In this document: in pieces, positions 1 through 64,000 of the stretch
How positions within the stretch are numbered: the first letter of the stretch is position 1
How the letters are laid out: each line of letters starts with the position of its first letter
Assembly: GCF_001984175.1 (NCBI RefSeq)
Contig: NZ_MTQP01000062.1
Coordinates: forward strand, 1 to 64,000
Reading direction: 5' to 3'
From: Saccharothrix sp. ALI-22-I
GTDB taxonomy: Bacteria > Actinomycetota > Actinomycetes > Mycobacteriales > Pseudonocardiaceae
Length of the DNA: 64,000 nucleotides
Notes under the pieces: generated by a model
Databases searched by the model: none
What the model was told of the DNA's origin: nothing
Seen by the model: only the letters and a program-made list of their open reading frames with translations
Translations under genes and position numbers: made by a program

Positions 1-216
1 ACAACACTGACAATAATGTCAGTTGTCCAGTAACAATCTCAAAGGAAAACCTCTTGACGAGGTTCATACAATTTACTGGCTATTCGGCACGCTGTTGAGT
101 TCTCAAAGAACACGCGCTCACCGTCACTCATCACCGTTCAGGTGGTTCGATCCGGGGCTATGTTCGCCGCGCTCCGTTCCGGTCTCTCTCCGGCCCGTTC
201 CGCGCTGGCAAAGAGA
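1..216 (-). other. Leader of a ribosomal RNA operon (16S rRNA lies just beyond the left edge)
   Basis: On the minus strand, positions 113-91 carry the box GTGTTCTTTGAGAACTCAAC, the BoxA-type antitermination motif of actinobacterial rRNA leaders. It is followed by the downstream block at about 50-30 (TTTGAGATTGTTACTGG) and an imperfect GACA/TGTC hairpin at 24-8, close to where leaders join the 16S sequence. No gene in this stretch competes with the reading. The 16S gene itself is not in the window, so the call rests on the leader motifs only. Such leaders recruit Nus factors so that polymerase can cross the long untranslated operon. Confidence 0.85.
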
Positions 217-245
217 AAGTTACACCCCGCCCAACGCAGACACAA
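217..245 (-). promoter_or_regulatory. Candidate rRNA operon promoter
   Basis: Read on the minus strand, TTGTGT (245-240) and TAACTT (222-217) are separated by exactly 17 bases, about 105 bases before BoxA. This fits a principal-sigma promoter for the rRNA operon. Further promoters could lie upstream in the 3' end of the histidine kinase gene. Inferred from hexamers and spacing. Confidence 0.6.
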
Positions 246-326
246 ATCGGGGGCCGGGAACCCTGTCTTCGCAGGTAGGACTACGTGCATTCCACCCAGA
301 ACCGGATCATGTGTGATCGGGACCAC

Positions 327-1469
327 TCAGGCGAGTTTTCCGTGGGGTGCGGACGGCAGGTGCACGGCCACCGACAGCCCCCCGCCGGGCACCACCGAGG
401 CGTGCACCTGACCCTCGTGAGCTGCGACGGCGGCCTTCACGATGGACAGGCCGAGGCCGGTCCCCGTGCGCGCGGTCCGGTCCGTCCCACCTCGCCGGAA
501 CGGCTCGAACAGCTCGTCCACCCGGTCCGGCGCGATGACGTGCCCCGACGACGACACCCGCAGCGACGTCCACTCGGGCCCACCTTCGGTGCGCACCTCG
601 ATCCACCCACCGGGCACGTTGTGCCGCACGGCGTTCTCCAGCAGGTTCCCCGCGATCCGCTCCAGCAACGCCGGGTCGCCGACGGCGGGCGCCGGCGCCG
701 TCAAGAACGACACCCGCAGCTGCCGGTCCTCCGCCTCCGGCCGCGCGGCCTTCCACGCGGACTCGACCACGGCGTTCAGGTCCACCGGCTCACGCACCGC
801 CAACCCGAGCCCGTCCGTGCGCGCCAGCAGCAGCAACGCGCTGACCAGCTGCTCGGCCCGTTCCGTCGCCGCACGCACCACGCCCGCCATGCGGCGCAGT
901 TCTTCAGCGTCGGCGTCCGGGTCGGCGAGCGTCACGTCCAACTCCGTGCGGACCACGGCCAACGGTGTGCGCAGCTCATGAGAGGCGTTGGCGACGAACC
1001 GCCGCTGCGACTCGAACGCCGCCTGCAACCGGTCGAGCATTTCGTCGAACGTGTCGGCCAGCTCCGCGACCTCGTCACGCGGGCCGTCCAAGCGCAGCCG
1101 CTCCCCCAGCGATTCGGCGGAGAGGCGGCGGGCCGCGTCGGTGACGTCGTGCACCGGTTGGAGCACGCGGCCGGTGATGGTCCACGCGAGCAGGGCGGCC
1201 GCCGCCACTACACAAAGGAACGCGATCGAACCGGACCGCAGCACGTCGTCGCGGGCTTGTTCGCCGAGCAGGTCCATCAGCGAACCGGCGTCGACCTCAC
1301 GCCCGTCGACGATGACGGTGCTGCCTTCGGCGAAGCGGGGCGAGGAGGCGATGACCCGGCCGACGAGCAGCCAGCCGAGCAGGAGCAGCAGGCCGCTGAC
1401 GAACGCGACCAGGCCGGTCGCCAGGAAGGTGAGCCGCGTCCGCAGCCCGGGTCCGCGCCTGCGGGCCAG
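327..1469 (-). CDS. Two-component sensor histidine kinase
   Basis: A membrane sensor kinase partnered with the response regulator immediately upstream. In order it has an N-terminal membrane segment (about residues 12-35, leucine- and glycine-rich), a short outside loop of some 45 residues, a second membrane segment, a HAMP linker, the phospho-acceptor box (SHELRTPLAVV), an N box (LLENAVRHN), an F-like box (ELFEPFRRG) and a G box (GTGLGLSIVK). The signal it senses is not evident. The start is a problem. The reading frame needs to begin near 1469-1481 to include the first membrane segment, yet no ATG, GTG or TTG occurs in frame upstream of the ATG at 1277. A CTG at 1469, right after the regulator's stop, is the best guess. 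Starting at 1277 would give a 316-residue protein lacking the first membrane segment. Confidence 0.85.
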   Translation of the reverse strand: MARRRGPGLRTRLTFLATGLVAFVSGLLLLLGWLLVGRVIASSPRFAEGSTVIVDGREVDAGSLMDLLGEQARDDVLRSGSIAFLCVVAAAALLAWTITGRVLQPVHDVTDAARRLSAESLGERLRLDGPRDEVAELADTFDEMLDRLQAAFESQRRFVANASHELRTPLAVVRTELDVTLADPDADAEELRRMAGVVRAATERAEQLVSALLLLARTDGLGLAVREPVDLNAVVESAWKAARPEAEDRQLRVSFLTAPAPAVGDPALLERIAGNLLENAVRHNVPGGWIEVRTEGGPEWTSLRVSSSGHVIAPDRVDELFEPFRRGGTDRTARTGTGLGLSIVKAAVAAHEGQVHASVVPGGGLSVAVHLPSAPHGKLA

Positions 1470-1470
1470 C

Positions 1471-2148
1471 TCAGAGTTCAGTGGAACCTGCCGTGGGCAC
1501 GCGGTAGCCCGAGCCGACCACCGTGTCGATGATGCCCGGCTCGCCGAGCTTCTTGCGCAGCGTCATCACGGTGACGCGGACGGTGGTGGTGAACGGGTCG
1601 GCGTTCTCGTCCCAGACGCGTTCCAACAGCTCTTCGCTGGAGACCACCGACCCCTTGGCGGCCAGCAGCACCTCCAGCACGCCGAACTCCTTGCGGGTCA
1701 GCTCGACGGGCTGGCCGCCGCGGCGCACCGTGCGCCGGGCCGGGTCGAGTTCGACGTCGCGGGCGGTGAGCAGCGGCGGGGTGGCCGGGGTGGCACGGCG
1801 GGCCAGGGCGCGCACGCGGGCGACCAGCTCGGGGAACGCGAAGGGTTTGGCCAGGTAGTCGTCGGCGCCGAGGGACAGGCCCGCGACGCGATCGTCGATG
1901 CCGGCGCTCGCGGTGAGCATCATGACCCTGGTCAGGGCGCCGGAGCTGAGGATCTCCTTGCACAGTTCATCGCCGGACATGCCGGGTAGATCGCGGTCGA
2001 GCACGACCACGTCGTACCGCGTCACGGTCGACTTCTCGTGGCCGGTCTCGCCGTCATAGGCGACGTCAACGGCCATACCTTCGCGCCGCAGGCCACGCGC
2101 GATCGCGTCGGCCAGTGGCACCTCGTCCTCGACTACCAGGATCCGCAC
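1471..2148 (-). CDS. OmpR/PhoB-family response regulator
   Basis: A 225-residue DNA-binding response regulator. The receiver domain starts RILVVEDEVPLADA (acidic pair), has the phosphorylated aspartate in VVLDRDLPGMSG and the lysine in YLAKPFAFPEL. The C-terminal winged helix ends FTTTVRVTVMTLRKKL and GSGYRV, the OmpR-class signature. The start is the GTG at 2148. The open frame continues upstream, but that part resembles no receiver domain. The histidine kinase follows directly downstream, so the pair is one transcription unit and should phosphotransfer to each other. Target genes cannot be read from the sequence. Confidence 0.93.
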   Translation of the reverse strand: MRILVVEDEVPLADAIARGLRREGMAVDVAYDGETGHEKSTVTRYDVVVLDRDLPGMSGDELCKEILSSGALTRVMMLTASAGIDDRVAGLSLGADDYLAKPFAFPELVARVRALARRATPATPPLLTARDVELDPARRTVRRGGQPVELTRKEFGVLEVLLAAKGSVVSSEELLERVWDENADPFTTTVRVTVMTLRKKLGEPGIIDTVVGSGYRVPTAGSTEL

Positions 2149-2420
2149 CCCACAAAGGTGCCACACATCCCTGAGAGCCGGCTTAGCGTGAAGCTGTCGG
2201 CACGCTGTCGGCGTGCTGTCGCAGGGGTGCTCCCGGCCGGGGATCCCCTCGCACATACCCAACCACGCAAGACCGACATTCCGGCGCGGCGCGGGACGGC
2301 CTGTGGATAACTCGGGTGAGCTCGCGAGAGCCGTCCTGACCTCGGCCGGGTCTCATCGACCGCCGTCGGCAGCCCCCGGTGCACGGCTCCAGGTGCCTGA
2401 ACGCCCAGCTCGCGTGTTCT

Positions 2421-2486
2421 GAGTGTTGAACTCGGGGGTCCTGAACGTTGGACACGCGCGTTCTGAACGTTGGACACGCGCGTTCT
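2421..2486 (+). repeat. Dispersed 22-bp intergenic repeat, locus A
   Basis: Two near-perfect units start at 2443 and 2465, each GAACGTTGGACACGCG followed by CGTTCT. They are preceded by a degenerate unit from about 2421. The period is exactly 22. Each unit starts GAACG and ends CGTTC(T), so it can fold on itself. The locus lies beyond the 3' end of dxs. Related arrays are at 14961, 29921, 34163 and 44413. Confidence 0.9.
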
Positions 2487-2500
2487 GGGGTTCGACTCTC

Positions 2501-2533
2501 GGGAGGGAGGGAGGGAGGGAGGGAGGGAGGGGG
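2501..2533 (+). repeat. GGGA tetranucleotide microsatellite
   Basis: Eight consecutive GGGA units followed by extra G. Such a G-tract series could form a G-quadruplex on the plus strand (the non-template side for the flanking minus-strand genes) and is prone to slippage. It lies about 100 bases downstream of the dxs stop codon. Confidence 0.9.
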
Positions 2534-2632
2534 CGACCCCGGCCGGGGGGCGTTGGGCGGGAGCGGGGGGCTCGCGGGGCCCTGCGGGCGGTGGGTTGGC
2601 CGGGGTCGCGGTGGTGGGTGGAGGGTGCGGGG

Positions 2633-4540
2633 TTACTTCTCGATTGTGGCGTCGATTTTGGCGGGTTCGGCTGCTACTACCCACTCGGTGATGCGGCGGG
2701 CTACGTCCTGGGCGGTCAGGCCTACGTCGGCGAGGACTTCGCCGCGTTCGCCGTGTTCTTGGAAGGCCTGCGGGATGGCTAGGTCGCGTAGGGGGACGTC
2801 CAGGGATGCGTCGCGGAGTGCGGCGGCTAGTGCCCAGCCGAAGCCGCCGTGGCGGCCGCCGTCCTCGACGGTCACGACCAGGCGGTGGCGGCGGGCCAGG
2901 TCGAGCAGTTCGCCGGGCACGGGGAAGACCCAGCGGGGGTCGACGACGGTGACGCCGATGCCCTGGTCGGCTAGTCGCTGCGCGGCCGCGAGGCCGAGTT
3001 CGCCGAACGCGCCCACGGTCACCAGCAGCACGTCCTGGCCGGAGCGGTGCAGGATGTCGACGTTGCCGACGCGTTCCAGCGCGGGCAGGTCGGGCCCGAC
3101 CGACGCCTTCGGGTAGCGCAGCACGGACGGCGCGTCGGAGATCCGCACGGCCTCGCGCAGTTCCTCGCGCAGCGAGGCGGCGTCACGGGGTGCGGCGACG
3201 TGGATGCCGGGGATCAGGCCGCAGATCGACAGGTCCCACATGCCGTGGTGGGACGCGCCGTCGGGGCCGGTGATGCCGGCGCGGTCCAGCACGACGGTGA
3301 CGCCCTGCTTGTGCATGGCGACGTCCATCAGCAGCTGGTCGAACGCCCGGTTGAGGAACGTCGCGTAGATCGCCACCACCGGGTGCATGCCGCCCATGGC
3401 GAGGCCCGCGGCGGAGGTCATGGCGTGCTGTTCGGCGATGCCGACGTCGAAGCAGCGGTCCGGGTAGAGACCGGCGAACTTGTCCAGCCCTGTCGGGCCG
3501 CGCATGGCGGCGGTGATCGCGACCAGGTCGGGGCGTTCGCCGCCCAGAGCCGTGAGCTCGTCCGCGAACACGTGGGTCCACGTGCGCTTGGACGGGCCGA
3601 CGTTCTCGCCGGTGATGGGGTCGATGACGCCGGTGGCGTGCATCTGGTCGGCCTCGTGGTTCTCGGCGGGCGCGAAGCCGTTGCCCTTGCGGGTGACGGT
3701 GTGCACGATGACCGGTCCGCCGAACGACTTGGCGCGCTTCAGCGCCGACTCCAGCACCGCGTGGTCGTGGCCGTCGACCGGGCCGATGTACTTGAGGCCG
3801 AGGTCCTCGAACATGGCCTGCGGGCTGAGCGCGTCCTTGATGCCGCGCTTGGCCGCGTGCAGGGCCGCGTAGAGGGGCTTGCCGACGAACGGGGTGCCCT
3901 GCAGGGCGCTCTTGCCGCGTTCCAGGGCGCGTTCGTAGCCGGGCTGGAGACGCAGGGACGACAGGTGGTCGGCCAGGCCGCCGATGGTGGGCGAGTACGA
4001 GCGGCCGTTGTCGTTGACCACGATCACCACGGGCCGGTCGACGCCCGCGGCGATGTTGTTGAGCGCCTCCCAGCACATGCCGCCGGTCAGCGCGCCGTCG
4101 CCGACGACCGCGACGACGTGCCGCCGCTGGCCGCCGAGCTGGTAGGCCTTGGCCAGGCCGTCGGCGTAGGACAGCGCGGTCGAGGCGTGGCTGTTCTCCT
4201 CGACGTCGTGCTCGCTCTCCGCGCGCGACGGGTAGCCGGACAGGCCGCCCTTCTGGCGCAGCGTGTCGAACCCGTCACGGCGGCCGGTGAGGATCTTGTG
4301 CACGTAGCTCTGGTGACCGGTGTCGAAGACGACCGAGTCGTGTGGCGAGTCGAAGACCCGGTGCACGGCCATGGTCAACTCGACGACACCGAGGTTGGGC
4401 CCGAGGTGCCCGCCGGTCCGGGAGACCTTGTCGACCAGGAAACGCCGGATCTCCTCGGCGAGCCGCACCAGCTCGTCGGCCCCCAACCGTTTCAGATCCG
4501 CCGGTCCGTGCACGGATTCCAGCAGCGTCACTCGCTCCAC
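2633..4540 (-). CDS. dxs: 1-deoxy-D-xylulose-5-phosphate synthase
   Basis: First enzyme of the MEP isoprenoid pathway: a ThDP-dependent condensation of pyruvate with glyceraldehyde 3-phosphate. At 635 residues it has normal length. Seen in order: GGHLGPNLG (about 43-51), the ThDP-binding GDGALTGG (about 147-154) with the following NN (LNNIA, then [12 protein letters not shown]), and the transketolase central domain with [15 protein letters not shown]. The annotated start is the GTG at 4540. The GTG at 4531 sits better behind a GAGGTGGAG ribosome site and may be the true start, which would shorten the protein by three residues. The gene stands alone on the minus strand. Position next to the RNA methyltransferase and potassium genes matches the mycobacterial dxs1 neighbourhood. 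Confidence 0.97.
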
Positions 4541-4605
4541 CTCGCCCTGTGGTTCGACACCCCGATTCGTCCGGTCAGTCTACGGACCACGGACTGAGAC
4601 ATCGC

Positions 4606-5835
4606 TCAGCGCGCGGGCTTCAGCAACGCGAGGCACTCGACGTGATGAGTCATGGGAAACGCGTCGAACGCCCTGAGCTGGGCCAACTCGTAGCCGTGCT
4701 GGGCGAACGCGGCGATGTCGCGGGCCAGTGCGGCGGGGTCGCACGCGACGTAGACCACACGGGCGGGTCGACTGCGGGCGATGGCGGTGACCACGACCTT
4801 GCCCGCGCCCTTGCGCGGCGGGTCCAGCACGACGACGTCCGGCGGCTGCTCGGTGAAGTCGGGTGATTCCAGCACCGCCTCCGTGCGGCCCGCGTGCCAG
4901 CTGATCTGCGGCTGGTCGGACAGGTTCAGCCTGCCGTCCTCGACCGCCCGGAACGACGACTCGACCACCGCGACGGAGCCGGTGTCGCCGACCTGCTCGG
5001 CCAGCACGGACGCGAACAGGCCCACGCCGCCGTAGAGGTCCCAGGCGCGGTCGCCGGGCTGGCAGTCCGCCCAGTCGCGGACGACCTTGGCGAACGTGTC
5101 CGCGGCGGCCGGGTGGACCTGCCAGAAGCCGTCCGCGCGCAGGTTCCACGCGCGGCCCGCGGCGAGTTCGGTGGCCGTGCCGCTGCCGCCGCGCAGCCGG
5201 GACGGTCCGGGCACGGGACGGCCGCGGCGCACGACCGGCGGGCCGATCTCGGTCAGGTGCACCTGCGCGCCCGCGTCCCGGGTGATGACGAGCTCGGACT
5301 TCGGCGGCCACGTGCGGTCCACGACGCCCTTCAGCGCGTCCGGCACGGCGATCACGCAGTCGTCCACCGCGATGACCTCGTGGCTGCGGTGGGCGCGGAA
5401 CCCGGCCCGGCCGTCCGGGCCGACCGCCATCCGCATCCGGGTGCGCCAGTCCTCCGGCCCGCCGGGCAGGTCCTCGACGATGACCTCCCAGTCGAGCTTG
5501 GCCAGCCGGTGCAGCTGCTCGCTGACCACGGCGGCCTTGAGCTCCCGCTGGGCCTGCCACGACGCGTGCTGCCAGTCGCAGCCGCCGCACAGGCCGGGCC
5601 CGGCGAACGGGCACGGCGCCTGGACCCGGTCCGGGGACGCCTCCAGCACCTCCACGGCGTCACCGCGGCAGAACGAGCCACCGGTGTCCTCGGTGATCCG
5701 CACGACCACCCGTTCGCCCGGCAGCGCGTGCCGGACGAACACCACGCGGCCCTCGTACCGGGCGACGCAGTGGCCACCGTGGGCCACTGCGCCGACCTCG
5801 ACCTCGATGAGCCGCTGCTTCCAGGTCGCCGTCAC
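4606..5835 (-). CDS. TRAM-domain class I SAM-dependent RNA (uracil-5-)methyltransferase
   Basis: A 409-residue TrmA/RlmD-family enzyme predicted to methylate C5 of uridine in rRNA or tRNA. Residues 1-65 form the TRAM RNA-binding domain. The cysteines of CPFAGPGLCGGC (about 75, 83, 86) are the 4Fe-4S site of RlmD-type members. The SAM fold shows DLYGGVGLF, the VVLDPPRKG motif and the catalytic cysteine in VACDPAALARD. The start is the GTG at 5835, which overlaps the stop of the upstream transporter by the tetranucleotide GTGA. A much longer open frame continues upstream but is only a shadow of the transporter. The pair is translationally coupled. Substrate (rRNA versus tRNA) cannot be decided here. 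Confidence 0.93.
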   Translation of the reverse strand: MTATWKQRLIEVEVGAVAHGGHCVARYEGRVVFVRHALPGERVVVRITEDTGGSFCRGDAVEVLEASPDRVQAPCPFAGPGLCGGCDWQHASWQAQRELKAAVVSEQLHRLAKLDWEVIVEDLPGGPEDWRTRMRMAVGPDGRAGFRAHRSHEVIAVDDCVIAVPDALKGVVDRTWPPKSELVITRDAGAQVHLTEIGPPVVRRGRPVPGPSRLRGGSGTATELAAGRAWNLRADGFWQVHPAAADTFAKVVRDWADCQPGDRAWDLYGGVGLFASVLAEQVGDTGSVAVVESSFRAVEDGRLNLSDQPQISWHAGRTEAVLESPDFTEQPPDVVVLDPPRKGAGKVVVTAIARSRPARVVYVACDPAALARDIAAFAQHGYELAQLRAFDAFPMTHHVECLALLKPAR

Positions 5836-7847
5836 TTGCCGTTCCCCTGATCGTCTTGGCCGCGCTTGTCCAGGCCGCGCCGGATGGCTCCGGGCGCGAC
5901 CGCGTTGTCCTTGTCCGCCACCTTCGAGGATGAGGCCAGCTGCCACGGCACGCTCGTCACCATCACGCCGGGCTGGAACAGCAGCCTGCCCTTGAGCCGC
6001 AGCGCGCTCTGGTTGTGCAGGAACTGCTCCCACCAGTGACCGACCACATACTCCGGGATGAACACCGTCACCACGTCGCGCGGGTTGTCCGTGCGGACCC
6101 GTTTGACGTAGTCCAGCACCGGCCTGGTGATCTCCCGGTACGGCGACTCGATCACCTTCAGCGGCACCTTGAAGTTCTCCTTCTCCCACTCCCGCACGAG
6201 GCGGCGGGTGTCCCCGTCGTCCACGTTCACCGTCACCGCTTCCAGGATGTCCGGCCGGGTCGCCTTGGCGTACGCCAGGGCCCGCAGGGTGGGCATGTGC
6301 AGTTTGGACACCAGGACCATGGCGTGGTTGCGGGCGGGCAGCAGCTTCTGCCGCTCCTGCTGGCGCAGTTCCAGGGCGACGCGGTCGTAGTGCCGGCGGA
6401 TGGCGGTCATCAGGGCGTAGAGAGCGGCCATCACGGCGATGGCGATCCACGCGCCGTGGGTGAACTTGGTGATCAGCACGACGACCAGCACCGCGGACGT
6501 CATCACCAGGCCGAATGTGTTGATGCCCTGGGAACGGCGCATCCGGCGACGCGCCGCCGGGTCCTCCTCGGTGGCCAACAGCCGGTTCCAGTGCCGGATC
6601 ATGCCGGTCTGGCTCATCGTGAACGACACGAACACGCCCACGATGTAGAGCTGGATGAGCTTGGTGACCTCGGCGTCGAACGCGATGACCAGCACGATCG
6701 CCGCGCCCGCGAGGAACACGATGCCGTTGCTGAACGCCAGCCGGTCGCCGCGGGTGTGCAGCTGGCGGGGCAGGTAGCGGTCCTGGGCGAGGATCGAGCC
6801 GAGCACCGGGAAGCCGTTGAACGCGGTGTTCGCGGCGAGCACCAGGATCAGGGCGGTGACGCCGGTGATGAAGAAGAACCCGACCGGGAAGCCCTCGAAC
6901 ACCGCGCCCGCGATCTGCGCGACCATCGTCTTCTGCTCGTAGCCCTCGGGCGCGTTGACCAGTTGGTGCGCCGGGTCCTCGGCCATCTTCACGCCGGTCA
7001 GCTGGGCCAGCACGATCAGGCCCATCAGCATCACGACCGCGATCATGCCCATCAGGAGCAGCGTGGTGGCCGCGTTGCGGGACTTCGGCTTGCGGAACGC
7101 CGGCACGCCGTTGCTGATCGCCTCCACGCCGGTCAGCGCCGCGCAGCCGGAGGAGAACGCGCGCAGCACCAGGAACATGAACGCCAGACCCATCAGGTGG
7201 TCGTCCTCGGCCCGCAGCTCCAGTCCCGCGCTCTCCGCGCGCATCTCGTCGCCCAGGACGAAACCGCGGAACAGGCCGTAGCCGATCATGAGCATGACGC
7301 CGGCCATGAACGCGTAGGTCGGGACGGCGAACGCGCTGCCGGACTCACGGATGCCGCGCAGGTTGATCGCGGTGAGGATGACGATCGCGGCGACCGCGAA
7401 CAGGACCTTGTGGGTGGCGACGAACGGGATGGCCGAACCGATGTTGGCGGCGGCCGCGGAGATCGAGACGGCGACCGTGAGGATGTAGTCGACGAGGAGC
7501 GCGCTCGCGACCGTGAGTCCCGCTCGGCGTCCCAGGTTGACCGTGGCGACCTCGTAGTCGCCGCCTCCGGAGGGGTAGGCGTGCACGTTCTGCCGGTAGC
7601 TCGCCACCACCGTGAGCATCACGATGACGACCACGATGCCGACCCACGGTGCCAGCGTGTAGGCGGACAGACCGGCCACCGACAGCACGAGGAAGATCTC
7701 CTCGGGGGCGTACGCGACGCTGGACATGGCGTCCGACGCGAACACCGGCAAGGCGATCCGTTTGGGCAGCAGGGTGTGGGCTAGGCGATCGCTGCGGAAG
7801 GGCCTGCCGACCAGGAGGCGCTTGGCCGCGGTTGCGAGCTTGGACAC
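5832..7847 (-). CDS. KimA-like APC-family potassium importer
   Basis: A 671-residue membrane transporter. The N-terminal signature (LLVGRPFRSDRL, then FASDAMSSVAYAPEE) is that of the KimA/KUP-like APC proteins, which import potassium with protons. About twelve hydrophobic segments fill residues 40-460, followed by a cytoplasmic C-terminal domain of some 190 residues as in KimA. It starts at GTG 7847 and is divergent from ceoB-ceoC, two RCK proteins, which strongly supports potassium as substrate. The same trio is conserved in mycobacteria (Rv2690c-Rv2692). Older annotations call this family amino-acid permease. I see no ydaO/c-di-AMP riboswitch upstream, so any c-di-AMP control would act on protein. 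Confidence 0.85.
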   Translation of the reverse strand: MSKLATAAKRLLVGRPFRSDRLAHTLLPKRIALPVFASDAMSSVAYAPEEIFLVLSVAGLSAYTLAPWVGIVVVIVMLTVVASYRQNVHAYPSGGGDYEVATVNLGRRAGLTVASALLVDYILTVAVSISAAAANIGSAIPFVATHKVLFAVAAIVILTAINLRGIRESGSAFAVPTYAFMAGVMLMIGYGLFRGFVLGDEMRAESAGLELRAEDDHLMGLAFMFLVLRAFSSGCAALTGVEAISNGVPAFRKPKSRNAATTLLLMGMIAVVMLMGLIVLAQLTGVKMAEDPAHQLVNAPEGYEQKTMVAQIAGAVFEGFPVGFFFITGVTALILVLAANTAFNGFPVLGSILAQDRYLPRQLHTRGDRLAFSNGIVFLAGAAIVLVIAFDAEVTKLIQLYIVGVFVSFTMSQTGMIRHWNRLLATEEDPAARRRMRRSQGINTFGLVMTSAVLVVVLITKFTHGAWIAIAVMAALYALMTAIRRHYDRVALELRQQERQKLLPARNHAMVLVSKLHMPTLRALAYAKATRPDILEAVTVNVDDGDTRRLVREWEKENFKVPLKVIESPYREITRPVLDYVKRVRTDNPRDVVTVFIPEYVVGHWWEQFLHNQSALRLKGRLLFQPGVMVTSVPWQLASSSKVADKDNAVAPGAIRRGLDKRGQDDQGNGK

Positions 7848-8160
7848 GGGTCGAAAGCGTAAGGGGTGGTGACCTGTCGAGTGCTGTCGTCAGGTGAGCA
7901 CTAGGTCGCTTGTGATGTGCGTCGCCGGTCTGGTGTGGCGGCTCGAACGGATGATCATTCGAGTTTTCGCCGAGTGTTCGCCCATGTGTTCGATACGGTG
8001 AGCTGTACGGGGGGCAGGCGGGGTGGGGCGGGAACGCGGGCGACCAGCGCACCCGACACCGTTCGGGATGCGCGCAGTGCCGGCACGTGGGGCCAACACC
8101 CACTCTCGCTCACTGATTAGGAACGGTAGGTTCTCCGTAGGCGTCGTTCAGGAGGCTTTC
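7848..8160. other. Divergent regulatory region between the potassium importer and ceoB
   Basis: A 313-bp gap with no gene. It must hold both promoters. TTCG occurs repeatedly on the plus strand around 7960-8000, and GATACGGT at about 7993 is a possible -10. No recognisable riboswitch fold or strong palindrome was found. Confidence 0.5.
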
Positions 8161-8823
8161 GTGCACGTGGTGATCATGGGCTGTGGCCGGGTGGGCTCGT
8201 CCCTGGCCAAGGCCCTCGAACGCCTGGATCACCAGGTCGCGGTGATCGACAAGGACGGTCAGTCGTTCCGCCGGCTCGGTCCCGACTTCCACGGGCAGCA
8301 GGTCGTGGGCAACGGCTTCGACCAGAAGGTCCTGATCCAGGCCGGCATCGAGCGGGCGGGCGCGTTCGCGGCCGTGTCCAGCGGTGACAACTCCAACATC
8401 ATCTCGGCGCGGGTGGCGCGGGAGACGTTCGGGGTGGAGGCGGTGGTCGCGCGGATCTACGACGAGAAGCGCGCGGCGGTGTACGAGCGGCTGGGCATCC
8501 CGACCGTGGCGACCGTGCCGTGGTCCACCGACCGGTTCCTGCGGATGCTGCTGCCGGAGGGCACCGCGACCGTGTGGCGCGACCCTTCGGGCAGCGTGGC
8601 CGTGCTGCCGCTGGAACTGCACGAGGACTGGGTCGGGCACTCGGTGCGCGACCTCGAAGACGCCACCGGTTGCCGGGTGGCGTTCGTGATGCGGTTCGGG
8701 ACCGGCGTGCTGCCCGATTCGAAGACCGTGCTCCAAGCCGACGACCAGGTGTACGTGGCCGCCCTGTCCGGCACCGTGACCGATGTGGCCGCGGCTGCGG
8801 CTCACGCGCCCGAGGAGAGCTGA
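8161..8823 (+). CDS. ceoB: TrkA/CeoB-type RCK potassium-uptake regulatory protein
   Basis: A 220-residue cytosolic NAD(H)/nucleotide-binding gating subunit. The RCK_N Rossmann motif is VIMGCGRVGSSLAKAL (residues 4-19) with the acidic end of beta-2 in VIDKDGQSF. The RCK_C (TrkA_C) domain covers roughly 135-215. The start is the GTG at 8161, five bases after GGAGG (8151-8155). A longer upstream frame has no homology. ceoC follows with no gap (TGA then GTG), so the two form one operon. Together they probably gate the divergently encoded KimA-like importer, since no TrkH/TrkG channel gene is present nearby. Confidence 0.92.
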   Translation: MHVVIMGCGRVGSSLAKALERLDHQVAVIDKDGQSFRRLGPDFHGQQVVGNGFDQKVLIQAGIERAGAFAAVSSGDNSNIISARVARETFGVEAVVARIYDEKRAAVYERLGIPTVATVPWSTDRFLRMLLPEGTATVWRDPSGSVAVLPLELHEDWVGHSVRDLEDATGCRVAFVMRFGTGVLPDSKTVLQADDQVYVAALSGTVTDVAAAAAHAPEES

Positions 8824-9480
8824 GTGCGGATCGCGATTGCGGGTGCCGGTGCGGTGGGTCGGTCCATCGCGGCCGAGTTGGTGTCCGACGGGCACCAGGT
8901 GATGCTGATCGAACGGGATCGCACGCACTTCGAGCCGCACACCGTGGAGCAGGCCGAGTGGGTGCAGGCCGACGCCTGCGAGCTGTCCTCTTTGGAGGAC
9001 GCCGGGATGCAGCTGTGCGACGTGGTGATCGCGGCGACGGGTGACGACAAGGTCAACCTGGTGGTGTCGTTGCTGGCCAAGACCGAGTTCGCGGTGCGGC
9101 GCGTGGTGGCCCGGGTGAACGACCCGGCGAACGAGTGGCTGTTCACCGAGTCGTGGGGGGTGGACGTCGCGGTGTCGACGCCGCGCATCCTGTCCGCGCT
9201 GGTGGAGGAAGCGGTGACGGTCGGTGACGTGGTGCGGCTGATGACGTTGCGCCAGGGGCAGGCGAACCTGGTCGAGATCACGCTGCCCGGGGACACGCCG
9301 CTGGCCGGGTCGCCGGTGAACGGGCTGGCGCTGCCGCGGGACGCGGCCCTGGTGACGATCCTGCGCGGAGGCCGGGTCATCGTGCCGACGCCCGACGACA
9401 CGCTTGAGGGCGGCGACGAACTCCTGTTCGTGGCCGCGGCCGCCGTGGAACGCGAGATCCGCTCGGCCCTCGGTTACTGA
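8824..9480 (+). CDS. ceoC: TrkA/CeoC-type RCK potassium-uptake regulatory protein
   Basis: A 218-residue paralogue of ceoB: RCK_N motif RIAIAGAGAVGRSIA at the N-terminus, the acidic residue in LIERDRTHF, and a TrkA_C domain at about 130-215 (LVEITLPGDTPLAG). It starts at the GTG directly after the ceoB stop, so it is translationally coupled. Two separate RCK chains rather than one fused TrkA suggests a hetero-octameric ring on the transporter, as proposed for the CeoB/CeoC pair of mycobacteria. That stoichiometry is inference. Confidence 0.92.
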   Translation: MRIAIAGAGAVGRSIAAELVSDGHQVMLIERDRTHFEPHTVEQAEWVQADACELSSLEDAGMQLCDVVIAATGDDKVNLVVSLLAKTEFAVRRVVARVNDPANEWLFTESWGVDVAVSTPRILSALVEEAVTVGDVVRLMTLRQGQANLVEITLPGDTPLAGSPVNGLALPRDAALVTILRGGRVIVPTPDDTLEGGDELLFVAAAAVEREIRSALGY

Positions 9481-9494
9481 CCGCCGCCGAGCCC

Positions 9495-9590
9495 GCCTGC
9501 CGAGTTCGTCCGGCCGAGTTCGTCCGGCCGAGTTCGCCGGGTCGAGTTGTCCACAGGCAGGCTCGTTCTGCCGGGTTGTCCACAGGCGGC
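9495..9590 (+). repeat. Short direct repeats after ceoC
   Basis: GAGTTCGTCCGGCC occurs twice and then decays (GAGTTCGCCGGG), followed by GTTGTCCACAGGC twice. These two small families fill the space between the ceoC stop and the terminator hairpin and encode nothing. Confidence 0.6.
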
Positions 9591-9633
9591 GGCGATCGGC
9601 CGGATTTCGTCGGCTCACTCTGGCAAGATCAAA

Positions 9634-9661
9634 GCAGGGGTCCCCTGGCGGGGACCCCTGC
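9634..9661. terminator. Bidirectional terminator between ceoC and the DUF3159 gene
   Basis: Perfect 12-bp stem GCAGGGGTCCCC / GGGGACCCCTGC with a 4-base loop. On the minus strand it is followed by TTTGATCTTG, giving an intrinsic terminator for the DUF3159/OB-fold unit. On the plus strand no T-run follows, so it is weaker there. Confidence 0.8.
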
Positions 9662-9718
9662 GAAGCGTTCTGAGCCGGAGCGCTTTGAGCGTGGAACGTT
9701 CTGAGCGTAGTGGCGCGG

Positions 9719-10501
9719 CTACCGCTCGTCGGCCCGTGCGGGCTGGGGGCGGGGGGTGGCGGCGTCGTCGAGGATCTTGTCGGTGGAGGCGTCGAGGAGC
9801 TTGTCGTAGATGTTCGGCTTGCCCTCGGCCTCGGCCCGGAGGCGTTCCTCCGCTGCCCGGTTCTCCTCTTCGTGGAGTTCGAGGGTGGCCTTGAGGCGCT
9901 TGTCCGAACGGCGCACCGCCCACACGGTGACGACCAGCGCCACCGCCATCAGCGGGTAGCCCATCGCCAGTCTCGCCGCCGCGAGCCAGCCGACCGACGC
10001 CTCGTCGTACAGCCAGCGCTGCACCACGAACCGGGAGCCGAAGACCAGCGCCCACACGAGCGTGGCGATGTCGTAGTCGCGGACGCTCGCCTTGTCCTGC
10101 CGCCACGCCCGGCCCTGGCCGTTGAGGAACGACCAGATCACACCCGCCAAAGGCCATCTGACCAGGATCGACGCCAGGAACACGCCGCTGTAGACGAGGC
10201 TCTGCCAGATGCCGTAGAGGAAGAAGCCCTTGGCGTCACCGGTCCGGTAGGCGATGAACGCGGCGATGCCGACGCCGAAGACCGCCGAGACGGCCGGCTG
10301 CACCGAGCCCTTGCGCATGGCCAGCACGATGCCGATCACCACGGCCGACGCCAGCGCGCTCCAGATCGCCGGCATGAGCCCGGCGAAGGCGTTGACCAGC
10401 ACGAACACCACAACCGGCAACGAGGAGAACACCAGGCCGCTGACGCCGCCCATCTGTTCGAGCATCGTGGGCTGCTTCTCGGACTCGTTCACTGATGTCA
10501 T
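9719..10501 (-). CDS. DUF3159 family membrane protein
   Basis: A 260-residue integral membrane protein with about six hydrophobic stretches between residues 20 and 215 (for example VVVFVLVNAFAGLMPAIW and IAAFIAYRTGDAKGFF) and a charged, coiled-coil-like C-terminal tail. The gene sits where Rv2693c sits in M. tuberculosis, between ceoC and the OB-fold protein, and the sequence fits DUF3159. Its ATG overlaps the stop of the upstream OB-fold gene (ATGA), so the two are co-translated. Function is unknown. Proximity to potassium uptake is conserved but proves nothing. Confidence 0.88.
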   Translation of the reverse strand: MTSVNESEKQPTMLEQMGGVSGLVFSSLPVVVFVLVNAFAGLMPAIWSALASAVVIGIVLAMRKGSVQPAVSAVFGVGIAAFIAYRTGDAKGFFLYGIWQSLVYSGVFLASILVRWPLAGVIWSFLNGQGRAWRQDKASVRDYDIATLVWALVFGSRFVVQRWLYDEASVGWLAAARLAMGYPLMAVALVVTVWAVRRSDKRLKATLELHEEENRAAEERLRAEAEGKPNIYDKLLDASTDKILDDAATPRPQPARADER

Positions 10502-10875
10502 GAAGCGTTCTGCAACTCGTAGTAGGGGTTGTAGAGCACCTTGCGGCCGTCCCGCACCGCGATCCGGCCTCTGGCCTTGATGGTGCGACCGGGCTCGATG
10601 CCCGCGATCCGACGCCGGCCCAGCCAGACCAGCGTGACGCCCTCGGTGCCGTCGTACAACTCCGCCTCCAGCGTGGCGGCGGCGTCACGGGGGCACAGCT
10701 CGACGCTGCGCAGTCGTCCCAACACCGTCACCTCCTGCCCGGACTTGCAGTCGCACGCGCGGATGGCCCCGACGGCCTCGGCTTTTCGGGACAGGTCGTC
10801 GGCGTCCAACTCGCTCACGTCGGTGGTCAGCCGACGCACGAGGCGGCGCCAGTAGCCACCCCCAGTACCAGTCAT
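10498..10875 (-). CDS. OB-fold nucleic-acid-binding domain protein
   Basis: A 125-residue soluble protein. From about residue 45 it reads as an OB fold (GQEVTVLGRLRSVEL, then GVTLVWLGRRRIAG and GRTIKARGRIAVRDG), the core of DNA/RNA-binding beta barrels. The start is the ATG at 10875, eight bases after AGGAG. A longer frame upstream has no ribosome site. It corresponds in position to Rv2694c. It overlaps the DUF3159 membrane gene by four bases. Ligand unknown. Confidence 0.88.
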   Translation of the reverse strand: MTGTGGGYWRRLVRRLTTDVSELDADDLSRKAEAVGAIRACDCKSGQEVTVLGRLRSVELCPRDAAATLEAELYDGTEGVTLVWLGRRRIAGIEPGRTIKARGRIAVRDGRKVLYNPYYELQNAS

Positions 10876-10980
10876 CCCCGACTCCTGGAGTGCGCGGGGC
10901 CTCGACAACGAAGCCCGTCCAACAGCCAGCGTAACCGGGTACACCCGATCGGGTATCCGACTGGGGGAGGATCTCGCGCC

Positions 10981-11682
10981 ATGAGGTCGTCACGCGTCGT
11001 TCTGCTGCCCGGTACCGCGTCCGACGAGGTGTTCGTCTCCTCGGTGTTCGCCCGCCCGCTGGCCGAGGCCGGGTTCACCCTGGTCGCGCCCACGTCACGG
11101 GGTGTCCGGGAGCACTTCGAGGCGTTGGACACCGCCTGGGACGGGACGCCGCTGGTCGTGGGCGGGGTGTCGCTGGGCGCGCACGTGGCGGCGGCGTGGG
11201 CGGTACGGCATCCCGAGCGGTGCGCGGGGGTGCTGGCGGCGTTGCCTGCCTGGCACGGTGCGGCTGAGGGCGCACCGGCGGCCTTGGCGGCGTCGGCCAG
11301 CGCCTCGGTGGTGGAGTCGGCGGGCGTCGAGGCCGCGCTGGTCGGGGTCGACGGGTGGCTCGGCGCCGAGCTGCGCCGGGCGTGGCCCCGGTACGGGGTG
11401 CGGCTGGCGGCGGTGCTGAGGGAGGCCGCCGGGTCGTCGTCGCCGACGTTGGCGGAGTTGGGCGGGCTGACGGCGCCGGTGGGGGTCGCCGCGTGCACCG
11501 ACGACCCCGTTCACCCGTTGGATATCGCCCGGGAGTGGGTCGAGGCGCTCCCCCGTGCCGCTCTGCGCACGACCACGTTGGCGGCGCTGGGCGCGGACCG
11601 GGAATCCCTGGGCCGCGCCGCGCTCGCCGCGTTCCTCGACGCGTCAGCGCCGGTGCCGGCCCGGGGTCAGCTCTCCTGCTGA
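10981..11682 (+). CDS. Alpha/beta-hydrolase fold protein
   Basis: A 233-residue protein with the hydrolase nucleophile elbow GVSLGAHVA near residue 62-70. The Ser is followed by a helix as expected, and a candidate acid/histidine pair lies in CTDDPVHPLDIA. It starts at ATG 10981 behind GGGGGAGG. In position and type it matches Rv2695. The substrate is unknown. Its stop lies 16 bases inside the 3' end of the convergent DUF3710 gene, an unusual tail-to-tail overlap. Confidence 0.85.
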   Translation: MRSSRVVLLPGTASDEVFVSSVFARPLAEAGFTLVAPTSRGVREHFEALDTAWDGTPLVVGGVSLGAHVAAAWAVRHPERCAGVLAALPAWHGAAEGAPAALAASASASVVESAGVEAALVGVDGWLGAELRRAWPRYGVRLAAVLREAAGSSSPTLAELGGLTAPVGVAACTDDPVHPLDIAREWVEALPRAALRTTTLAALGADRESLGRAALAAFLDASAPVPARGQLSC

Positions 11683-12293
11683 GCCTGGATGTGCCGGGCG
11701 ATGGCCTCGGGCAGCTCGATCGGCAACGGGGTCCGCACCGGCATCGCCTGCTCGCCGCGCACCACGACCGTGTCCCGCAGCAGCGTGTACAGGGCGTCGG
11801 TCGCCCGGCCGCTCTGCTCCTCGGTCGGCGCCGCCGCGATGCCGCGCAGCATCCACCGGGGGCCGTCCACGCCCACCACCCGCAGGTGCACCTCGTTGTT
11901 GCGGGCGAGGATCTCCTCGCCCCAGTCGCCGTTCTCCCGGAGGATGCGGAAACCGTCGGACTTGAACTGCGCGATCATCTCGCCGCTGACCTCCGGCCAC
12001 AGCCGGTCGGACTTCGGCGCGGCGAACGCGCTGACGGTGAGCTGGCCGACGGTCGTCAACAGGTGCACCGCCCGGACCGCCCCCGCCGGGTCCATCTCCA
12101 CCTGCAACTGCGCGCCGTCGGGCACGGGCAGCCGGATCGAGCCCAGGTCCAGCCGGTTCAGGCCGTCGTTCGGGGCCTGCGACTCGTCGAACGGCCCGTC
12201 CTCGGCCGACTCGACGCCGTCGAACTCGGCCTCGGGCTGCGCCGTCCCCCGGTTCGCGGAGTGCCTACCGCGCTTGCGGCGCCTTCCGAACAT
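11667..12293 (-). CDS. DUF3710 domain protein
   Basis: A 208-residue cytosolic protein: basic N-terminus (MFGRRRKRGR), an acidic linker, then the conserved DUF3710 body (RLDLGSIRLPVPDG, LTVSAFAAPKSDRLW, VGVDGPRWMLRG). Function unknown. The matching M. tuberculosis gene is Rv2696c, next to dut as here. ATG 12293 has a GGAGG about ten bases upstream and is preferred. The in-frame GTG at 12302 would overlap the dut stop as GTGA and is the alternative. Co-transcribed with dut. Confidence 0.88.
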   Translation of the reverse strand: MFGRRRKRGRHSANRGTAQPEAEFDGVESAEDGPFDESQAPNDGLNRLDLGSIRLPVPDGAQLQVEMDPAGAVRAVHLLTTVGQLTVSAFAAPKSDRLWPEVSGEMIAQFKSDGFRILRENGDWGEEILARNNEVHLRVVGVDGPRWMLRGIAAAPTEEQSGRATDALYTLLRDTVVVRGEQAMPVRTPLPIELPEAIARHIQAQQES

Positions 12294-12298
12294 CGCCT

Positions 12299-12766
12299 TC
12301 ACCCCTCCGTCCGGGCGAGCACGTCGTGCCCGCCTGTAGAGCCGTAGCCGCCCGCGCCGCGCGCGGAGTCGGGCAGCTCGTCGACTTCGCGGAACACCGC
12401 GTGCTCCACCTTCTGCACCACCAGCTGGGCGATCCGGTCGCCGCGCGTGAGCACGACGGCCTCGCGCAGGTCGTGGTTCACCAGGCACACCCTGATCTCG
12501 CCCCGGTAGCCCGCGTCGATCGTGCCCGGCGTGTTGACCACGCTCAGGCCGACCCGCGCGGCCAGACCGGAACGCGGGTGCACGAACCCCGCGTACCCCT
12601 CGGGCAGCGCGATCGCGATACCGGTGCCGACCACCGCGCGTTCGCCCGGTTCGATCACCACGTCCGTGGTGGTCACCAGGTCCGCGCCGGCATCACCCGG
12701 TCGGGCGTAGGCCGGGAGTGGCACGGCAGGATCGAGCCGGGACAGCAGGACCTCGACGCTGGGCAC
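12299..12766 (-). CDS. dut: dUTP diphosphatase (trimeric dUTPase)
   Basis: Hydrolyses dUTP to dUMP and pyrophosphate, keeping uracil out of DNA and feeding thymidylate synthesis. At 155 residues all five trimeric dUTPase motifs are present in order: [29 protein letters not shown] (catalytic Asp), [10 protein letters not shown] and the mobile C-terminal arm [15 protein letters not shown] 12766 is taken as start. A -10-like TAGTCT ends eight bases before it and no Shine-Dalgarno is present, so the mRNA is probably leaderless. It heads a two-gene unit with the DUF3710 gene and diverges from the DUF3093 gene only 24 bases away. Confidence 0.96.
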
Positions 12767-12774
12767 GGCGCGCG

Positions 12775-12784
12775 AGACTACCCT
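12775..12784. promoter_or_regulatory. Overlapping divergent -10 elements for dut and the DUF3093 gene
   Basis: The 10-mer AGACTACCCT reads TACCCT on the plus strand (12779-12784, six bases before GTG 12791) and TAGTCT on the minus strand (12780-12775, eight bases before GTG 12766). Both starts lie where transcription should begin, so each mRNA would be leaderless and the two promoters share bases. Inferred from spacing. Confidence 0.6.
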
Positions 12785-12790
12785 GGTGGC

Positions 12791-13255
12791 GTGAGCGAGA
12801 CTGCTGTGACCGCCCCGATCGTGTTCCGCGAGCGGTTGTACGTGCCCTGGTGGGGTTGGCCGTTGCCGCTGGCCGCGGCCGTGCTGCTGGCCGCCGAGAT
12901 CCACATGGGGTTCCCCGGCGTGCGGTCCTGGCTGCCGTACTTGATCACCGTTCCGCTGGCGGTGCTGCTGCTGGTGCGGCTGGGGTCGGTGAAGGTCGAG
13001 GTGTCCGGCGGCGAGCTGCGGGTCGGGTCGGCGCACGTGCCGCTGGACCTGCTCGGCGAGGTCGAGGTGTTCGACGCGAAGAGCAAGCGGAAGGCGATGG
13101 GCCCGAACCTGGACCCGATGGCGTACGTCACGCACCGCGGGTGGGTCGGACCGATGGTCCGGGTCGCGCTGGACGATCCGGCGGACCCGACGCCCTACTG
13201 GCTGTTCAGCGCGCGTTCGGCGGAGAAGCTGGCGGCCCTGCTGCGCGATCGGTGA
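12791..13255 (+). CDS. DUF3093 family membrane protein
   Basis: A 154-residue protein with two adjacent membrane segments near the N-terminus (about residues 20-62) and a soluble C-terminal part ([17 protein letters not shown], then [16 protein letters not shown]). This is the DUF3093 pattern, as at Rv2698. The PH-like soluble half faces the cytoplasm if the hairpin is antiparallel. Function unknown. Translation from GTG 12791 appears leaderless. A longer frame upstream is only antisense to dut. Confidence 0.88.
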
Positions 13256-13334
13256 TCTCCTGCTCGGGCCTGCCGAGCCCGGCTCGGGCCTGCCGGGCCG
13301 CGTCACCGGACACCCGGTCCGGGTCAACGGGGAC

Positions 13335-13368
13335 TGGGCGCCACCCCGGCGGTGGGGGTGAGCGCCCA
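13335..13368. terminator. Hairpin between the convergent DUF3093 and DUF4193 genes
   Basis: TGGGCGC-C-ACCCC pairs with GGGGT-GA-GCGCCCA around a 7-base loop: two stacked stems with a small internal bulge. No T-run follows on either strand. Placed between converging genes, it probably serves both. The rest of 13256-13448 holds only GC-rich direct repeats of GCTCGGGCCTGCCG. Confidence 0.6.
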
Positions 13369-13448
13369 GATCTGGTCGTAGGTGCTTGGTTGCTCGGTGG
13401 GTCGGGTTCGTGCTGGTCGGGCTCGTGCGGGCCGTGCCTGGTGGTGCC

Positions 13449-13748
13449 TCAGGCGCAGTCGCGGCAGATGTACTGGCCGTTGACTTCCTCGGCCAGCCTG
13501 CTGCGGTGGTGCACCAGGAAGCACTTCGAGCACGTGAACTCGTCCGCCTGCTTCGGCAGGACCTTGAACGTGAGCTCCTCACCGGACAGGTCGGCGCCCG
13601 GCAGCTCGAAGTTCTCGGCGGTCGCGTCCTCGTCGATGTCGACGACCCCGGACTGCGTTTCATTGCGCCGCGCCTTCAGCTCCTCCAGGGAGTCCTCAGC
13701 GAGTTCGTCTGCCTCGCTGCGACGCGGTGCGTCGTAGTCGGTCGCCAT
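13449..13748 (-). CDS. DUF4193 zinc-ribbon-like protein
   Basis: A 99-residue acidic protein. Its C-terminal third carries two CxxC pairs ([12 protein letters not shown] at about 72-75 and ICRDCA at the end), which should bind one zinc ion as a ribbon. The N-terminal half is charged and probably extended ([19 protein letters not shown]). It matches DUF4193 (Rv2699c) in sequence and position. ATG 13748 is behind AAAGAAG. Function unknown; small zinc ribbons of this kind often bind RNA or RNA polymerase, but nothing here shows that. Confidence 0.9.
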
Positions 13749-14180
13749 ACTTCTTTCACCCCTGCGGTCAACGGAGATACTCTTCGTGTCGCTGGTTAAC
13801 GCACCAGCGCCCCTGTTTGTGCCCTCCGTCCCCAGTGACGGAGGTCTCGCTCTCGCGACCGGGCGCCAACCCCCTGTTCGTCGACGCTTTTCGGTGTGCT
13901 GCGGTGCGCGGAGCGCCGAGAGGGTAGCTCATCGATCGGGGGGTCGTGCAGCGGGTTCCCCCTAATTGAGCAGACGGGTGACAGGCCCTTCGCACGCTGG
14001 CCCGATAGGCTTCGGACGGGCGCCTCCCACCCGGTGCCCGGGCGCGGCGAGGCCCGACGGGGGCGTTGACCGTCCGCGACCGGGTGATTGCGTCCTGCTA
14101 CACCCCCGCCCGAGGCGCGAGACGGCGGGGCGCGGCATAGCCTGATCACTACCAACACTGGTCTGGGGAGGTCGACGGAC
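13749..14180. other. Divergent regulatory region between the DUF4193 gene and cei
   Basis: A 432-bp gap without a gene. TAGCCT at 14137-14142 is a plausible -10 for cei, giving a leader of some 30 bases with its ribosome site. On the minus strand TACCCT (13927-13922) could serve the DUF4193 gene with a leader near 170 bases. No palindromic operator was recognised. Confidence 0.5.
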
Positions 14181-14897
14181 GTGGGACCCGGTAGGGGGAG
14201 CAGCGGGTCGACGCGGTACCGGAAGCGACGGCCGTGGCCGGCGCTCGTCCTGTTCCTGGTGCTCGCCGTGACCGCTGTGGTGGTGTGGAACCGCGTGCTG
14301 TCCGACGCGGGCGACGTGGACGCGGCGATCAGGTGCAACCCGCCCGGCGGGGCGACATCGGCCTCGACCGGCGCGCCGACGGCACCCACCGAGGCGCCGC
14401 CCGCGCTGGGCACGGTGCTGGAGCACGACGCGCTGGACCGCACCGACCCGGTGCCGGCGAGCGACGTCCAGTTCCGGGTGTTCAACGCGAGCACGCAGCG
14501 CAACCAGGCGCGGTTCGTCGCGACGACGTTGATCGAGCTGGGGTTGAAGCAGGCGGCCGAGCCGGGCAACGACCCGGTGTACCCGGCGAACGACATGAGC
14601 TGTCGTGGCCAGATCCGGTTCGGGGCGCCCGGTGCGAGTGCGGCGCGGACGTTGAGCCTGATCGAGCCGTGTCTGGAGCTGGTGCGCGACGAGCGGCAGG
14701 ACGCGACGGTGGACATCGCGATCGGCAAGAAGTTCGGCGAGGTGAAGCCGAACAGCGACGCCCGGAAGGTGCTCGACCAGCTGGCCGCGTGGGCGGAGCA
14801 GCAGCCCGATCAGCAGGGCGGTCAGGCAGCCGAGGGTTCGGCCCCGCCGTCGCTGAACCCCGACCACCTCCAGGGCGCCCGCGACGTCCAGTGCTGA
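14181..14897 (+). CDS. cei: Envelope integrity protein Cei (LytR_C domain)
   Basis: A 238-residue membrane-anchored envelope protein. A basic N-terminus (RYRKRRPWP) is followed by one membrane helix (about residues 20-40). After a Pro/Thr/Ala linker comes an outside LytR C-terminal-type domain (VQFRVFNASTQRNQARF, then MSCRGQIRFG, with two conserved cysteines). In M. tuberculosis the gene in this place (Rv2700) is needed for cell-envelope integrity and virulence. The start GTG 14181 has GGGGAGG nine bases upstream. The gene is monocistronic and is followed by a 22-bp-repeat array and the convergent suhB. Confidence 0.88.
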   Translation: MGPGRGSSGSTRYRKRRPWPALVLFLVLAVTAVVVWNRVLSDAGDVDAAIRCNPPGGATSASTGAPTAPTEAPPALGTVLEHDALDRTDPVPASDVQFRVFNASTQRNQARFVATTLIELGLKQAAEPGNDPVYPANDMSCRGQIRFGAPGASAARTLSLIEPCLELVRDERQDATVDIAIGKKFGEVKPNSDARKVLDQLAAWAEQQPDQQGGQAAEGSAPPSLNPDHLQGARDVQC

Positions 14898-14948
14898 CCG
14901 ACCCGCTCGACGGCAGCCAGCCTGCCCGCGCACACCCGCGAGCCGAAC

Positions 14949-15025
14949 GCTCAACCCGTGTGTCCAACGTCCAGAACGCGCGTGTCCAACGTCCAGGACA
15001 CCCGAGTTGAACGCTCAGAACGCGT
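14949..15025 (-). repeat. Dispersed 22-bp intergenic repeat, locus B
   Basis: Units TGTCCAACGTCC start at 14961 and 14983, exactly 22 apart. They are the reverse orientation of locus A with one base change (GGACG for GAACG). Flanking CGAACGCTCAAC (left) and GAGTTGAACGCTC (right) make the whole stretch roughly inverted. It lies between the converging ends of cei and suhB. Confidence 0.85.
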
Positions 15026-15078
15026 GAGGCGTCCAGCCAGGCCCAGTCAGGCACTGCGAGGCGGCTTGACGGCAGTGC

Positions 15079-15879
15079 TCACACCTTGCCGAAGCCGCAC
15101 TCCACCAGGGCGGTGAACAGGGCGTCGGCGATGCCCGGTGCCGCGGCGAACGTGGCGTCCGCTCCCAGTTCCGGCGCCTCACCCGGCAGGTGGACCACCG
15201 CACCGGCCTCACGGGCCAGCAACGCCCCGGCTGCCCAGTCCCACCGGCCCAGGGTGTGCTCGGCGTAGGCGTCCAGCCGACCGGCCGCCACGGCGCACAG
15301 GTCCAACGACGCCGCACCGGCCCGCCGCATGTCCCGCACCCTGGTCGCCAGGCCCGCCCACGCGTCCGCCTGGCGTTGCCGCCGTTCCGGCCGGTAGGCG
15401 AAGCCGTAACCCAAAAGGGACAGATCCAATCGGGTGGCATCCGAAACGGTGAGCCGCCGCCCGTCCAGCCACGCCCCACCGCCCCGCGCCGCCGTCCACA
15501 CCCGGCCGCTGACCGGCTCCACGACCGCCCCGGCCACCGACGCGCCGTCGATCTGCGCGGCGATCGACACGGCGTAGTGCGGAATCCCGTACAGGTAATT
15601 CACCGTGCCGTCGATCGGGTCGACGACCCAGGTCAGGCCCTCGACGGCGGCCGTCCCACCCTCCTCCTCCCCGATCACCGGCTCACCGGGCCGCAGCTCG
15701 GCGAGCCGCCGCCGGACCAGTTGCTCGGATGCGCGGTCGCCCGCGGTCACCACGTCGGTGGCACTGCTCTTGGTGTCGACATCGGTCACGGCGGCTTCAC
15801 GCATCGCGACGGCCAACTCGCCCGCCTCGCGGGCCACGAGGACGGCAACATCAACCAATGAGTGCGGATCGAAACGCAA
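15079..15879 (-). CDS. suhB: Inositol monophosphatase family protein
   Basis: A Mg-dependent phosphatase, 266 residues, that in actinomycetes makes free myo-inositol for phosphatidylinositol and mycothiol. The metal motifs are in order: GEEEGG, WVVDPIDGTVNY (the DPIDGT signature) and WDWAAGALLAREAG. The start is taken as TTG 15879, since a clean GGAGG lies five bases upstream. GTG codons further upstream in the same frame would add about 5-20 residues with no ribosome site. It is divergent from ppgK with 93 bases between them. Position matches Rv2701c. Confidence 0.93.
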   Translation of the reverse strand: MRFDPHSLVDVAVLVAREAGELAVAMREAAVTDVDTKSSATDVVTAGDRASEQLVRRRLAELRPGEPVIGEEEGGTAAVEGLTWVVDPIDGTVNYLYGIPHYAVSIAAQIDGASVAGAVVEPVSGRVWTAARGGGAWLDGRRLTVSDATRLDLSLLGYGFAYRPERRQRQADAWAGLATRVRDMRRAGAASLDLCAVAAGRLDAYAEHTLGRWDWAAGALLAREAGAVVHLPGEAPELGADATFAAAPGIADALFTALVECGFGKV

Positions 15880-15972
15880 CTGTTCCTCCTGCGTCACTCT
15901 CACGGGACTATCGGAGAAGTGCAGGCTAATGTCTGCGGCCACGGTTACTGAATCGAGTAGGAAGGGCCGGGG

Positions 15973-16734
15973 ATGGGCATGACCCGCGGGTTCGGCGTTG
16001 ACATCGGCGGTTCCGGCATCAAGGGCGGGCTCGTGGACCTGGAGGTGGGTGCGCTGGACGGTGAGCGCCTGCGCATCACCACGCCGCAGCCGTCGACGCC
16101 GGACGCGGTCGCCGACGTCGTTGCCGAGATCGTCGAGAAGTTCAACTGGGACGGTCCCGTGGGCGTCACCCTGCCATGCGTGGTCAAGCACGGTGTCGCG
16201 CACACCGCCGCGAACGTGGACAAGGGGTGGGTCGGCACGGACGCCGCCGAGCTGTTCTCCCAGCGCCTGGGCCGGCCGAAGGACCAGATCGTCGTGCTCA
16301 ACGACGCCGACGCGGCCGGTATCGCCGAGATGCGGTTCGGCTCGGGCGTCGACCGGGACGGCCTGGTGGTCCTGCTGACGTTCGGCACCGGTATCGGCAG
16401 CGCCCTGTTCCTGGACGGCAAGCTCGTCCCCAACACCGAGTTCGGCCACCTGGAGGTCGACGGCCACGACGCGGAGAAGCGCGCGGCGGCCTCGGTGAAG
16501 GAGGACAAGGGCCTCACCTGGGCCGAGTGGACGCCCCGCGTGTCCCGGTACATCAACGTGCTGGAGAACCTGATCTGGCCGGACCTCGTCATCGCCGGCG
16601 GCGGGGTCAGCAAGAAGGCGGAGAAGTGGCTCCCGCTGCTGGAGGTCCGCACCGAGGTGGTTGCCGCCGCGCTGAAGAACGACGCGGGCATCGTGGGGGC
16701 CGCCGTGGCCGCCGCGCAGGGCCTCCGGCACTGA
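15973..16734 (+). CDS. ppgK: Polyphosphate glucokinase
   Basis: A 253-residue ROK-family kinase phosphorylating glucose to glucose 6-phosphate with polyphosphate (or ATP). Seen: [17 protein letters not shown] (phosphate loop), [11 protein letters not shown] (catalytic Asp), [11 protein letters not shown], and the ROK signature [14 protein letters not shown]. The extra basic C-terminal region is typical of PPGK. ATG 15973 is used with GGAAGGG upstream; ATG 15979 is possible. It lies just upstream of sigA in the same direction, as Rv2702-Rv2703. Confidence 0.95.
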
Positions 16735-16817
16735 TTTCCGTAACGTTTCAGCTGCGAGAATGCGTGCCGGACCGCTTCAGAGGACGCCGGGGCGCAACAG
16801 CACGCGATTCTCGTCGT

Positions 16818-16823
16818 TACAAT
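16818..16823 (+). promoter_or_regulatory. Candidate -10 of a sigA promoter
   Basis: TACAAT lies about 108 bases before the sigA start in the 196-bp gap after ppgK. A -35 is weak (GCAACA about 17-18 bases upstream). It would give sigA its own promoter with a leader near 100 bases. Confidence 0.4.
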
Positions 16824-16930
16824 GGAACGGTGCCCCGCCGACGAACGATCCGGCGGGGGTCCCCCGTACTCCGGCGACCGAGGTTCGCGCCCTTCGGTTT
16901 GCCTTGATCGACAGTCGCGAAAGGGCGTAC

Positions 16931-18235
<1,305 letters not shown>

Positions 18236-18256
18236 TCCCCAGGCTGAAGATCACCT

Positions 18257-18304
18257 AGAGCAAGGGCCCCTCGGCTGTTCGGTCGAGGGGCCCTTGCTCT
18301 TTGC
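18257..18304 (+). terminator. Intrinsic terminator of sigA
   Basis: A perfect 17-bp inverted repeat, arms 18257-18273 and 18284-18300 (AGCAAGGGCCCCTCG core), with a 10-base loop and a short T-stretch. This is the strongest hairpin in the window and closes the ppgK-sigA unit. Confidence 0.92.
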
Positions 18305-18861
18305 CGTGGCCGGAGCACGCCGACAACGGCGAGGAGGGCGACTACCCGCATGTCGCCAACTTCGGCGGGCGGGTCCACGCGCACCTGGCCGGGCTGCGGG
18401 ACTACTACATGATCGACCGCGAGGTGCCGGGCTCGGAGGCGGTCAAGCTCAGCTACGAGAAGCACGGGTCGTACCTGCTGCCGCAGGTGTTCTCGGAGGG
18501 CTCGCCGACGCACCCTGCCTGCAGCTCGGGTCACGCGACCGTCGCCGGGGCCTGTGTAACGGTGCTGAAGGCGTGGTTCGACGAGTCGTGGGTGGCTTGC
18601 CCGACCTGGTGCCGACGGGACGGCACTGGGCCCTACGAGGGTGGCGAGGCGCTCACCGTGGGCGGCGAACTGGGCAAGGTCGCGGCGAACATCGCGACCG
18701 GGCGGAACATGGCCGGCGCGCACTGGCGGACCGACTTCACCGAGGGCGTCCGGCTCGGCGAAGCGGTCGGCATCCGGGTGCTCCGGGACCACGTGCGGGT
18801 CGACCACGAGGACGCGTCGTTCGGCCTGACGCGGTCCGACGGGCGTCGCGTGACCATCTGA
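18301..18861 (+). pseudogene. Remnant of a vanadium-dependent haloperoxidase / PAP2-type phosphatase
   Basis: Only the C-terminal third of a usual 500-600 residue enzyme remains. The open frame starts inside the sigA terminator with no ribosome site. The family's two active-site stretches are there: SPTHPACSSGHATVAGA (the PSGH-type histidine) and GRNMAGAHWRTDFTEG (vanadate/phosphate histidine), and the end SLTR-like ...GLTRSDGRRVTI is that of bacterial vanadium haloperoxidases. Between them, at about 18595-18620, the frame is wrong. LPDLVPT, the expected family sequence, reads in another frame (18598-18618) and the main frame resumes at DGTGPYEGG, so two compensating indels are likely. With the N-terminal two thirds missing it cannot be functional. 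Confidence 0.82.
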
Positions 18862-19275
18862 CGGGCCGTCGAACGGGTCGTGAACCGGACGATTTGTGTC
18901 CGGATCGTGGAATCAGGGGTCGTGTTCGCTCTGGGCTGACCAAAGTGTTACCGGTCACACTTAGGGCTGGGGGTTGACCACCTTTTGGAGCAACGGCCGT
19001 GCGTCCAACGCCGTATTCGCAGGTCAAGAAACCAGTGCCATGACAGCGGAACGTGAGCGAAAACGGATCGATCCGGTGCAACCCTCAGGTTCGGACCACC
19101 CCGACGCCGGGTAAATGATGAGTGACGCGAGTCGCCACGGACGCGGGAACACTGACTTCCGCCCGTGCGTCTGCAAGAGTGGAAGCAGCGAACACGGCGC
19201 ACCCGCCAGATGCGAAGTGGTCGCAGCTAGGTGTGAGGGCACCGATCCCCGGTGCCGGGACGGAGGGAGATTTCC
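18862..19275. other. Intergenic region upstream of the DUF7455 gene
   Basis: A 414-bp stretch with no supported gene. It contains a near-perfect palindrome, GTGTTACCGGTCACAC at 18945-18960 (possible operator), a small CCGGAC/GTCCGG hairpin at 18885-18903 and a TTGACC at 18973. The promoter of the downstream small gene should be in the last 200 bases, but no clear hexamer pair was identified. Confidence 0.45.
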
Positions 19276-19455
19276 ATGACTACGACGCTCACCCGCCCCG
19301 CGTTGACCGCTGCCGACCGCTGCGACCGCTGCGGGGCTGCTGCCCAGGTTCGCGCCGTGCTCCCCTCGGGGGGAGAGCTGTTGTTCTGCGGGCACCACGC
19401 CCGCGAGCACAGCACCAAGCTGCGTGAGCTCGCTGCTGAATTGCAGCAGGGCTGA
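19276..19455 (+). CDS. DUF7455 small zinc-ribbon protein
   Basis: A 59-residue protein with CDRCGAAAQ near residue 15-20 and LLFCGHHAREH near 42-50. A CxxC plus CxxH set suits a single zinc ion. Homologues of this size commonly sit just downstream of the principal sigma factor gene in actinobacteria and are named DUF7455. The start ATG 19276 follows GGAGGGAG. It is a single-gene unit with its own terminator. Function unknown; binding to the transcription machinery is a guess from context only. Confidence 0.88.
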   Translation: MTTTLTRPALTAADRCDRCGAAAQVRAVLPSGGELLFCGHHAREHSTKLRELAAELQQG

Positions 19456-19496
19456 ACACCTCGAGCCCTGACGGGCTCGTAGCACCCTAGCCGTCC

Positions 19497-19536
19497 GGGG
19501 CGGGGATCCGAGAGGATCCCCGCCCCCCTCCTTTTC
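19497..19536 (+). terminator. Intrinsic terminator after the DUF7455 gene
   Basis: A perfect 13-bp stem (GGGGCGGGGATCC / GGATCCCCGCCCC) with loop GAGA, followed by CCTCCTTTT. It separates this gene from the NLR module downstream. Confidence 0.9.
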
Positions 19537-19626
19537 GATGGGCTGTTTGGGTGTATGCGGGCGTATTGCCCGTATCAACTGGCGGGGGTCCGGCGATACT
19601 GCCGGTGACAATCCTGCTGGGAGTTG

Positions 19627-19989
19627 ATGCTGGTGATCGAGTCGGTGGATCTCGTGGTGGCGGCATTGGCCGCAGGTGCGACGGCGGGGATGACCGAGAC
19701 GGCTTCCACTGCCGTGAAGGACGCCTACCAGGGCTTGAAGTCGCTGACGAGCCGGGCATTGCGCCGGGGTGGGAGCGACGACGAGCCGACAGATCCCGAG
19801 GAGTTGAAGGCGGCTTTGACGGCCGCCGACGCCGGTTCGGACCCGGAGTTGGTGGCCGCCGCACGCCGGGTCCTGGAGCTGACCGACCCGGAAGGTGCGA
19901 GCGCCGGCAAGTACCGCGTCAACGTGCGCGACAGTCAGGGCGTGCAGATCGGCGACGGCAACACCATGACGCTGAACTTCGGCAAGTAG
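19627..19989 (+). CDS. Predicted Bell-domain effector with a C-terminal RHIM-like amyloid motif
   Basis: A 120-residue protein made of two parts. Residues 1-47 are an alanine-rich helical segment (SVDLVVAALAAGATAGM, then AVKDAYQGLKSL) of the kind described as the Bell domain, a bacterial counterpart of fungal HeLo/HET-S killing domains. Residues 48-95 are acidic and helical. The last 25 residues are a beta-type tail centred on GVQIGDGNT (105-113), whose VQIG core is the RHIM/BASS3 amyloid signature. The next gene starts seven bases later with the matching motif GAQVGNHNT. Expected role: a membrane-targeting death effector switched on when the NLR's amyloid seed templates this tail. ATG 19627 is chosen; GTG 19633 has better spacing to GGGAG. 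Assignment is by recalled family pattern; killing activity is inference. Confidence 0.75.
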   Translation: MLVIESVDLVVAALAAGATAGMTETASTAVKDAYQGLKSLTSRALRRGGSDDEPTDPEELKAALTAADAGSDPELVAAARRVLELTDPEGASAGKYRVNVRDSQGVQIGDGNTMTLNFGK

Positions 19990-19996
19990 CTCCCGC

Positions 19997-22168
19997 GTGG
20001 AAGTCCACCACAACCTCGGCGCGCAGGTCGGAAACCACAACACGCAGCACATCAACCTGCCACCGTCCCCACCGGTGGTGTGGCCGGTTCGGGTCGGCGT
20101 TCTGCCACCGGTCGCGGACCGGTACCAGCACCGCGAGGCCGAGACCCAGCTTGCGGAAGCGTCCGCGGTCGTGCTGTCTGGTTTGGGCGGGGTCGGCAAG
20201 TCCCAGTTGGCAGCACGTCACGCGCAGGCCGTGTGGCGGGACGAGTCGGTCGACCTGGTGGTCTGGATTGCCGCCGCGACACGGGCCGCAATAGTCAGCG
20301 GCTATGCCGATGCCGCCAGTCGGGTGCTGCGCGATGTCGACCCCGGTATCGGGCGAAGAGCTCCGGAGGACGCGGCGACTGCTCTCCTGACCTGGCTGAG
20401 TTCCACCAGCAGGCGGTGGCTGATCGTCCTGGACGACTTGCAGGACCCTGTTGACCTGCGCGGTATGTGGCCGCAGAACCCGTCGGGCCGCGTTGTGGTG
20501 ACGACCCGACGCCGTGACGCCGTGTTGGCGCGTGGGGACCGCCGGGTGATCGAGGTCGGCGTGTTCACCGAGGCGGAGTCACTGGCCTACCTGATCTCGA
20601 AGCTTCCCAGTCACGATGCCGAACACCTTCGGGTGCTGGCCGAGGACTTGGGACACCTGCCGCTGGCCTTGGCTCAAGCTGCGGCGTTCATCGCTGACAA
20701 GCCGCTGCTCACCGTCGCCGCCTACCGCGACCGGTTGACGGACCGTCGACGGACCCTGTCCCAGGTGATGCCGGAGGAGGCCGAACTACCCGACGAGCAC
20801 CAGGCCACCATCGCGGCGACCTGGTCACTGTCGATCGAACGAGCCGACGCGCTTCGCCCAGAGGGCCTTGCCCGACCGCTGCTGGAAATCATCAGCCTGC
20901 TCGACCCTGCGGGAGTCCCCGTCTCCGTGCTCACCAGTGCCGTAGTTCTAGCGCACCTCGAGGTGGACGCCGACGCCGTCGGTGACGCGCTGGGATGCCT
21001 GCACCGCCTCAGCCTCGTCACCCTCGACCCCGCTCAGCCCGAACGGGCCGTGCAGGCGCACGCGCTGCTGCAACGCGCCGTTCGCGACACCATTGAGCCG
21101 GAGCGGCGCACTCACCTGGCGCACATCGCGGCGGACGCGCTCCTGCTCGTCTGGCCGCCCTTCGAGACCAACAGCTCGCTGGCCCGAGCGCTCCGGTCCT
21201 CAGCCGCCGTCCTCCACACCGGCACGGCACCCGCGCTCTGGGAGCCGCAAGGGCACGCCGTCCTCTTCCACGCGGGAAAGTCCATGGGCAAGGCGGGACT
21301 GCTGGCCGACGCGATCGACTACTTCCGCGACCTGGGGCGACAAGCAGAGCACCACCTGGGGCCTGATCACCGCGACAGCCTCCACGCTCGCCACGAAGTC
21401 GCGTTCTGGGGCGGGCGGGCAGGGCACCACGCCGAAGCCGTCGCGGAGTACGAGCGTTTGGTCGAGGACTGCGCGCGGCTCCTGGGTCGCGACCACCGGG
21501 ACACCCTGACCATCCGGAACAACCTGGCCGCCCGACGAGCCGAGGCAGGCGACCGCACGGGCGCGATCACGGAGTTCGAACGGTTGCTCGCCGACCGACT
21601 CCAGGTCTTGGGCCCCGACCACCCGGAGACCCTCGCCGCACGCCTCAACCTCGCCGGCTGGCGGGCCGAGGCAGGCGACCGCACGGCGATCGCGGAGTTC
21701 GAACAGGTGCTCGCCGACCACCTCCGGACGGTCGGACCAGACCACCCGCAGACCTTTGACGTCCGCCACAACCTCGCCGGCTGGCGTGGGAGAGCGGGCG
21801 ATCACGCCAAGGCCGCCGCCGAGTTCGGACAACTGCTGGCCGACCGCCGTCGTGTCCTGGGCCCCGACCACCCTGACACCCTGATCACCCGCTACAACCT
21901 GGCTTGCTGGCGCGCGGAACTCGGTGCGGTCTCAGCAGCGATCACCGAGCTCCGGGCGGTGCTCGCCGACCAGCTCCGGGTGCTCGGGCCTGACCACCCG
22001 CAGGTCTCCGTCATCCTCGCCGGCATCGCGAGCTGGGAGGCCCGTGCTTCGTCAGACCTCGCCGAGGACGGGTTCGAAGGCGAGTTCGGCGGCGCCGATG
22101 AGCTTGGCGTCGCGACCCAGGGGGGACGAGATGATGCGGGTGCCGCCGACGGCGCGGGACACCAGTGA
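19997..22168 (+). CDS. NLR-like NB-ARC/TPR protein with an N-terminal amyloid signalling motif
   Basis: A 723-residue STAND ATPase. Residues 8-16 are GAQVGNHNT, the partner of the tail of the preceding gene. The NB-ARC part has a P-loop GLGGVGKSQ (62-70), Walker B LIVLDD (142-147), sensor VVVTTRRR (166-173) and GHLPLALAQ (219-227). A winged-helix region follows, with AHALLQRAVRD in place of the MHD motif. From about 450 there are five to six TPR-like repeats of 42 residues, each ending LGPDHP(E/Q/D)T; one is 41 long. There is no BTAD or SARP DNA-binding domain, so it is not an AfsR-type activator. The last 39 residues are read antisense through the 3' end of the ROK gene, implying its native end was lost. 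Expected role: sensing a trigger through the TPRs, oligomerising and seeding the Bell effector. Confidence 0.85.
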   Translation: MEVHHNLGAQVGNHNTQHINLPPSPPVVWPVRVGVLPPVADRYQHREAETQLAEASAVVLSGLGGVGKSQLAARHAQAVWRDESVDLVVWIAAATRAAIVSGYADAASRVLRDVDPGIGRRAPEDAATALLTWLSSTSRRWLIVLDDLQDPVDLRGMWPQNPSGRVVVTTRRRDAVLARGDRRVIEVGVFTEAESLAYLISKLPSHDAEHLRVLAEDLGHLPLALAQAAAFIADKPLLTVAAYRDRLTDRRRTLSQVMPEEAELPDEHQATIAATWSLSIERADALRPEGLARPLLEIISLLDPAGVPVSVLTSAVVLAHLEVDADAVGDALGCLHRLSLVTLDPAQPERAVQAHALLQRAVRDTIEPERRTHLAHIAADALLLVWPPFETNSSLARALRSSAAVLHTGTAPALWEPQGHAVLFHAGKSMGKAGLLADAIDYFRDLGRQAEHHLGPDHRDSLHARHEVAFWGGRAGHHAEAVAEYERLVEDCARLLGRDHRDTLTIRNNLAARRAEAGDRTGAITEFERLLADRLQVLGPDHPETLAARLNLAGWRAEAGDRTAIAEFEQVLADHLRTVGPDHPQTFDVRHNLAGWRGRAGDHAKAAAEFGQLLADRRRVLGPDHPDTLITRYNLACWRAELGAVSAAITELRAVLADQLRVLGPDHPQVSVILAGIASWEARASSDLAEDGFEGEFGGADELGVATQGGRDDAGAADGAGHQ

Positions 22169-23227
22169 GCGCTTCTGCACGATGCGCCGCAGCTCGTCGA
22201 CCATGGACTCCGGCAGTGCGGTGAACAGGTCCCCCAGTACCACCAGCTCAGGCCCGAGCATGTTGACGACCGTCACCAGGCCCATGGCCAGCCACTCGGT
22301 GAACTCCCCCAGCCGGTGCGAGACGCTGTCCGGCGATCCCGCCGCCAGCGAGCGCAGCTCCGCCACCACCGTGCCGCGTGGCGAGCCCTCGGGGATGGCC
22401 AGGGCGCGGCACAGGGCGGCCTCCCCCACCTCGGTCTCCCAGCAGCCCTGGCAGCCGCAGTAGCAGCGCCGGCCGCCGGGGCGCACGACCATGTGGCCGA
22501 GTTCGCCCACGTACCCACCCGTGCCGCGCAGCGGTTGGCCGCTGGAGATCACGCCGCCGCCGATGCCGACGTCAGCGGAGATGTAGACCATGTCGGACGA
22601 GTCGCGGGCCGCGCCGCGCACGTGTTCGGCGAGTGCCCCCAGTTCGGCGTCGTTGCCGACCTGGACGGGCACCTTCAGCACCGACGACAGGCGTTCGCCC
22701 AGCGCCACGTCGGTCCAGTGCAGGTTGGGCGCCTCGTGCACCAGGCCATCGGCCCGCCGCACCACGCCCGGCACCGACACCCCGACACCGACCGGCTGCA
22801 CGTCGAGTTCGTCGGCGAGCAGTTTCGCCGAGTCGGCGACGTGGGTGATGACCTCGCCGGGGTCGCGGGAGCGGTGGTGCAGGTTCCACGAGTCCCGGCC
22901 GAGGATGTCGCCGCCGAGGCCGACCATGGCCATCGCCACCTGCTCCACGCGGATGTCGATGGCCATCACCACGGCGGCGTGCGGCTGCGGGAGCACGAGC
23001 AGGGACGGGCGGCCGGCGCCGGAGCGCTGCGCCGGCACGCGTTCGGCCACCACCCCGGACTCGGCCAGGCCGTCCACCAGGGCTTTGATCGTGCTGCGGT
23101 TGAGGCCCAGCTCAGCCGCCAGCGACGCCCTGGTGGACGGCCCGTCCACGTGCAGCCGGCGCAGCAGCGCCGTGCGGTTGTGCCTGCGGACCTCGTCGGG
23201 TCGGGCTCCCGCGGTCGGTGTGCTCAC
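22052..23227 (-). CDS. ROK-family transcriptional repressor
   Basis: A 391-residue sugar-responsive repressor. Residues 15-75 are a winged helix-turn-helix (TRASLAAELGLNRSTIKALV). The rest is a ROK sugar-kinase fold with the zinc signature ELGHMVVRPGGRRCYCGCQG, so it binds sugar but probably does not phosphorylate it. It is the last gene of the sugar ABC operon: its GTG comes two bases after the permease stop region. It most likely represses that operon through the palindrome at 26732-26746. XylR-type repressors of xylose uptake have the same organisation. Its 3' end is overlapped for 117 bases by the convergent NLR gene. Confidence 0.92.
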   Translation of the reverse strand: MSTPTAGARPDEVRRHNRTALLRRLHVDGPSTRASLAAELGLNRSTIKALVDGLAESGVVAERVPAQRSGAGRPSLLVLPQPHAAVVMAIDIRVEQVAMAMVGLGGDILGRDSWNLHHRSRDPGEVITHVADSAKLLADELDVQPVGVGVSVPGVVRRADGLVHEAPNLHWTDVALGERLSSVLKVPVQVGNDAELGALAEHVRGAARDSSDMVYISADVGIGGGVISSGQPLRGTGGYVGELGHMVVRPGGRRCYCGCQGCWETEVGEAALCRALAIPEGSPRGTVVAELRSLAAGSPDSVSHRLGEFTEWLAMGLVTVVNMLGPELVVLGDLFTALPESMVDELRRIVQKRSLVSRAVGGTRIISSPLGRDAKLIGAAELAFEPVLGEV

Positions 23228-23228
23228 G

Positions 23229-24662
23229 TCAGCGGACGGTGGATGCCGCCCGGCGGCGGGACAGCGCGTCGACGCTCGCGGCCAGCAGCAGCACGAGGCC
23301 GGTCACGATGAACACCACCGCGGCGGGCTGATCGAGCAGGCCCATGCCGTTCTGGATGATCGCGAGTACCGCGCCACCGATGACCGCGTCGCGCAGCCGG
23401 CCCTTGCCGCCGAACAGCGACGTGCCACCGATGACGGCCGCGCCGACCGCCATGAGCAGCGTGTTGCCGCCACCGGCGTTCGGGTCGACCGAGCCGACCT
23501 TCGACGAGTAGACGATCGCGCCGATGGCCGCCAGCGAGGAGGCGATGACGAACACGCTCATCCGGATCTGCGCCACGTTGATACCGGCGCGGCGGGCGGC
23601 TTCCTGGTTGCCGCCAACGGCGTAGACGTGCCGGCCGTAGCGGGTGCGTTCGAGCACGAACGTGCCGATGACCAGCAGCACCAGCACGATCGGCACCACG
23701 AACGGCACGCCGGTGATCACCACGAGGCTGCTCTGGGAGCGGTTGAGCGTCAACGCGTAGGTGGCCACCGCGGCCAGCACGACGACCACGCCGACCTTGA
23801 CCAGCACCACCGGGGTCGGCGACGCGACCAGGCCGCGGCGCAGCCTGCTGAAGTGGCGGCCGAGGACGACCGCCGCGTAGCCGCCGCCGGCGATGACGAA
23901 CAGCGCCCACGAGCCCGCGGTGCTCAGGTTGCCGTTGGCGACGTTGAACAGGGTGTCGTCGCGCAGGCCCAGCGTGCCGCCCTCGCCGATGAACTGGAGG
24001 ATGACGCCGCCCCAGGCCAGGAACAGCGCCAGGGTCACCACGAACGACGGGATGCCGACGCGGGCGACCAGGAAGCCGGTGATGCAGCCGATGGCGGTGC
24101 CGACGCTGACGGCCAGCAGCATCTCGACCCACGCGTTGGCCGGGACGCCGAACGCGGCGATGCCCAGCGCAACGAGGGACAACGCCGTGCCCGCCCAGAT
24201 CCGCATCAGCGCGGCGAGCACGGCGGCCAGCAGCAGCAGGCCGCAGAACAGGTAGAAGACGGTGTCGCCCATGCCGCCGAGCAGGTTGCCGCCCCGGACC
24301 AAGTGCAGCGCCATCACCGAGGCGCAGACGCCGGACGCGGTGCCGGCGGACAGGTCGATCTCGCCCAGGAGCAGCACGAACACCAGGCCCATGGCGATGA
24401 TGACGACGCTCGCGCCCTGCGCGAGGAGGTTGGCGATGTTGCCCAGGGTCAGGAAGCTGTCGGCCAGCGAGCTGAACACGATCAGCAGCACGACCAGGCC
24501 GAGCAGTGCGGGCAGGGAGCCCAGCTCGCCGCCGCGCAGCCGGGCCAGGTAGTCGCGTGCCGCCTCGCCGGTGGACTGGGAGGTGGTGTCGATGCCGAAG
24601 TCGGAGATAGCGGCGCCCGGAGGGGTGTCCTGCGGGGACGTCTCGCTGGTGGTGTTGGTCAT
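23229..24662 (-). CDS. xylH: Sugar ABC transporter permease, XylH type
   Basis: A 477-residue inner-membrane permease of the ribose/xylose class (carbohydrate uptake family 2). An N-terminal cytoplasmic extension of about 50 residues precedes ten or more membrane helices. The family signature LLLGEIDLSAGTASG and the second conserved loop (VYAVGGNQEAARRAGI, coupling helix for the ATPase) are clear. It is longer than the 390-residue E. coli XylH because of the extension and extra central helices, as usual in Streptomyces. Located 37 bases downstream of the ATPase gene in the same operon. Confidence 0.9.
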   Translation of the reverse strand: MTNTTSETSPQDTPPGAAISDFGIDTTSQSTGEAARDYLARLRGGELGSLPALLGLVVLLIVFSSLADSFLTLGNIANLLAQGASVVIIAMGLVFVLLLGEIDLSAGTASGVCASVMALHLVRGGNLLGGMGDTVFYLFCGLLLLAAVLAALMRIWAGTALSLVALGIAAFGVPANAWVEMLLAVSVGTAIGCITGFLVARVGIPSFVVTLALFLAWGGVILQFIGEGGTLGLRDDTLFNVANGNLSTAGSWALFVIAGGGYAAVVLGRHFSRLRRGLVASPTPVVLVKVGVVVVLAAVATYALTLNRSQSSLVVITGVPFVVPIVLVLLVIGTFVLERTRYGRHVYAVGGNQEAARRAGINVAQIRMSVFVIASSLAAIGAIVYSSKVGSVDPNAGGGNTLLMAVGAAVIGGTSLFGGKGRLRDAVIGGAVLAIIQNGMGLLDQPAAVVFIVTGLVLLLAASVDALSRRRAASTVR

Positions 24663-24699
24663 GCTGCGTTCCTCGTCGTGGGGAGCTTGCGCGGCGGCA

Positions 24700-25473
24700 T
24701 CAGATGGTGGCGGTCTCGGGTCGGGCGATGCCCAGGTCCCCGGAGCGACCGGCGGTGATCAGCTCGACCACCTGACCGTGCGTGACGTCCTTGGTGTTCA
24801 CCTCGGCGGCCATCCGGCCCAGGTACAGGCAGGCGATGCGGTCCGCGACCTCGAACACGTCGTTCATGTTGTGGCTGATCAGCACGACGCCCAAGCCCTG
24901 CTCGGCGAGCCTGCGCACCAGGTCGAGGACCTGGCGGGTCTGCGCGACGCCCAGCGCCGCGGTCGGCTCGTCCAGCAGCACGACCTTGCTGTTCCACAGC
25001 ACGGCCTTGGCGATCGCCACGGTCTGCCGCTGGCCGCCGGACAGCGACGCGACCTGCGTGCGCACCGACTTGACCGTGCGCACCGACAGCGAGGTCAGCG
25101 TCTTGCGGGCGGCCTGCTCCATGTCCGCCTCGTCGAGCAGCCCCAGCTTGCCGCGTTCCCGGCCCAGGAACATGTTCTGCACGATGTCGAGGTTGTCGCA
25201 CAGCGCGAGGTCCTGGTAGACGACCTCGATGCCCAGGTGCGCGGCGTCGCGCGGGCCGTGGATGTGCACTTCCTCGCCGTTGAACAGGACCTGGCCCGAG
25301 TCCATCGGGTGGATGCCCGCGATGCACTTGACCAACGTCGACTTGCCCGCGCCGTTGTCCCCGACGAGGGCGGTGACCTGGCCGGGGTGCACGTCGAAAT
25401 CGATGTCGTGCAGGACGTGCACGGGACCGAAACTCTTGTTGATGCCGCGCAGTTCGAGGATCGGCTCGCTCAC
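24700..25473 (-). CDS. xylG: Sugar ABC transporter ATP-binding protein, XylG/FrcA type
   Basis: A 257-residue single-domain ATPase, unlike the double-length RbsA/XylG of enterics but usual in actinomycetes. Walker A GDNGAGKST, Q loop VVYQDLALCD, signature LSGGQRQ, Walker B VVLLDEPTAAL and the switch histidine in ISHNMND are all intact. GTG 25473 follows GGAGG by seven bases. The open frame extends eleven codons further without a ribosome site. It energises the XylH-type permease encoded next to it. Confidence 0.92.
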   Translation of the reverse strand: MSEPILELRGINKSFGPVHVLHDIDFDVHPGQVTALVGDNGAGKSTLVKCIAGIHPMDSGQVLFNGEEVHIHGPRDAAHLGIEVVYQDLALCDNLDIVQNMFLGRERGKLGLLDEADMEQAARKTLTSLSVRTVKSVRTQVASLSGGQRQTVAIAKAVLWNSKVVLLDEPTAALGVAQTRQVLDLVRRLAEQGLGVVLISHNMNDVFEVADRIACLYLGRMAAEVNTKDVTHGQVVELITAGRSGDLGIARPETATI

Positions 25474-25567
25474 TGGATTTCCTCCGTCTAACCCGGTTTT
25501 TCCCACACACGGGTGGGCGCGCCGGGGCGGGGTGCGTCTCCCACACCCCGCTCCGGCGCGAGTTGGA

Positions 25568-26701
25568 CTACTTGATGCCGAGCTCGGTGCAGACGGTGGC
25601 CAGGTCGCCGCCGCAGATGTCGGCGGCCTTGACGAAGCCCGCGTCCACGACGGTCTTGACCTTGTCCTTGGTGATCAGCTGCGCGGGCAGCAGCACCGAC
25701 TTGACGTCGCGGTTGGCCTTGGTGTCCTTGGTGACGCCCGACGCCAGCTTGTCGGCGGCGGCGGTGTCGTTCTTGGCCAGCGCGGCGGCCAGCTGGGCGG
25801 TGGCCTCGGCCTGGTCGTTGATCGGCTTGAACACGGTCATGAACTGGTCGCCGCGCAGGATGGCCTGCAGGCCCTCCGGGGTGGCGTCCTGGCCGGTGAC
25901 CGGCACCTTGCCGTTCAGGCCGTACTTCTTCAGCACGGTGATGACCGCACCCGCGAGGCCGTCGTTGGCGGCGACGACGCCGTCGACCTTCTGGCCGTTG
26001 CCGGTCAGGATCTGCTCGAAGGTGGTGCCGCCCTTCTGGTTGTCCCAGTTGTCGATCGGCTGGGACCGGACCAGCTTGAGGTCGCCCGAGTCGTACTTGG
26101 GCTTGAGGACCTTCTGCTGGCCGTTGTAGAACAGCGTGGCGTTGTTGTCCGTCGGCGCGCCCTCGATCTCGATGATCTCGGCGGGCTTCTTGCCCGGCGC
26201 GAGCGCGGCCAGGCCCTGGACCAGGCCCTCGCCCTGCAGTGCGCCGACCGCCTCGTTGTCGAACGAGACGTAGTACTTCGAGCTGCCGCCCAGGTTCAGC
26301 CGGTCGTAGTCGATGACCGCGATGCCGGACGCCTCGGCCTTCTTGGCGACCGTCGCGCCGATCTCGCTGTTCGGCGTGGCGATGATCAGCACCTTGACCC
26401 CGGCGTTGATCATGCCGTCGGCGAGCGTGGAGAACTTCTGCACGTCACCCTGGGCGTTCTGGATGTCCGGGTCGAGGCCTTCGGCCTTGAGCGCCGCCGC
26501 CAGGAGCGGCTTGTCGAAGCCTTCCCAGCGCGCGGAGCTGGCGGTCTCAGGGAGGATGACGCCGACCTTCGCGCCGCCCGAGCCGCTGTTGGTGTTGGTG
26601 TCCGTGGTGTTGCCACCGGTGGACGTGTTGGCGCCACATGCCGTCATGGCCACGGCAAGGCCGGTGCCAACGGCGATGAGAGCGAGGCTCTTGCTGCGCA
26701 T
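25568..26701 (-). CDS. xylF: Sugar ABC transporter substrate-binding lipoprotein, XylF type
   Basis: A 377-residue secreted receptor. The N-terminus is a lipoprotein signal with lipobox VAMTACG (Cys 22) and a Thr/Asn/Gly-rich tether. The mature part matches xylose-binding proteins: ARWEGFDKPLL, IATPNSEIGATVAKK, IDYDRLNLGG and YVSFDNEAVGALQ. The YDR and SFDN segments belong to the sugar pocket of XylF, so D-xylose is the best guess. It is the first gene of the operon, with a 94-base gap to the ATPase gene. Confidence 0.9.
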   Translation of the reverse strand: MRSKSLALIAVGTGLAVAMTACGANTSTGGNTTDTNTNSGSGGAKVGVILPETASSARWEGFDKPLLAAALKAEGLDPDIQNAQGDVQKFSTLADGMINAGVKVLIIATPNSEIGATVAKKAEASGIAVIDYDRLNLGGSSKYYVSFDNEAVGALQGEGLVQGLAALAPGKKPAEIIEIEGAPTDNNATLFYNGQQKVLKPKYDSGDLKLVRSQPIDNWDNQKGGTTFEQILTGNGQKVDGVVAANDGLAGAVITVLKKYGLNGKVPVTGQDATPEGLQAILRGDQFMTVFKPINDQAEATAQLAAALAKNDTAAADKLASGVTKDTKANRDVKSVLLPAQLITKDKVKTVVDAGFVKAADICGGDLATVCTELGIK

Positions 26702-26731
26702 CCGCCATCCCTTTCACGCAGGAGCGAAAAT

Positions 26732-26746
26732 GTTGTGGCGCACAAC
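26732..26746. promoter_or_regulatory. Probable ROK-repressor operator upstream of xylF
   Basis: A perfect palindrome GTTGTG-GCG-CACAAC lies 31-45 bases before the xylF start. It overlaps TACGTT (minus strand, 26749-26744), a candidate -10 with a weak TTCCGG 18 bases further upstream. Binding here would block the operon promoter. Assignment to the ROK regulator is inference from the operon. Confidence 0.6.
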
Positions 26747-26868
26747 GTATGCCGGGACAGGCGGTGACCGGAAGCACACTTGACCGGTAAAGAAGGCACG
26801 ATGCGCTAACGGAGAGGTAACCGGACCGACATCTGACTACGTCTAATGGCGCAGTTGTTTACGTGGTG

Positions 26869-28584
26869 TCACCACGAGCGCAGGGTGGCGATCCGCTCTT
26901 CGAGCTGCTCGATGCTGGCCATCGCGGTCGGCGGGCCGCCGCAGTACTCGCGCAGCTGGTTGTGGATCTTGCCGTGCGGTTTCTTGGTGCGGTGGTGGTG
27001 CATGGCCACCAGGGTGTTGAGCTCCTTGCGCAGCTGCGCCAGCCGTTCCTGCACGCTCGCCGGGCGCGTCTGCGCGGGCGGCGGCGCTGCGGCGACCGGC
27101 CGTTTGCTGGCCTCGACCAGCTGCTTCTCCTGCCGCTGACGCAGCAGCGCGCGCACCTGGTCCGGCTCCAGCAGACCCGGCAGACCCAGGTACTCCTGCT
27201 CCTCGTCGCTGCCCGCGAACGCGGCCGTGCCGAACGACGAGCCGTCGTAGATCACCTGATCGAGTTCGGCGGAGGCGCCCAGCGCGGTGAACGCCTTCTC
27301 CTCCTCGCCCGGCTCGTCCTTGGCCTGGTTGGCCTGCGCCAACAGCTCGTCGTCCCAGCCGTCCTTCTCCCGGTGCGGCTTGCCCAGCACGTGATCGCGC
27401 TGCTGCTCCAGCTCGCTGGCCAGGCCGAGCAGCACCGGCACGCTGGGCAGGAACACGCTGGCCGTCTCACCCCTGGCACGCTGCCGCACGAACCGGCCGA
27501 CCGCCTGGGCGAAGAACAGGGGCGTCGAGGCGCTGGTGGCGTAGACGCCGACAGCCAGCCGCGGCACGTCCACGCCCTCGGACACCATGCGGACCGCGAT
27601 CAGCCACCGTTCCTGAGAGGCGGCGAACTCGGCGATCCGGCCGGACGCCTTCGGGTCGTCGGAGAGCACCAGGGTCGCGTCGTGGCCGGTGTGCCGCTTC
27701 AGGATCTCGGCGTAGGCCTTGGCCACGGTCTGGTCGGTCGCGATCACCAGGCCGCCCGCGTCCGGCATACCGCCGTTGCGCAGCTGGGTCAGGCGCATGT
27801 CGGCGGCCTTGAGCACCGACGGCATCCACTCGCCGGTCGGGTCCAACGCCACCCGCCACGCCCGCGCGGTCTGCTCCTGCGTCAACGGCTCGCCGAGCCG
27901 GGCGGAGAACTCCTCGCCCGCGCTGGTGCGCCAGCTCGCCTCACCCGAGTAGGCCAGGAAGATCACCGGCCGGACGACGCCGTCACGCAACGCGTCCGCG
28001 TAGCCGTAGGAGTGGTCCGCGCGGCTGCGCTGGACGCCGTCCGGGCCCGGCTCGTAGCTGATGAACGGGATCGGCGAGTCGTCCGAGCGGAACGGCGTCC
28101 CGGTCAGGCACATGCGGCGCACGGCGGGCGTGAACGCCTCGCGGATCGCGTCACCCCACGACTTGGCGTCGCCGCCGTGGTGGATCTCGTCGAGCAGCAC
28201 CAGCGTCTTCCGGTTCTCGGTGCGGACGCGGTGCAGCATCGGGTGCGCGGCCACCTGGGCGTAGGTGAGGGCCACGCCGTGGTAGTCGCGGGAGGTCATC
28301 GCGTTGGTGTTGCGGAAGTTCGAGTCGATCGCGATGCCGACGTCGGCCGCCGCCTGCGCCCACTGGTGCTTGAGGTGCTCGGTGGGCGTGACGATCGTGA
28401 CCGTCTCGATCGTGCGGTCGGCCAGCAACTCGGCGGCGACGCGCAGGCCGAACGTCGTCTTGCCCGCGCCGGGCGTGGCGACGGCCAGGAAGTCCTTGGG
28501 CTTGGCCGCCAGGTACTTGGTCAGCGCGCGGCGCTGCCAGGCGCGGAGGGGTCGGGTGGTCGTGGCGACTTGCGGTTGCGACAA
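26869..28584 (-). CDS. DEAD/DEAH-box (SF2) helicase
   Basis: A 571-residue superfamily 2 helicase of the type-III restriction/ERCC3-like class. Motifs: a Q-like LRAWQRRAL, motif I ATPGAGKTTFGL, Ia VTPTEHLKHQW, II LLDEIHHGGD, III LTGTPFRSD, V VSEGVDVPRL and VI QAVGRFVRQR. A C-terminal extension of about 170 residues, rich in Gln/Arg and alanine-proline, is characteristic of an actinobacterial orthologue group of unknown role. TTG 28584 is taken as start (AAAGGG upstream); the open frame extends 29 codons more. It is not linked to nuclease or methylase genes, so no defence role is suggested by context. It may act in nucleic-acid repair or RNA remodelling. Confidence 0.9.
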   Translation of the reverse strand: MSQPQVATTTRPLRAWQRRALTKYLAAKPKDFLAVATPGAGKTTFGLRVAAELLADRTIETVTIVTPTEHLKHQWAQAAADVGIAIDSNFRNTNAMTSRDYHGVALTYAQVAAHPMLHRVRTENRKTLVLLDEIHHGGDAKSWGDAIREAFTPAVRRMCLTGTPFRSDDSPIPFISYEPGPDGVQRSRADHSYGYADALRDGVVRPVIFLAYSGEASWRTSAGEEFSARLGEPLTQEQTARAWRVALDPTGEWMPSVLKAADMRLTQLRNGGMPDAGGLVIATDQTVAKAYAEILKRHTGHDATLVLSDDPKASGRIAEFAASQERWLIAVRMVSEGVDVPRLAVGVYATSASTPLFFAQAVGRFVRQRARGETASVFLPSVPVLLGLASELEQQRDHVLGKPHREKDGWDDELLAQANQAKDEPGEEEKAFTALGASAELDQVIYDGSSFGTAAFAGSDEEQEYLGLPGLLEPDQVRALLRQRQEKQLVEASKRPVAAAPPPAQTRPASVQERLAQLRKELNTLVAMHHHRTKKPHGKIHNQLREYCGGPPTAMASIEQLEERIATLRSW

Positions 28585-28769
28585 CCTCGAACCCTTTCTG
28601 CGCTGATCAGCGGCGGTGCCGCGGGGGTGCCGCACTGGTGCTGCGGCGGTGTTGCGGTGGTGGACACGCAAATGCCCTCGGTGCGGGTGACCGTCGAGGG
28701 CATCGACAGCCTACCCGCTGCCGCTACGACGTACGGGCGCCGATGCCGCGAAATCACCCGGCATGCACC

Positions 28770-29900
28770 ATGCTTGATGTTGCGATGGGTTCGCCGAGGG
28801 ACGACACAGCACGCAGCGCGGGTCGCAAAGGACCCCTGCGTCTGTTGGCGCGCACGCTGTCCAAGGCGTGGGAGGGGAGCATCTTCTCCGAGGCGGCCGA
28901 GGCGGCGTTCTGGCAGATCCTGTCGTTCCCGCCGCTGCTGCTGGGGTTGCTGGGCAGTCTCGGGTACCTCGGCGACTGGTTCGGGCCGGAGGTCGTGAGC
29001 GCGGTCAAGGACCGGATCATCTCCACGTGCCGGACGATCTTCAGCCAGGACGTGGTCAACGGGGTGATCGTGCCCACCGTCGACCAGATCCTGACCACCG
29101 GGAAGGGTGAGATCGTCTCGGTCGGGTTCCTGATCTCGCTGTGGGCGGGGTCGTCGGCGATGTCGTCGTTCGTGGACGCGATCACCGCGGCGCACGACCA
29201 GTACGGGGTGCGCAACGAGGTGTGGCAGCGGATCTTCGCGCTGCTGCTGTACATGGCGAGCCTGGTGCTGTTGATCATCGGCCTGCCGGTGCTGGCGCTG
29301 GGGCCGGAGTTGCTGACGGAGATCTTCCCGACGTCCTGGCAGCCGACGATCGGGGTCTGGCTGAGCGCGTTCTACTACCCGGGCATCGCGGTGTTGCTGG
29401 TGGTGGCGTTGGCGACGTTGTACAAGCTGTCGCTGCCGAACAAGCTGCCCTGGCACCGGCTCGTGCCGGGGGCCGTGCTGGCGATGGCGGTGTTCCTGCT
29501 GTCGTCCATCGGGCTGCGTCTGTACATCCAGTGGATCACGACCACCGGGTACACGTACGGGGCGTTGGCGACGCCGATCGCGTTCCTGCTGTTCGCGTAC
29601 TTGATCGGGCTGGCGATCACGATCGGGGCTTACTTCAACAGCGCGTTGCAGGAGATGTGGCCGGCGCGGATGACCCGGCGGCAGCGGCGGCGGTGGCAGC
29701 GGCTGGAGATCGAGCGTGCGGCCGAGCGCATCCGTTCGGACGAGGGCAATCAGACGTGGCCGAGCGGCACCACACCGTCGCCCCCGTCACCCACGGCCAC
29801 CAACCACACCGCACCGTCACCCGCCGACACCAACCACACCGTGCCGCTGCCGGTGAAGGGCACGGCACGCCGTCCCACCCCCGGCTCACGCGGCACCTGA
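28770..29900 (+). CDS. YihY/UPF0761-family inner-membrane protein
   Basis: About 376 residues with six membrane helices (roughly residues 40-300) and the family's loop around SLWAGSSAMSSFVDAI and the segment NKLPWHRLVPGAV. These proteins were once misnamed ribonuclease BN; their function is unknown. The C-terminal 80 residues are basic, then Pro/Thr/Ser-rich and disordered, probably cytoplasmic. The position matches Rv2707 between sigA and sigB. The start is uncertain: ATG 28770, ATG 28785 and ATG 28743 are all in frame, and none has a clear ribosome site. Confidence 0.88.
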   Translation: MLDVAMGSPRDDTARSAGRKGPLRLLARTLSKAWEGSIFSEAAEAAFWQILSFPPLLLGLLGSLGYLGDWFGPEVVSAVKDRIISTCRTIFSQDVVNGVIVPTVDQILTTGKGEIVSVGFLISLWAGSSAMSSFVDAITAAHDQYGVRNEVWQRIFALLLYMASLVLLIIGLPVLALGPELLTEIFPTSWQPTIGVWLSAFYYPGIAVLLVVALATLYKLSLPNKLPWHRLVPGAVLAMAVFLLSSIGLRLYIQWITTTGYTYGALATPIAFLLFAYLIGLAITIGAYFNSALQEMWPARMTRRQRRRWQRLEIERAAERIRSDEGNQTWPSGTTPSPPSPTATNHTAPSPADTNHTVPLPVKGTARRPTPGSRGT

Positions 29901-29912
29901 GCGCTCAACTCG

Positions 29913-30050
29913 CCCGTTCCGAACGTTGGACACGCGCATTCCGAACGTTGGACACGCGCGAGAGTCGAACCTTCACGTCGCGAGAGTCGAACGTTCAGAA
30001 CGCGAGAGTCGTACGTTCGCGTCTCGGGACTTGGAGGTTCGGCTCTCGGG
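29913..30050 (+). repeat. Dispersed 22-bp intergenic repeat, locus C
   Basis: Two units of GAACGTTGGACACGCG begin at 29921 and 29943. They are followed by three more 22-base units of a sister type starting CGCGAGAGTCG (29957, 29979, 30001), so the 22-base phase is kept for about 130 bases while the sequence changes. It sits between the converging ends of the YihY and DUF3039 genes. Confidence 0.88.
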
Positions 30051-30092
30051 TTTGAGGGGGCGAAGCTTGGGGTTGGGTGGGTAGGGCTTTGG

Positions 30093-30119
30093 CCCGGCGC
30101 GCGTTGGTGGCGCGCCGGG
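30093..30119. terminator. Hairpin between the convergent YihY and DUF3039 genes
   Basis: A perfect 10-bp stem CCCGGCGCGC / GCGCGCCGGG with a 7-base loop. No T-run. It is placed to serve both genes. Confidence 0.65.
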
Positions 30120-30146
30120 GGGGGTTGGGGGCGTTTGGGCGGGGGG

Positions 30147-30398
30147 TTACTCGCCGCCGCCGCCCTTGGGGAGGCCGTCGTAGATTTTTTTGCAGTCCGG
30201 GCAGACGGGAGAGCCTGGCTTGGGCGACTTCGTCACCGGGAAGACCTCACCGCACAGCGCTACCACGTGCGTGCCCATGACCGCGCTTTCCGCGATCTTG
30301 GCCTTGCGCACGTAGTGGAACATCTTCGGGGTGTCGTCCCCGGTGTGGTCCGTGCCTTCCGGCCGGGTCTCCACCTCGGGCAGAGTCTGCGTGCTCAC
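30147..30398 (-). CDS. DUF3039 domain protein
   Basis: An 83-residue protein. The conserved part reads MFHYVRKAKI, then ALCGEVFPVTKSPKPG and VCPDCKKIYDG, with one single cysteine and a CxxC pair that may bind zinc. It occupies the place of Rv2708c. GTG 30398 is used. A -10-like TACGCT ends exactly six bases before it and there is no ribosome site, so translation is probably leaderless. Divergent from psuG by 31 bases. Function unknown. Confidence 0.88.
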   Translation of the reverse strand: MSTQTLPEVETRPEGTDHTGDDTPKMFHYVRKAKIAESAVMGTHVVALCGEVFPVTKSPKPGSPVCPDCKKIYDGLPKGGGGE

Positions 30399-30404
30399 GC
30401 GGAC

Positions 30405-30421
30405 AGCGTACCTGGGATGAT
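30405..30421. promoter_or_regulatory. Divergent -10 elements for the DUF3039 gene and psuG
   Basis: Minus strand TACGCT (30410-30405) ends six bases before GTG 30398. Plus strand GATGAT (30416-30421) ends eight bases before GTG 30430. Both transcripts would begin at or next to the start codon. No -35 element is convincing for either. Confidence 0.5.
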
Positions 30422-30429
30422 GGCCCCTC

Positions 30430-31338
30430 GTGAGCACGCCGAGCGTCACCGAAGAGGTCCGATCCGCCCTGGCCGAGAACCGGCCGGTGGTCGCGTTGGA
30501 GAGCACGATCCTGTCCCACGGGCTACCGCCCGGCCGCAACCGCGAGGTCGCCGAACGGCTCGAAGGCGTGGTGCGCGCCGCGGGCGCGGTGCCGGCCACG
30601 ATCGCCGTGCTCGGCGGCGTGCCGAAGATCGGGCTGACCTCCGGTGAACTGGACTTCGTCTGCAATCCGGCCAACGACCTGGTGAAACTGTCGCGGCGGG
30701 ACCTCGGCGCGGCGTACGCGTTGAAGCGCGACGGCGCGACCACGGTCGCGAGCACGGCCGCGCTGGCGCACGCGGCCGGGATCGGGGTGTTCGCCACCGG
30801 TGGCCTGGGCGGCGTGCACCGGGGCGCGCGGGAGACGTGGGACGTCTCCGCCGACCTGGACGTGTTGGCGACCACGCCGGTGCTGATCGTGTGCTCAGGT
30901 GTGAAGTCGATCCTCGACATGGGCGCGACGCTGGAGCTGCTGGAGACCCGCTCGGTCCCGGTGCTGGGCTTCGGCACGGACCGGTTCCCCGCGTTCTACC
31001 GGCGCGAATCGGAGTTCGACGTGCCGTGGCGGGTCGATTCGGTGCGCGACGCGGCCGCGGTGGTGGCGGCGCATCGCGGGGTGCCGGGATCGGCGGGCGT
31101 GCTGCTGGCCAACCCCATCCCGGTCGACTTCGAGATGGACGCCGACCTGCACGAACGGCTGCTGACCGAGGGCCTGGAGCTGCTGCGCGAACGTGACGTG
31201 CACGGCAAGGAGGTCACGCCGGTGCTGCTGGAGCACTTCCACACCGCGAGCGGCGGGGTGAGCCTGGACGCGAACGAAGCCCTGGTCGTGTCGAACGCCA
31301 CGCTGGCCGCGGCGGTGGCCGTGGAGCTGGCGGCGTGA
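30430..31338 (+). CDS. psuG: Pseudouridine-5'-phosphate glycosidase
   Basis: A 302-residue enzyme splitting the C-C glycosidic bond of pseudouridine 5'-phosphate to uracil and ribose 5-phosphate, part of pseudouridine salvage from degraded RNA. Family sequence is clear: ALESTILSHGLP at about 22-33, VLGGVPKIGLT, KLSRRDLGAAYALKRDGATTV split over two strands, FATGGLGGVHRG and LLANPIPVDFEMD. Full length. Start GTG 30430, no ribosome site. The stop overlaps the start of the kinase gene (GTGA), so the two-step pathway is one operon. Confidence 0.94.
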   Translation: MSTPSVTEEVRSALAENRPVVALESTILSHGLPPGRNREVAERLEGVVRAAGAVPATIAVLGGVPKIGLTSGELDFVCNPANDLVKLSRRDLGAAYALKRDGATTVASTAALAHAAGIGVFATGGLGGVHRGARETWDVSADLDVLATTPVLIVCSGVKSILDMGATLELLETRSVPVLGFGTDRFPAFYRRESEFDVPWRVDSVRDAAAVVAAHRGVPGSAGVLLANPIPVDFEMDADLHERLLTEGLELLRERDVHGKEVTPVLLEHFHTASGGVSLDANEALVVSNATLAAAVAVELAA

Positions 31339-32243
31339 CGGGGATCGTGGTCGTCGGGGACGCCGGGCTGGACGTGGTGGCCCGGCACACGGGTCCGATC
31401 GTGCACGGCGGCGACTCGCGGGCCTCGGTGACCATCGAGCCCGGTGGCGCGGGCGCGAACACGGCGGTGTGGCTGGCCGCGTGCGGCGCGTCGCCGGTGC
31501 TCGTGGCACGGGTCGGCGCGGACTCGGCGGGACGGCAGGTGCACACCGAGCTGACGACGGCCGGGGTGCGGTGCGCGTTCGCCGTCGACACCGAGGCGGC
31601 GACGTGCTGCGTGGTGGTGCTGGTGGACGACACCGGTCAGCGCAGCATGCTGCCCGATCGCGGCGCCAACGCCCGGTTCTCCCCCGGCGACCTGGACCCG
31701 GGTCTGTTGCGCGACGCCTCGCACCTGCACCTTTCCGGCTACGTGCTGCTGGACGCGTCGTCCCGGCCGGCCGGGTTGGCGGTGCTGCGTGCGGCCCGGG
31801 AGGCGGGGCTGACCACGTCGGTCGATCCGCAGTCGGCGGCGTTGATCTACGACGGGTTCCTGGACGACGTGCGCGGGGTGGACCTGCTGCTGCCCAACAC
31901 CGAGGAGCTGGTGGCGCTCACCGGGTCCGCGGCGCCCGCGTCGGCCACGGCGCTGCTGGACGTGGTGGGCGCGGTGGCGTTGACGTCCGGAGCGGACGGC
32001 GCGAGCTGGGTGGACCGGGACGGTGTGGTGTCCGTGCCGGCCGAGGACGTCGAGTGCGTGGACTCGACCGGGGCCGGTGACGCGTTCGACGCCGGGTTGC
32101 TGGCGGCGTGGCTGTCCGGGGCGTCAAGGCTGGACGCACTGCTCGGCGGGGTTCGTGCGGCGGCCCGTGCGGTGTCCGCGGTGGGCGCGCAGCCGTCCGG
32201 TGGACCTTCGCGCCGGCCTGCGGGTCAGCCTTCGATGACGTGA
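31335..32243 (+). CDS. psuK: PfkB-family carbohydrate kinase, probable pseudouridine kinase
   Basis: A 302-residue ribokinase-fold enzyme. It has the N-terminal VVGDAGLDVVARH, the substrate-side GGAGANTAVWLAACG, and the C-terminal PfkB signature DSTGAGDAFDAGLLA with the catalytic Asp. Coupling to psuG makes pseudouridine the likely substrate (ATP to pseudouridine 5'-phosphate), so together the genes salvage the C-nucleoside. PfkB kinases are hard to tell apart by sequence alone. The last 19 bases overlap the 3' end of the convergent DUF3099 gene. Confidence 0.85.
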   Translation: MTGIVVVGDAGLDVVARHTGPIVHGGDSRASVTIEPGGAGANTAVWLAACGASPVLVARVGADSAGRQVHTELTTAGVRCAFAVDTEAATCCVVVLVDDTGQRSMLPDRGANARFSPGDLDPGLLRDASHLHLSGYVLLDASSRPAGLAVLRAAREAGLTTSVDPQSAALIYDGFLDDVRGVDLLLPNTEELVALTGSAAPASATALLDVVGAVALTSGADGASWVDRDGVVSVPAEDVECVDSTGAGDAFDAGLLAAWLSGASRLDALLGGVRAAARAVSAVGAQPSGGPSRRPAGQPSMT

Positions 32244-32539
32244 TGGGGCCGCGCCTCGATGGCGCGGTTCCGCTTGACCAGACGGTTGGCCTTCTCCGCC
32301 TTGCGGGGAGGCCGGTCGTTCGCGATGAGCACGGCCATCCACGGCAGCGGGACGGACAGCACGATGAACGCCAAGGCCAGCCACCAGGTCTGGTAGAAGA
32401 CCATCGCCAGGATGAGGCACGGGATGCGCGCGCCCATCATGATCGCGTACTTGCGCTTGCGCGCGGCGTGCTGCTCCTCGAAGGAGGGCTCTGCCTCCGT
32501 GATGAGCACCGGTGTGCCGTCGCGCTCGGGACTAACCAT
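32225..32539 (-). CDS. DUF3099 small membrane protein
   Basis: A 104-residue protein with two membrane helices (about residues 35-53 and 54-70: IPCLILAMVFYQTW, LALAFIVLSVPLPW) flanked by basic segments. It matches DUF3099 (as Rv2709 near sigB). ATG 32539 is preceded by GACGAT ending six bases upstream and no ribosome site, so probably leaderless. Function unknown. Confidence 0.87.
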   Translation of the reverse strand: MVSPERDGTPVLITEAEPSFEEQHAARKRKYAIMMGARIPCLILAMVFYQTWWLALAFIVLSVPLPWMAVLIANDRPPRKAEKANRLVKRNRAIEARPHHVIEG

Positions 32540-32622
32540 GCCCCCATCGTCCCACCGCGTGCGCCCGGCCGATACCTACCGGGTGCACATTCACAACCGC
32601 CGCGCCCAGGTCCGGCTGACCG

Positions 32623-32628
32623 TACGAT
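32623..32628 (+). promoter_or_regulatory. -10 element of the PucR-family gene
   Basis: TACGAT ends six bases before GTG 32635, placing the transcription start at the start codon. No Shine-Dalgarno lies between, so the mRNA is predicted leaderless. Confidence 0.6.
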
Positions 32629-32634
32629 CCGGCT

Positions 32635-34128
32635 GTGGTCGCCCTTGATCGACTGGTGGACGTGCTGGGGAGCCTCGGCACGCACCTGAGCTGCGCGCCA
32701 CGGGGGCGGGACGTGGAGTTGCGCGGGGTGGCGCTGCACGATCCGGCGGAGCACACGGCGGCCGCGCCGGACGATGTGCTGCTGGGGCTGGGGGTGCCGA
32801 CGCCGGCCGCGGCGGCGCGGTTGGTCGGTGGGACGTCGGCGGCGGCGGTCGTGCTGCACGGGACGCCGCCGTTGGACGAACGGGTGGTCGCGGCGGCGAA
32901 GCGGTCCGGTGCGGCGGTGCTGCTGGTGGACCCGTCGGTGCCGTGGGGGCAGTTGGCGAACGTCGCGCAGACGTTGGTGCTCGGCGGGCAGGGGTCCGGT
33001 GACCTGTTCGCGGTGGCGGACGTGATCGCGGCGGTCGTCGGCGGGCCGGTGACGATCGAGGACCAGCAGTCGCGGGTGCTGGCGTACTCGTACCGGCAGC
33101 AGGACGTCGACCCGGTGCGGGTGCAGACCATCCTGGGGCGGCGGGTGCCGGAGGAGGCTTGGCAGGCGCTGGACGCCTACGGGGTGTTCACGCACCTGGC
33201 GCGGTCCGACGAGCCGCTGTTCGTGCCGAAGCTGACCGACCAGTTGGGTGGACGACTGGTGGTCGCGGTGCGGGCAGGGCGGGAGCTGCTGGGGTCGGTG
33301 TGGGTCGAGGTCGACACCCCGGTCGACGCGGTGCGTGAGGCCGCACTGGTGGACGGGGCGCGGACGGCGGCGTTGCACCTGCTGCGGGCGCGGGCTTCGG
33401 CGGATCTGGAGCGTCAGGCCGAGGCGGACCTGGTGATCGAGGCGCTGGAGTCCGGGCAGGCCGCGAACCTGGCCCGGCTGGGGTTGCCGGCGGCCGACCT
33501 GAGGGTGATCGCGGTGCAGGCGCACGCCGGTGAGGGTGAGCACGGGGCGGCGTTGCTGGCGTTCTCCCGGGCCACGGCGGGTTTCGGCTGGTCACGGCCT
33601 GGTCGGTCGGCGTTGTTCGGCAACGTGCTCTACACCGTGCTGCCGTGTGGGGAGGACCCGGCTGCGGCGGTGGAGTGGGTGCGGGCGTTGGAGCGTGAAC
33701 TGCCTGCGGAAGCGGTCGTGTTGGCCGGGGTCGGTGGGCGGGCGGACGCCGCGTCGTTGGCCGCGTCACGGAGTGAGGCCGACGAGTGCTTGGCGCTGTC
33801 CGGTGGTGAGCCCGTGGTGTACGACCAGGCTTGGGCGCGGGTGTTGTTGCGGCGGTTGGCGGGGGTGGCGGAGGCCGGGCGGTTGCCGTTGCGAGGGCCG
33901 GTGGCGGACCTGGTGCGGCACGACGCCGAGCACGGGACGCAGTACGCGGTGACGTTGCGGGCGTGGTTGGCGGCGCAGGGCGATGCGCGCGAGGCGGCAC
34001 GGGCGCTGGGCGTGCACCCGAACACGTTGCGGTACCGGATGCAGCGGATGGCGGCGGTGACGTCGTTGCCGTTGGACGACCCGGAGCAGCGGTTGGCCAT
34101 GGCCATCGCGCTGGCGATCACGCCGTAG
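32635..34128 (+). CDS. PucR-family (CdaR-like) transcriptional regulator
   Basis: A 497-residue regulator: an N-terminal PucR-type sensory domain (to about 130), a central GGDEF-like/CdaR region (VTIEDQQSRVLAYS, LGRRVPEEAW), and a C-terminal helix-turn-helix of the PucR class (ARALGVHPNTLRYRMQRM, about residues 455-475). Family members control purine, amino-acid or sugar-acid catabolism. Here no catabolic gene is adjacent, though psuG-psuK lies 400 bases upstream on the same strand. Target and ligand unknown. GTG 32635 is leaderless by position of the -10. Confidence 0.9.
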   Translation: MVALDRLVDVLGSLGTHLSCAPRGRDVELRGVALHDPAEHTAAAPDDVLLGLGVPTPAAAARLVGGTSAAAVVLHGTPPLDERVVAAAKRSGAAVLLVDPSVPWGQLANVAQTLVLGGQGSGDLFAVADVIAAVVGGPVTIEDQQSRVLAYSYRQQDVDPVRVQTILGRRVPEEAWQALDAYGVFTHLARSDEPLFVPKLTDQLGGRLVVAVRAGRELLGSVWVEVDTPVDAVREAALVDGARTAALHLLRARASADLERQAEADLVIEALESGQAANLARLGLPAADLRVIAVQAHAGEGEHGAALLAFSRATAGFGWSRPGRSALFGNVLYTVLPCGEDPAAAVEWVRALERELPAEAVVLAGVGGRADAASLAASRSEADECLALSGGEPVVYDQAWARVLLRRLAGVAEAGRLPLRGPVADLVRHDAEHGTQYAVTLRAWLAAQGDAREAARALGVHPNTLRYRMQRMAAVTSLPLDDPEQRLAMAIALAITP

Positions 34129-34151
34129 TCCGCATGTTCTGGGCGTTCAAT

Positions 34152-34248
34152 TCGCGCGTTCTGAACGTTGGACACGCGTGTTCTGAACGTAGGACACGCG
34201 CGTTCTGAACGTTGGACACGCGGGTTCTGGAGGTAGGACACGCGGGTT
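34152..34248 (+). repeat. Dispersed 22-bp intergenic repeat, locus D
   Basis: Four consecutive units start at 34163, 34185, 34207 and 34229, exactly 22 bases apart. The first and third carry GAACGTTGGACACGCG without change, the second has T to A, and the fourth is decayed. A degenerate inverted unit precedes at about 34146. It lies after the PucR-family stop and before a same-strand gene. Confidence 0.9.
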
Positions 34249-34284
34249 GGTGGGGTTGGTCAGGTGCCCGTGGGCGGGGCGCGG

Positions 34285-34290
34285 GACGAT
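34285..34290 (+). promoter_or_regulatory. -10 element of the methyltransferase gene
   Basis: GACGAT ends six bases before GTG 34297, identical in sequence and spacing to the element before the DUF3099 gene. This supports a leaderless start at 34297 rather than at the upstream codon 34264. Confidence 0.5.
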
Positions 34291-34296
34291 GACGTC

Positions 34297-35784
34297 GTGC
34301 TCCCTGATCTTTCTCCCGACCTCACCGCTCGATTGCGTGAGGCGTTCCAAGCCGCCGACTACGACGCGGACGGGGTCGTCGAGGTGCTCGGGCCGCAGGC
34401 CCACGCCGCGTTGGGCCGGGGTGAGCCCGAGGCCGCGCGGCGGGCCACCCGGGACGCCGGCGCGTTGGGCACCCTGGTCCGCCTGTTCCTCCTCGGCGAC
34501 ACCGAGTCCGAGGCCGCCGTGCGGGCGGCACTGCCCGACGTCGACCTCGGCCAAGCCGTCAAGGCCGAGGTGTTGCGCGGGGACGGTGACGGGCTGCGGG
34601 CGGGGCTGGACATCCGGCCCTACGGTGACGACGAGGGCTCTTGGTGGGTGATCGCCGACCAGGACTCCGACCAGCGGGGCGGACCCGTGCCGGCCGACCA
34701 CGTGCTGGGGGTCGGCCACGCGTCCATCAGCCTGGCCCGTGCCACCTCGCGCCGCCCGGTCGGCACGCTGCTCGACCTCGGCACGGGCTGTGGCGTCCAA
34801 GCGCTGCACGCCAGCAGGCACGCCGACAAGATCACCGCCACCGACCTGTCCGAGCGCGCACTCGCGTTGGCCCAGGGCACGTTCCGGATCAACGAGATCG
34901 ACGTCGAACTCCGCCAGGGCGAGTGGTTCGGCCCACTGCGCGGCCGACGGTTCGACCAGGTCGTGTGCAACCCGCCGTTCGTCGTCGGCCCGCCCCGCGT
35001 CGACTACGTCTACCGCGACTCCGGCTTGGCCGGTGACGACGCCAGCGCCCTCGTCGTCCGCCAGATGCCGTCCTTCCTGAACGAGGGCGGCGTCGGCCAA
35101 CTCCTCGCCTCCTGGCTGCACCGCAAGGGCGAGGACTGGGCGGACCGGGTCACGAGCTGGCTGCCGCGCGGCGGTGTGGACGCGTGGTTCGTGCAGCGCG
35201 ACGTCGCCGACCCCACCCTGTACGTCGGCACGTGGCTGCGTGACGCGGGCGTGGACCCGCGCAGCGACGAGGGCCGCGCGAAGGCCTCGGCCTGGCTGGA
35301 CTGGTTCGCCGAGAACGACGTCGAGGGCATCGGGTTCGGCTTCGTCACCCTCCGCCGCACGGACGCCCAGCACGCCGAGGTGGTGTGCGAAGACCTGCGC
35401 CACGCCTACGACGACCCGCTGGGTCCGGAGTCCGCCGCCTGGCTGGACCGGGTCGACTGGCTGCGCGCCACTGACAACGCCAAGCTCCTGAGCACCCGCT
35501 TCACCGTGCCGGAGACGGTCGTCTTGGAGGAGGTCTCCGCCCCCACCGAGGACGGTTGGGAGTCGGTCGTGCGCCGCCTGCACCGCACGGACGGCCCCGG
35601 CTGGCAGCACGAGCTGGACGAGACCGCCTCCGCGCTGCTCGCCGGCTTCCGCGGCGCCCTCCCGCTGGAGGACCTGGTCGCGCTGCTCGCCTACGCCCAC
35701 GACCTGGACGCCGACGCGCTCGCCGCCGCCGCCCTGCCGGTGGTCCGCGAACTGGTCCGGCACGGGATGGTGGTGCCCGCGTGA
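34297..35784 (+). CDS. SAM-dependent methyltransferase, HemK/RsmC-like (DUF7059/MTS domain)
   Basis: A 495-residue enzyme with three parts. An N-terminal helical domain (about 1-110) precedes a class I Rossmann methyltransferase domain with TLLDLGTGCGVQALHA (SAM loop) and CNPPFVVGPP. NPPF is the signature of N-methyltransferases acting on exocyclic or amide nitrogens in nucleic acids or proteins. A C-terminal domain of about 180 residues of the DUF7782 type follows. The likely target is rRNA or a translation factor. dtd follows with a GTGA overlap, so both probably belong to translation quality control. Start reasoning is given with its -10 element. Confidence 0.88.
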   Translation: MLPDLSPDLTARLREAFQAADYDADGVVEVLGPQAHAALGRGEPEAARRATRDAGALGTLVRLFLLGDTESEAAVRAALPDVDLGQAVKAEVLRGDGDGLRAGLDIRPYGDDEGSWWVIADQDSDQRGGPVPADHVLGVGHASISLARATSRRPVGTLLDLGTGCGVQALHASRHADKITATDLSERALALAQGTFRINEIDVELRQGEWFGPLRGRRFDQVVCNPPFVVGPPRVDYVYRDSGLAGDDASALVVRQMPSFLNEGGVGQLLASWLHRKGEDWADRVTSWLPRGGVDAWFVQRDVADPTLYVGTWLRDAGVDPRSDEGRAKASAWLDWFAENDVEGIGFGFVTLRRTDAQHAEVVCEDLRHAYDDPLGPESAAWLDRVDWLRATDNAKLLSTRFTVPETVVLEEVSAPTEDGWESVVRRLHRTDGPGWQHELDETASALLAGFRGALPLEDLVALLAYAHDLDADALAAAALPVVRELVRHGMVVPA

Positions 35785-36206
35785 GGGCGGTCGTGGCGCG
35801 CGTCACCGAGGCGTCCGTGACGGTCGGGGACGAGGTCGTCGGGGCGATCGAGGAGCCCGGTCTGCTGGTGCTGCTGGGCGTCCACGTCGACGATGACGCC
35901 GACAAGGCGCACGTGATGGCCCGAAAGCTGTACGAGTTGCGCGTCCTGCGGGACGAGCAGTCGTGCGCCACGACCGACGCACCCCTGCTCGTGGTGAGCC
36001 AGTTCACCCTTTACGGCGAGACCAGGAAGGGGCGGCGGCCGTCGTGGACCGCCGCCGCACGGCCCGAGCACGCCGAGCCGTTGGTCGACGAGGTGGTCGC
36101 GGAACTGCGCCGCAAGGGCGCCCGAGTTCACACCGGACGGTTCGGCGCGATGATGTCGGTGCGGAGTGTGAACGACGGTCCGTTCACCGTGTTGGTGGAA
36201 CTCTAG
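35781..36206 (+). CDS. dtd: D-aminoacyl-tRNA deacylase
   Basis: Removes D-amino acids (and glycine from tRNA-Ala) from charged tRNAs. It has 141 residues, normal length. The first motif is SQFTLYG (about residue 73-79). The second, normally GPVT, reads [11 protein letters not shown] near the C-terminus with Phe for Val, close to the usual Gly-cisPro pair. GTG 35781 overlaps the upstream methyltransferase stop by four bases. Confidence 0.95.
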
Positions 36207-36281
36207 ATCGTTCTCAGCCAATCCTCAGGATTCCCCGCGCAACCGCTGTGACCGCAGTGACGTCTTCAAGTCATGGGAAGC

Positions 36282-36308
36282 GGGAACCATTTCGGTCCGG
36301 TTCGCGTT
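36282..36308 (+). promoter_or_regulatory. ECF-sigma-type promoter upstream of sigB
   Basis: GGGAAC (36282-36287) and GTT (36306-36308) are separated by 18 bases, the -35/-10 pattern read by SigE/SigH/SigR-type ECF factors. It lies about 100 bases before the sigB start. In mycobacteria sigB is transcribed from such a promoter under envelope and thiol-oxidative stress, so the site is in the expected place. Confidence 0.65.
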
Positions 36309-36406
36309 TCCCCAAGTGTCAGACACCGAAAGGTGGCCGCGCAACGCAGCGCGGAGTGCGACACGACCCGCACTGCCAGCCCGCGACACAAGGGGGAGGG
36401 AGCTCC

Positions 36407-37399
36407 ATGACCGTCCCGAGGCTCCTCGACCGTCAGGTCGGGAACGAGACGACCACCACGAGCGCCGAGTTGGACCTCGACGCCCAGGGACCGGCCGCAG
36501 ACCTGGTTCGGGTGTACCTGAACGGGATCGGCAAGACAGCCCTGCTGACCGCGGCCGACGAAGTGGAGCTCGCCAAGCGCATCGAGGCGGGCGTCTTCGC
36601 GCAGCACAAGCTGGAGACCCATCCGGGACTCCCGGATGAGCGCCGGCGCGAACTGCGCGCGTTGATCCGCGACGGTCACGTGGCAAAGAACCACCTTCTC
36701 GAAGCGAATCTGCGCTTGGTCGTTTCACTGGCCAAGCGATACACCGGACGCGGAATGCCGCTGCTCGATCTGATCCAGGAAGGCAACCTGGGCTTGATCC
36801 GCGCGGTCGAGAAGTTCGACTACACCAAGGGCTTCAAGTTCTCGACCTACGCGACCTGGTGGATCCGCCAGGCGATCACCCGGGGAATGGCGGACCAGGG
36901 TCGCACGATCCGGCTGCCCGTCCACCTCGTGGAGCAGGTCAACAAGCTCGCCCGGATCAAGCGCGACCTGCACCAGACGTTGGGCCGTGAGGCGACCAAC
37001 GAGGAGCTGGCGCGGGAGTCGGGTCTGACCCCGGAGAAGGTGGTCGACCTGCTCGACCACGCCCGCGACCCGGTGAGCCTGGACATGCCCGTCGGCGCCG
37101 AGGAGGACGCCCCGCTGGGCGACTTCATCGAGGACTCCGACGCGACGGACGCGGAGAGCGCGGTCATCTCCGGCCTGTTGCAGGACGACCTGCGCCGGGT
37201 GCTGGCCACGCTGGACCCGCGCGAGCAGGCGGTGATCCGGCTGCGCTACGGCCTGGAGGACGGCCAGCCGCGCACGTTGGACCAGATCGGCAAGCAGTTC
37301 GGCCTGTCGCGGGAGCGGGTGCGGCAGATCGAGCGCGAGGTCATGTCGAAGCTCCGGCAGGGCGAGCGGGCGGCCAAGCTGCGCGCCTACGCGAGCTGA
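36407..37399 (+). CDS. sigB: Principal-like (group 2) sigma factor SigB
   Basis: A 330-residue sigma-70 factor closely like SigA in regions 2-4 ([55 protein letters not shown]) but without the long basic N-terminus, as in mycobacterial SigB. It probably serves stress and stationary-phase genes with the same -10 preference as SigA. ATG 36407 has GGGGGAGGGAG just upstream. A leader of about 100 bases separates it from the ECF-type promoter. Longer upstream frames are not homologous. Confidence 0.95.
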
Positions 37400-37497
37400 C
37401 GCGAACTGGCAGTGAGTGGGTCCGGCTGGGACATCACCGTTCAGCAGGATTGACTTGTGACGCTTGTCACGGCACGGTCGTGCGTTACACGAGCTAT

Positions 37498-37532
37498 GCG
37501 ACACCTCCGCCCCATTACGCGGAGGCTGTCGC
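37498..37532. terminator. Hairpin after sigB
   Basis: GCGACA-C-CTCCGC pairs with GCGGAG-GC-TGTCGC around an 8-base loop: 12 pairs with a small bulge. No T-run. It lies between the converging sigB and phosphotransferase genes and may stop both. A GTGAC/GTCAC palindrome lies just upstream at about 37457-37470. Confidence 0.6.
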
Positions 37533-37594
37533 ACGCCGAGGAAGGTCGGGGCGGTCGGGGGCCGGCCCGGCCTTCCGCGTTCCTCAGAGTTTCC

Positions 37595-38545
37595 TCAGAG
37601 CCCCAGGTAGCCGACGAGCTGCTCTCGGTAGAACCGCATGCGCGCCTCGTGCTCCTCCCCGGCGTAGCCGCGCGGCACGGCCTCCACGACCATCACCAGG
37701 CACAGGTAGCCCCGGTAAAGGTCGAGCCGGGTCCGCTCGGCCGCGGTGAAGCCCGTGAGGCCGTAACCGGCCATGAAGTCGGGGTCCACCTCGGTGAACA
37801 GCGCCACGGTCGCGAACTCCGCCACCGGGTCGCCGAACACCGCGCGTTCCGGGTCGATGATGCCCTCGATGCGCAGGGCCTCGCCCTGGCCGCCGGCCAG
37901 GAAGATGTTCGCCTCCCACAAGTCGAAGTGCACCAGCACCCGCTCGGAGACCTCGTCCAACGTGTGCGCGCGGTCCTCGACGGCCTGCCGGAGGCCGGCG
38001 GGCAGCTCCACGCCGAACCGGTCGGCGTCGGCCAGCACCGCGTCCACCATCGCCGTGAACGCCTCGCGCCAGGTCGGCCCGTTCGGCCCCTGCACGTAGC
38101 CGAACACGTCACCGGTGATCTCGTGCAGCCGACGCACCACGGCACCCAGCTCACAGCGCAGCGCACCGTGCTCGGCATCGCTCAACCGCGGCCGGGCCGA
38201 CATCCACGACTCGCCCTTCAGTGCCGTCATCAGCAGCAGGCCGTCTTCGTGGAACAGGACCTCGGGCACCGGCAGGCCGTGCGCCGCCATCAGCCCGAAC
38301 ACCAACGCCTCGGTGCGCATCAGGTCACGCTCGTGGGTGAGCAGCGGCACGTCCGGCGGCGGCGCGACCTTCAGCACGACCTCGCGGCCGTCCGCCGCGG
38401 TGAGCCGGTACGCGGCGTTGAACATGCCGTCGGTCAGCTCGACGTGCTCCGCGAGCGGCACACCGAGGACGCGGCGGACGAGGGCATCGAGTTCCGGCGC
38501 GGAGAGCCTGCGCTTGGTGAGACTGTCGACCACGACGCGAATCAC
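37595..38545 (-). CDS. Aminoglycoside phosphotransferase-fold protein
   Basis: A 316-residue protein with the APH/choline-kinase fold: [21 protein letters not shown] (N-lobe, ATP-binding Lys; read in two strands), the catalytic loop [14 protein letters not shown] (usual HGDLHxxN is here HFDLWxxN) and [13 protein letters not shown] (metal-binding Asp). Many actinomycetes carry such genes of unknown substrate; some phosphorylate sugars or small alcohols and few confer aminoglycoside resistance. GTG 38545 is used; GTG 38533 is the alternative. Divergent from fumarase through a shared TATA-like centre. Confidence 0.85.
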
Positions 38546-38575
38546 ACCACGACAGCAGGACGTGGGGGCGTGATC

Positions 38576-38583
38576 GGTATAGG
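38576..38583. promoter_or_regulatory. Overlapping divergent -10 elements for the phosphotransferase gene and fumarase
   Basis: GGTATAGG reads TATAGG on plus (38578-38583) and TATACC on minus (38581-38576). The fumarase start is 37 bases downstream with its own ribosome site, and the phosphotransferase start is 30 bases downstream on the other side. Shared bases mean the two polymerases would compete. Confidence 0.5.
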
Positions 38584-38620
38584 TTCGGCGGAACCCGAAG
38601 CGCGCAAGGGAGCCCGCGAC

Positions 38621-40303
38621 GTGCCCGCAGTGACTCCGCCAAATCTCTTGGCACCTCAGTTCCAGTACACCGACGTCCTGCCCCTGGCCAAGGACAACCA
38701 CACCGACTACCGGCTGGTGACGCCCGACGGCGTGTCGGTCGTCGAGGCGGCCGGCCGCAAGTTCCTCCAGGTCGAGCCCGCGGCGTTGACGCTGCTGGCC
38801 AAGGAGGCCATCCGGGACATCCAGCACCTGCTGCGCCCCTCGCACCTGGCCCAGCTGCGCGCGATCGTGGACGACCCCGAGGCCAGCGGCAACGACCGGT
38901 TCGTCGCGATGGACCTGCTGCGCAACGCGTGCATCTCGGCGGGCGGTGTGCTGCCCATGTGCCAGGACACCGGCACCGCCATCGTGATGGGCAAGCGCAC
39001 CGAGTCCGTGCTGACCGGCGGCACCGACGAGGAAGCCCTGTCACGCGGCATCTTCGAGGCTTACCAGGAGTTGAACCTCCGGTACTCGCAGATGGCGCCG
39101 GTGAACTTCTGGGACGAGAAGAACACCGGCACCAACCTGCCCGCGCAGATCGACCTGTTCACCGCGCCGGGCGTGGAGCCGAAGTACGAGTTCCTGTTCA
39201 TGGCCAAGGGCGGCGGGTCGGCCAACAAGACGTTCCTGTACCAGGAGACGAAGGCGCTGCTGAACCCGTCGCGGCTGGCCAAGTTCCTGGACGAGAAGCT
39301 GCGCTCGCTCGGCACGGCCGCGTGCCCGCCGTACCACCTGGCGGTCGTCGTCGGCGGGCTGTCGGCGGAGCAGAACCTGAAGGTCGCCAAGCTCGCCTCC
39401 GCCCGGTACCTCGACGGCCTGCCGACCGAGGGTTCGGCCCTGGGACACGCGTTCCGGGACGTCGACCTGGAGCAGCAGGTGCTGGAGCTGACCCGGAACT
39501 TCGGCATCGGCGCCCAGTTCGGCGGCAAGTACTTCTGCCACGACGTCCGGGTGATCCGACTCCCCCGGCACGGCGCGTCCTGCCCGGTCGGCATCGCGGT
39601 GTCGTGCTCGGCGGACCGGCAGGCCAAGGCGAAGATCACGCCCGAGGGCATCTTCCTGGAGCAGCTGGAACGCGACCCGGCGCACTTCCTGCCGGACGTG
39701 CACGGCGAGGAGCTGTCCGACGAGGTGGTGCGGATCGACCTGACCCGCCCGATGTCGGAGATCCGCGCGACGCTGTCCGCGTTGCCGGTGAAGACGCGGG
39801 TCTCGCTGAACGGGCCTCTGGTGGTGGCGCGGGACATCGCGCACGCCAAGATCAAGGAACGGCTGGACGCGGGCGAGCCGATGCCGCAGTACCTGAAGGA
39901 CCACCCGGTGTACTACGCCGGTCCGGCCAAGACGCCCGAGGGTTACGCGTCCGGGTCGTTCGGGCCGACGACGGCCGGGCGGATGGACTCCTACGTCGAG
40001 CAGTTCCAGGCGGCCGGCGGGTCGCTGGTGATGCTGGCCAAGGGCAACCGGTCTCGTCAGGTGACGCAGGCGTGCCAGGCGCACGGCGGGTTCTACCTGG
40101 GCTCGATCGGCGGGCCGGCCGCACGGCTGGCGCAGGACTGCATCCGCAAGGTCGACGTGCTGGAGTACGCCGAGCTGGGCATGGAGGCGGTCTGGAAGAT
40201 CGAGGTGGAGGACTTCCCGGCGTTCGTCGTGGTGGACGACAAGGGCAACGACTTCTTCGCCGAGACCTCCGCCCCGACCCTCCAGATCTCGTTCCGGAAG
40301 TAG
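38621..40303 (+). CDS. fum: Fumarate hydratase class I (iron-sulfur)
   Basis: TCA-cycle enzyme interconverting fumarate and malate. It has 560 residues, the usual length of the fused class I enzyme (alpha plus beta domains in one chain). Cysteines for the oxygen-labile 4Fe-4S cluster are in [18 protein letters not shown] and GASCPVG. The beta domain carries [17 protein letters not shown] 38621 follows AAGGGAG by eight bases. The open frame runs another 1.1 kb upstream only as antisense to the phosphotransferase. No class II fumC is in the window. Confidence 0.96.
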
Positions 40304-40329
40304 CCCGGTCGTAGTCCGGTTGTAGCAGC

Positions 40330-40521
40330 TCAGGCCAGGTCGAAGACGCCGAGCTTGGCGCCGCGCGTGAAGAAGTCCCACTCGCTGTAGGTGAAGCGCT
40401 GTGGGGCTTCTTCAGGCCGGTTGCTGTTGCGGACGAGGACTTCGTCCGGCGTGCGCATGACCTCGACGCAGTTGGAGCCGCCTCCGCTGAACTTCGTCCA
40501 CTCGTGCAGCTTCAGGGTCAT
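40330..40521 (-). CDS. DUF397 domain protein
   Basis: A 63-residue protein with the DUF397 pattern WTKFSGGGSNCVEV (usual WrkSsySggngnCVEVA) and VRNSNRPE, FTYSEWDFF. DUF397 proteins are nearly always paired with a DUF5753 helix-turn-helix regulator and act as its small antagonist or partner in Streptomyces development. Here the ATG overlaps the regulator's stop (ATGA), so the pair is intact. Confidence 0.92.
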   Translation of the reverse strand: MTLKLHEWTKFSGGGSNCVEVMRTPDEVLVRNSNRPEEAPQRFTYSEWDFFTRGAKLGVFDLA

Positions 40522-41366
40522 GTGGTCTCCTCCGTGATCCGGGTCAGGAGTTCGCGGCTTTCCTCGACTCCCAACGCCTTCGCACGGGCGTAGTCGAACC
40601 AGCGGCTCGTCTTCTCCACGTGGTTGACCGCGTCCACGAAATGATCTCCGAACGGGGTGTCGACGCTGACCAGGGACGGCAGTTTGTCGGGCAGCCGGAA
40701 CAAGGTCAGCGTAGTACCGGTCAGCGCGTGGGCTCCGGCTCCCTGCGGCATCACCTGGACCACGACGTTGTCCAGCTCCGTCATGCCCAGGACGTGCTTG
40801 ACCTGGTCGCGCATGACCTCCGGGCCGCCGATGTTCGCCCGCAGCGCCGGTTCCGCCATCACGGCCCACAACTGGAGCGGCGGTTTGCGGTCGGTGAGCA
40901 GCATCCTGCGTTCCATGCGCAGTTGGAGGTTCTTCTCCAGGGTTTCGCCGCCGAGGCCGATGCCGGCCATGAGCGTGCGGGCGTAGGCCTCGGTCTGGAG
41001 CACGGCGGGGATGAGTTCGAACGACGAGTAGAGGGCTTCGGTGGCGATGGCCTCGACGTCGAGGATGCGGCGCAACCAAGGCTGGATCGTGCCGCCGATC
41101 TTGCTCTTCGGCCTGCGGCGGTGGGCTTCGGAGTTGAGCGTCAGCAGATCGTCCCGCGTCGCGTCGTCGGCCCCGTAAAGGTCGAGCAGTTTCTCCAGTT
41201 CGGCCTGCTTGACGCCGCTGATCGCGTTCTCGATGTTGCTGATCTTGGTCATCGTGCAGTGCAACACCTCGCCCACCCGTTCCCGGGGCACGCCTGCTTC
41301 TTCGCGCATGCGGCGCAGCGTGGTGCCGATCTGGATGCGGGCGGCACTGCGGTGTGGGCTGGTCAT
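40518..41366 (-). CDS. XRE-type helix-turn-helix regulator with DUF5753 domain
   Basis: A 282-residue regulator of the WhiJ-like family. Residues 15-70 are a Cro/CI-type helix-turn-helix (TLRRMREEAGVPRERVGEVL, MTKISNIENA). Residues 100-275 are DUF5753 (YSSFELIPAVLQTEAYA, VVVQVMPQGAGAH). The start ATG 41366 sits behind GAGGAGAG. With the overlapping DUF397 gene it forms the usual two-gene cassette, divergent from a small gene that may be a third member. The ligand and targets are unknown. Confidence 0.92.
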   Translation of the reverse strand: MTSPHRSAARIQIGTTLRRMREEAGVPRERVGEVLHCTMTKISNIENAISGVKQAELEKLLDLYGADDATRDDLLTLNSEAHRRRPKSKIGGTIQPWLRRILDVEAIATEALYSSFELIPAVLQTEAYARTLMAGIGLGGETLEKNLQLRMERRMLLTDRKPPLQLWAVMAEPALRANIGGPEVMRDQVKHVLGMTELDNVVVQVMPQGAGAHALTGTTLTLFRLPDKLPSLVSVDTPFGDHFVDAVNHVEKTSRWFDYARAKALGVEESRELLTRITEETT

Positions 41367-41443
41367 CACACTCTCCTCGATCATCACCCGATCGGGACTT
41401 GTGCGCATCTTGTACCTACGAGATAGTCGTCCCGAGTTCGGAG

Positions 41444-41451
41444 AGTATACG
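41444..41451. promoter_or_regulatory. Palindromic -10 centre between the DUF5753 regulator and the small gene
   Basis: AGTATACG reads TATACT on the minus strand and TATACG on the plus strand. It is centred 80-90 bases before the regulator and about 25 before the small gene. This is probably a shared divergent promoter and may also be autoregulated. Confidence 0.45.
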
Positions 41452-41475
41452 ACAATGACCAGGGAGTGACGAATC

Positions 41476-41730
41476 ATGGGGTCGCGGTTCCACCAGCTGA
41501 GCCTGATCGAGTCGAGTGGCAGCGGAGTCAACTTCCGCCAGATCACGCGCATGAAGGCGGACGGAGAGGAAGACCTCCACACGTGGATGGTCCGCATGCT
41601 TGCCGCCCATCGCTGCAACCTGGGCCTCTACGTCGCCGAGGCGGGCACCACGACGCCCGAGGACGACCAGATCGACACGGACCTGTGGCTGGCCTGGGAC
41701 GGGGTGGCCACCTTCGCCACCGCCGAGTGA
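41476..41730 (+). CDS. Small hypothetical protein divergent from the DUF5753 regulator
   Basis: 84 residues, no recognised domain, no signal peptide or membrane segment. It is acidic at the C-terminus and has one cysteine. ATG 41476 has AGGGAG about ten bases upstream. It shares the short divergent region with the DUF5753/DUF397 pair, so it may be under that regulator. Nothing in the sequence shows a function. Confidence 0.65.
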   Translation: MGSRFHQLSLIESSGSGVNFRQITRMKADGEEDLHTWMVRMLAAHRCNLGLYVAEAGTTTPEDDQIDTDLWLAWDGVATFATAE

Positions 41731-41769
41731 GCCGGTAGCGCGGGGCCGCCCCGTCCACGAAAGGTTCGG

Positions 41770-43089
41770 TCAGCGTCGGACGTAGATCAGGCCGAGCTTG
41801 TCGATCTCGCTGCCGGAACGGCCGGTGAAGCCGGCGATCTGCCAGCCGGTGGGTGCGGTGTAGGTGACCGAGTCGCTGGTGGGCGTGCCGGTCGAGACGG
41901 TTCGGCCGAGGTTCGTGGTGATTCGGACGGAGAAGATCCGGGTGCGGCCGTCGCGTTGGCCCTGCGTCAGGGTGGCCGCGGTCAGGTACTCGCCCGCTTG
42001 GAGCGTGAGCGAGGTGGCGGTACCGCCGGTGCCGCCGTGTTCGAGCACGGCGCCGTTGGTGAGTGCGATCCCGACGCCGTCGAGGCGCGATGCGCCCTTC
42101 AGGGTGACCGTCCGGACAGCGGTGCCGGGTTGAAGGGCCGCGACGTCGGTGAACGGGGTGCCGTGCGGGCCGCCGACCTGGTCGCTCATGCGCAGGTGGT
42201 CGGCGAGCTTCCAGCTGAAGCCGACGGTGTGCGGGTAGTGGTCGGACAGCGGTTGGCCCTCGGCGTCGAGGAAGGCGGCGTGGTCGTTGCGGTAGCCGGT
42301 CGCGGTGAGGTCGATGAACGCGTTGTCGCGGTAGAAGATCTTGTCCACGACCTCGCACGTCTGCGTGACGTTCGCGGGGTCGCACACCAGGGCCGGGTCA
42401 CCGGCGGTGGGTTCGACGCCTCCCCTGATCTTCTCGATCCAGGCGTCGGTCAACCCGTTCGTGCGGACCAGGTCGCGGATGTTGTCGCCGGTCCGCGTGT
42501 AGCGGGTGTTGGTGTCGCCCATGACGATCACGGCGTTGCCCGCGGAGTTCTGGGCGACGTACTGCGACAGTTGGGTGATGTTCGCGCGGCGGGCGGCCAG
42601 GTCCGCGTCCGCGCTGCCGGCGTTGGCGTGCACGTTGTAGAGATCGACGTAGACGCCCTCGACCAGGCGGATGCGGGAGAACGTGAAGCCCTTGGGCGTC
42701 AGGCAGTCCGTGCCGTTGCACTGGTTCCACTTCACCCGGGCGAAGTCGGTGTACGGGTACGTCGACAGCGTGTTGAGGCCGTCGCCGAACGGCACGCCTC
42801 CGCTGGTGGGGGTGCGGTGCGGGTGGTTGTCGGCGGCGTAGAGGGCCGCGTGGTAGTTGAAGTCCTCCTGGACGTTGACCACGGCGTAGGCGCCGATCCG
42901 GGACCCGATGATCGGCGTGTTCTTCGCCGGGTTCCCGGACGACAGCGGTTCGGGCAGGCCGGCGACGTTGTAGGTCAGCACGGAGAACTGTCCGTTGGTG
43001 TCGGCGGCGAACGCGGCCGGGGCGGTCAGTGCGGTGGTACTCGCGCCCGCGAGCACCACGGCGAGCAGCAGGCTGAGGGATCGCTTCAC
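41770..43089 (-). CDS. Secreted endonuclease/exonuclease/phosphatase-family enzyme with a jacalin-like lectin domain
   Basis: A 439-residue exported protein. Sec signal peptide (LSLLLAVVLAGASTTALTA) is cleaved near residue 28. Residues 35-290 have the EEP fold: VLTYNVAGLPEP (Asn), VVNVQEDFNY (metal Glu), YNVHANAGS (His), VIVMGDTNTRYT (Asp/Asn) and the catalytic LSDHYPHTV. This order fits sphingomyelinase or DNase I-like enzymes. Residues 300-439 look like a jacalin-type lectin ending SGSEIDKLGLIYVRR. The substrate could be a phospholipid head group or a nucleic acid. GTG 43089 gives a normal signal peptide; ATG 43149 would add 20 residues in front of it. Confidence 0.82.
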   Translation of the reverse strand: MKRSLSLLLAVVLAGASTTALTAPAAFAADTNGQFSVLTYNVAGLPEPLSSGNPAKNTPIIGSRIGAYAVVNVQEDFNYHAALYAADNHPHRTPTSGGVPFGDGLNTLSTYPYTDFARVKWNQCNGTDCLTPKGFTFSRIRLVEGVYVDLYNVHANAGSADADLAARRANITQLSQYVAQNSAGNAVIVMGDTNTRYTRTGDNIRDLVRTNGLTDAWIEKIRGGVEPTAGDPALVCDPANVTQTCEVVDKIFYRDNAFIDLTATGYRNDHAAFLDAEGQPLSDHYPHTVGFSWKLADHLRMSDQVGGPHGTPFTDVAALQPGTAVRTVTLKGASRLDGVGIALTNGAVLEHGGTGGTATSLTLQAGEYLTAATLTQGQRDGRTRIFSVRITTNLGRTVSTGTPTSDSVTYTAPTGWQIAGFTGRSGSEIDKLGLIYVRR

Positions 43090-43202
43090 GCTGGGCAGTC
43101 TGGCGATTACGATCAGCGCCCGGAACCCTGTTATCCGAGAGATTTTCATATATTCACCCGGTCAGAGCAGACTCGTCACTCGGCCGGGGTGTCTGCTTCA
43201 GC

Positions 43203-43739
43203 TCAAGCCGTGTCTTCGCGGGCTTCCAGGACGACGCGGCGTGAGCCGAGGGGCGCGTCGAGGGTGACGTTCAGTGGCACGTCCCGCAGTTCTTGCGTGC
43301 ACAGGCCGCCGCCGGCGGGCGGGTAGTAGGTCGTCACGAGGGTGATCAGGACCTGGTCGCCGGACTGCGCGGTGACCTCGGCGCTCGCCGTCTTGCAGCC
43401 GCCGGCCAGGCCGATGACCTGCACCGTGCGGCCGTCTGTCGACGTCCACGCCTGCTTCTTGTAGGTGTCCGGGAGCGTGCCGCCGTCGATCTGGGCGGCC
43501 GGGACCTCGGTCGGGCCGCCGGCGAGCGGTGTGGCGGTGGTCTGCGGTGGCGGGACGGTCGGCTGGGTCTCGGCCGGTGATGACAACGTTGTCGAGGCAG
43601 GCGACGAGGCCGTTGTCGTGGTGGTGGTGGTGGTGGTGGTGGACGACGGTGATGAGCCGAGCGGGGCGTTGGTGCTGTTGCTGGTGCACCCCGCCAGCGC
43701 GAGCAGGGCGAGGGCGACGACGACTTTGACGTTCCTCAT
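43203..43739 (-). CDS. Putative lipoprotein with a poly-threonine tether
   Basis: 178 residues. The signal peptide ends in lipobox LALAGC (Cys 18). Then comes a Ser/Thr/Pro-rich linker with a run of ten threonines, encoded by an ACC microsatellite, and a globular C-terminal domain of about 95 residues with paired cysteines (GGCKTAS, GLCTQEL). The domain ends LDAPLGSRRVVLEARED, nearly the same as the neighbouring lipoprotein. Function unknown. TACCGT lies nine bases before the ATG with no ribosome site, suggesting a near-leaderless transcript. Confidence 0.8.
   Translation of the reverse strand: MRNVKVVVALALLALAGCTSNSTNAPLGSSPSSTTTTTTTTTTASSPASTTLSSPAETQPTVPPPQTTATPLAGGPTEVPAAQIDGGTLPDTYKKQAWTSTDGRTVQVIGLAGGCKTASAEVTAQSGDQVLITLVTTYYPPAGGGLCTQELRDVPLNVTLDAPLGSRRVVLEAREDTA
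43632..43654 (-). repeat. ACC microsatellite coding a threonine run
   Basis: Tandem GTG/ACC triplets give ten consecutive Thr codons in the lipoprotein tether. Triplet slippage would change tether length without breaking the frame. Confidence 0.8.
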
Positions 43740-43828
43740 AGCTGGAGGACGGTACTCGGGCCGGTGAGGTTGCAGGGGCGATGCCCGGCCGACCGAGGGC
43801 AGGCCGACCGGGCACCGGGGAGGAAGGT

Positions 43829-44308
43829 CTACTTCGTGTCCTGCCGGGTGCTGAGGACGACCTGGCGGTCGCCGAGCGGCGCGTCCAGCTTCGCGGTCAG
43901 CGGCGGGTAGCGGATGTCCATGGTGCAGATCTGCTGGTCCACCGGTGTGGTCTCGACCAGCACGACCTTCACCACCTGGGCGTTCTGCTCGGCGATCTCG
44001 ACGCTCGCCTTGCCGCAGCCGCCTTCCTGGGCGATGACGCCGATCGTGCTGCCGTCACCCTCGGTCCAGGCGGTGGTGGGAGTGCCCTCGGGGACGCTGG
44101 TCGCGTCCACCTTGTCCTTGGGCACTTCCTTGGCGCCCGGTGGCACGGGGCTCTCGAACTCCGGCTCTTCGCTGGGCGAGGTCGTCGGCTGTGCCGACGT
44201 GGTCAGCGTCGGACCCCCGGCAGCCGGACCGACGGGCGTGGACGTTGCGCAGGCAGCGAGCACGACCAGCAGCGCAGCCGCACCGATCGCGGTTCCAAGG
44301 CTTCTCAT
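43829..44308 (-). CDS. Putative lipoprotein, tandem paralogue
   Basis: 159 residues. Signal peptide with lipobox VVLAAC, then a Pro/Thr/Ser/Glu linker, then the same C-terminal domain as the downstream lipoprotein (GGCGKASVEI, QQICTMDIRYPP, LDAPLGDRQVVLSTRQD). The two conserved cysteines probably form a disulfide outside the membrane. ATG 44308 is chosen because it gives a compact signal peptide; a start nine codons upstream is possible. With the next gene (about 90 bases apart, same strand) it is a tandem duplication that has diverged mainly in the linker. Confidence 0.8.
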   Translation of the reverse strand: MRSLGTAIGAAALLVVLAACATSTPVGPAAGGPTLTTSAQPTTSPSEEPEFESPVPPGAKEVPKDKVDATSVPEGTPTTAWTEGDGSTIGVIAQEGGCGKASVEIAEQNAQVVKVVLVETTPVDQQICTMDIRYPPLTAKLDAPLGDRQVVLSTRQDTK

Positions 44309-44390
44309 GTGCAGAGGACGTAGCCACCCACCCACCGGGTTGCCCCGCCCTTTTCACAGTTACCCGATCAGCTGGCCCACCACCGCGCCT

Positions 44391-44510
44391 GAACGTTCAA
44401 CTCGGCTGTTCCGAACGTACGACACGCGCGTTCTGAACGTTGGACACGCGCGTGTCCAACGTTGGGAACGCGCGTGTCCAACGTTCGCGTACCCCGAGTT
44501 GAACGTTCAG
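44391..44510. repeat. Dispersed 22-bp intergenic repeat, locus E, arranged as a large palindrome
   Basis: Units start at 44413 and 44435 on the plus strand. They then meet inverted copies at the centre TGGACACGCGCGTGTCCA (44441-44458), a perfect 18-base palindrome. The outer arms GAACGTTCAACTCGG (44391-44405) and CCGAGTTGAACGTTC (44494-44508) are exact inverses, so the whole 118 bases can fold into a long hairpin. It lies downstream of the minus-strand gene beginning at 45670. Confidence 0.9.
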
Positions 44511-44518
44511 AACGGCGG

Positions 44519-45670
44519 TTACGGGGTGGGGGGTAGGGCTGTTTTGATGCCGGTTACGGCGTGGCGTAGGGCGTCCAGGCGTTGGGCTGAGGCCAGGCCC
44601 GCGTGGTACAGGTGGAACTCCTGGACGCCGGCCTCCGCGTAGGCCAGCCACTCCTTCAGCAGTTCGTCGCCGTCCGCCGGCTTCGGCGGCAGGGCCAGCA
44701 CGTACGCGGCAGTGCGCACGTCGGCTTCCGCGCGCAGGGCGCGGATCGCGGGCACGGACGCGTCCACGCCCGGCCAGCACGTCATGGTCAGCACGTCGAC
44801 GTCGGCGTCGACTCCCCCGGCGACCGTGGCGAACGGGCCGGTGCCCCACGGGTCGGCGGTGGCGTGCGCGGCGATGCGGGTGGAAGGCGATGAAGACCTG
44901 ATCAGGCCGACCAACTCGCGCCGCAAGGAGCGGGAGAGCTCCGTGCGCACCTCGCGCACGTGTGCGGCCTGATCCCCCAGTGCCTCTTCCACGCCGGCAG
45001 CACCGCTGTCGATCCCCGCACGCACCGCGGCGCGCAAGCCGTCCGGGTCGTCGTAGCGCTCAACGCACGCCGAGCAGAAGCACAGCGACAGCAGCTTCTG
45101 CTGCACGGCCGACCAGTCCGCGCCGTCGGTCTTCTCGTGGTGCCCGCCGTGGAAGAACCCGAGCGGCCCGCACGCCTCCAGCACGATCCCGTCCGGCCGG
45201 CCCAGCTCCAGCACCTCGGACACCAGTGTCCGCGCGTACTCGACGACGTCGTCATGAGACGGGCACAGCGCGTACGGATACAGGTCACCGAAAGCGTTGC
45301 GCACCACCACGTCGGGGTTCGCATCGCCCAACCGGCTGCTGTGCGTCAGCACGGTCCACGCGTACACCGGCAGCCCGGCCGCACGCAGGGCGGAAGCGGC
45401 CTCCCCATAGGAGTCGTCACCGTCCATCCAGGACGGCGACGCGGGCACCAACCGCTTGCCCCGCCACGCCTCCTCCCGCACCGGCAGGTAGAACGCCGCG
45501 TGCCTGGCGTCCACCATGCGGCGCGAAGGGTGGAACGGTGTCGCGGCCCGCACGGTGTGGTAAGACGCGGCCAACGCCACCGCGTCCACACCCAACGACA
45601 CGACGCGCTCAACCGCAGCCGGGTCGCCTACGACATCCCAGGGGTACAAATGCGCAACGGTGGTCACCAC
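44519..45670 (-). CDS. Uncharacterised protein encoded with the glucarate pathway
   Basis: A 383-residue soluble protein I do not recognise. The composition and secondary-structure pattern (TVAHLYPWDVVGD, VVSLGVDAVALAAS, IVLEACGPLGFFHGGHHEK, TRIAAHATADPW, VQEFHLYHAGLAS) suggest an alpha/beta barrel like glycosidases or sugar-acid hydrolases, with acidic and histidine residues at strand ends. The gene overlaps the stop of glucarate dehydratase by a few bases (GTG 45670 or 45667), so it is the third gene of the kdgD-gudD operon. A role on a sugar acid or its lactone or glycoside is a fair inference, not shown. Confidence 0.7.
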   Translation of the reverse strand: MVTTVAHLYPWDVVGDPAAVERVVSLGVDAVALAASYHTVRAATPFHPSRRMVDARHAAFYLPVREEAWRGKRLVPASPSWMDGDDSYGEAASALRAAGLPVYAWTVLTHSSRLGDANPDVVVRNAFGDLYPYALCPSHDDVVEYARTLVSEVLELGRPDGIVLEACGPLGFFHGGHHEKTDGADWSAVQQKLLSLCFCSACVERYDDPDGLRAAVRAGIDSGAAGVEEALGDQAAHVREVRTELSRSLRRELVGLIRSSSPSTRIAAHATADPWGTGPFATVAGGVDADVDVLTMTCWPGVDASVPAIRALRAEADVRTAAYVLALPPKPADGDELLKEWLAYAEAGVQEFHLYHAGLASAQRLDALRHAVTGIKTALPPTP

Positions 45671-46920
45671 CGGGGGCGCTTCCTCTCGTAAGACGGGTCG
45701 TGCTTCTGCATGTAACCGGTGTCATCGCGCTGCACGACGCCGCACGTCCGGTAGTTCTCCGCGAGCCGTGCCAGGGCATCACGGTCCAGCTCGACACCCA
45801 GCCCCGGCGCGGTCGGCACCGCCACCGCCCCGTCCACGAACGTGAACGGAGAAGTGATCACGTCGTCCGAAACGTTCCAAGGGTAGTGCGTGTCGCACGC
45901 GTAGTTCAGGTTCGGCGTGGTCGCGGCGAGGTGCGTCATGGCGGCCAGGCTGACGCCCAGGTGCGAGTTGGAGTGCATGGACAGGCCGATGCCGAACGTC
46001 CGGCAGATCGCCGCCAACTCCTTGGACCGGGCCAACCCGCCCCAGTAGTGGTGGTCGGACAGGAGGACCTGCACCGCACCCGCCTCCACCGAACGGGCGA
46101 TGTGCTCGAACGCGATCACGCACATGTTCGTCGCCAGCGGCATCGGCGCGCCCGCCGCCACCGCGGCCATCCCGTCGATGCCCGGAGCCGGGTCCTCCAG
46201 GTACTCGACCACGCCGTCGAGTTCCGCCGCGACCTTCAGCGACGTCTCCGGCGTCCACGCCGCGTTGGGGTCCAGCCGCAGCGGGTGGTCCGGGAACGCC
46301 TCGCGCAGCGCGTGGATCGCCTCGATCTCCTGCTCGGGCCGGAACACGCCGCCCTTGAGCTTGATCGACCCGAACCCGTGCCGGTCGATCAGCATCCGGG
46401 CCTGTTCCACGATGCCCGGCGGGTCCAACGCCTCGCCGAACTCGTCGGGAGGGGAACCGGGGTGCGCGGCCCACTTGTAGAACAGGTAGGCGCTGTACGG
46501 CACGGCGGACCGCACCGCGCCGCCGAGCAGGTCGCTCACCGGCCGGCCGAGCGCCTTGCCGCGGATGTCCCAGGTCGCCACCTCGAACGGCGAGAACACC
46601 CGGTCCACAGTGGACTCGACGGTCAGCGGCCCGGTCAGCCCGTGCCGGTCCGACCCGGCCTCGCCGCCCAACGCCGCGGCGATCCGCGAGTACATCTCGT
46701 TCAACGAGTGCACGTCCAGACCCACCAGAGCGGGTGCGGCGGTGCGCATCCGGTTCAGGTGGCCGATATCGCCGTAACTCTCGCCGAGCCCCGAGATCCC
46801 CTCGTCGGTGTGCACCTCCACGATGGTGCGCAGCGCCCACGGCTCGTGCACGCCCACCGAGTTCAGCAGCGGCGGGTCGTGGAAGGCCACCGGGGTGATG
46901 GCGATGTCGGTGATCCTCAT
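45664..46920 (-). CDS. gudD: Glucarate dehydratase (enolase superfamily)
   Basis: Dehydrates D-glucarate (and L-idarate) to 5-dehydro-4-deoxy-D-glucarate. 418 residues. The enolase-superfamily residues are in place: the Lys pair of SIKLKGGVF, metal ligands in RLDPNAAW, VEYLEDPAP and LATNMCV, and the catalytic His in SMHSNSHLG. YKWAAHPG and YWGGLARSKEL are GudD-type loops. Its ATG overlaps the kdgD stop (ATGA) and the next gene overlaps its own stop. Galactarate activity cannot be excluded. Confidence 0.93.
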   Translation of the reverse strand: MRITDIAITPVAFHDPPLLNSVGVHEPWALRTIVEVHTDEGISGLGESYGDIGHLNRMRTAAPALVGLDVHSLNEMYSRIAAALGGEAGSDRHGLTGPLTVESTVDRVFSPFEVATWDIRGKALGRPVSDLLGGAVRSAVPYSAYLFYKWAAHPGSPPDEFGEALDPPGIVEQARMLIDRHGFGSIKLKGGVFRPEQEIEAIHALREAFPDHPLRLDPNAAWTPETSLKVAAELDGVVEYLEDPAPGIDGMAAVAAGAPMPLATNMCVIAFEHIARSVEAGAVQVLLSDHHYWGGLARSKELAAICRTFGIGLSMHSNSHLGVSLAAMTHLAATTPNLNYACDTHYPWNVSDDVITSPFTFVDGAVAVPTAPGLGVELDRDALARLAENYRTCGVVQRDDTGYMQKHDPSYERKRPRW

Positions 46921-47819
46921 GCGGACAGGCTCCGCCCGGCCGCGATGATCTTCTCCAACTCCGCCACGTGCTCCGGCGTCGGGTCGAGCAGCGGCGCGCG
47001 GACGCCGCCGACGTCGAGCCCGATGCCCCGGACCGCGGCCTTGACCAGCGACACCGCGTAACCGGGCACCTTGTCGCGCAACTCGACCAGTGGCTTGTAG
47101 AACTCCAACAGGTAGCGGTTGACCAGCGCGTCGTCACCGTTGTGCACGGCGTGGTAGAAGCCGAGCGAGATCTCCGGCGCGAAGCAGAACACCGCCGACG
47201 AGTACAGCTCCACGCCGATGCCCCGGTACGCGGGCACGGTCAGTTCCGCGGTCGGCAGGCCGTTGAAGAACTGGAACGGCTTGTCGACCGCCGCGCGCAC
47301 CGAGAGCACGATGCGGTGCATCCGGTCGATGTCGCCGAGCCCGTCCTTGAACCCGACGACGGTCGGCAGCGACGCGACCTGCACCGCCGTCTCCGGCGTG
47401 AACACCGCGTTGTTGCGCTGGTAGACGATCAGCGGCAGGTCGGACGCGCCCGCCACCTCCGTCACGTACCGCACCAACCCCTTCGCCGGGTTGGTGACCA
47501 GGTACGGCGGCAACAGCAGCAGACCGTCCGCACCGGCCCGTGCGGCGCCTTCGGCGATCCGCTTGGCGGTCGGCAGCGGCCCGCCCGCGCCGGAGAACAC
47601 CGGTACCCGCCCGGCGGTCGCCTCGACCGTGACGGCCACCGCGCGTTCGACCTCCGACGGCTCCAACGCGTGGAACTCGCCGGTGCCGCAGGCGACGAAC
47701 ACGCCGCCCGCGCCCGCCGCCACTCCGCGCTTGACGTGCTCGGCCAGCACGTCCTCCGCGAGCCCGCCGTTCGCGTCGAACGGCGTCACCGGGAAGAACA
47801 GCACCCCATCCAGTTGCAT
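46917..47819 (-). CDS. kdgD: 5-dehydro-4-deoxyglucarate dehydratase
   Basis: DapA-family aldolase-fold enzyme (300 residues) turning 5-dehydro-4-deoxyglucarate into 2-oxoglutarate semialdehyde with loss of water and CO2. Seen: FFPVTPFDANGGL, CGTGEFHALEPSE, the Tyr of IVYQRNN and the Schiff-base Lys in VVGFKDGLGD. It is the first gene of the minus-strand operon. ATG 47819 has GAAGG upstream; the long upstream frame belongs to decayed sequence. It lies directly after the ruined ABC permease. Confidence 0.95.
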   Translation of the reverse strand: MQLDGVLFFPVTPFDANGGLAEDVLAEHVKRGVAAGAGGVFVACGTGEFHALEPSEVERAVAVTVEATAGRVPVFSGAGGPLPTAKRIAEGAARAGADGLLLLPPYLVTNPAKGLVRYVTEVAGASDLPLIVYQRNNAVFTPETAVQVASLPTVVGFKDGLGDIDRMHRIVLSVRAAVDKPFQFFNGLPTAELTVPAYRGIGVELYSSAVFCFAPEISLGFYHAVHNGDDALVNRYLLEFYKPLVELRDKVPGYAVSLVKAAVRGIGLDVGGVRAPLLDPTPEHVAELEKIIAAGRSLSA

Positions 47820-47829
47820 ACCCAGACCT

Positions 47830-48182
47830 TCATCCCTTGATCGCTCCGGTGGTGATCCCACGCAGGAAGGACTTTTGCGGCGACCGGCACGTGAGCAGGC
47901 TCGGCACCGGCGCCGGCAAGGCTCCGGCGAGCACGATTCCCGGCCGCACCCGGTCGTCGGAACGCGACGACGGCGGTGCGGCGGTCGGCGTGCGGTTCGC
48001 CGGGCGCGGGCAGGCACGGGGAGGCTGCGGATCCGAGCCCGGATCGACGTCTTCCCCGTGCGGACTCCTTGCGTGCCAGCGCATAGGCGGCGAACACACT
48101 GACGGCAAGGTGGAGCAGCAGGGCACCATCGGCGACGATGAACGGGTCCGCGCCGACGCGGCACCGGTCGCGGCACGTTTCA
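47830..48182 (-). pseudogene. Remnant of a sugar ABC transporter permease (MalG type)
   Basis: Two pieces of a carbohydrate permease remain in different frames. Around 48150-48060, in one frame, the sequence reads PFIVADGALLLHLAVSVFAAYALARKE, a MalG-type membrane helix ending (given here by its key words VSVFAAYALAR). About 60 codons later, in another frame, PQKSFLRGITTGAIKG followed by a stop at 47830 is the classical MalG C-terminus. A normal protein has about 200 residues between these points, so there is a large internal deletion plus frameshifts. It sits directly upstream of kdgD on the same strand, so it was probably the transporter of this pathway. Confidence 0.72.
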
Positions 48183-48211
48183 CGTTCCGGGGCGTTCCGC
48201 GTGGCGTGGTT

Positions 48212-48246
48212 CCTGTGGGGCGACCCCGTTGGGGCCGCCCCACAGG
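48212..48246. terminator. Strong hairpin within the decayed transporter region
   Basis: CCTGTGGGGCG-A-CCCC pairs with GGGG-C-CGCCCCACAGG, 15 of 16 pairs around a 3-base loop. It lies between the receptor and permease remnants. No T-run. It looks like a terminator or attenuator that survived gene loss. Confidence 0.6.
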
Positions 48247-48308
48247 GTGGGAAGCAACGGCACCGCCGCCACTAGCCGCCGCCCCCACGTCTTGGGTGTC
48301 GAGCGCTG

Positions 48309-48623
48309 TCACCGGGCCACCTTGGGCGACCTGGCGGTCCACGTCCAGGAGTTGCGCAACCACGGCCGCTCCGAGGAATTCACCGGTTTGGCGGATGCCG
48401 CCGGGTCGGCGGACCCCGCGGCGACGGCGGGTCGGCCGTCGCGGGACCGGGTGCGGACCTTGATCGACGGTGCCGCGCCGCAGGCCCGGAGCTGGGACGA
48501 CACGTCGCGCTCGGGCCGGGCCGGAACACCGTTCGACGGCGGGGAACCGCAGGTCGAGGACACGACAAGACCCGCGACGGTCACGACAGCGGTGGCCGTG
48601 GTGCGCCCGCGGGAGGGTGTCAT
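48309..48623 (-). pseudogene. Remnant 5' end of a sugar ABC transporter substrate-binding lipoprotein
   Basis: ATG 48623 with AGGAG upstream opens a convincing lipoprotein signal (TTATAVVTVAGLVVSSTCGSP, Cys near residue 24; cited in part only), but the mature sequence soon becomes Arg/Ser/Ala-rich without receptor features and stops at 48309 after about 104 residues. A normal receptor has 400 or more. A proper start joined to nonsense, followed by permease debris, indicates a deleted transporter operon. The region 48183-48308 between holds only the hairpin and degraded sequence. Confidence 0.6.
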
Positions 48624-48761
48624 TGACGGTGACTCCTGTTCACAGCCCTGTTCAGATACATGAAATGGGGTCGTACTTGTGAACGTGTTGGGCGGACTGT
48701 AAGAATCGGCGCAGCGACGTGTCAAGAGCGTGTTGCCGGAACATTTCCCGTGGAGGACTTG

Positions 48762-49544
48762 GTGACTGGACCCGCGTCACCCGCTCGGCCGAACGCGGTC
48801 AAGTCGGCCGATCGGACTGTGGAACTGCTCGAAGTGCTGTCGGCGTCGGACCGCCCGTTGACGCTGACCGAACTGCACCGCGAGCTGAGCTACCCGAAGT
48901 CGAGCCTCTACATGCTCTTGCAGACGCTCGTCGCGCGCGGCTGGGTGGAACTCGACCCGAGCCGCGGCACCTACGGCATCGGTGTCCGGGCCCTGCTCGT
49001 CGGCACGTCGTACCTCGACCACGACCCGGTGGTGCAGGTCGCCATCCGGGTGATGGAGCAGGTGCGCCGGGAGATCAACGAGACGGTCCACCTGGCCCGG
49101 CTCGACGGCTCCGACGTGATCTACCTGGCCAGCCGCGAGTCCGAACACCACCTGCGCGTGGTCTCCCGCGTCGGCCGACGGCTGCCCGCGCACTCCACAT
49201 CGCTGGGCAAGGCGCTGCTGGCGGCGCGCACCCCGGCCGAGGTCGACGCCATACTGCCCACGCGGCTGGACCCGCTGACCCCGAACACGATCATCGAACG
49301 CCCGGCGCTGCACGCCCAACTCGCGGGGTTCCGCGCGATCGGCTACGCGCACGAGCGTGAGGAGAACACGCCCGGTCTGGGCTGCTTCGCCGTCGCGCTG
49401 CCCTACCGCAACCCGGTGCTCGACGCGATGAGCTGCTCGGTGCCGTTGGGCCGGCTCGACCCGGAGCACGAACGGCAGGTCGTCGAAGCACTGCTGCACG
49501 CCGCCCGCACGATCACCGAACTGCTGCGCCAGTTCGGCCGCTGA
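48762..49544 (+). CDS. IclR-family transcriptional regulator
   Basis: 260 residues. An N-terminal winged helix (VKSADRTVELLEVL, LTELHRELSYPKSSLYMLL) and a C-terminal IclR effector domain (HSTSLGKALLAA, the family hallmark, and GFRAIGYAHEREENTPGLGCFAVAL by its key words). GTG 48762 follows GGAGG by five bases. It stands between the two halves of the uronate pathway, transcribed with udh and the dehydrogenase and divergent from the transporter and kdgD side, and is likely their common regulator. The ligand may be a sugar acid. Confidence 0.92.
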   Translation: MTGPASPARPNAVKSADRTVELLEVLSASDRPLTLTELHRELSYPKSSLYMLLQTLVARGWVELDPSRGTYGIGVRALLVGTSYLDHDPVVQVAIRVMEQVRREINETVHLARLDGSDVIYLASRESEHHLRVVSRVGRRLPAHSTSLGKALLAARTPAEVDAILPTRLDPLTPNTIIERPALHAQLAGFRAIGYAHEREENTPGLGCFAVALPYRNPVLDAMSCSVPLGRLDPEHERQVVEALLHAARTITELLRQFGR

Positions 49545-49587
49545 TTTTCGAGTTTTCGAGCTGACACAGTTGCTGAAAGGGATCGAC

Positions 49588-50412
49588 GTGACCGCACGAA
49601 TCCTGATCACCGGCGCCGCCGGCATAGTCGGCACGCTCATGCGCACCCGACTCGCCGCACCGGACCGGACCCTGCGCCTGCTGGACATCGCCGAGCTGCC
49701 GCCGGCCGCCGAGGGCGAACGGGTCGAGCTGGTCACGGCGTCGGTGACCGACGAGGCCGCGATGGAGGCGGCGTGCGCGGACGTCGACGCGGTGATCCAC
49801 CTCGGCGGGCACAGCCTGGAGCGGCCGTGGGCGCAGATCCTGGACGTGAACATCAACGGCACCCACGTGGTGCTGGAGGCGGCGCGTCGGGCCGGGGTTT
49901 CGCGGGTGGTGCTGGCCAGCTCCAACCACGCGGTCGGGTACTACGAGCGTGCGTCCGGTGAGGCCGGCGACTACCTGTTCCCGCAGCCGGACACGTACTA
50001 CGGCGTGAGCAAGGTGGCGTTGGAGGCGTTGGGGAGCCTGTACGCGTCGCGGTACGGGATGGACGTGATCGCGGTGCGGATCGGGTCGTGCTTCGAGAAG
50101 CCGCGTGACTTCCGGATGCTGTCGACGTGGTTGTCGCCCGACGACGGCGCGCGGCTGTTCGAGGCTTGTCTCGCGGCGCCGTCACCGGGGTTCCGGGTGA
50201 TCTGGGGCGTTTCGGACAACACGCGTCGGTGGTTCTCGCTGACCGAGGCGGAGTCGCTGGGGTACAAGTCTTTGGACAACTCCGAGGTGTACGCGGAGGA
50301 AGTGCTGGCGGCTTCCGGCGAGCCACCGGCGGATTCGCCCGCTCGGGTGTACCTGGGTGGCGTGTGGTGCAGCCCGGAGTTCGACACTGCGGTGAAGGAG
50401 GCCGGCCGGTGA
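49588..50412 (+). CDS. udh: Uronate dehydrogenase
   Basis: A 274-residue short-chain/epimerase-fold enzyme oxidising D-glucuronate or D-galacturonate at C1 to the aldaro-lactone with NAD. Dinucleotide motif ILITGAAGIVG, then LASSNHAVGYY and the catalytic Tyr/Lys in DTYYGVSKVALE; the RIGSCF and WGVSDNTRRW segments are those of uronate dehydrogenases. GTG 49588 follows GAAAGG. Overlaps the next gene by four bases. It feeds gudD, encoded 3 kb away on the other strand. Confidence 0.9.
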   Translation: MTARILITGAAGIVGTLMRTRLAAPDRTLRLLDIAELPPAAEGERVELVTASVTDEAAMEAACADVDAVIHLGGHSLERPWAQILDVNINGTHVVLEAARRAGVSRVVLASSNHAVGYYERASGEAGDYLFPQPDTYYGVSKVALEALGSLYASRYGMDVIAVRIGSCFEKPRDFRMLSTWLSPDDGARLFEACLAAPSPGFRVIWGVSDNTRRWFSLTEAESLGYKSLDNSEVYAEEVLAASGEPPADSPARVYLGGVWCSPEFDTAVKEAGR

Positions 50413-51905
50413 GCGGCGGCGTGCAGGGGTACAACCCGCGGACCGGTACGCCCGTCGGGGAGGCGGTGCCGGAGACGTCCGACAGTTCGGTCGATGCTCT
50501 GGCGCGGGCCGGCGAGGCAGCGTTCCCGTCGTGGTCTTCGTTGCCCGCGGTGGAGCGGGCGGCGGTGCTTGAGGCGGTAGCGGACGCCTTGGACGCGTCT
50601 TCGGATGCGTTGGTGGAGATCGCCGAGGCGGAGACGGCGCTGGGCGTGCCCCGGTTGACCACGGAGTTGAAGCGGACCACCAACCAGCTGCGGCTGTTCG
50701 GCGAGGTGCTGCGCGAGGGCAGCTACGTCGAGGCGACGCTGGACTCCGCGAACCCGGACATCATCCCGCCGCGCCCCGTGCTGCGACGGATGCTCCGTCC
50801 ACTAGGGACGGTCGGCGTGTTCTCCGCGTCGAACTTCCCGTTCGCGTTCTCGGTGGCGGGCGGCGACACCGCGTCCGCCCTCGCCGCCGGCTGCCCGGTG
50901 GTGGTGAAGGCGCACCCGTCGCACCCCGGCACTTCGCGCGAGACGGCGCGAATCGTCGAATCCGTCGTCCCGGCGGGTGTTTTCGGCATCGTGCACGGCC
51001 AGCAGGCCGGCGTGGCGCTGGTCAAGCACCCCGCGATCAAGGCCGTCGGCTTCACCGGCTCCACCGCCGGCGGCCGCGCCCTGTTCGACCTGGCCTCGGC
51101 ACGCCCCGACCCGATCCCGTTCTACGGCGAACTGGGCAGCGTGAACCCCACCGTCGTCCTCCCCGAAGCCGCCGCCACCCGCCCCGAGGGGTTCGCGGCC
51201 GAGTTCGTGGGCTCGCTGACGCTGGGCGTAGGCCAGTTCTGCACCAACCCCGGCCTCCTGTTCGCGCCGGAATCCCTGGTCCCCGCCCTGTCCGACGCCG
51301 TGTCGGCGGCCGTAGGCGGCCCGATGCTCAACGAGCGCATGTCCGACTCCTACCGCTCCGGCACCGAAGGCCTGGCCGCATCCGGCCTGGCCGCCCTGGT
51401 CGCCGAAGGCACCGCACCCACCGAGGGCTGGAGCGTAGAGCCCCGCCTGTTCGAGGTACCGCTGTCCACCTTCGCCGAGAACCTGGAAAAGCTCACCGAG
51501 GAACACTTCGGCCCAGCAGCAGTCGTGGTCACCTACACCGACCCCGCCGACCTGGAGTCCGTCCTCCCCCGCCTCCCCGGCACCCTCACCGGCACCGTCC
51601 ACGCCGCCGACACCGAGCACGCCCTGGCCGGCCAGGTCGCCGAGGCGCTGCGGCCAGTTGTCGGACGCCTCATCTTCAACGGCTGGCCAACCGGCGTAGC
51701 CGTGGCCTGGGGCATGCACCACGGCGGCCCCTGGCCCGCCACCACCAACCCGCTCCACACGTCCGTCGGGGCCACCTCGATCCGGCGGTGGGTCGCGCCG
51801 GTGACCTACCAGTCCTGGCCGGACGCACTGCTGCCCGCTGAGCTCCGTGACGCCAACCCGTTGGGCATTCCCCGCCGGGTGGACGGAGTGCTGGGCGTCC
51901 ACTGA
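50409..51905 (+). CDS. 2-oxoglutarate semialdehyde (2,5-dioxovalerate) dehydrogenase
   Basis: A 498-residue aldehyde dehydrogenase of the KGSADH type, the last step of the oxidative uronate pathway, giving 2-oxoglutarate for the TCA cycle. FSASNFPFAFSVAGGD (nucleotide-side), the Glu in FYGELGSVNP and the catalytic Cys in GVGQFCTNPG are present. The unusual GELGSVNP instead of ELGG is typical of this subfamily. GTG 50409 overlaps the udh stop. Specificity is assigned from subfamily motifs and context. Confidence 0.9.
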   Translation: MSGGVQGYNPRTGTPVGEAVPETSDSSVDALARAGEAAFPSWSSLPAVERAAVLEAVADALDASSDALVEIAEAETALGVPRLTTELKRTTNQLRLFGEVLREGSYVEATLDSANPDIIPPRPVLRRMLRPLGTVGVFSASNFPFAFSVAGGDTASALAAGCPVVVKAHPSHPGTSRETARIVESVVPAGVFGIVHGQQAGVALVKHPAIKAVGFTGSTAGGRALFDLASARPDPIPFYGELGSVNPTVVLPEAAATRPEGFAAEFVGSLTLGVGQFCTNPGLLFAPESLVPALSDAVSAAVGGPMLNERMSDSYRSGTEGLAASGLAALVAEGTAPTEGWSVEPRLFEVPLSTFAENLEKLTEEHFGPAAVVVTYTDPADLESVLPRLPGTLTGTVHAADTEHALAGQVAEALRPVVGRLIFNGWPTGVAVAWGMHHGGPWPATTNPLHTSVGATSIRRWVAPVTYQSWPDALLPAELRDANPLGIPRRVDGVLGVH

Positions 51906-51914
51906 GCCGCCGTC

Positions 51915-51957
51915 GGTCCGGCACCCTCCTACGCACCGTGTCGGCGGGTGCCGGACC
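51915..51957. terminator. Hairpin between converging dehydrogenase genes
   Basis: GGTCCGGCACCC pairs perfectly with GGGTGCCGGACC around a 19-base loop. No T-run. It separates the uronate-pathway dehydrogenase from the convergent aldehyde dehydrogenase. Confidence 0.7.
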
Positions 51958-52011
51958 GCGTCGGGCGGGGGCGGGGCATCGGGGCCTCCTGGTCAGGGGG
52001 CGAGGGAAGAG

Positions 52012-53544
52012 TCACGGGTAGAGGGAGTACGACGGGAAGTTGCCGTAGAGGCGTTCGCCGGGCGGGCCTGAAGTGACCGCGTGCACCAGCAATGAGCCGC
52101 CGACGAACGCGCCGCGCCACGACGCACCGCGCCCGCCGAACACCTCCTCGCGGTCACCGCGTGAGCGGGCTTTGCCGTGGCCGAACTTGAACGCGTTCAC
52201 CTCGCCGGCCAGCCGTCGGGCGGTGGCCTCGTCGTCGCACGACAGTGAAGCCACCAACGCGCCGTTGCTGGCGTTCATCGCGGCCAGCAGCTCGGCCTCG
52301 GTGTCGACCAGCACGATGGTGTCCACCGGGCCGAACGGCTCGGCGTGGTGCAGTGGCGAGGACGGCGGCGGCGCGAGGACGGCGACCGGTGCGAAGTATG
52401 CGGAGGTCTGCTGGTCGGGTAGGAATCGGTCGGTGTCGAGTGAGCCCCGGTACAGGGGCACGCCGCCCTTGATGATCGCCTCGTCCACCACGTCGGTCAG
52501 TTCTTTGGCCTTCGCATCGGTGATCAGCGGGCCGAAGTCCAGCTCGGGGAGGTCGTCGGCAGGTGAGGAGACGGCCAACGGGTGGCCGAACGTGACCTCG
52601 CGGACCGCCTCCAGGTAGATCTCCAGGAACGAGTCGAACAACGACCGCTGCACCACGTACCGGGGGTAGGCGGTGCAGCGCTGCTTGGCGTAGTCGAACG
52701 ACTTGCGGATCTGGGGGCGCAGTGCGTCCCAGTCGCCGAACTCCCAGACGCCCCAGCAGTTCAGACCCTCTTGTTCCAGGATGTGCCGCTTGGTGGCGTC
52801 GAGGCCGGTGACGATCTCGCCGCCGACGCCGCGTCCGCCGACGAACGACAGGCAGCCGATGTCCGGTGAGCCGACCAGCACCGGCGACAGGTCCCGCCCG
52901 CCGCCGCTGACCAGGGTGAGCGGCAGGCCGTGTCGGACGGCGAGGGCGGTGGCGAGGGTCAGGCAGGCGACGCCGCCGTCGGTGGGCGCTTTGGCGATGA
53001 CCGCGTTGCCCGCCAACGCCTGCACGAGCATCGCGTGCATGAGGACGCTCATCGGGTAGTTCCAGCTGGCGATGTTGCTGACCGGGCCGTGCAGCGGGGT
53101 GCGGCCGTGGAGCATGGAGTCGATCTCCTCGACGTACCACTCGACGCCCTCGATGCACCGGTCGACGTCCGCGGTCGCCAGCCGCCACGGTTTGCCGATT
53201 TCCCACACCAGCAGGAGGGCGAGCAGGTCGCGGTGGGTGCGCAGGTCGGTCAACGCGGCTTTGGTGCGGGCTTTGCGTTCCTTCAACGGGACCGCGGCCC
53301 ATTTGCGGTGCTGTTCGACGGCCGCCGTGACGGCGTCTTGGGCCTGTGCGGCGTCGAGGCGGGGTGGTCCGGCGATGGTGGAGCCGTCCACGGGGGACGT
53401 GGCCTCGCCGGGCACGCCGATGCGCTGCCACGTGCCGTCGAGGTGGTTGAGCAGTCGGTCGTGGTGGAACGCCTCGGGTGCGATCCTGGCGCACCGGTCG
53501 TACAGCTCGGGCCATGAGGTGCCCGGCTTGAGGATCGGGGACAT
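52012..53544 (-). CDS. Atypical aldehyde dehydrogenase family protein
   Basis: 510 residues with the aldehyde dehydrogenase fold (NIASWNYPMSVLMHAML for the cofactor loop, FVGGRGVGGEI), but the usual ELGG is replaced by EQEGLNCWGVWEF. The likely catalytic Cys is in KQRCTAYPRYVV, an arrangement seen in a separate clade of long ALDH-like proteins. The substrate is not evident. ATG 53544 follows GAGAGGA. It is 25 bases downstream of a ketopantoate-reductase-like gene and in one unit with it, opposite a GntR regulator. Together they may reduce and oxidise a small hydroxy- or keto-acid. Confidence 0.8.
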   Translation of the reverse strand: MSPILKPGTSWPELYDRCARIAPEAFHHDRLLNHLDGTWQRIGVPGEATSPVDGSTIAGPPRLDAAQAQDAVTAAVEQHRKWAAVPLKERKARTKAALTDLRTHRDLLALLLVWEIGKPWRLATADVDRCIEGVEWYVEEIDSMLHGRTPLHGPVSNIASWNYPMSVLMHAMLVQALAGNAVIAKAPTDGGVACLTLATALAVRHGLPLTLVSGGGRDLSPVLVGSPDIGCLSFVGGRGVGGEIVTGLDATKRHILEQEGLNCWGVWEFGDWDALRPQIRKSFDYAKQRCTAYPRYVVQRSLFDSFLEIYLEAVREVTFGHPLAVSSPADDLPELDFGPLITDAKAKELTDVVDEAIIKGGVPLYRGSLDTDRFLPDQQTSAYFAPVAVLAPPPSSPLHHAEPFGPVDTIVLVDTEAELLAAMNASNGALVASLSCDDEATARRLAGEVNAFKFGHGKARSRGDREEVFGGRGASWRGAFVGGSLLVHAVTSGPPGERLYGNFPSYSLYP

Positions 53545-53569
53545 GTCGGTCCTCTCGGCTAGCGGCAAT

Positions 53570-54553
53570 TCAGCCGGTGGCGGTGAGTGCCTTGCGGCCC
53601 AACAGGTCGATCGCGGCGTAGACGCTGCGCAGGGTGGGCGCGGCGACGCCGGTGAGTTGGGCGATCTCGACGACCGCGCCGATGATCGCGTCGGTCTCCA
53701 ACGCCTTGCCCGCTTCGAGGTCCTGGAGCATCGACGTCTTGTGGTGGCCGACCCGTTGGGCGCCATCGATGCGCTTCTCGATGGAGATGCGGGGACGGCA
53801 GCCGACGGCGCGGGCGACCGCGATGGTCTCGGCCATCATCAGAGCGACCAGCTCGCGGGTGTCGCGGTGTTCGCACATCTCGGCCATCGTGGCGCGGGTG
53901 AGGGCGCTGAGCGGGTTGAACGCGACGTTGCCCATCAGCTTGACCCAGATGTCGTCGCGCAGGTCGGGTTCGATGGGTGCTTTGAGGCCGCCCGCGATCA
54001 TGGCCTGGCCGAGGTCCTGGCAGCGGGCGGAGATGGTGCGGTCGGGTTCGCCGAGGGAGAAGCGGGTGCCCTCCACGTGCCGGATGACGCCGGGCGCCTC
54101 GATCTCGGTGGAGCAGTAGACGACGCAGCCGATCGCGCGGCCCGTGTCGAGGACGGCGCTGACGCTGCCGCCGGGGTCGACGGCCTCGATGCGGGTGCCT
54201 TCGAGGGGGTGGCCGGTGAGGCCGTGGAAGTACCACCAGGGGATGCCGTTCTGCGCGGCCACGACGGCGGTGTCCGGGCCGAGCAGGGGGTTGATCAGGG
54301 GGCCGCAGACGGCGTACTGGTGTGCCTTGAGCCCGAGGAACACGTAGTCGACCGGGCCGACTTCGGCCGGGTCGCCGGTGGCGTGCGGTGCGGCGGTGAA
54401 GTCGCCGCGTGGGCTGTGGACCCGGACGCCGTTGTGGCGCATGGCTTCCAGGTGCGCGCCCCGTGCGACGAGGTGCACCTCCACTCCGGCGCGGTGCAGT
54501 GCCGCGCCGACGTAGGCACCGATGGCCCCGGCTCCGAGAACTGCGACTTTCAT
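53570..54553 (-). CDS. Ketopantoate reductase (PanE/ApbA) family protein
   Basis: 327 residues. NADPH motif VAVLGAGAIGAYVGAAL at the N-terminus, the central Lys in WVKLMGNVAFNPLSALT, and the C-terminal RISIEKRI and KTSMLQDLEAGKALETDAI typical of PanE/ApbA relatives. Many catabolic clusters have such a paralogue reducing a 2-keto acid other than ketopantoate. Its place in a GntR-controlled operon with an aldehyde dehydrogenase argues for a catabolic rather than a pantothenate role. ATG 54553 follows GAGGGAC. Confidence 0.88.
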   Translation of the reverse strand: MKVAVLGAGAIGAYVGAALHRAGVEVHLVARGAHLEAMRHNGVRVHSPRGDFTAAPHATGDPAEVGPVDYVFLGLKAHQYAVCGPLINPLLGPDTAVVAAQNGIPWWYFHGLTGHPLEGTRIEAVDPGGSVSAVLDTGRAIGCVVYCSTEIEAPGVIRHVEGTRFSLGEPDRTISARCQDLGQAMIAGGLKAPIEPDLRDDIWVKLMGNVAFNPLSALTRATMAEMCEHRDTRELVALMMAETIAVARAVGCRPRISIEKRIDGAQRVGHHKTSMLQDLEAGKALETDAIIGAVVEIAQLTGVAAPTLRSVYAAIDLLGRKALTATG

Positions 54554-54578
54554 GACGTCCCTCACCTTCGCGATGATT

Positions 54579-54598
54579 GCATACAGTATGTTGTATGA
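54579..54598. promoter_or_regulatory. GntR operator 1
   Basis: GCATAC-N8-GTATGA, one base short of a perfect inverted repeat, 26 bases before the ketopantoate-reductase-like start. It shares arms and spacer length with the sites at 54682 and 55656. Confidence 0.65.
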
Positions 54599-54681
54599 GA
54601 GATGGGGGCGATAGCCCAACCGGGCGCCGATATGCGCGAGTGGCGACGTGCCACTCCGGCGAGTGGGTCAGCTTGGTTTTT

Positions 54682-54701
54682 GCATACGAAAGTCTGTATG
54701 C
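54682..54701. promoter_or_regulatory. GntR operator 2
   Basis: A perfect inverted repeat GCATAC-N8-GTATGC, 42 bases before the GntR gene. FadR-type regulators bind such sites and repress both themselves and the divergent genes. Confidence 0.7.
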
Positions 54702-54743
54702 TGATGACCGGGCATTTCCGACAACCTGCCCGAGGAGGCGACC

Positions 54744-55484
54744 GTGAGCCAGCCCGACGTGCCGCTGATCGGCGCGGGTACCGCCACCCGGCGCGCGAAG
54801 CGTGAATCGCTCAGCAGTGCGGCCGCCCGCAAGGTCGAGCGGCCCGCGCCGTTGCGCCAGGCCGTCTACGAGGCCCTGCTCGACCTGATCGTGAACCGTA
54901 CCCTCAAGCCCGGTCAGCACCTCGTCGAGATCGACCTCGCCGAGCACCTGGGCGTGAGCAGGCAGCCGGTGCGTGAAGCCCTGCAACGCCTCCAGACCGA
55001 GGGGTGGGTCGACCTGCGCCCGGCCCAGGGCGCGTTCGTGCACACGCCCACCGACGAAGAGGCCGACCAACTCCTCTCCGTCCGCAACGTCCTGGAGACG
55101 TACTCGGCGAGGCTCGCCGCCGAACACGCCACGCCCGAGGACGTCGAACAGCTGGAAGAACTCCAGAACGAGGGCGTCTCCGCCCTCAAGGCCAAGGACG
55201 TGGAGCGTGTCGTCGCGGCCAACGCCGCCCTGCACGCGTTCATCACCCGCCTGTCCGGCAACACCGTGCTGGCCGAGATGATCGCCACGGTCGACCGCCG
55301 GGTCCGCTGGTACTACGCGCCGCTGGCGTTGACCCGTGGCAAGGACGCCTGGACCGAGCACGCCGATCTCATCGCGGCCATCGCCAAGGGCGACGCCGAG
55401 CTCGCCGCCACGCTGATGGGTCGGCACACCGAGCGCACTCGCAGCGCCTACCACGAGCACCGCGAGGCCTCGCAGTCGAAGTGA
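54744..55484 (+). CDS. GntR/FadR-family transcriptional regulator
   Basis: 246 residues: a basic N-terminus, winged helix (EIDLAEHLGVSRQPVREALQRL, cited by its core VSRQPVREAL), and a C-terminal FCD helical ligand domain with the metal-binding pattern (RNVLETYSARLAAEH, NAALHAFITRLSGN, HADLIAAIAKGD). FCD regulators respond to carboxylic acids. GTG 54744 has GAGGAGG upstream. Three matching palindromes in the area suggest autoregulation and control of the divergent dehydrogenase pair and of whatever starts near 55680. Confidence 0.93.
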   Translation: MSQPDVPLIGAGTATRRAKRESLSSAAARKVERPAPLRQAVYEALLDLIVNRTLKPGQHLVEIDLAEHLGVSRQPVREALQRLQTEGWVDLRPAQGAFVHTPTDEEADQLLSVRNVLETYSARLAAEHATPEDVEQLEELQNEGVSALKAKDVERVVAANAALHAFITRLSGNTVLAEMIATVDRRVRWYYAPLALTRGKDAWTEHADLIAAIAKGDAELAATLMGRHTERTRSAYHEHREASQSK

Positions 55485-55505
55485 CCACCGGCAAGTGACC
55501 GCCGG

Positions 55506-55535
55506 CCGGGGGACGCGATAGCGAGCGTCCCTCGG
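55506..55535 (+). terminator. Hairpin after the GntR gene
   Basis: CCGGGGGACGC pairs with GCGTCCCTCGG (ten pairs plus one G-T) around an 8-base loop. It ends the regulator transcript. The remaining 55536-55655 holds no gene. Confidence 0.6.
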
Positions 55536-55655
55536 CTGCGGTGGCCTTGCGGAGTGATCGAGACCACCGCGCGGCGCCGCACATCGGGTTACCGAAGCCC
55601 AGCTCAGGCCACCTGAATCGAGTACAGGTGACGACCCTCACGCTCCAAGCGTTTT

Positions 55656-55675
55656 GTATACGAAAGCCTGTATTC
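55656..55675. promoter_or_regulatory. GntR operator 3
   Basis: GTATAC-N8-GTATTC with the spacer GAAAGCCT, almost the same as GAAAGTCT at operator 2. It lies 100 bases before the 64-residue gene at 55776, with no other start between, so that gene is probably in the regulon. Confidence 0.6.
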
Positions 55676-55775
55676 TGGATGTAGCACCTCCGGCCGGTGC
55701 AGATGCGTTCTACTGGAGTCGCCTCCGACGGCGAAGGCGCTCCACCACAATCCGAAGAGCAAGAGAGGTAGCACC

Positions 55776-55970
55776 ATGCCTGGTTGGCAGCAGCTCAAGC
55801 ACGCCCTGACCCGGCCCGCCGGGTTCTCCGCCGACGGCAGGCGGATCGGCCTCGGCCTGGACACCGCGCTGGACGCCCAGCGCCAGGAGACCGACCAGGC
55901 CGTCGCGGGCATCGAGCAGTACCTGGACGACAAGCGGAGCAAGGGCGAAGAGACCACGACGGTCTCCTGA
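55776..55970 (+). CDS. Small hypothetical protein
   Basis: 64 residues, soluble, with no known domain; the middle and end look helical (DTALDAQRQETDQAVAGIEQ). ATG 55776 has GAGAGG eight bases upstream, so it is likely translated. A GntR-type palindrome lies in its promoter region. It is followed by a hairpin and the convergent terC. Confidence 0.65.
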   Translation: MPGWQQLKHALTRPAGFSADGRRIGLGLDTALDAQRQETDQAVAGIEQYLDDKRSKGEETTTVS

Positions 55971-55986
55971 TGGCAGGCCCCCGCGA

Positions 55987-56023
55987 GGGAGCCGGACGAC
56001 GCCCACAGCACCGCCCGGCTCCC
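55987..56023. terminator. Hairpin between the small gene and terC
   Basis: GGGAGCCGG pairs with CCGGCTCCC around a 19-base loop, between convergent genes. No T-run. Confidence 0.55.
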
Positions 56024-56027
56024 CGGC

Positions 56028-57008
56028 TCACGACCCGGCAGCGCCCTCCTGCTCGCTCCGCAGCCGGGCCTGGCGCGAAGCGAGCAGGCTTGCCGCGGTC
56101 GTGATCAGCAGCACCACGACGATGACCCCGAGCGACAGCAGGATCGGGATCTCCGGCGCCCACGCGACGCCGTGGTGGTGCAGTGCTTCGAGGATCAGCT
56201 TCACCCCGATGAACGCGAGGATCACCGCGAGACCCTTGCCGAGGTGGACGAGCCGGTCGAGCAGACCGCCGACCAGGAAGAACAGCTGGCGCAACCCCAT
56301 CAGCGCGAACGCGTTGGCGGTGAGCACCAGGTAGGGCTCCTTGGTCAGGCCGAAGATCGCCGGGATCGAGTCCACCGCGAACAGCAGGTCCGTGGTCCCG
56401 ACCGCGACCATCACGATCAGCATCGGCGTGACCAGCCGCTTCCCGGCGACCCGCGTGGTCAGCGCGGCGCCGTCGTACCGCGGGGCGGTCGGCAGCACGC
56501 GGCGCACCGCGCGCAGCACCGCGTTCTCGGGGAACTCGCCCTCGTCGGCGGCCGGTCCCTCCTTGAGCATCTTCCACGCGGTGAAGATGAGGAACGCGCC
56601 GAAGACGTAGAACAGCCAGTCGAACCGGGCGATCGCCTCGGCGCCGACCGCGATGAACACCGCGCGCAGCAGCAGGGCCAGCACCACGCCGACGATCAGC
56701 ACTTTCTGCCGGTACTCGTGTGGTACCGCGAACCTGCCCATGATCAGCACGAACACGAACAGGTTGTCCACGCTGAGCGAGTACTCGGTGATCCACCCGG
56801 CGAAGAACTCGCCGCCGTAGCGAGGACCGGCGAACACGAGCACGCCGAGGCCGAACAGGATGGCGAGCCCGACGTACACCGACACCGACACCAGCGATTC
56901 CCGGAACGACGGGTCACGCGGGTTGCGCGCCACGAGGTAGAAGTCGAACGCGATCACCGCGGCGATCCCGCTCATCGTGGCGATCCAGACCCAGGTGGGG
57001 ATGGCCAT
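56028..57008 (-). CDS. terC: TerC-family membrane protein (Alx-like)
   Basis: 326 residues with about eight or nine membrane helices. The TerC core is clear: TEYSLSVDNLFVFVLIMGRF and VGTTDLLFAVDSIPAIFG, whose buried acids are thought to bind a metal. Relatives (Alx, MeeF/YceF, TerC) export or handle manganese, often at secretion sites. The gene is the last of a long minus-strand operon, 26 bases after a small membrane gene. No yybP-ykoY manganese riboswitch is possible in that gap. ATG 57008. Confidence 0.93.
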   Translation of the reverse strand: MAIPTWVWIATMSGIAAVIAFDFYLVARNPRDPSFRESLVSVSVYVGLAILFGLGVLVFAGPRYGGEFFAGWITEYSLSVDNLFVFVLIMGRFAVPHEYRQKVLIVGVVLALLLRAVFIAVGAEAIARFDWLFYVFGAFLIFTAWKMLKEGPAADEGEFPENAVLRAVRRVLPTAPRYDGAALTTRVAGKRLVTPMLIVMVAVGTTDLLFAVDSIPAIFGLTKEPYLVLTANAFALMGLRQLFFLVGGLLDRLVHLGKGLAVILAFIGVKLILEALHHHGVAWAPEIPILLSLGVIVVVLLITTAASLLASRQARLRSEQEGAAGS

Positions 57009-57034
57009 GTGTGGGAGCCCCCTTCGCTAGCCGG

Positions 57035-57559
57035 TCACTTCGTCGTGGCCGCACGCCTCCGTCGCGCGCGGGCCGACGCTTCCCGCACCACGCGGGCGTG
57101 CGTCACGTAGCGCTCGTACCAGTGCTGCGCCAACACGTTCCCCGAACGCACTTTGTCGAGCCAGTGTGGCGCGATCCGCTCGTGCAGCCACAGGAAGCCG
57201 ATGGACCACCCGAAGCTGACGATCCCCTGGTAGGCCAGGAAACCCGGCATATCGGCGGGTGGCGTGAACCCGCCGCCGAGCAGGAACCCCGTCGACGTCT
57301 CGGCCACCAGCCGGGCTGACGGGAAACCCACCAGCCAGTACAGGGCCGCCGGCGCGAACACGCCGAGCCGGAACCGCCCGGTGCCGACCAGCAGGCCGAA
57401 ACCGCCGCCGAGCAGACCCAGCGGCACCGCCATGGCGAGCGCCGTCGCCGCCGCCCACCCGTAGGGCTGGCCGACGAACGCCGCCAGCACGCCCGCGACC
57501 AACCCGCCGACCGCGCCGACCACCGCGCCGGGCACGGTGAGCTGCAACCGATCCTTCAT
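57035..57559 (-). CDS. Small membrane protein encoded between the Nramp-like gene and terC
   Basis: 174 residues with four hydrophobic segments (VPGAVVGAVGGLVAGVLAA, ALAMAVPLGLLGGGFGLL, FAPAALYWLVGF, IVSFGWSIGFLWL) and a basic C-terminal tail (RASARARRRRA). No family recognised. Its ATG overlaps the stop of the Nramp-like gene by one base, so it is translationally coupled and may be an accessory subunit of that transporter. Confidence 0.8.
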   Translation of the reverse strand: MKDRLQLTVPGAVVGAVGGLVAGVLAAFVGQPYGWAAATALAMAVPLGLLGGGFGLLVGTGRFRLGVFAPAALYWLVGFPSARLVAETSTGFLLGGGFTPPADMPGFLAYQGIVSFGWSIGFLWLHERIAPHWLDKVRSGNVLAQHWYERYVTHARVVREASARARRRRAATTK

Positions 57560-59064
57560 CAGCCCACCACCACACCGAAGCGGAGCAGGCTGTAGAGCAG
57601 CATGCCGAGGTAGAACACCGCGCCGAAACCGATGATCAGGTTGGTGAGCAGCTTGGGCCGGATGGGTCTGGGCAGCATCCGGTTGTTCACCAGCAGCAGG
57701 ACCACGCAGTAGGCGCCCATGGCGAACGTGGACAGGAACGCGAGGATGTCGAGGATCGCGCCGGGTCCTTCGGCGGGTCCGAACAGCAGGATGACGATGC
57801 CGAACGCGATGACGCCCCACAGGAACCCGGCGTAGAGGTGGGACATGCGGAACCGCTTCGCACCGGGCACGAAGTGGTAGGTCATGTCCGCCTGGCCGCG
57901 GGAGAACGAGTCGAACAGGCCGAGCGTGGCGTTGAGGCCGATGAGCGCGATGAACCCGAGGAACAGCCCTCCGAGCACGGGACCGCCGGCCGCGGCGAAC
58001 GACTCGGACATGGCGTTGAGCGCGGCTTCCCGTTCCCCCGCCTGCAACAGCGCCTTGACGTCCGGGCTGGTCCGGCTGGCCGCCTGCGCCAGCACGGTGA
58101 ACGACACGGTGACGAGCATCGTGACTCCCCAGAACAGCAGCAGCGCGTCGAACGTGACCCACCGCCGCCAGCCGCGCCACTTGGCCATCTCGTCCGGGTC
58201 CTGGGTGTCGAACATGAACCCGCGGGAGGGCATCGCCTCCTCCTCCCCCGCGTGCCGCAGACCGCGGATGCGGGGGATGTGGGCGCCCATGCCGGCGCCG
58301 CTGTCGCGCAGGTGCAGCGTGTACCACATCTGCTGCATGCCGGACGGTCCGGCGAACGCGATGGAGCCGACGATGATCGGGAACCAGGCGGCGCTGAGCG
58401 CTTCGGCCGGCAGGTAGCCGAAGTGGAACATGCCGGTGATGGTGGACACGACGTCGGTCCAGGTGCCCACCATCGACGCGACCACCGCCGTGCCGACCAC
58501 GAGCAGTCCGATGAGGAGGGACAGCACGTTCTCCAGCAGGTTGTAGATCACCTTGGCGAGGCTGAACACGACGCCGACGAGGATCAGGCCGACGCACGCC
58601 GACACCGTCCACGGTATGCCGGTCAGCTCCTCCAGCGCGGCCGCGCCCGCGGAGAGGTGTCCGGGCCAGATGTAGACCAGGATCGCGACGGTGAAGAAGA
58701 ACCACATGATCGGTTTGAACACGCGGGCCGCGCCGAAGAAGATGCTCTCACCGGTGGCCATCGCGTAGCGGGCCATCTCCAGCATGACGACGGCCTGCAG
58801 CGTCACGCCGATGAGGAACAGCCATCGGATCTCCGGGCCGAACAGCAGCACCAGCCGCGGCCACATGTAGGACTCGCCCATGCCCACACCGAGGGCGACG
58901 AGGAACACCGTCGGGCCCAGGATGTGGATGGACGGCGGGGCGTCGGGCAGTTTCCTGATGGGCATCGCTTCCAGCCGCCCCGCCCGCCACACGCGTTCCT
59001 CCGGCGGAGGCGTGGTGACGTCCGCGCCCGACCGCGGTTCGGCGGGTGAGTTGGGTATATCCAC
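57559..59064 (-). CDS. Divergent Nramp-superfamily transporter
   Basis: 501 residues, about eleven membrane helices. The overall sequence follows Nramp (LGPTVFLVALGVGMGESYMWPR for the first helix; FAGPSGMQQMW... in the sixth; LRDSGAGMGAHIPRI after it). The metal-binding motifs, however, are changed: the DPGN of helix 1 is GMGE and the MPH of helix 6 is absent. It therefore belongs to the Nramp-related proteins that need not carry Mn/Fe. It sits in an operon with oxalate-type genes, so an organic acid or another ion is possible. GTG 59064 follows GGGAGG by seven bases. Confidence 0.82.
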   Translation of the reverse strand: MDIPNSPAEPRSGADVTTPPPEERVWRAGRLEAMPIRKLPDAPPSIHILGPTVFLVALGVGMGESYMWPRLVLLFGPEIRWLFLIGVTLQAVVMLEMARYAMATGESIFFGAARVFKPIMWFFFTVAILVYIWPGHLSAGAAALEELTGIPWTVSACVGLILVGVVFSLAKVIYNLLENVLSLLIGLLVVGTAVVASMVGTWTDVVSTITGMFHFGYLPAEALSAAWFPIIVGSIAFAGPSGMQQMWYTLHLRDSGAGMGAHIPRIRGLRHAGEEEAMPSRGFMFDTQDPDEMAKWRGWRRWVTFDALLLFWGVTMLVTVSFTVLAQAASRTSPDVKALLQAGEREAALNAMSESFAAAGGPVLGGLFLGFIALIGLNATLGLFDSFSRGQADMTYHFVPGAKRFRMSHLYAGFLWGVIAFGIVILLFGPAEGPGAILDILAFLSTFAMGAYCVVLLLVNNRMLPRPIRPKLLTNLIIGFGAVFYLGMLLYSLLRFGVVVG

Positions 59065-59111
59065 AACGGACCTCCCGGTGAGTTACTGCTTCTTCGGGCG
59101 TTACTCCCCCT

Positions 59112-61244
59112 TCACAGCAGCCCGGCGGACCGGGCCCAGCGGTACTTGGCGCCCAGCACGTCGACCGGCTTCTCCGTGGTGTACGGGTAGGCCACGATGC
59201 CGTGCCGGTACAGGTGTTCACTGGCTTCTTCGACTTCGACGTCGCCGGAGAGCGAGGCGACGACGGGCTTGTGGATGCCCTTGTCCCGGTAGTGCTGCAC
59301 GACTTCGACGACGAGTTCGGCGAACACCATGGGCGGTGTGACGATGGTGTGCCAGTAACCGAGGATCAGCGCGTGCACGCGCTCGTCCTGCAGGCCGAGG
59401 GCGATGGTGTTGCGGTAGGTGGACGGCGGTTCGCCGCCGGTGATGTCGACCGGGTTGCCCGCCGCGCCGAACGGCGGGATGAACTCGCGGAACGCCGCGT
59501 CGAGGTCGGCCGGGATCTCCATCAGGGTGAGGTCGTTGTCCACGCAGGCGTCGGACAGCAGCACGCCGGAGCCGCCCGCGCCGGTGATGATGACGACGTT
59601 CTCGCCCTGGGGTGCGGGCAGCAGGGGCACGCCGCGCGCGTACTCCAGCATGTCGTTGAGACCGGGCGCCCGGATGACGCCGCTCTGCCGCAGGATGTCG
59701 TCGTAGACCTTGTCGTTGCCGGCGAGCGCGCCGGTGTGGGAGCTCGCGGCTTTCGCGCCTTGGGCGGTGCGGCCAGCTTTGAGCACCACGACCGGCTTCT
59801 GCCGGGACACCCGTTTGGCGGTTTCTGCGAACGCGCGACCGTCCTTGAGGTCTTCCAGGTGCATGGCGATGAGTTGGGTGTTGTCGTCCTGTTCGAAGAA
59901 CGTGAGCAGGTCGTCCTCGTCGATATCGGCCTTGTTGCCCACGCCGACGATGGCGGACACGCCCATCCGGGCGGAGCGGCTGAACCCGAGGATCGCCATG
60001 CCGATGCCCCCGCTCTGCGAGGACAGGGCGACCCCGCCCTTCACGTCGTACGGGGTGCAGAACGTAGCCGAAAGGTTTTCAGGTGTGTAGTAGTAGCCGT
60101 AGATGTTCGGCCCCAGGATGCGCACGCCGTGCTTGCGAGCGATGGCCACGACCTCGTCCTGCAACTCGTGGTTGCCGGTCTCGCCGAAACCGGACGGGAT
60201 GAGGATCGCGCCCGCCACGCCTTTCGCGCCGACCTCCTCCAACGCGGCCGGCACGAACTTGGCCGGGATGGCGAACACCGCCACGTCCACATCGCCGGGC
60301 ACGTCGGCGATGCTGCGGAACGCCTTGCGGTCCATGATCTCGTCCGCTTTGGGGTTGATCGGGTGGATCTCGCCCCGGTAGCCGCCGTTGACCAGGTTGC
60401 GCATCACCGAGTTGCCGATCTTGCCGGTCTCGTTGGACGCCCCGATCACCGCCACCGCGGCCGGTTTCATGATCCGGTTCATCGAGGCCAGGATCTCCTC
60501 CTGGCTGAACCGGACCGGCTCGCGCGCGGCCTCCTGGTCGACCAGGATGCGCACGTCGACGGCGGTCGCGCCGTCCGGTGTGGCCAGCACCGGGTTGAGG
60601 TCCACCTCGGCGAGTTCCGGGAAGTCCGTGACCAGGTCGCCGACCCGCCGGATCAAGTCGGCGAGGGCGTCCCGGTCGGCCGGTGGGGCGCCGCGCACCC
60701 CGCGCAGCACCTCGGCCGCGGCGATGCCGTCCACCATGGACATCGCCTCGTCCGCGGTGGTCGGCGCGAGGCGGAACGTGACGTCCTTGAGCACCTCGAC
60801 CAGGATGCCGCCCAACCCGAACGCGACGATCTTGCCGAACGTCTCGTCCGTGGTCGCGCCGATGATCACCTCCTGGCCGGAGGTCATCAGCTGCTGCACC
60901 TGGACGCCCACGATGTCCGCGTCGGCGTTGTAGGCCACGGCGTTGGCGATGATCGTGTCGAAACCCGCCGCCACCTCCTCGGCGGTGCGCAGGCCGACCA
61001 GCACACCGCCCGCCTCGGTCTTGTGCAGGATGTCCGGCGAGACGATCTTGAGCACCACCGGCAGGCCGATGTCCCCGGCCAGCGCGACCGCCTCGTCCCG
61101 TGACGCGGCCAGGCCCTCGGCCGGGGTCGCGATCCCGTAGGCCTGGCAGACCAGCCTGCCCTCGGGCGCGGTCAGCGAGTCGCGCCCCTCGGCGGTGACC
61201 GCCGCGATGATCCGTTCGACCGCTGCCCGGTCGTAGTCCGGCAT
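59112..61244 (-). CDS. ADP-forming acyl-CoA synthetase (acetate-CoA ligase type)
   Basis: 710 residues: a single chain with the ATP-grasp (beta) part first (about 1-240; VVLKIVSPDILHKTEAGG, EVDLNPVLATPDG), then the CoA-binding and ligase (alpha) part (AVIGASNETGKIGNSV, phospho-histidine SSHTGALAGND). It makes or uses an acyl-CoA with ADP plus phosphate. Placed between frc and a transporter, it may prime the oxalate cycle by charging formate or oxalate with CoA, or drain formyl-CoA with ATP gain. ATG 61244 follows AAGGAG. Confidence 0.9.
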   Translation of the reverse strand: MPDYDRAAVERIIAAVTAEGRDSLTAPEGRLVCQAYGIATPAEGLAASRDEAVALAGDIGLPVVLKIVSPDILHKTEAGGVLVGLRTAEEVAAGFDTIIANAVAYNADADIVGVQVQQLMTSGQEVIIGATTDETFGKIVAFGLGGILVEVLKDVTFRLAPTTADEAMSMVDGIAAAEVLRGVRGAPPADRDALADLIRRVGDLVTDFPELAEVDLNPVLATPDGATAVDVRILVDQEAAREPVRFSQEEILASMNRIMKPAAVAVIGASNETGKIGNSVMRNLVNGGYRGEIHPINPKADEIMDRKAFRSIADVPGDVDVAVFAIPAKFVPAALEEVGAKGVAGAILIPSGFGETGNHELQDEVVAIARKHGVRILGPNIYGYYYTPENLSATFCTPYDVKGGVALSSQSGGIGMAILGFSRSARMGVSAIVGVGNKADIDEDDLLTFFEQDDNTQLIAMHLEDLKDGRAFAETAKRVSRQKPVVVLKAGRTAQGAKAASSHTGALAGNDKVYDDILRQSGVIRAPGLNDMLEYARGVPLLPAPQGENVVIITGAGGSGVLLSDACVDNDLTLMEIPADLDAAFREFIPPFGAAGNPVDITGGEPPSTYRNTIALGLQDERVHALILGYWHTIVTPPMVFAELVVEVVQHYRDKGIHKPVVASLSGDVEVEEASEHLYRHGIVAYPYTTEKPVDVLGAKYRWARSAGLL

Positions 61245-61271
61245 GACGTCTCCTTGAAGATTCGAGGGGTG

Positions 61272-62501
61272 TCAGATGGCGCCGATGGCTTTGAGTCGCT
61301 CCAACTGCTCGGGCGGGTAGCCGAGTTCGGCCAGCACCTCGCCGTTGTGCTCGCCCAGCAACGGCGACCGCCGCACGTCCACCGGGGAGTCGGAGAGCTT
61401 CAACGGGCTGCCCACGGTCTTGTAGGCGCCGCGCTCGGGGTGCTCGACCTCGACGACCGTGCCGAGTTCGGCCAGCGTCTCGTCCTCGATCAGCTCCCGG
61501 GTGGACAGGATCGGCCCGCACGGGATGTCGTGGGCGTTGAGCGCGTCCAGGACCTCCCACTTGGTGTGCCGCTCGGTCCACTCCTCGATCAGCGCGAACG
61601 CCTTGTCCAGCTTGTCCAGCCGGGCTTCGGGTGTGGCCCACGCCGGGTCGTCGGCCAGCTCCGGCTTGCCGATCAGGTCCGTGATCGGCTTCCAGCCGAC
61701 CGGCTGGATGATCACGTAGATGTAGTCGTTGGGTCCGCCGGGCGCGCAGCGCACCGCCCAGCCGGGCTGCCCGCCGCCGGACGCGTTGCCCGAGCGCGGC
61801 ACCTCGTTGCCGAAGTTCTCGTTCGGGTACTCGACCAGCGGGCCGTGCGCCAGCCGCTGCTGGTCGCGCAGCTTCACCCGGCACAGGTTGAGCACCGCGT
61901 CCTGCATGGCCACCTGCACGCGCTGGCCGCGGCCGGTGGACGTGCGCTGGAACAACGCCGCGAGGATGCCCGCCACCAGGTGGATGCCGGTGCCCGAGTC
62001 GCCGATCTGGGCGCCGGTCGCCAGCGGCGGGCCCTCCTCGAAACCGGTGGTGCTCATCGAGCCGCCCATGGCCTGCGCGATGACCTCGTAGGCCTTGAAA
62101 TCGGCGTACCGGCCGGGGCCGAAGCCCTTGATGGACGCGTACACCAGGCCGGGGTTGAGCTCCTGGAGCCGCTCCCAGGTGAAGCCGAACCGGTCCACCA
62201 CGCCCGGCCCGAAGTTCTCCACCAGCACGTCGGCCGACGTGACGAGCCGGCCGAAGACCGCCTTGCCCTCGTCGCTCTTCATGTTGAGCGTGATGCTGCG
62301 CTTGTTCGCGTTCAGCATGGTGAAGTAGAGGCTGTCCACCCCGGGCAGGTCGCGCAGCTGCCCGCGGGTGATGTCGCCCCGGCCCGGCGCCTCCACCTTG
62401 ATCACGTCGGCGCCCAGCCACGCCAGGATCTGCGTCGCCGACGGTCCGGATTGGACATGCGTCAGGTCCAGGACCCGGACGCCATCGAGAGCCTTGCCCA
62501 T
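61272..62501 (-). CDS. frc: Formyl-CoA:oxalate CoA-transferase
   Basis: A class III CoA-transferase, 409 residues, moving CoA from formyl-CoA to oxalate. Segments match the Oxalobacter enzyme closely: [49 protein letters not shown], the catalytic Asp in [16 protein letters not shown], and the glycine loop [14 protein letters not shown] 62501 follows AAGGAGG by eight bases. With the ThDP enzyme upstream it forms the core of oxalate catabolism (oxalyl-CoA to formyl-CoA plus CO2). Confidence 0.93.
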
Positions 62502-62561
62502 TGCACGTCCTCCTTCTTGCTCGCTGGGATCGAGGAAACTCCTTGTCGCATAACCAGAGCG

Positions 62562-64000
62562 TTACTTGTACATGGTCTGGTTCATGGTTCCCGGCGCGTA
62601 CGCGTCGGGGTCCACCCAGACGTTGATCAACGACGGCAGACCGGATTCGCGCGCACGCCGGAGAGCGGGCGCGATGTCCTTGGGGTCGCGCACCTCTTCG
62701 CCGTAGCCGCCGAGCATCCGGGCGAACTCGTCGTAGCGGACGTCGCCCAGCGTGTTGCCGACTCGTTCCCGCGCCACGCCGTACTTCTGCGCCTGGCCGT
62801 AGCGGATCTGGTTCATCGACGAGTTGTTGCCGACGATGCCGACGAACGGCAGGTTGTAGCGCACCAGGGTCTCGAAGTCCCAGCCGGTGAGGCTGAACGC
62901 GCCGTCGCCGAACAGGGCCACGACCTCCTTGTCCGGCCGGGCCAGCTTGGTCGCCAGCACGAACGGCACGCCGACGCCGAGCGTGCCCAGCGGACCGGGG
63001 TCCATCCAGTGGCCGGGCGACTTCGGCTGCACCACCTGGCCGGAGAAGGTGACGATGTCGCCGCCGTCGCCGATGTAGATCGAGTCCTCGGTCAGGAACT
63101 CGTTGATCTCGTGCACCAGCCGGTACGGGTGGATCGGGGTGGCGTCGGAGTGCAGCTGCGGCAACCGCTTGGCGCGCGCCTTCTCCTCCACCCCTTGCAG
63201 TTCCTCCAGCCACGGCTTGCGCGCCACCGCGCCGGTGTCCGTGCGGCCCGACGCCGCCTGGGTCACCGCGCTCAACACCAGGTCGGCGTCACCGACGATG
63301 CCCAGGTCGACGTCCCGGTTCTTGCCGACGGTGCGGTAGTCCAGGTCGATCTGCACCACCGTGGCCTGCGCGGAAAGCCTGCGGCCGTAGCCCATCCGGA
63401 AGTCGAACGGGGTGCCGACGATGACGATCACGTCGGCGTTGTCGAACGCGTAGCGCCGGGACAGCTGGAAGTGGTGCGGGTCGCCGGGCGGCAGCGTGCC
63501 GCGGCCCGCGCCGTTCATGTACGCGGGGATGTTCAGCGCCCGCACGAGTTCGACCGCCGAGTCGGTGGCGCGCGTGGTCCACACCTGGCTGCCGAACAGC
63601 ACGACCGGCTTCTTCGCGTGCACCAACAGGTCGGCGAGCCGTTCGACCGCGTTGGGGTCGCCCGCGTTGCGGGTGGAGGCGCGGTAGCGGCCGGCCTCCG
63701 GGATGCGCGCCTGGTCCAGTCGCACCGACGCGTCGAGCACGTCACGCGGGATCTCCAGGAACGACGGGCCGGGCGCGCCGTTGTAGGCCTCGCGGAACGC
63801 CATGGACACCAGGTCGGCGATCCGCGCGGTGGACGGCACGGTCGCGGCGAACTTGGTGATCGGGGTCATCATGTCCACGTGCGGCAGGTCCTGCAGTGAA
63901 CCCATCTTGTGCTGGCTCAGCGCTCCCTGGCCGCCGATCAGGAGCATCGGGCTCTCCGCCCGGAACGCGTTGGCCACGCCGGTGACCGCGTCGGTGGTGC
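62562..64000 (-). CDS. ThDP-dependent decarboxylase, probable oxalyl-CoA decarboxylase (5' end outside the window)
   Basis: At least 478 residues; the N-terminal domain with the cofactor Glu lies beyond the right edge. The central domain (VVLFGSQVWTTRA, IVIVGTPFDFRMGYG) and the C-terminal ThDP motif (VALFGDGAFSLTGWDFET... to GNNSSMNQI, a GDG-to-NN pattern) place it in the acetolactate synthase/oxalyl-CoA decarboxylase family. Being next to frc (60 bases) points to oxalyl-CoA decarboxylase, yet the sequence is not a close copy of Oxalobacter Oxc. An acetolactate-synthase-like or glyoxylate carboligase activity stays possible. Confidence 0.8.
   Translation of the reverse strand, partial: TTDAVTGVANAFRAESPMLLIGGQGALSQHKMGSLQDLPHVDMMTPITKFAATVPSTARIADLVSMAFREAYNGAPGPSFLEIPRDVLDASVRLDQARIPEAGRYRASTRNAGDPNAVERLADLLVHAKKPVVLFGSQVWTTRATDSAVELVRALNIPAYMNGAGRGTLPPGDPHHFQLSRRYAFDNADVIVIVGTPFDFRMGYGRRLSAQATVVQIDLDYRTVGKNRDVDLGIVGDADLVLSAVTQAASGRTDTGAVARKPWLEELQGVEEKARAKRLPQLHSDATPIHPYRLVHEINEFLTEDSIYIGDGGDIVTFSGQVVQPKSPGHWMDPGPLGTLGVGVPFVLATKLARPDKEVVALFGDGAFSLTGWDFETLVRYNLPFVGIVGNNSSMNQIRYGQAQKYGVARERVGNTLGDVRYDEFARMLGGYGEEVRDPKDIAPALRRARESGLPSLINVWVDPDAYAPGTMNQTMYK

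Follow-up and report, generated by a model that had tools for sequence, protein, structure and literature searches.

The 64,000-nucleotide stretch of DNA analyzed here (the window) carries a gene for a small Bell-like protein directly upstream of a gene for an NLR-type receptor, and the two very probably form an immune or death module that belongs to the RHIM-like class (BASS3) of bacterial amyloid-signalling systems. The genes, their order, the motif they have in common, the conservation of the pair, one natural fusion and one natural loss of the effector were directly observed, and the locus is a further example of the already known BASS3 system. The sequence-only reading of this DNA had proposed the Bell/NLR amyloid-signalling architecture and this class, and both are borne out by a RHIM profile match, by motif-matched orthologous pairs and by a natural effector-receptor fusion; the class is also backed by the finding that, among the 64 NB-ARC loci listed for the genome, the two that bear the RHIM-like motif both adjoin a Bell-like gene.

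A small effector and an NLR-type receptor carry a RHIM-like motif

Unless stated otherwise, all features lie on the forward strand. The ORF coordinates agree with the 120-residue ORF, gene order and seven-base spacing originally described: the effector gene (19627..19989) is followed on the same strand, after a 7-base gap, by the gene for the 723-residue receptor (19997..22168, GTG start). The four flanking genes scanned encode a sigma factor, a PAP2-like protein (27.0 bits in Pfam, slightly below the cut-off of 27.2), a DUF7455 protein and a ROK family protein. The module had been placed next to the sigma factor gene; it is near that gene but not adjacent to it, as the PAP2-like and DUF7455 genes intervene. 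The left boundary of the site is the DUF7455 gene (19276..19455; Pfam 86.8 bits), a flank outside the module that is present in all 25 same-genus genomes, and the right boundary is the ROK gene (22052..23227, reverse strand; Pfam 171.3 bits). The C-terminal tail of the receptor (residues 686-723; 22052..22168) is antisense to the 3' end of this convergent gene, and at 10 of the 17 empty sites described below this stretch finds a match within the ROK gene. A stem-loop that forms the intrinsic terminator for the upstream gene (19497..19526; 13-pair stem, T-rich tail), identical across seven aligned sequences except for one base inserted in genome G004, sets the module apart from that gene. Further downstream, a CGATACT box with a -10-like GATACT (19594..19600; CGATAC invariant in the seven aligned leaders, the final T in six) is a possible candidate for the module's own promoter, a weak reading because a consensus scan found no sigma-70 site.

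In an AlphaFold2 model of the effector, helices span residues 6-21, 28-47, 57-66 and 73-86, as assigned by DSSP; the first (19642..19689) is hydrophobic, residues 1-19 having a mean Kyte-Doolittle value of 1.8, and its L14, G17 and A18 are invariant in all three alignments (A1-A3). Confidence in the model is no more than moderate (mean pLDDT 67.1; 65-84 per ten-residue block over residues 1-90 and under 50 at residues 89-118), and the structures it matches are helical bundles of a generic kind. The four predicted helices and the hydrophobic first helix support a Bell-like N-terminus, judged by architecture alone; a Bell entry was absent among the Pfam matches listed for the effectors, and PADLOC gave no match on the window effector or on the 13 effectors scanned. 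Pairwise dN/dS among five effector orthologues is 0.13-0.44.

The receptor carries an NB-ARC domain (residues 54-235; 20156..20701; P-loop GGVGKS) that scores 35.1 bits in Pfam against a cut-off of 23.5, and a TPR array at about residues 422-679 (21260..22033) matched by TPR_12 (85.1 bits), TPR_10, TPR_6 and TPR_NPHP3, some below cut-off; the NB-ARC residues and repeats noticed earlier are thereby confirmed. Among intact copies, pairwise dN/dS is 0.13-0.52 for both genes.

The effector motif, VNVRDSQGVQIGDGNTMTLNF, occupies residues 98-118 (19918..19980) and the receptor motif, VHHNLGAQVGNHNTQHINL, residues 3-21 (20003..20059). GVQIGDGNT had been said to end the effector; it is present at residues 105-113 but is not the very C-terminal end, as MTLNFGK follows, while GAQVGNHNT is found where it was expected, at residues 8-16 near the N-terminus of the NLR. 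The anticipated match to a RHIM model was obtained for the effector tail (Pfam RHIM at residues 98-115, 25.7 bits against a cut-off of 20, E 7.8e-6), and with E up to 1 the same profile matches seven of nine aligned effectors, the window's included; for the receptor-side motif alone Pfam RHIM gives no match. Of 57 candidates scored across the 10.3 Mb genome, two pass the RHIM cut-off, both of them Bell-like tails, and it was passed in none of 14 control genomes. We built a profile from 30 effector tails found at other loci, excluding the window and its four same-site orthologues but retaining three same-genus tails, one from the window's genome, and searched it against the window's 904 six-frame stop-to-stop stretches of at least 30 amino acids. 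The effector tail ranked first (39.7 bits, i-E 1.2e-11) and the N-terminus of the NLR second, weakly (13.4 bits, i-E 0.0025; its whole-sequence E of 0.011 narrowly misses the HMMER inclusion line), with the third at 3.4 bits. By these profile comparisons, the effector C-terminus and the NLR N-terminus share a RHIM-like motif.

Conservation, loss and fusion of the module in relatives

At the sigma-factor site of 25 same-genus genomes we found the pair in five, the receptor without the effector in one, a remnant in one (where the ROK protein shares 99% identity with that of the window), an empty site in 17 and an unclear arrangement in one. Four more pairs at this site have the same arrangement and carry matching motifs, and the window's genome contains a second pair, whose NB-ARC protein is very different. 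The proposal was said to be refuted by NLR homologues that lack a neighbouring motif partner in related genomes, and one genome, G004, has such a receptor, intact and with its motif, the adjacent effector having apparently been lost by secondary deletion. Because 17 of 25 genomes have no module at the site and the G004 receptor stands without an adjacent effector, the module is dispensable.

Other homologues of the NLR, at 9 or more of 29 loci, carry a different N-terminal motif, of QAG type, and in several of their genomes (G018, G020, G021, G023 and G024) no Bell-like match was found at E 0.001. In G006, a Bell-like effector domain is fused to an NB-ARC protein and the motif is eroded to GVQVRDHN, a decay expected if the motif serves to link two proteins; the linker also contains a QAG-type stretch, so this fusion may be of other motif-class origin. 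Matching motifs are also found on nSTAND1, NACHT, NPHP3_N, DUF4062-NB-ARC, Ig-like and apparently membrane-anchored proteins. Of 297 genomes from the family, 42 gave matches, as did 5 of 396 from the phylum, counts that include the window's own genome and partial matches. The host is a filamentous soil actinomycete that belongs to Saccharothrix, its nearest named relative, or to a genus close to it.

The motif occurs in sub-types associated between partners

Numbering the motif G1 V2 Q3 V4 G5 D6 x7 N8 T9 x10 x11 x12, we found that position 12 is concordant between partners, either hydrophobic or Asn, in every one of the 35 pairs tabulated; adding the dropped locus L036 makes it 35 of 36. In the hydrophobic type, to which the window belongs, NTMTLNF on the effector accompanies NTQHINL on the receptor, and in the Asn type NTQTNTF accompanies NVQHNTY. 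Genome G014 carries one pair of each sub-type, and the orphan receptor of G004 is of the hydrophobic type, with only an Asn-type effector elsewhere in that genome as far as the search found. Pairs were chosen by eye on the core motif, without regard to position 12, from sets of loci, one of them of 72 entries with four apparent duplicates (L084/L219, L050/L213, L231/L251 and L226/L252). Loci without a recognizable tail or partner motif in the approximately 1.5 kb fetched, the G006 fusion and the non-canonical motifs of L073, L078 and L085 were excluded, and L050 and L074 (partner ending at a contig end), L083 (partner motif 854 bases away) and L064 (divergent) were kept. The excluded L036, from G019, is a mismatch in which an Asn-type effector lies divergent to a hydrophobic-type receptor that adjoins its own decayed Bell gene; its exclusion is a judgement, because L064, likewise divergent, was kept and is concordant.

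Partners also depart from the consensus jointly (effector/receptor GVL/GVL in L033, GIL/GLL in L052, and AIV/AIV in L243 and L245). Within sub-types, core and pre-core add matching (p 0.0001-0.001) and tail residues 9-14 add none that is significant (p 0.12), in permutations that ignore relatedness. The window effector's own receptor ranks 14th of 29 by motif similarity, which argues against a very fine private specificity. An effector tree of 103 columns had little resolution (stars on 4 of its 32 inner branches; seven and seven trait changes on the best tree), and a sign test was powerless because the starred branches provide only one independent pair. A receptor tree was built from those partner sequences (16 of 28) that blastp matched to the window's receptor at E 1e-8. 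It has three changes, with a program warning on the long branch of L067, and in it the Asn-type L033 and L034 nest among hydrophobic-type receptors (supports 86/94, 92/96 and 99/97). These data suggest that the shared motif occurs as matching sub-types, an association for which phylogenetic control is weak. We tentatively propose, at somewhat less than even confidence, that BASS3 comprises at least two matched sub-channels and that position 12, together with joint changes at position 3, sets which receptor seeds which effector.

Proposed mechanism, alternatives and related systems

In the proposed mechanism, the NB-ARC/TPR protein would act as the sensor. Upon a trigger it would oligomerize and gather several N-terminal motifs into a cross-beta seed, which would template the motif of the same class on the C-terminus of the Bell-like protein. 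Templating would free or cluster the N-terminal helical bundle with its hydrophobic first helix, and the bundle would attack the membrane of its own cell and kill it. Templating and killing by the pair are predicted, as is an anti-phage function.

The motif could instead be a non-amyloid docking peptide, acting by ordinary beta-strand or helical pairing with regulation rather than death as the outcome. Amyloid formation is here a prediction from sequence, and L064, L068 and L082 carry the same motif on partners without a Pfam NTPase match, so the motif may be a general tether. Nevertheless, we regard docking as unlikely: the RHIM profile recognizes the effector motif, which has 11 of 21 letters (counted by eye) in common with a Frankia BASS3 peptide that the excerpted text of PMC8086366 reports as amyloid by Congo red staining and cross-beta infrared bands.

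The receptor could also belong to an FxSxx-COOH peptide system, with the small upstream protein incidental, since the NCBIfam model FxSxx_TPR (NF040586) scores 308.8 on it against a cut-off of 300. That match is marginal, with its best stretch confined to residues 49-383, whereas the motif-sharing pair recurs in five genomes at this site and in others elsewhere, and both genes have pairwise dN/dS well below 1; we consider this account very improbable. About as unlikely as docking is a decaying module, a former death system that is now dispensable and disappearing from the genus. The 17 empty sites of 25, the remnant and the effector loss would fit decay, but empty sites may be ancestral, both window ORFs are open, the dN/dS of intact copies has the range given above, and defence genes usually show patchy loss.

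The BASS3 assignment agrees with what is described of Bell/NLR amyloid signalosomes in actinomycetes (PMC7889193, PMC8086366, PMC9815663). As far as the excerpts of these papers go, the window resembles them in its adjacent genes, the motif at the Bell C-terminus and NLR N-terminus, the GVQ[VI]G core, the small helical protein with a hydrophobic helix and the actinomycete host, and differs in that its effector has Met rather than Gln at position 10 and Leu rather than Asn at position 12 (NTMTLNF). S. atratus BASS3 forms foci in Podospora that are abolished by Q113P/Q120P (excerpt of PMC9815663), and these glutamines, seven residues apart, would map to motif positions 3 and 10. The fungal PP-motif HELLP/NLR and HET-S/NWD2 systems likewise pair a neighbouring NLR and a HeLo-type effector through a common amyloid motif (excerpts of PMC7885112 and PMC4344463); the excerpt of PMC7889193 reports that homology of Bell to HeLo is not detectable in sequence, contrary to that of PMC9815663, which terms Bell a bacterial HeLo homologue. 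The mammalian RIPK1/RIPK3 necrosome RHIM has the same G-[IV]-Q-[IV]-G core, and the effector, though not the receptor, exceeds the Pfam RHIM cut-off. The window motif differs in being terminal rather than central. When the effector profile was searched against PDB sequences, 5 of the 17 rows were RIPK1/RIPK3 chains aligned at the motif, all below significance (E 1.2-2.6). Neither protein had a kinase, death, TIR-adaptor or Z-nucleic-acid domain among its Pfam matches with E up to 10. The window motif resembles one that triggers necroptosis in human cells.

The locus and its relatives bear on how one cytoplasm can hold several amyloid-signalling pathways without cross-activation, and they offer a small set of cases open to testing: sub-types that match and that do not, a receptor family with both, an effector deletion and a covalent fusion. 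If the proposal of matched sub-channels is true, several RHIM-like death pathways would coexist in one cell without cross-firing.

The two-gene module and its shared motif

The module consists of an effector gene (19627-19989, forward strand; 120 residues), whose product has a C-terminal portion reading VNVRDSQGVQIGDGNTMTLNFGK, and a receptor gene (19997-22168, forward strand; 723 residues), which opens on a GTG start 7 bases past the effector stop, has the N-terminus VEVHHNLGAQVGNHNTQHINL and continues with an NB-ARC domain (Pfam, 35.1 bits against a cut-off of 23.5) and a TPR array; the arrangement is the one proposed by a sequence-only reading. Next to the module on the left is a DUF7455 gene, equipped with a strong terminator; beyond it lie a PAP2-like gene and the gene of a sigma-70 factor (regions 1.2 to 4). 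On the right is a convergent ROK gene, the 3' end of which is overprinted antisense by the final 38 residues of the receptor (22052-22168). An NCBI model names the receptor an FxSxx-COOH system TPR protein (308.8 against a cut-off of 300), a name that is probably misleading.

The same reading had claimed a RHIM-like motif on the effector, common to the receptor, and had placed the pair in a class of bacterial amyloid signalling systems. The effector tail indeed scores 25.7 bits against the Pfam RHIM cut-off of 20, which was exceeded by two of 57 scored candidates of the 10.3 Mb genome (this tail and a Bell-like tail on another contig) and in none of 14 control genomes. The receptor-side motif gave no Pfam RHIM match, being too divergent for the Pfam model, and we therefore built our own effector-tail profile (19 positions, 30 tails from other loci), which leaves out the window and four orthologues at the same site and keeps three same-genus tails, one of them from this genome. 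When all six frames of the window were scanned with this profile as 904 stretches, the effector came out on top (i-E 1.2e-11), followed by the receptor (i-E 0.0025; its whole-sequence E of 0.011 falls just short of the inclusion line); the stretch in third place reached 3.4 bits. With the RHIM match on the effector and the profile ranks of both proteins, the class assignment is well supported, and we conclude that the module very probably belongs to the RHIM-like class, BASS3.

By analogy with this class, the receptor would seed amyloid formation by the effector motif, the effector would attack the membrane and the module may confer a benefit against phage. Two reports describe amyloid-like aggregates of a Frankia BASS3 peptide (PMC8086366) and foci of S. 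atratus BASS3 that are abolished by Q113P and Q120P (PMC9815663); these two glutamines lie seven apart, matching the spacing of motif positions 3 and 10, and by this inferred mapping position 10 would be Met in the window effector and Gln in the receptor.

NB-ARC loci of the same genome and other motif classes

Upstream stretches, some reaching contig ends, were fetched for each of the 64 NB-ARC matches listed in the same genome, which has at least that many (150 of 266 candidates scored). The tail profile (six frames, E < 1) found the motif at two of the 64 listed loci, each with a Bell-like gene adjoining the receptor; at the second, on contig C60, the effector's own match is by construction, because its tail is part of the profile. 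Many other NB-ARC proteins resemble transcriptional regulators, as judged by eye with some N-termini read in the wrong frame. The C60 pair (locus L038, 5160-7891) has the same motif class as the window; its effector is 51% identical to the window effector, and its receptor is very unlike the window receptor (30% identity over 298 residues).

A different N-terminal motif around [VF]QAG, for example VVQAGRDSTVTVHHG, occurs on NB-ARC receptors of the same or other families (loci L125, L126, L136-L138, L146 and L148; in this genome L161, L189 and L190), and we take it to be possibly another BASS class. No Bell-like gene was seen immediately upstream of the same-genus receptors of this type. At loci L073 and L085, the tail of the Bell-like protein is of a non-RHIM type and its unusual motif recurs in the neighbour (SAVGPSANITNINF/SATGPNSVVININ and ALAGRDITGGVQQT/AVAGGNIYGGVHQT, respectively), possibly further motif classes. 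At L078, a 432-residue frame (181-1833) with several tandem RHIM-like motifs lies immediately 5' of a Bell-like gene.

Partner motifs agree in sub-type

Position 12 of the motif, hydrophobic or Asn, was alike in all 35 tabulated pairs (14 hydrophobic, 21 Asn), a divergent case left out of the 35, L036, being a mismatch; minus six near-duplicates, 10 hydrophobic and 19 Asn pairs remained (Fisher p 5e-8, relatedness ignored). Partners also changed jointly elsewhere, with GVL instead of GVQ on both sides at L033, GIL and GLL at L052, and AIV in both partners at L243 and L245. None of 20,000 re-pairings equalled the motif similarity of the true partners, also when re-paired inside a sub-type. The window effector's own receptor ranked merely 14th of 29 in motif similarity, and matching is therefore by class, not by individual pair. 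Trees provide a weak control: the effector tree has seven trait changes, with one independent pair on well-supported branches, and the receptor tree three, with the Asn-type L033 and L034 nested among hydrophobic-type receptors. One relative, G014, carries both sub-types, one module each. Our search of partly accessible literature found no published statement of this division, though the founding Dyrka 2020 may have it. In another relative, G019 (L036/L058), a receptor has a decayed Bell gene beside it and, on the opposite strand, an intact one belonging to the other sub-type, possibly an effector replacement.

Distribution, loss and fusion

Effector matches, some partial or motif-only, were found in 9/25 genomes of the genus, 42/297 of the family, 25/394 of a second family within the class, 10/394 of a class sample and 5/396 of a phylum sample, counts that differ in models and thresholds and, except for the other family, include the window genome. 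Saccharothrix sp. NRRL B-16348 is the closest named record carrying the pair, and the cyanobacterium Sphaerospermopsis has a distant match on a plasmid.

At the DUF7455-ROK interval, the 25 same-genus genomes comprise five with the full pair, one with the receptor alone (G004), one with a remnant (G005), 17 empty sites and one unclear case, its fetched stretch being without a ROK gene. The empty sites, with 89-560 bases separating both flanking genes, may be losses or the ancestral state. G004 keeps the leader through a conserved CGATACT box, directly followed by the receptor with its motif intact and no effector between. Receptor dN/dS was 0.35-0.41 in comparisons with this orphan, values that cover pre-loss time as well, and 0.35-0.52 in the remaining ones; for the effector, comparison of the five intact copies gave 0.13-0.44. 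In G005, only part of the effector and a fragment from the end of the receptor are left; the ROK protein of this genome shares 99% identity with that of the window.

The partners of Bell-like genes that bear a matching motif at the N-terminus are NB-ARC proteins of several types, a DUF4062-NB-ARC protein, nSTAND1, NACHT and NPHP3_N proteins, one Ig-like (FixG_C) protein and further proteins that appear membrane-anchored by eye. A recent report describes DUF4062 as a family of TIR-like NADases that acts in anti-phage defence (PMC13174449). In the relative G006 (L066), a Bell-like domain and an NB-ARC protein (44.7 bits) form one in-frame fusion, in whose linker the motif has decayed to GVQVRDHN, as expected if the role of the motif is to connect both proteins. 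Since the linker then continues with AVVQAGVVNGGISVHHG, resembling the QAG-type receptor motif, the fused receptor may stem from another motif class. The window module adds to an already known class, and what is worth pursuing is the sub-type matching and the natural series of loss and fusion.
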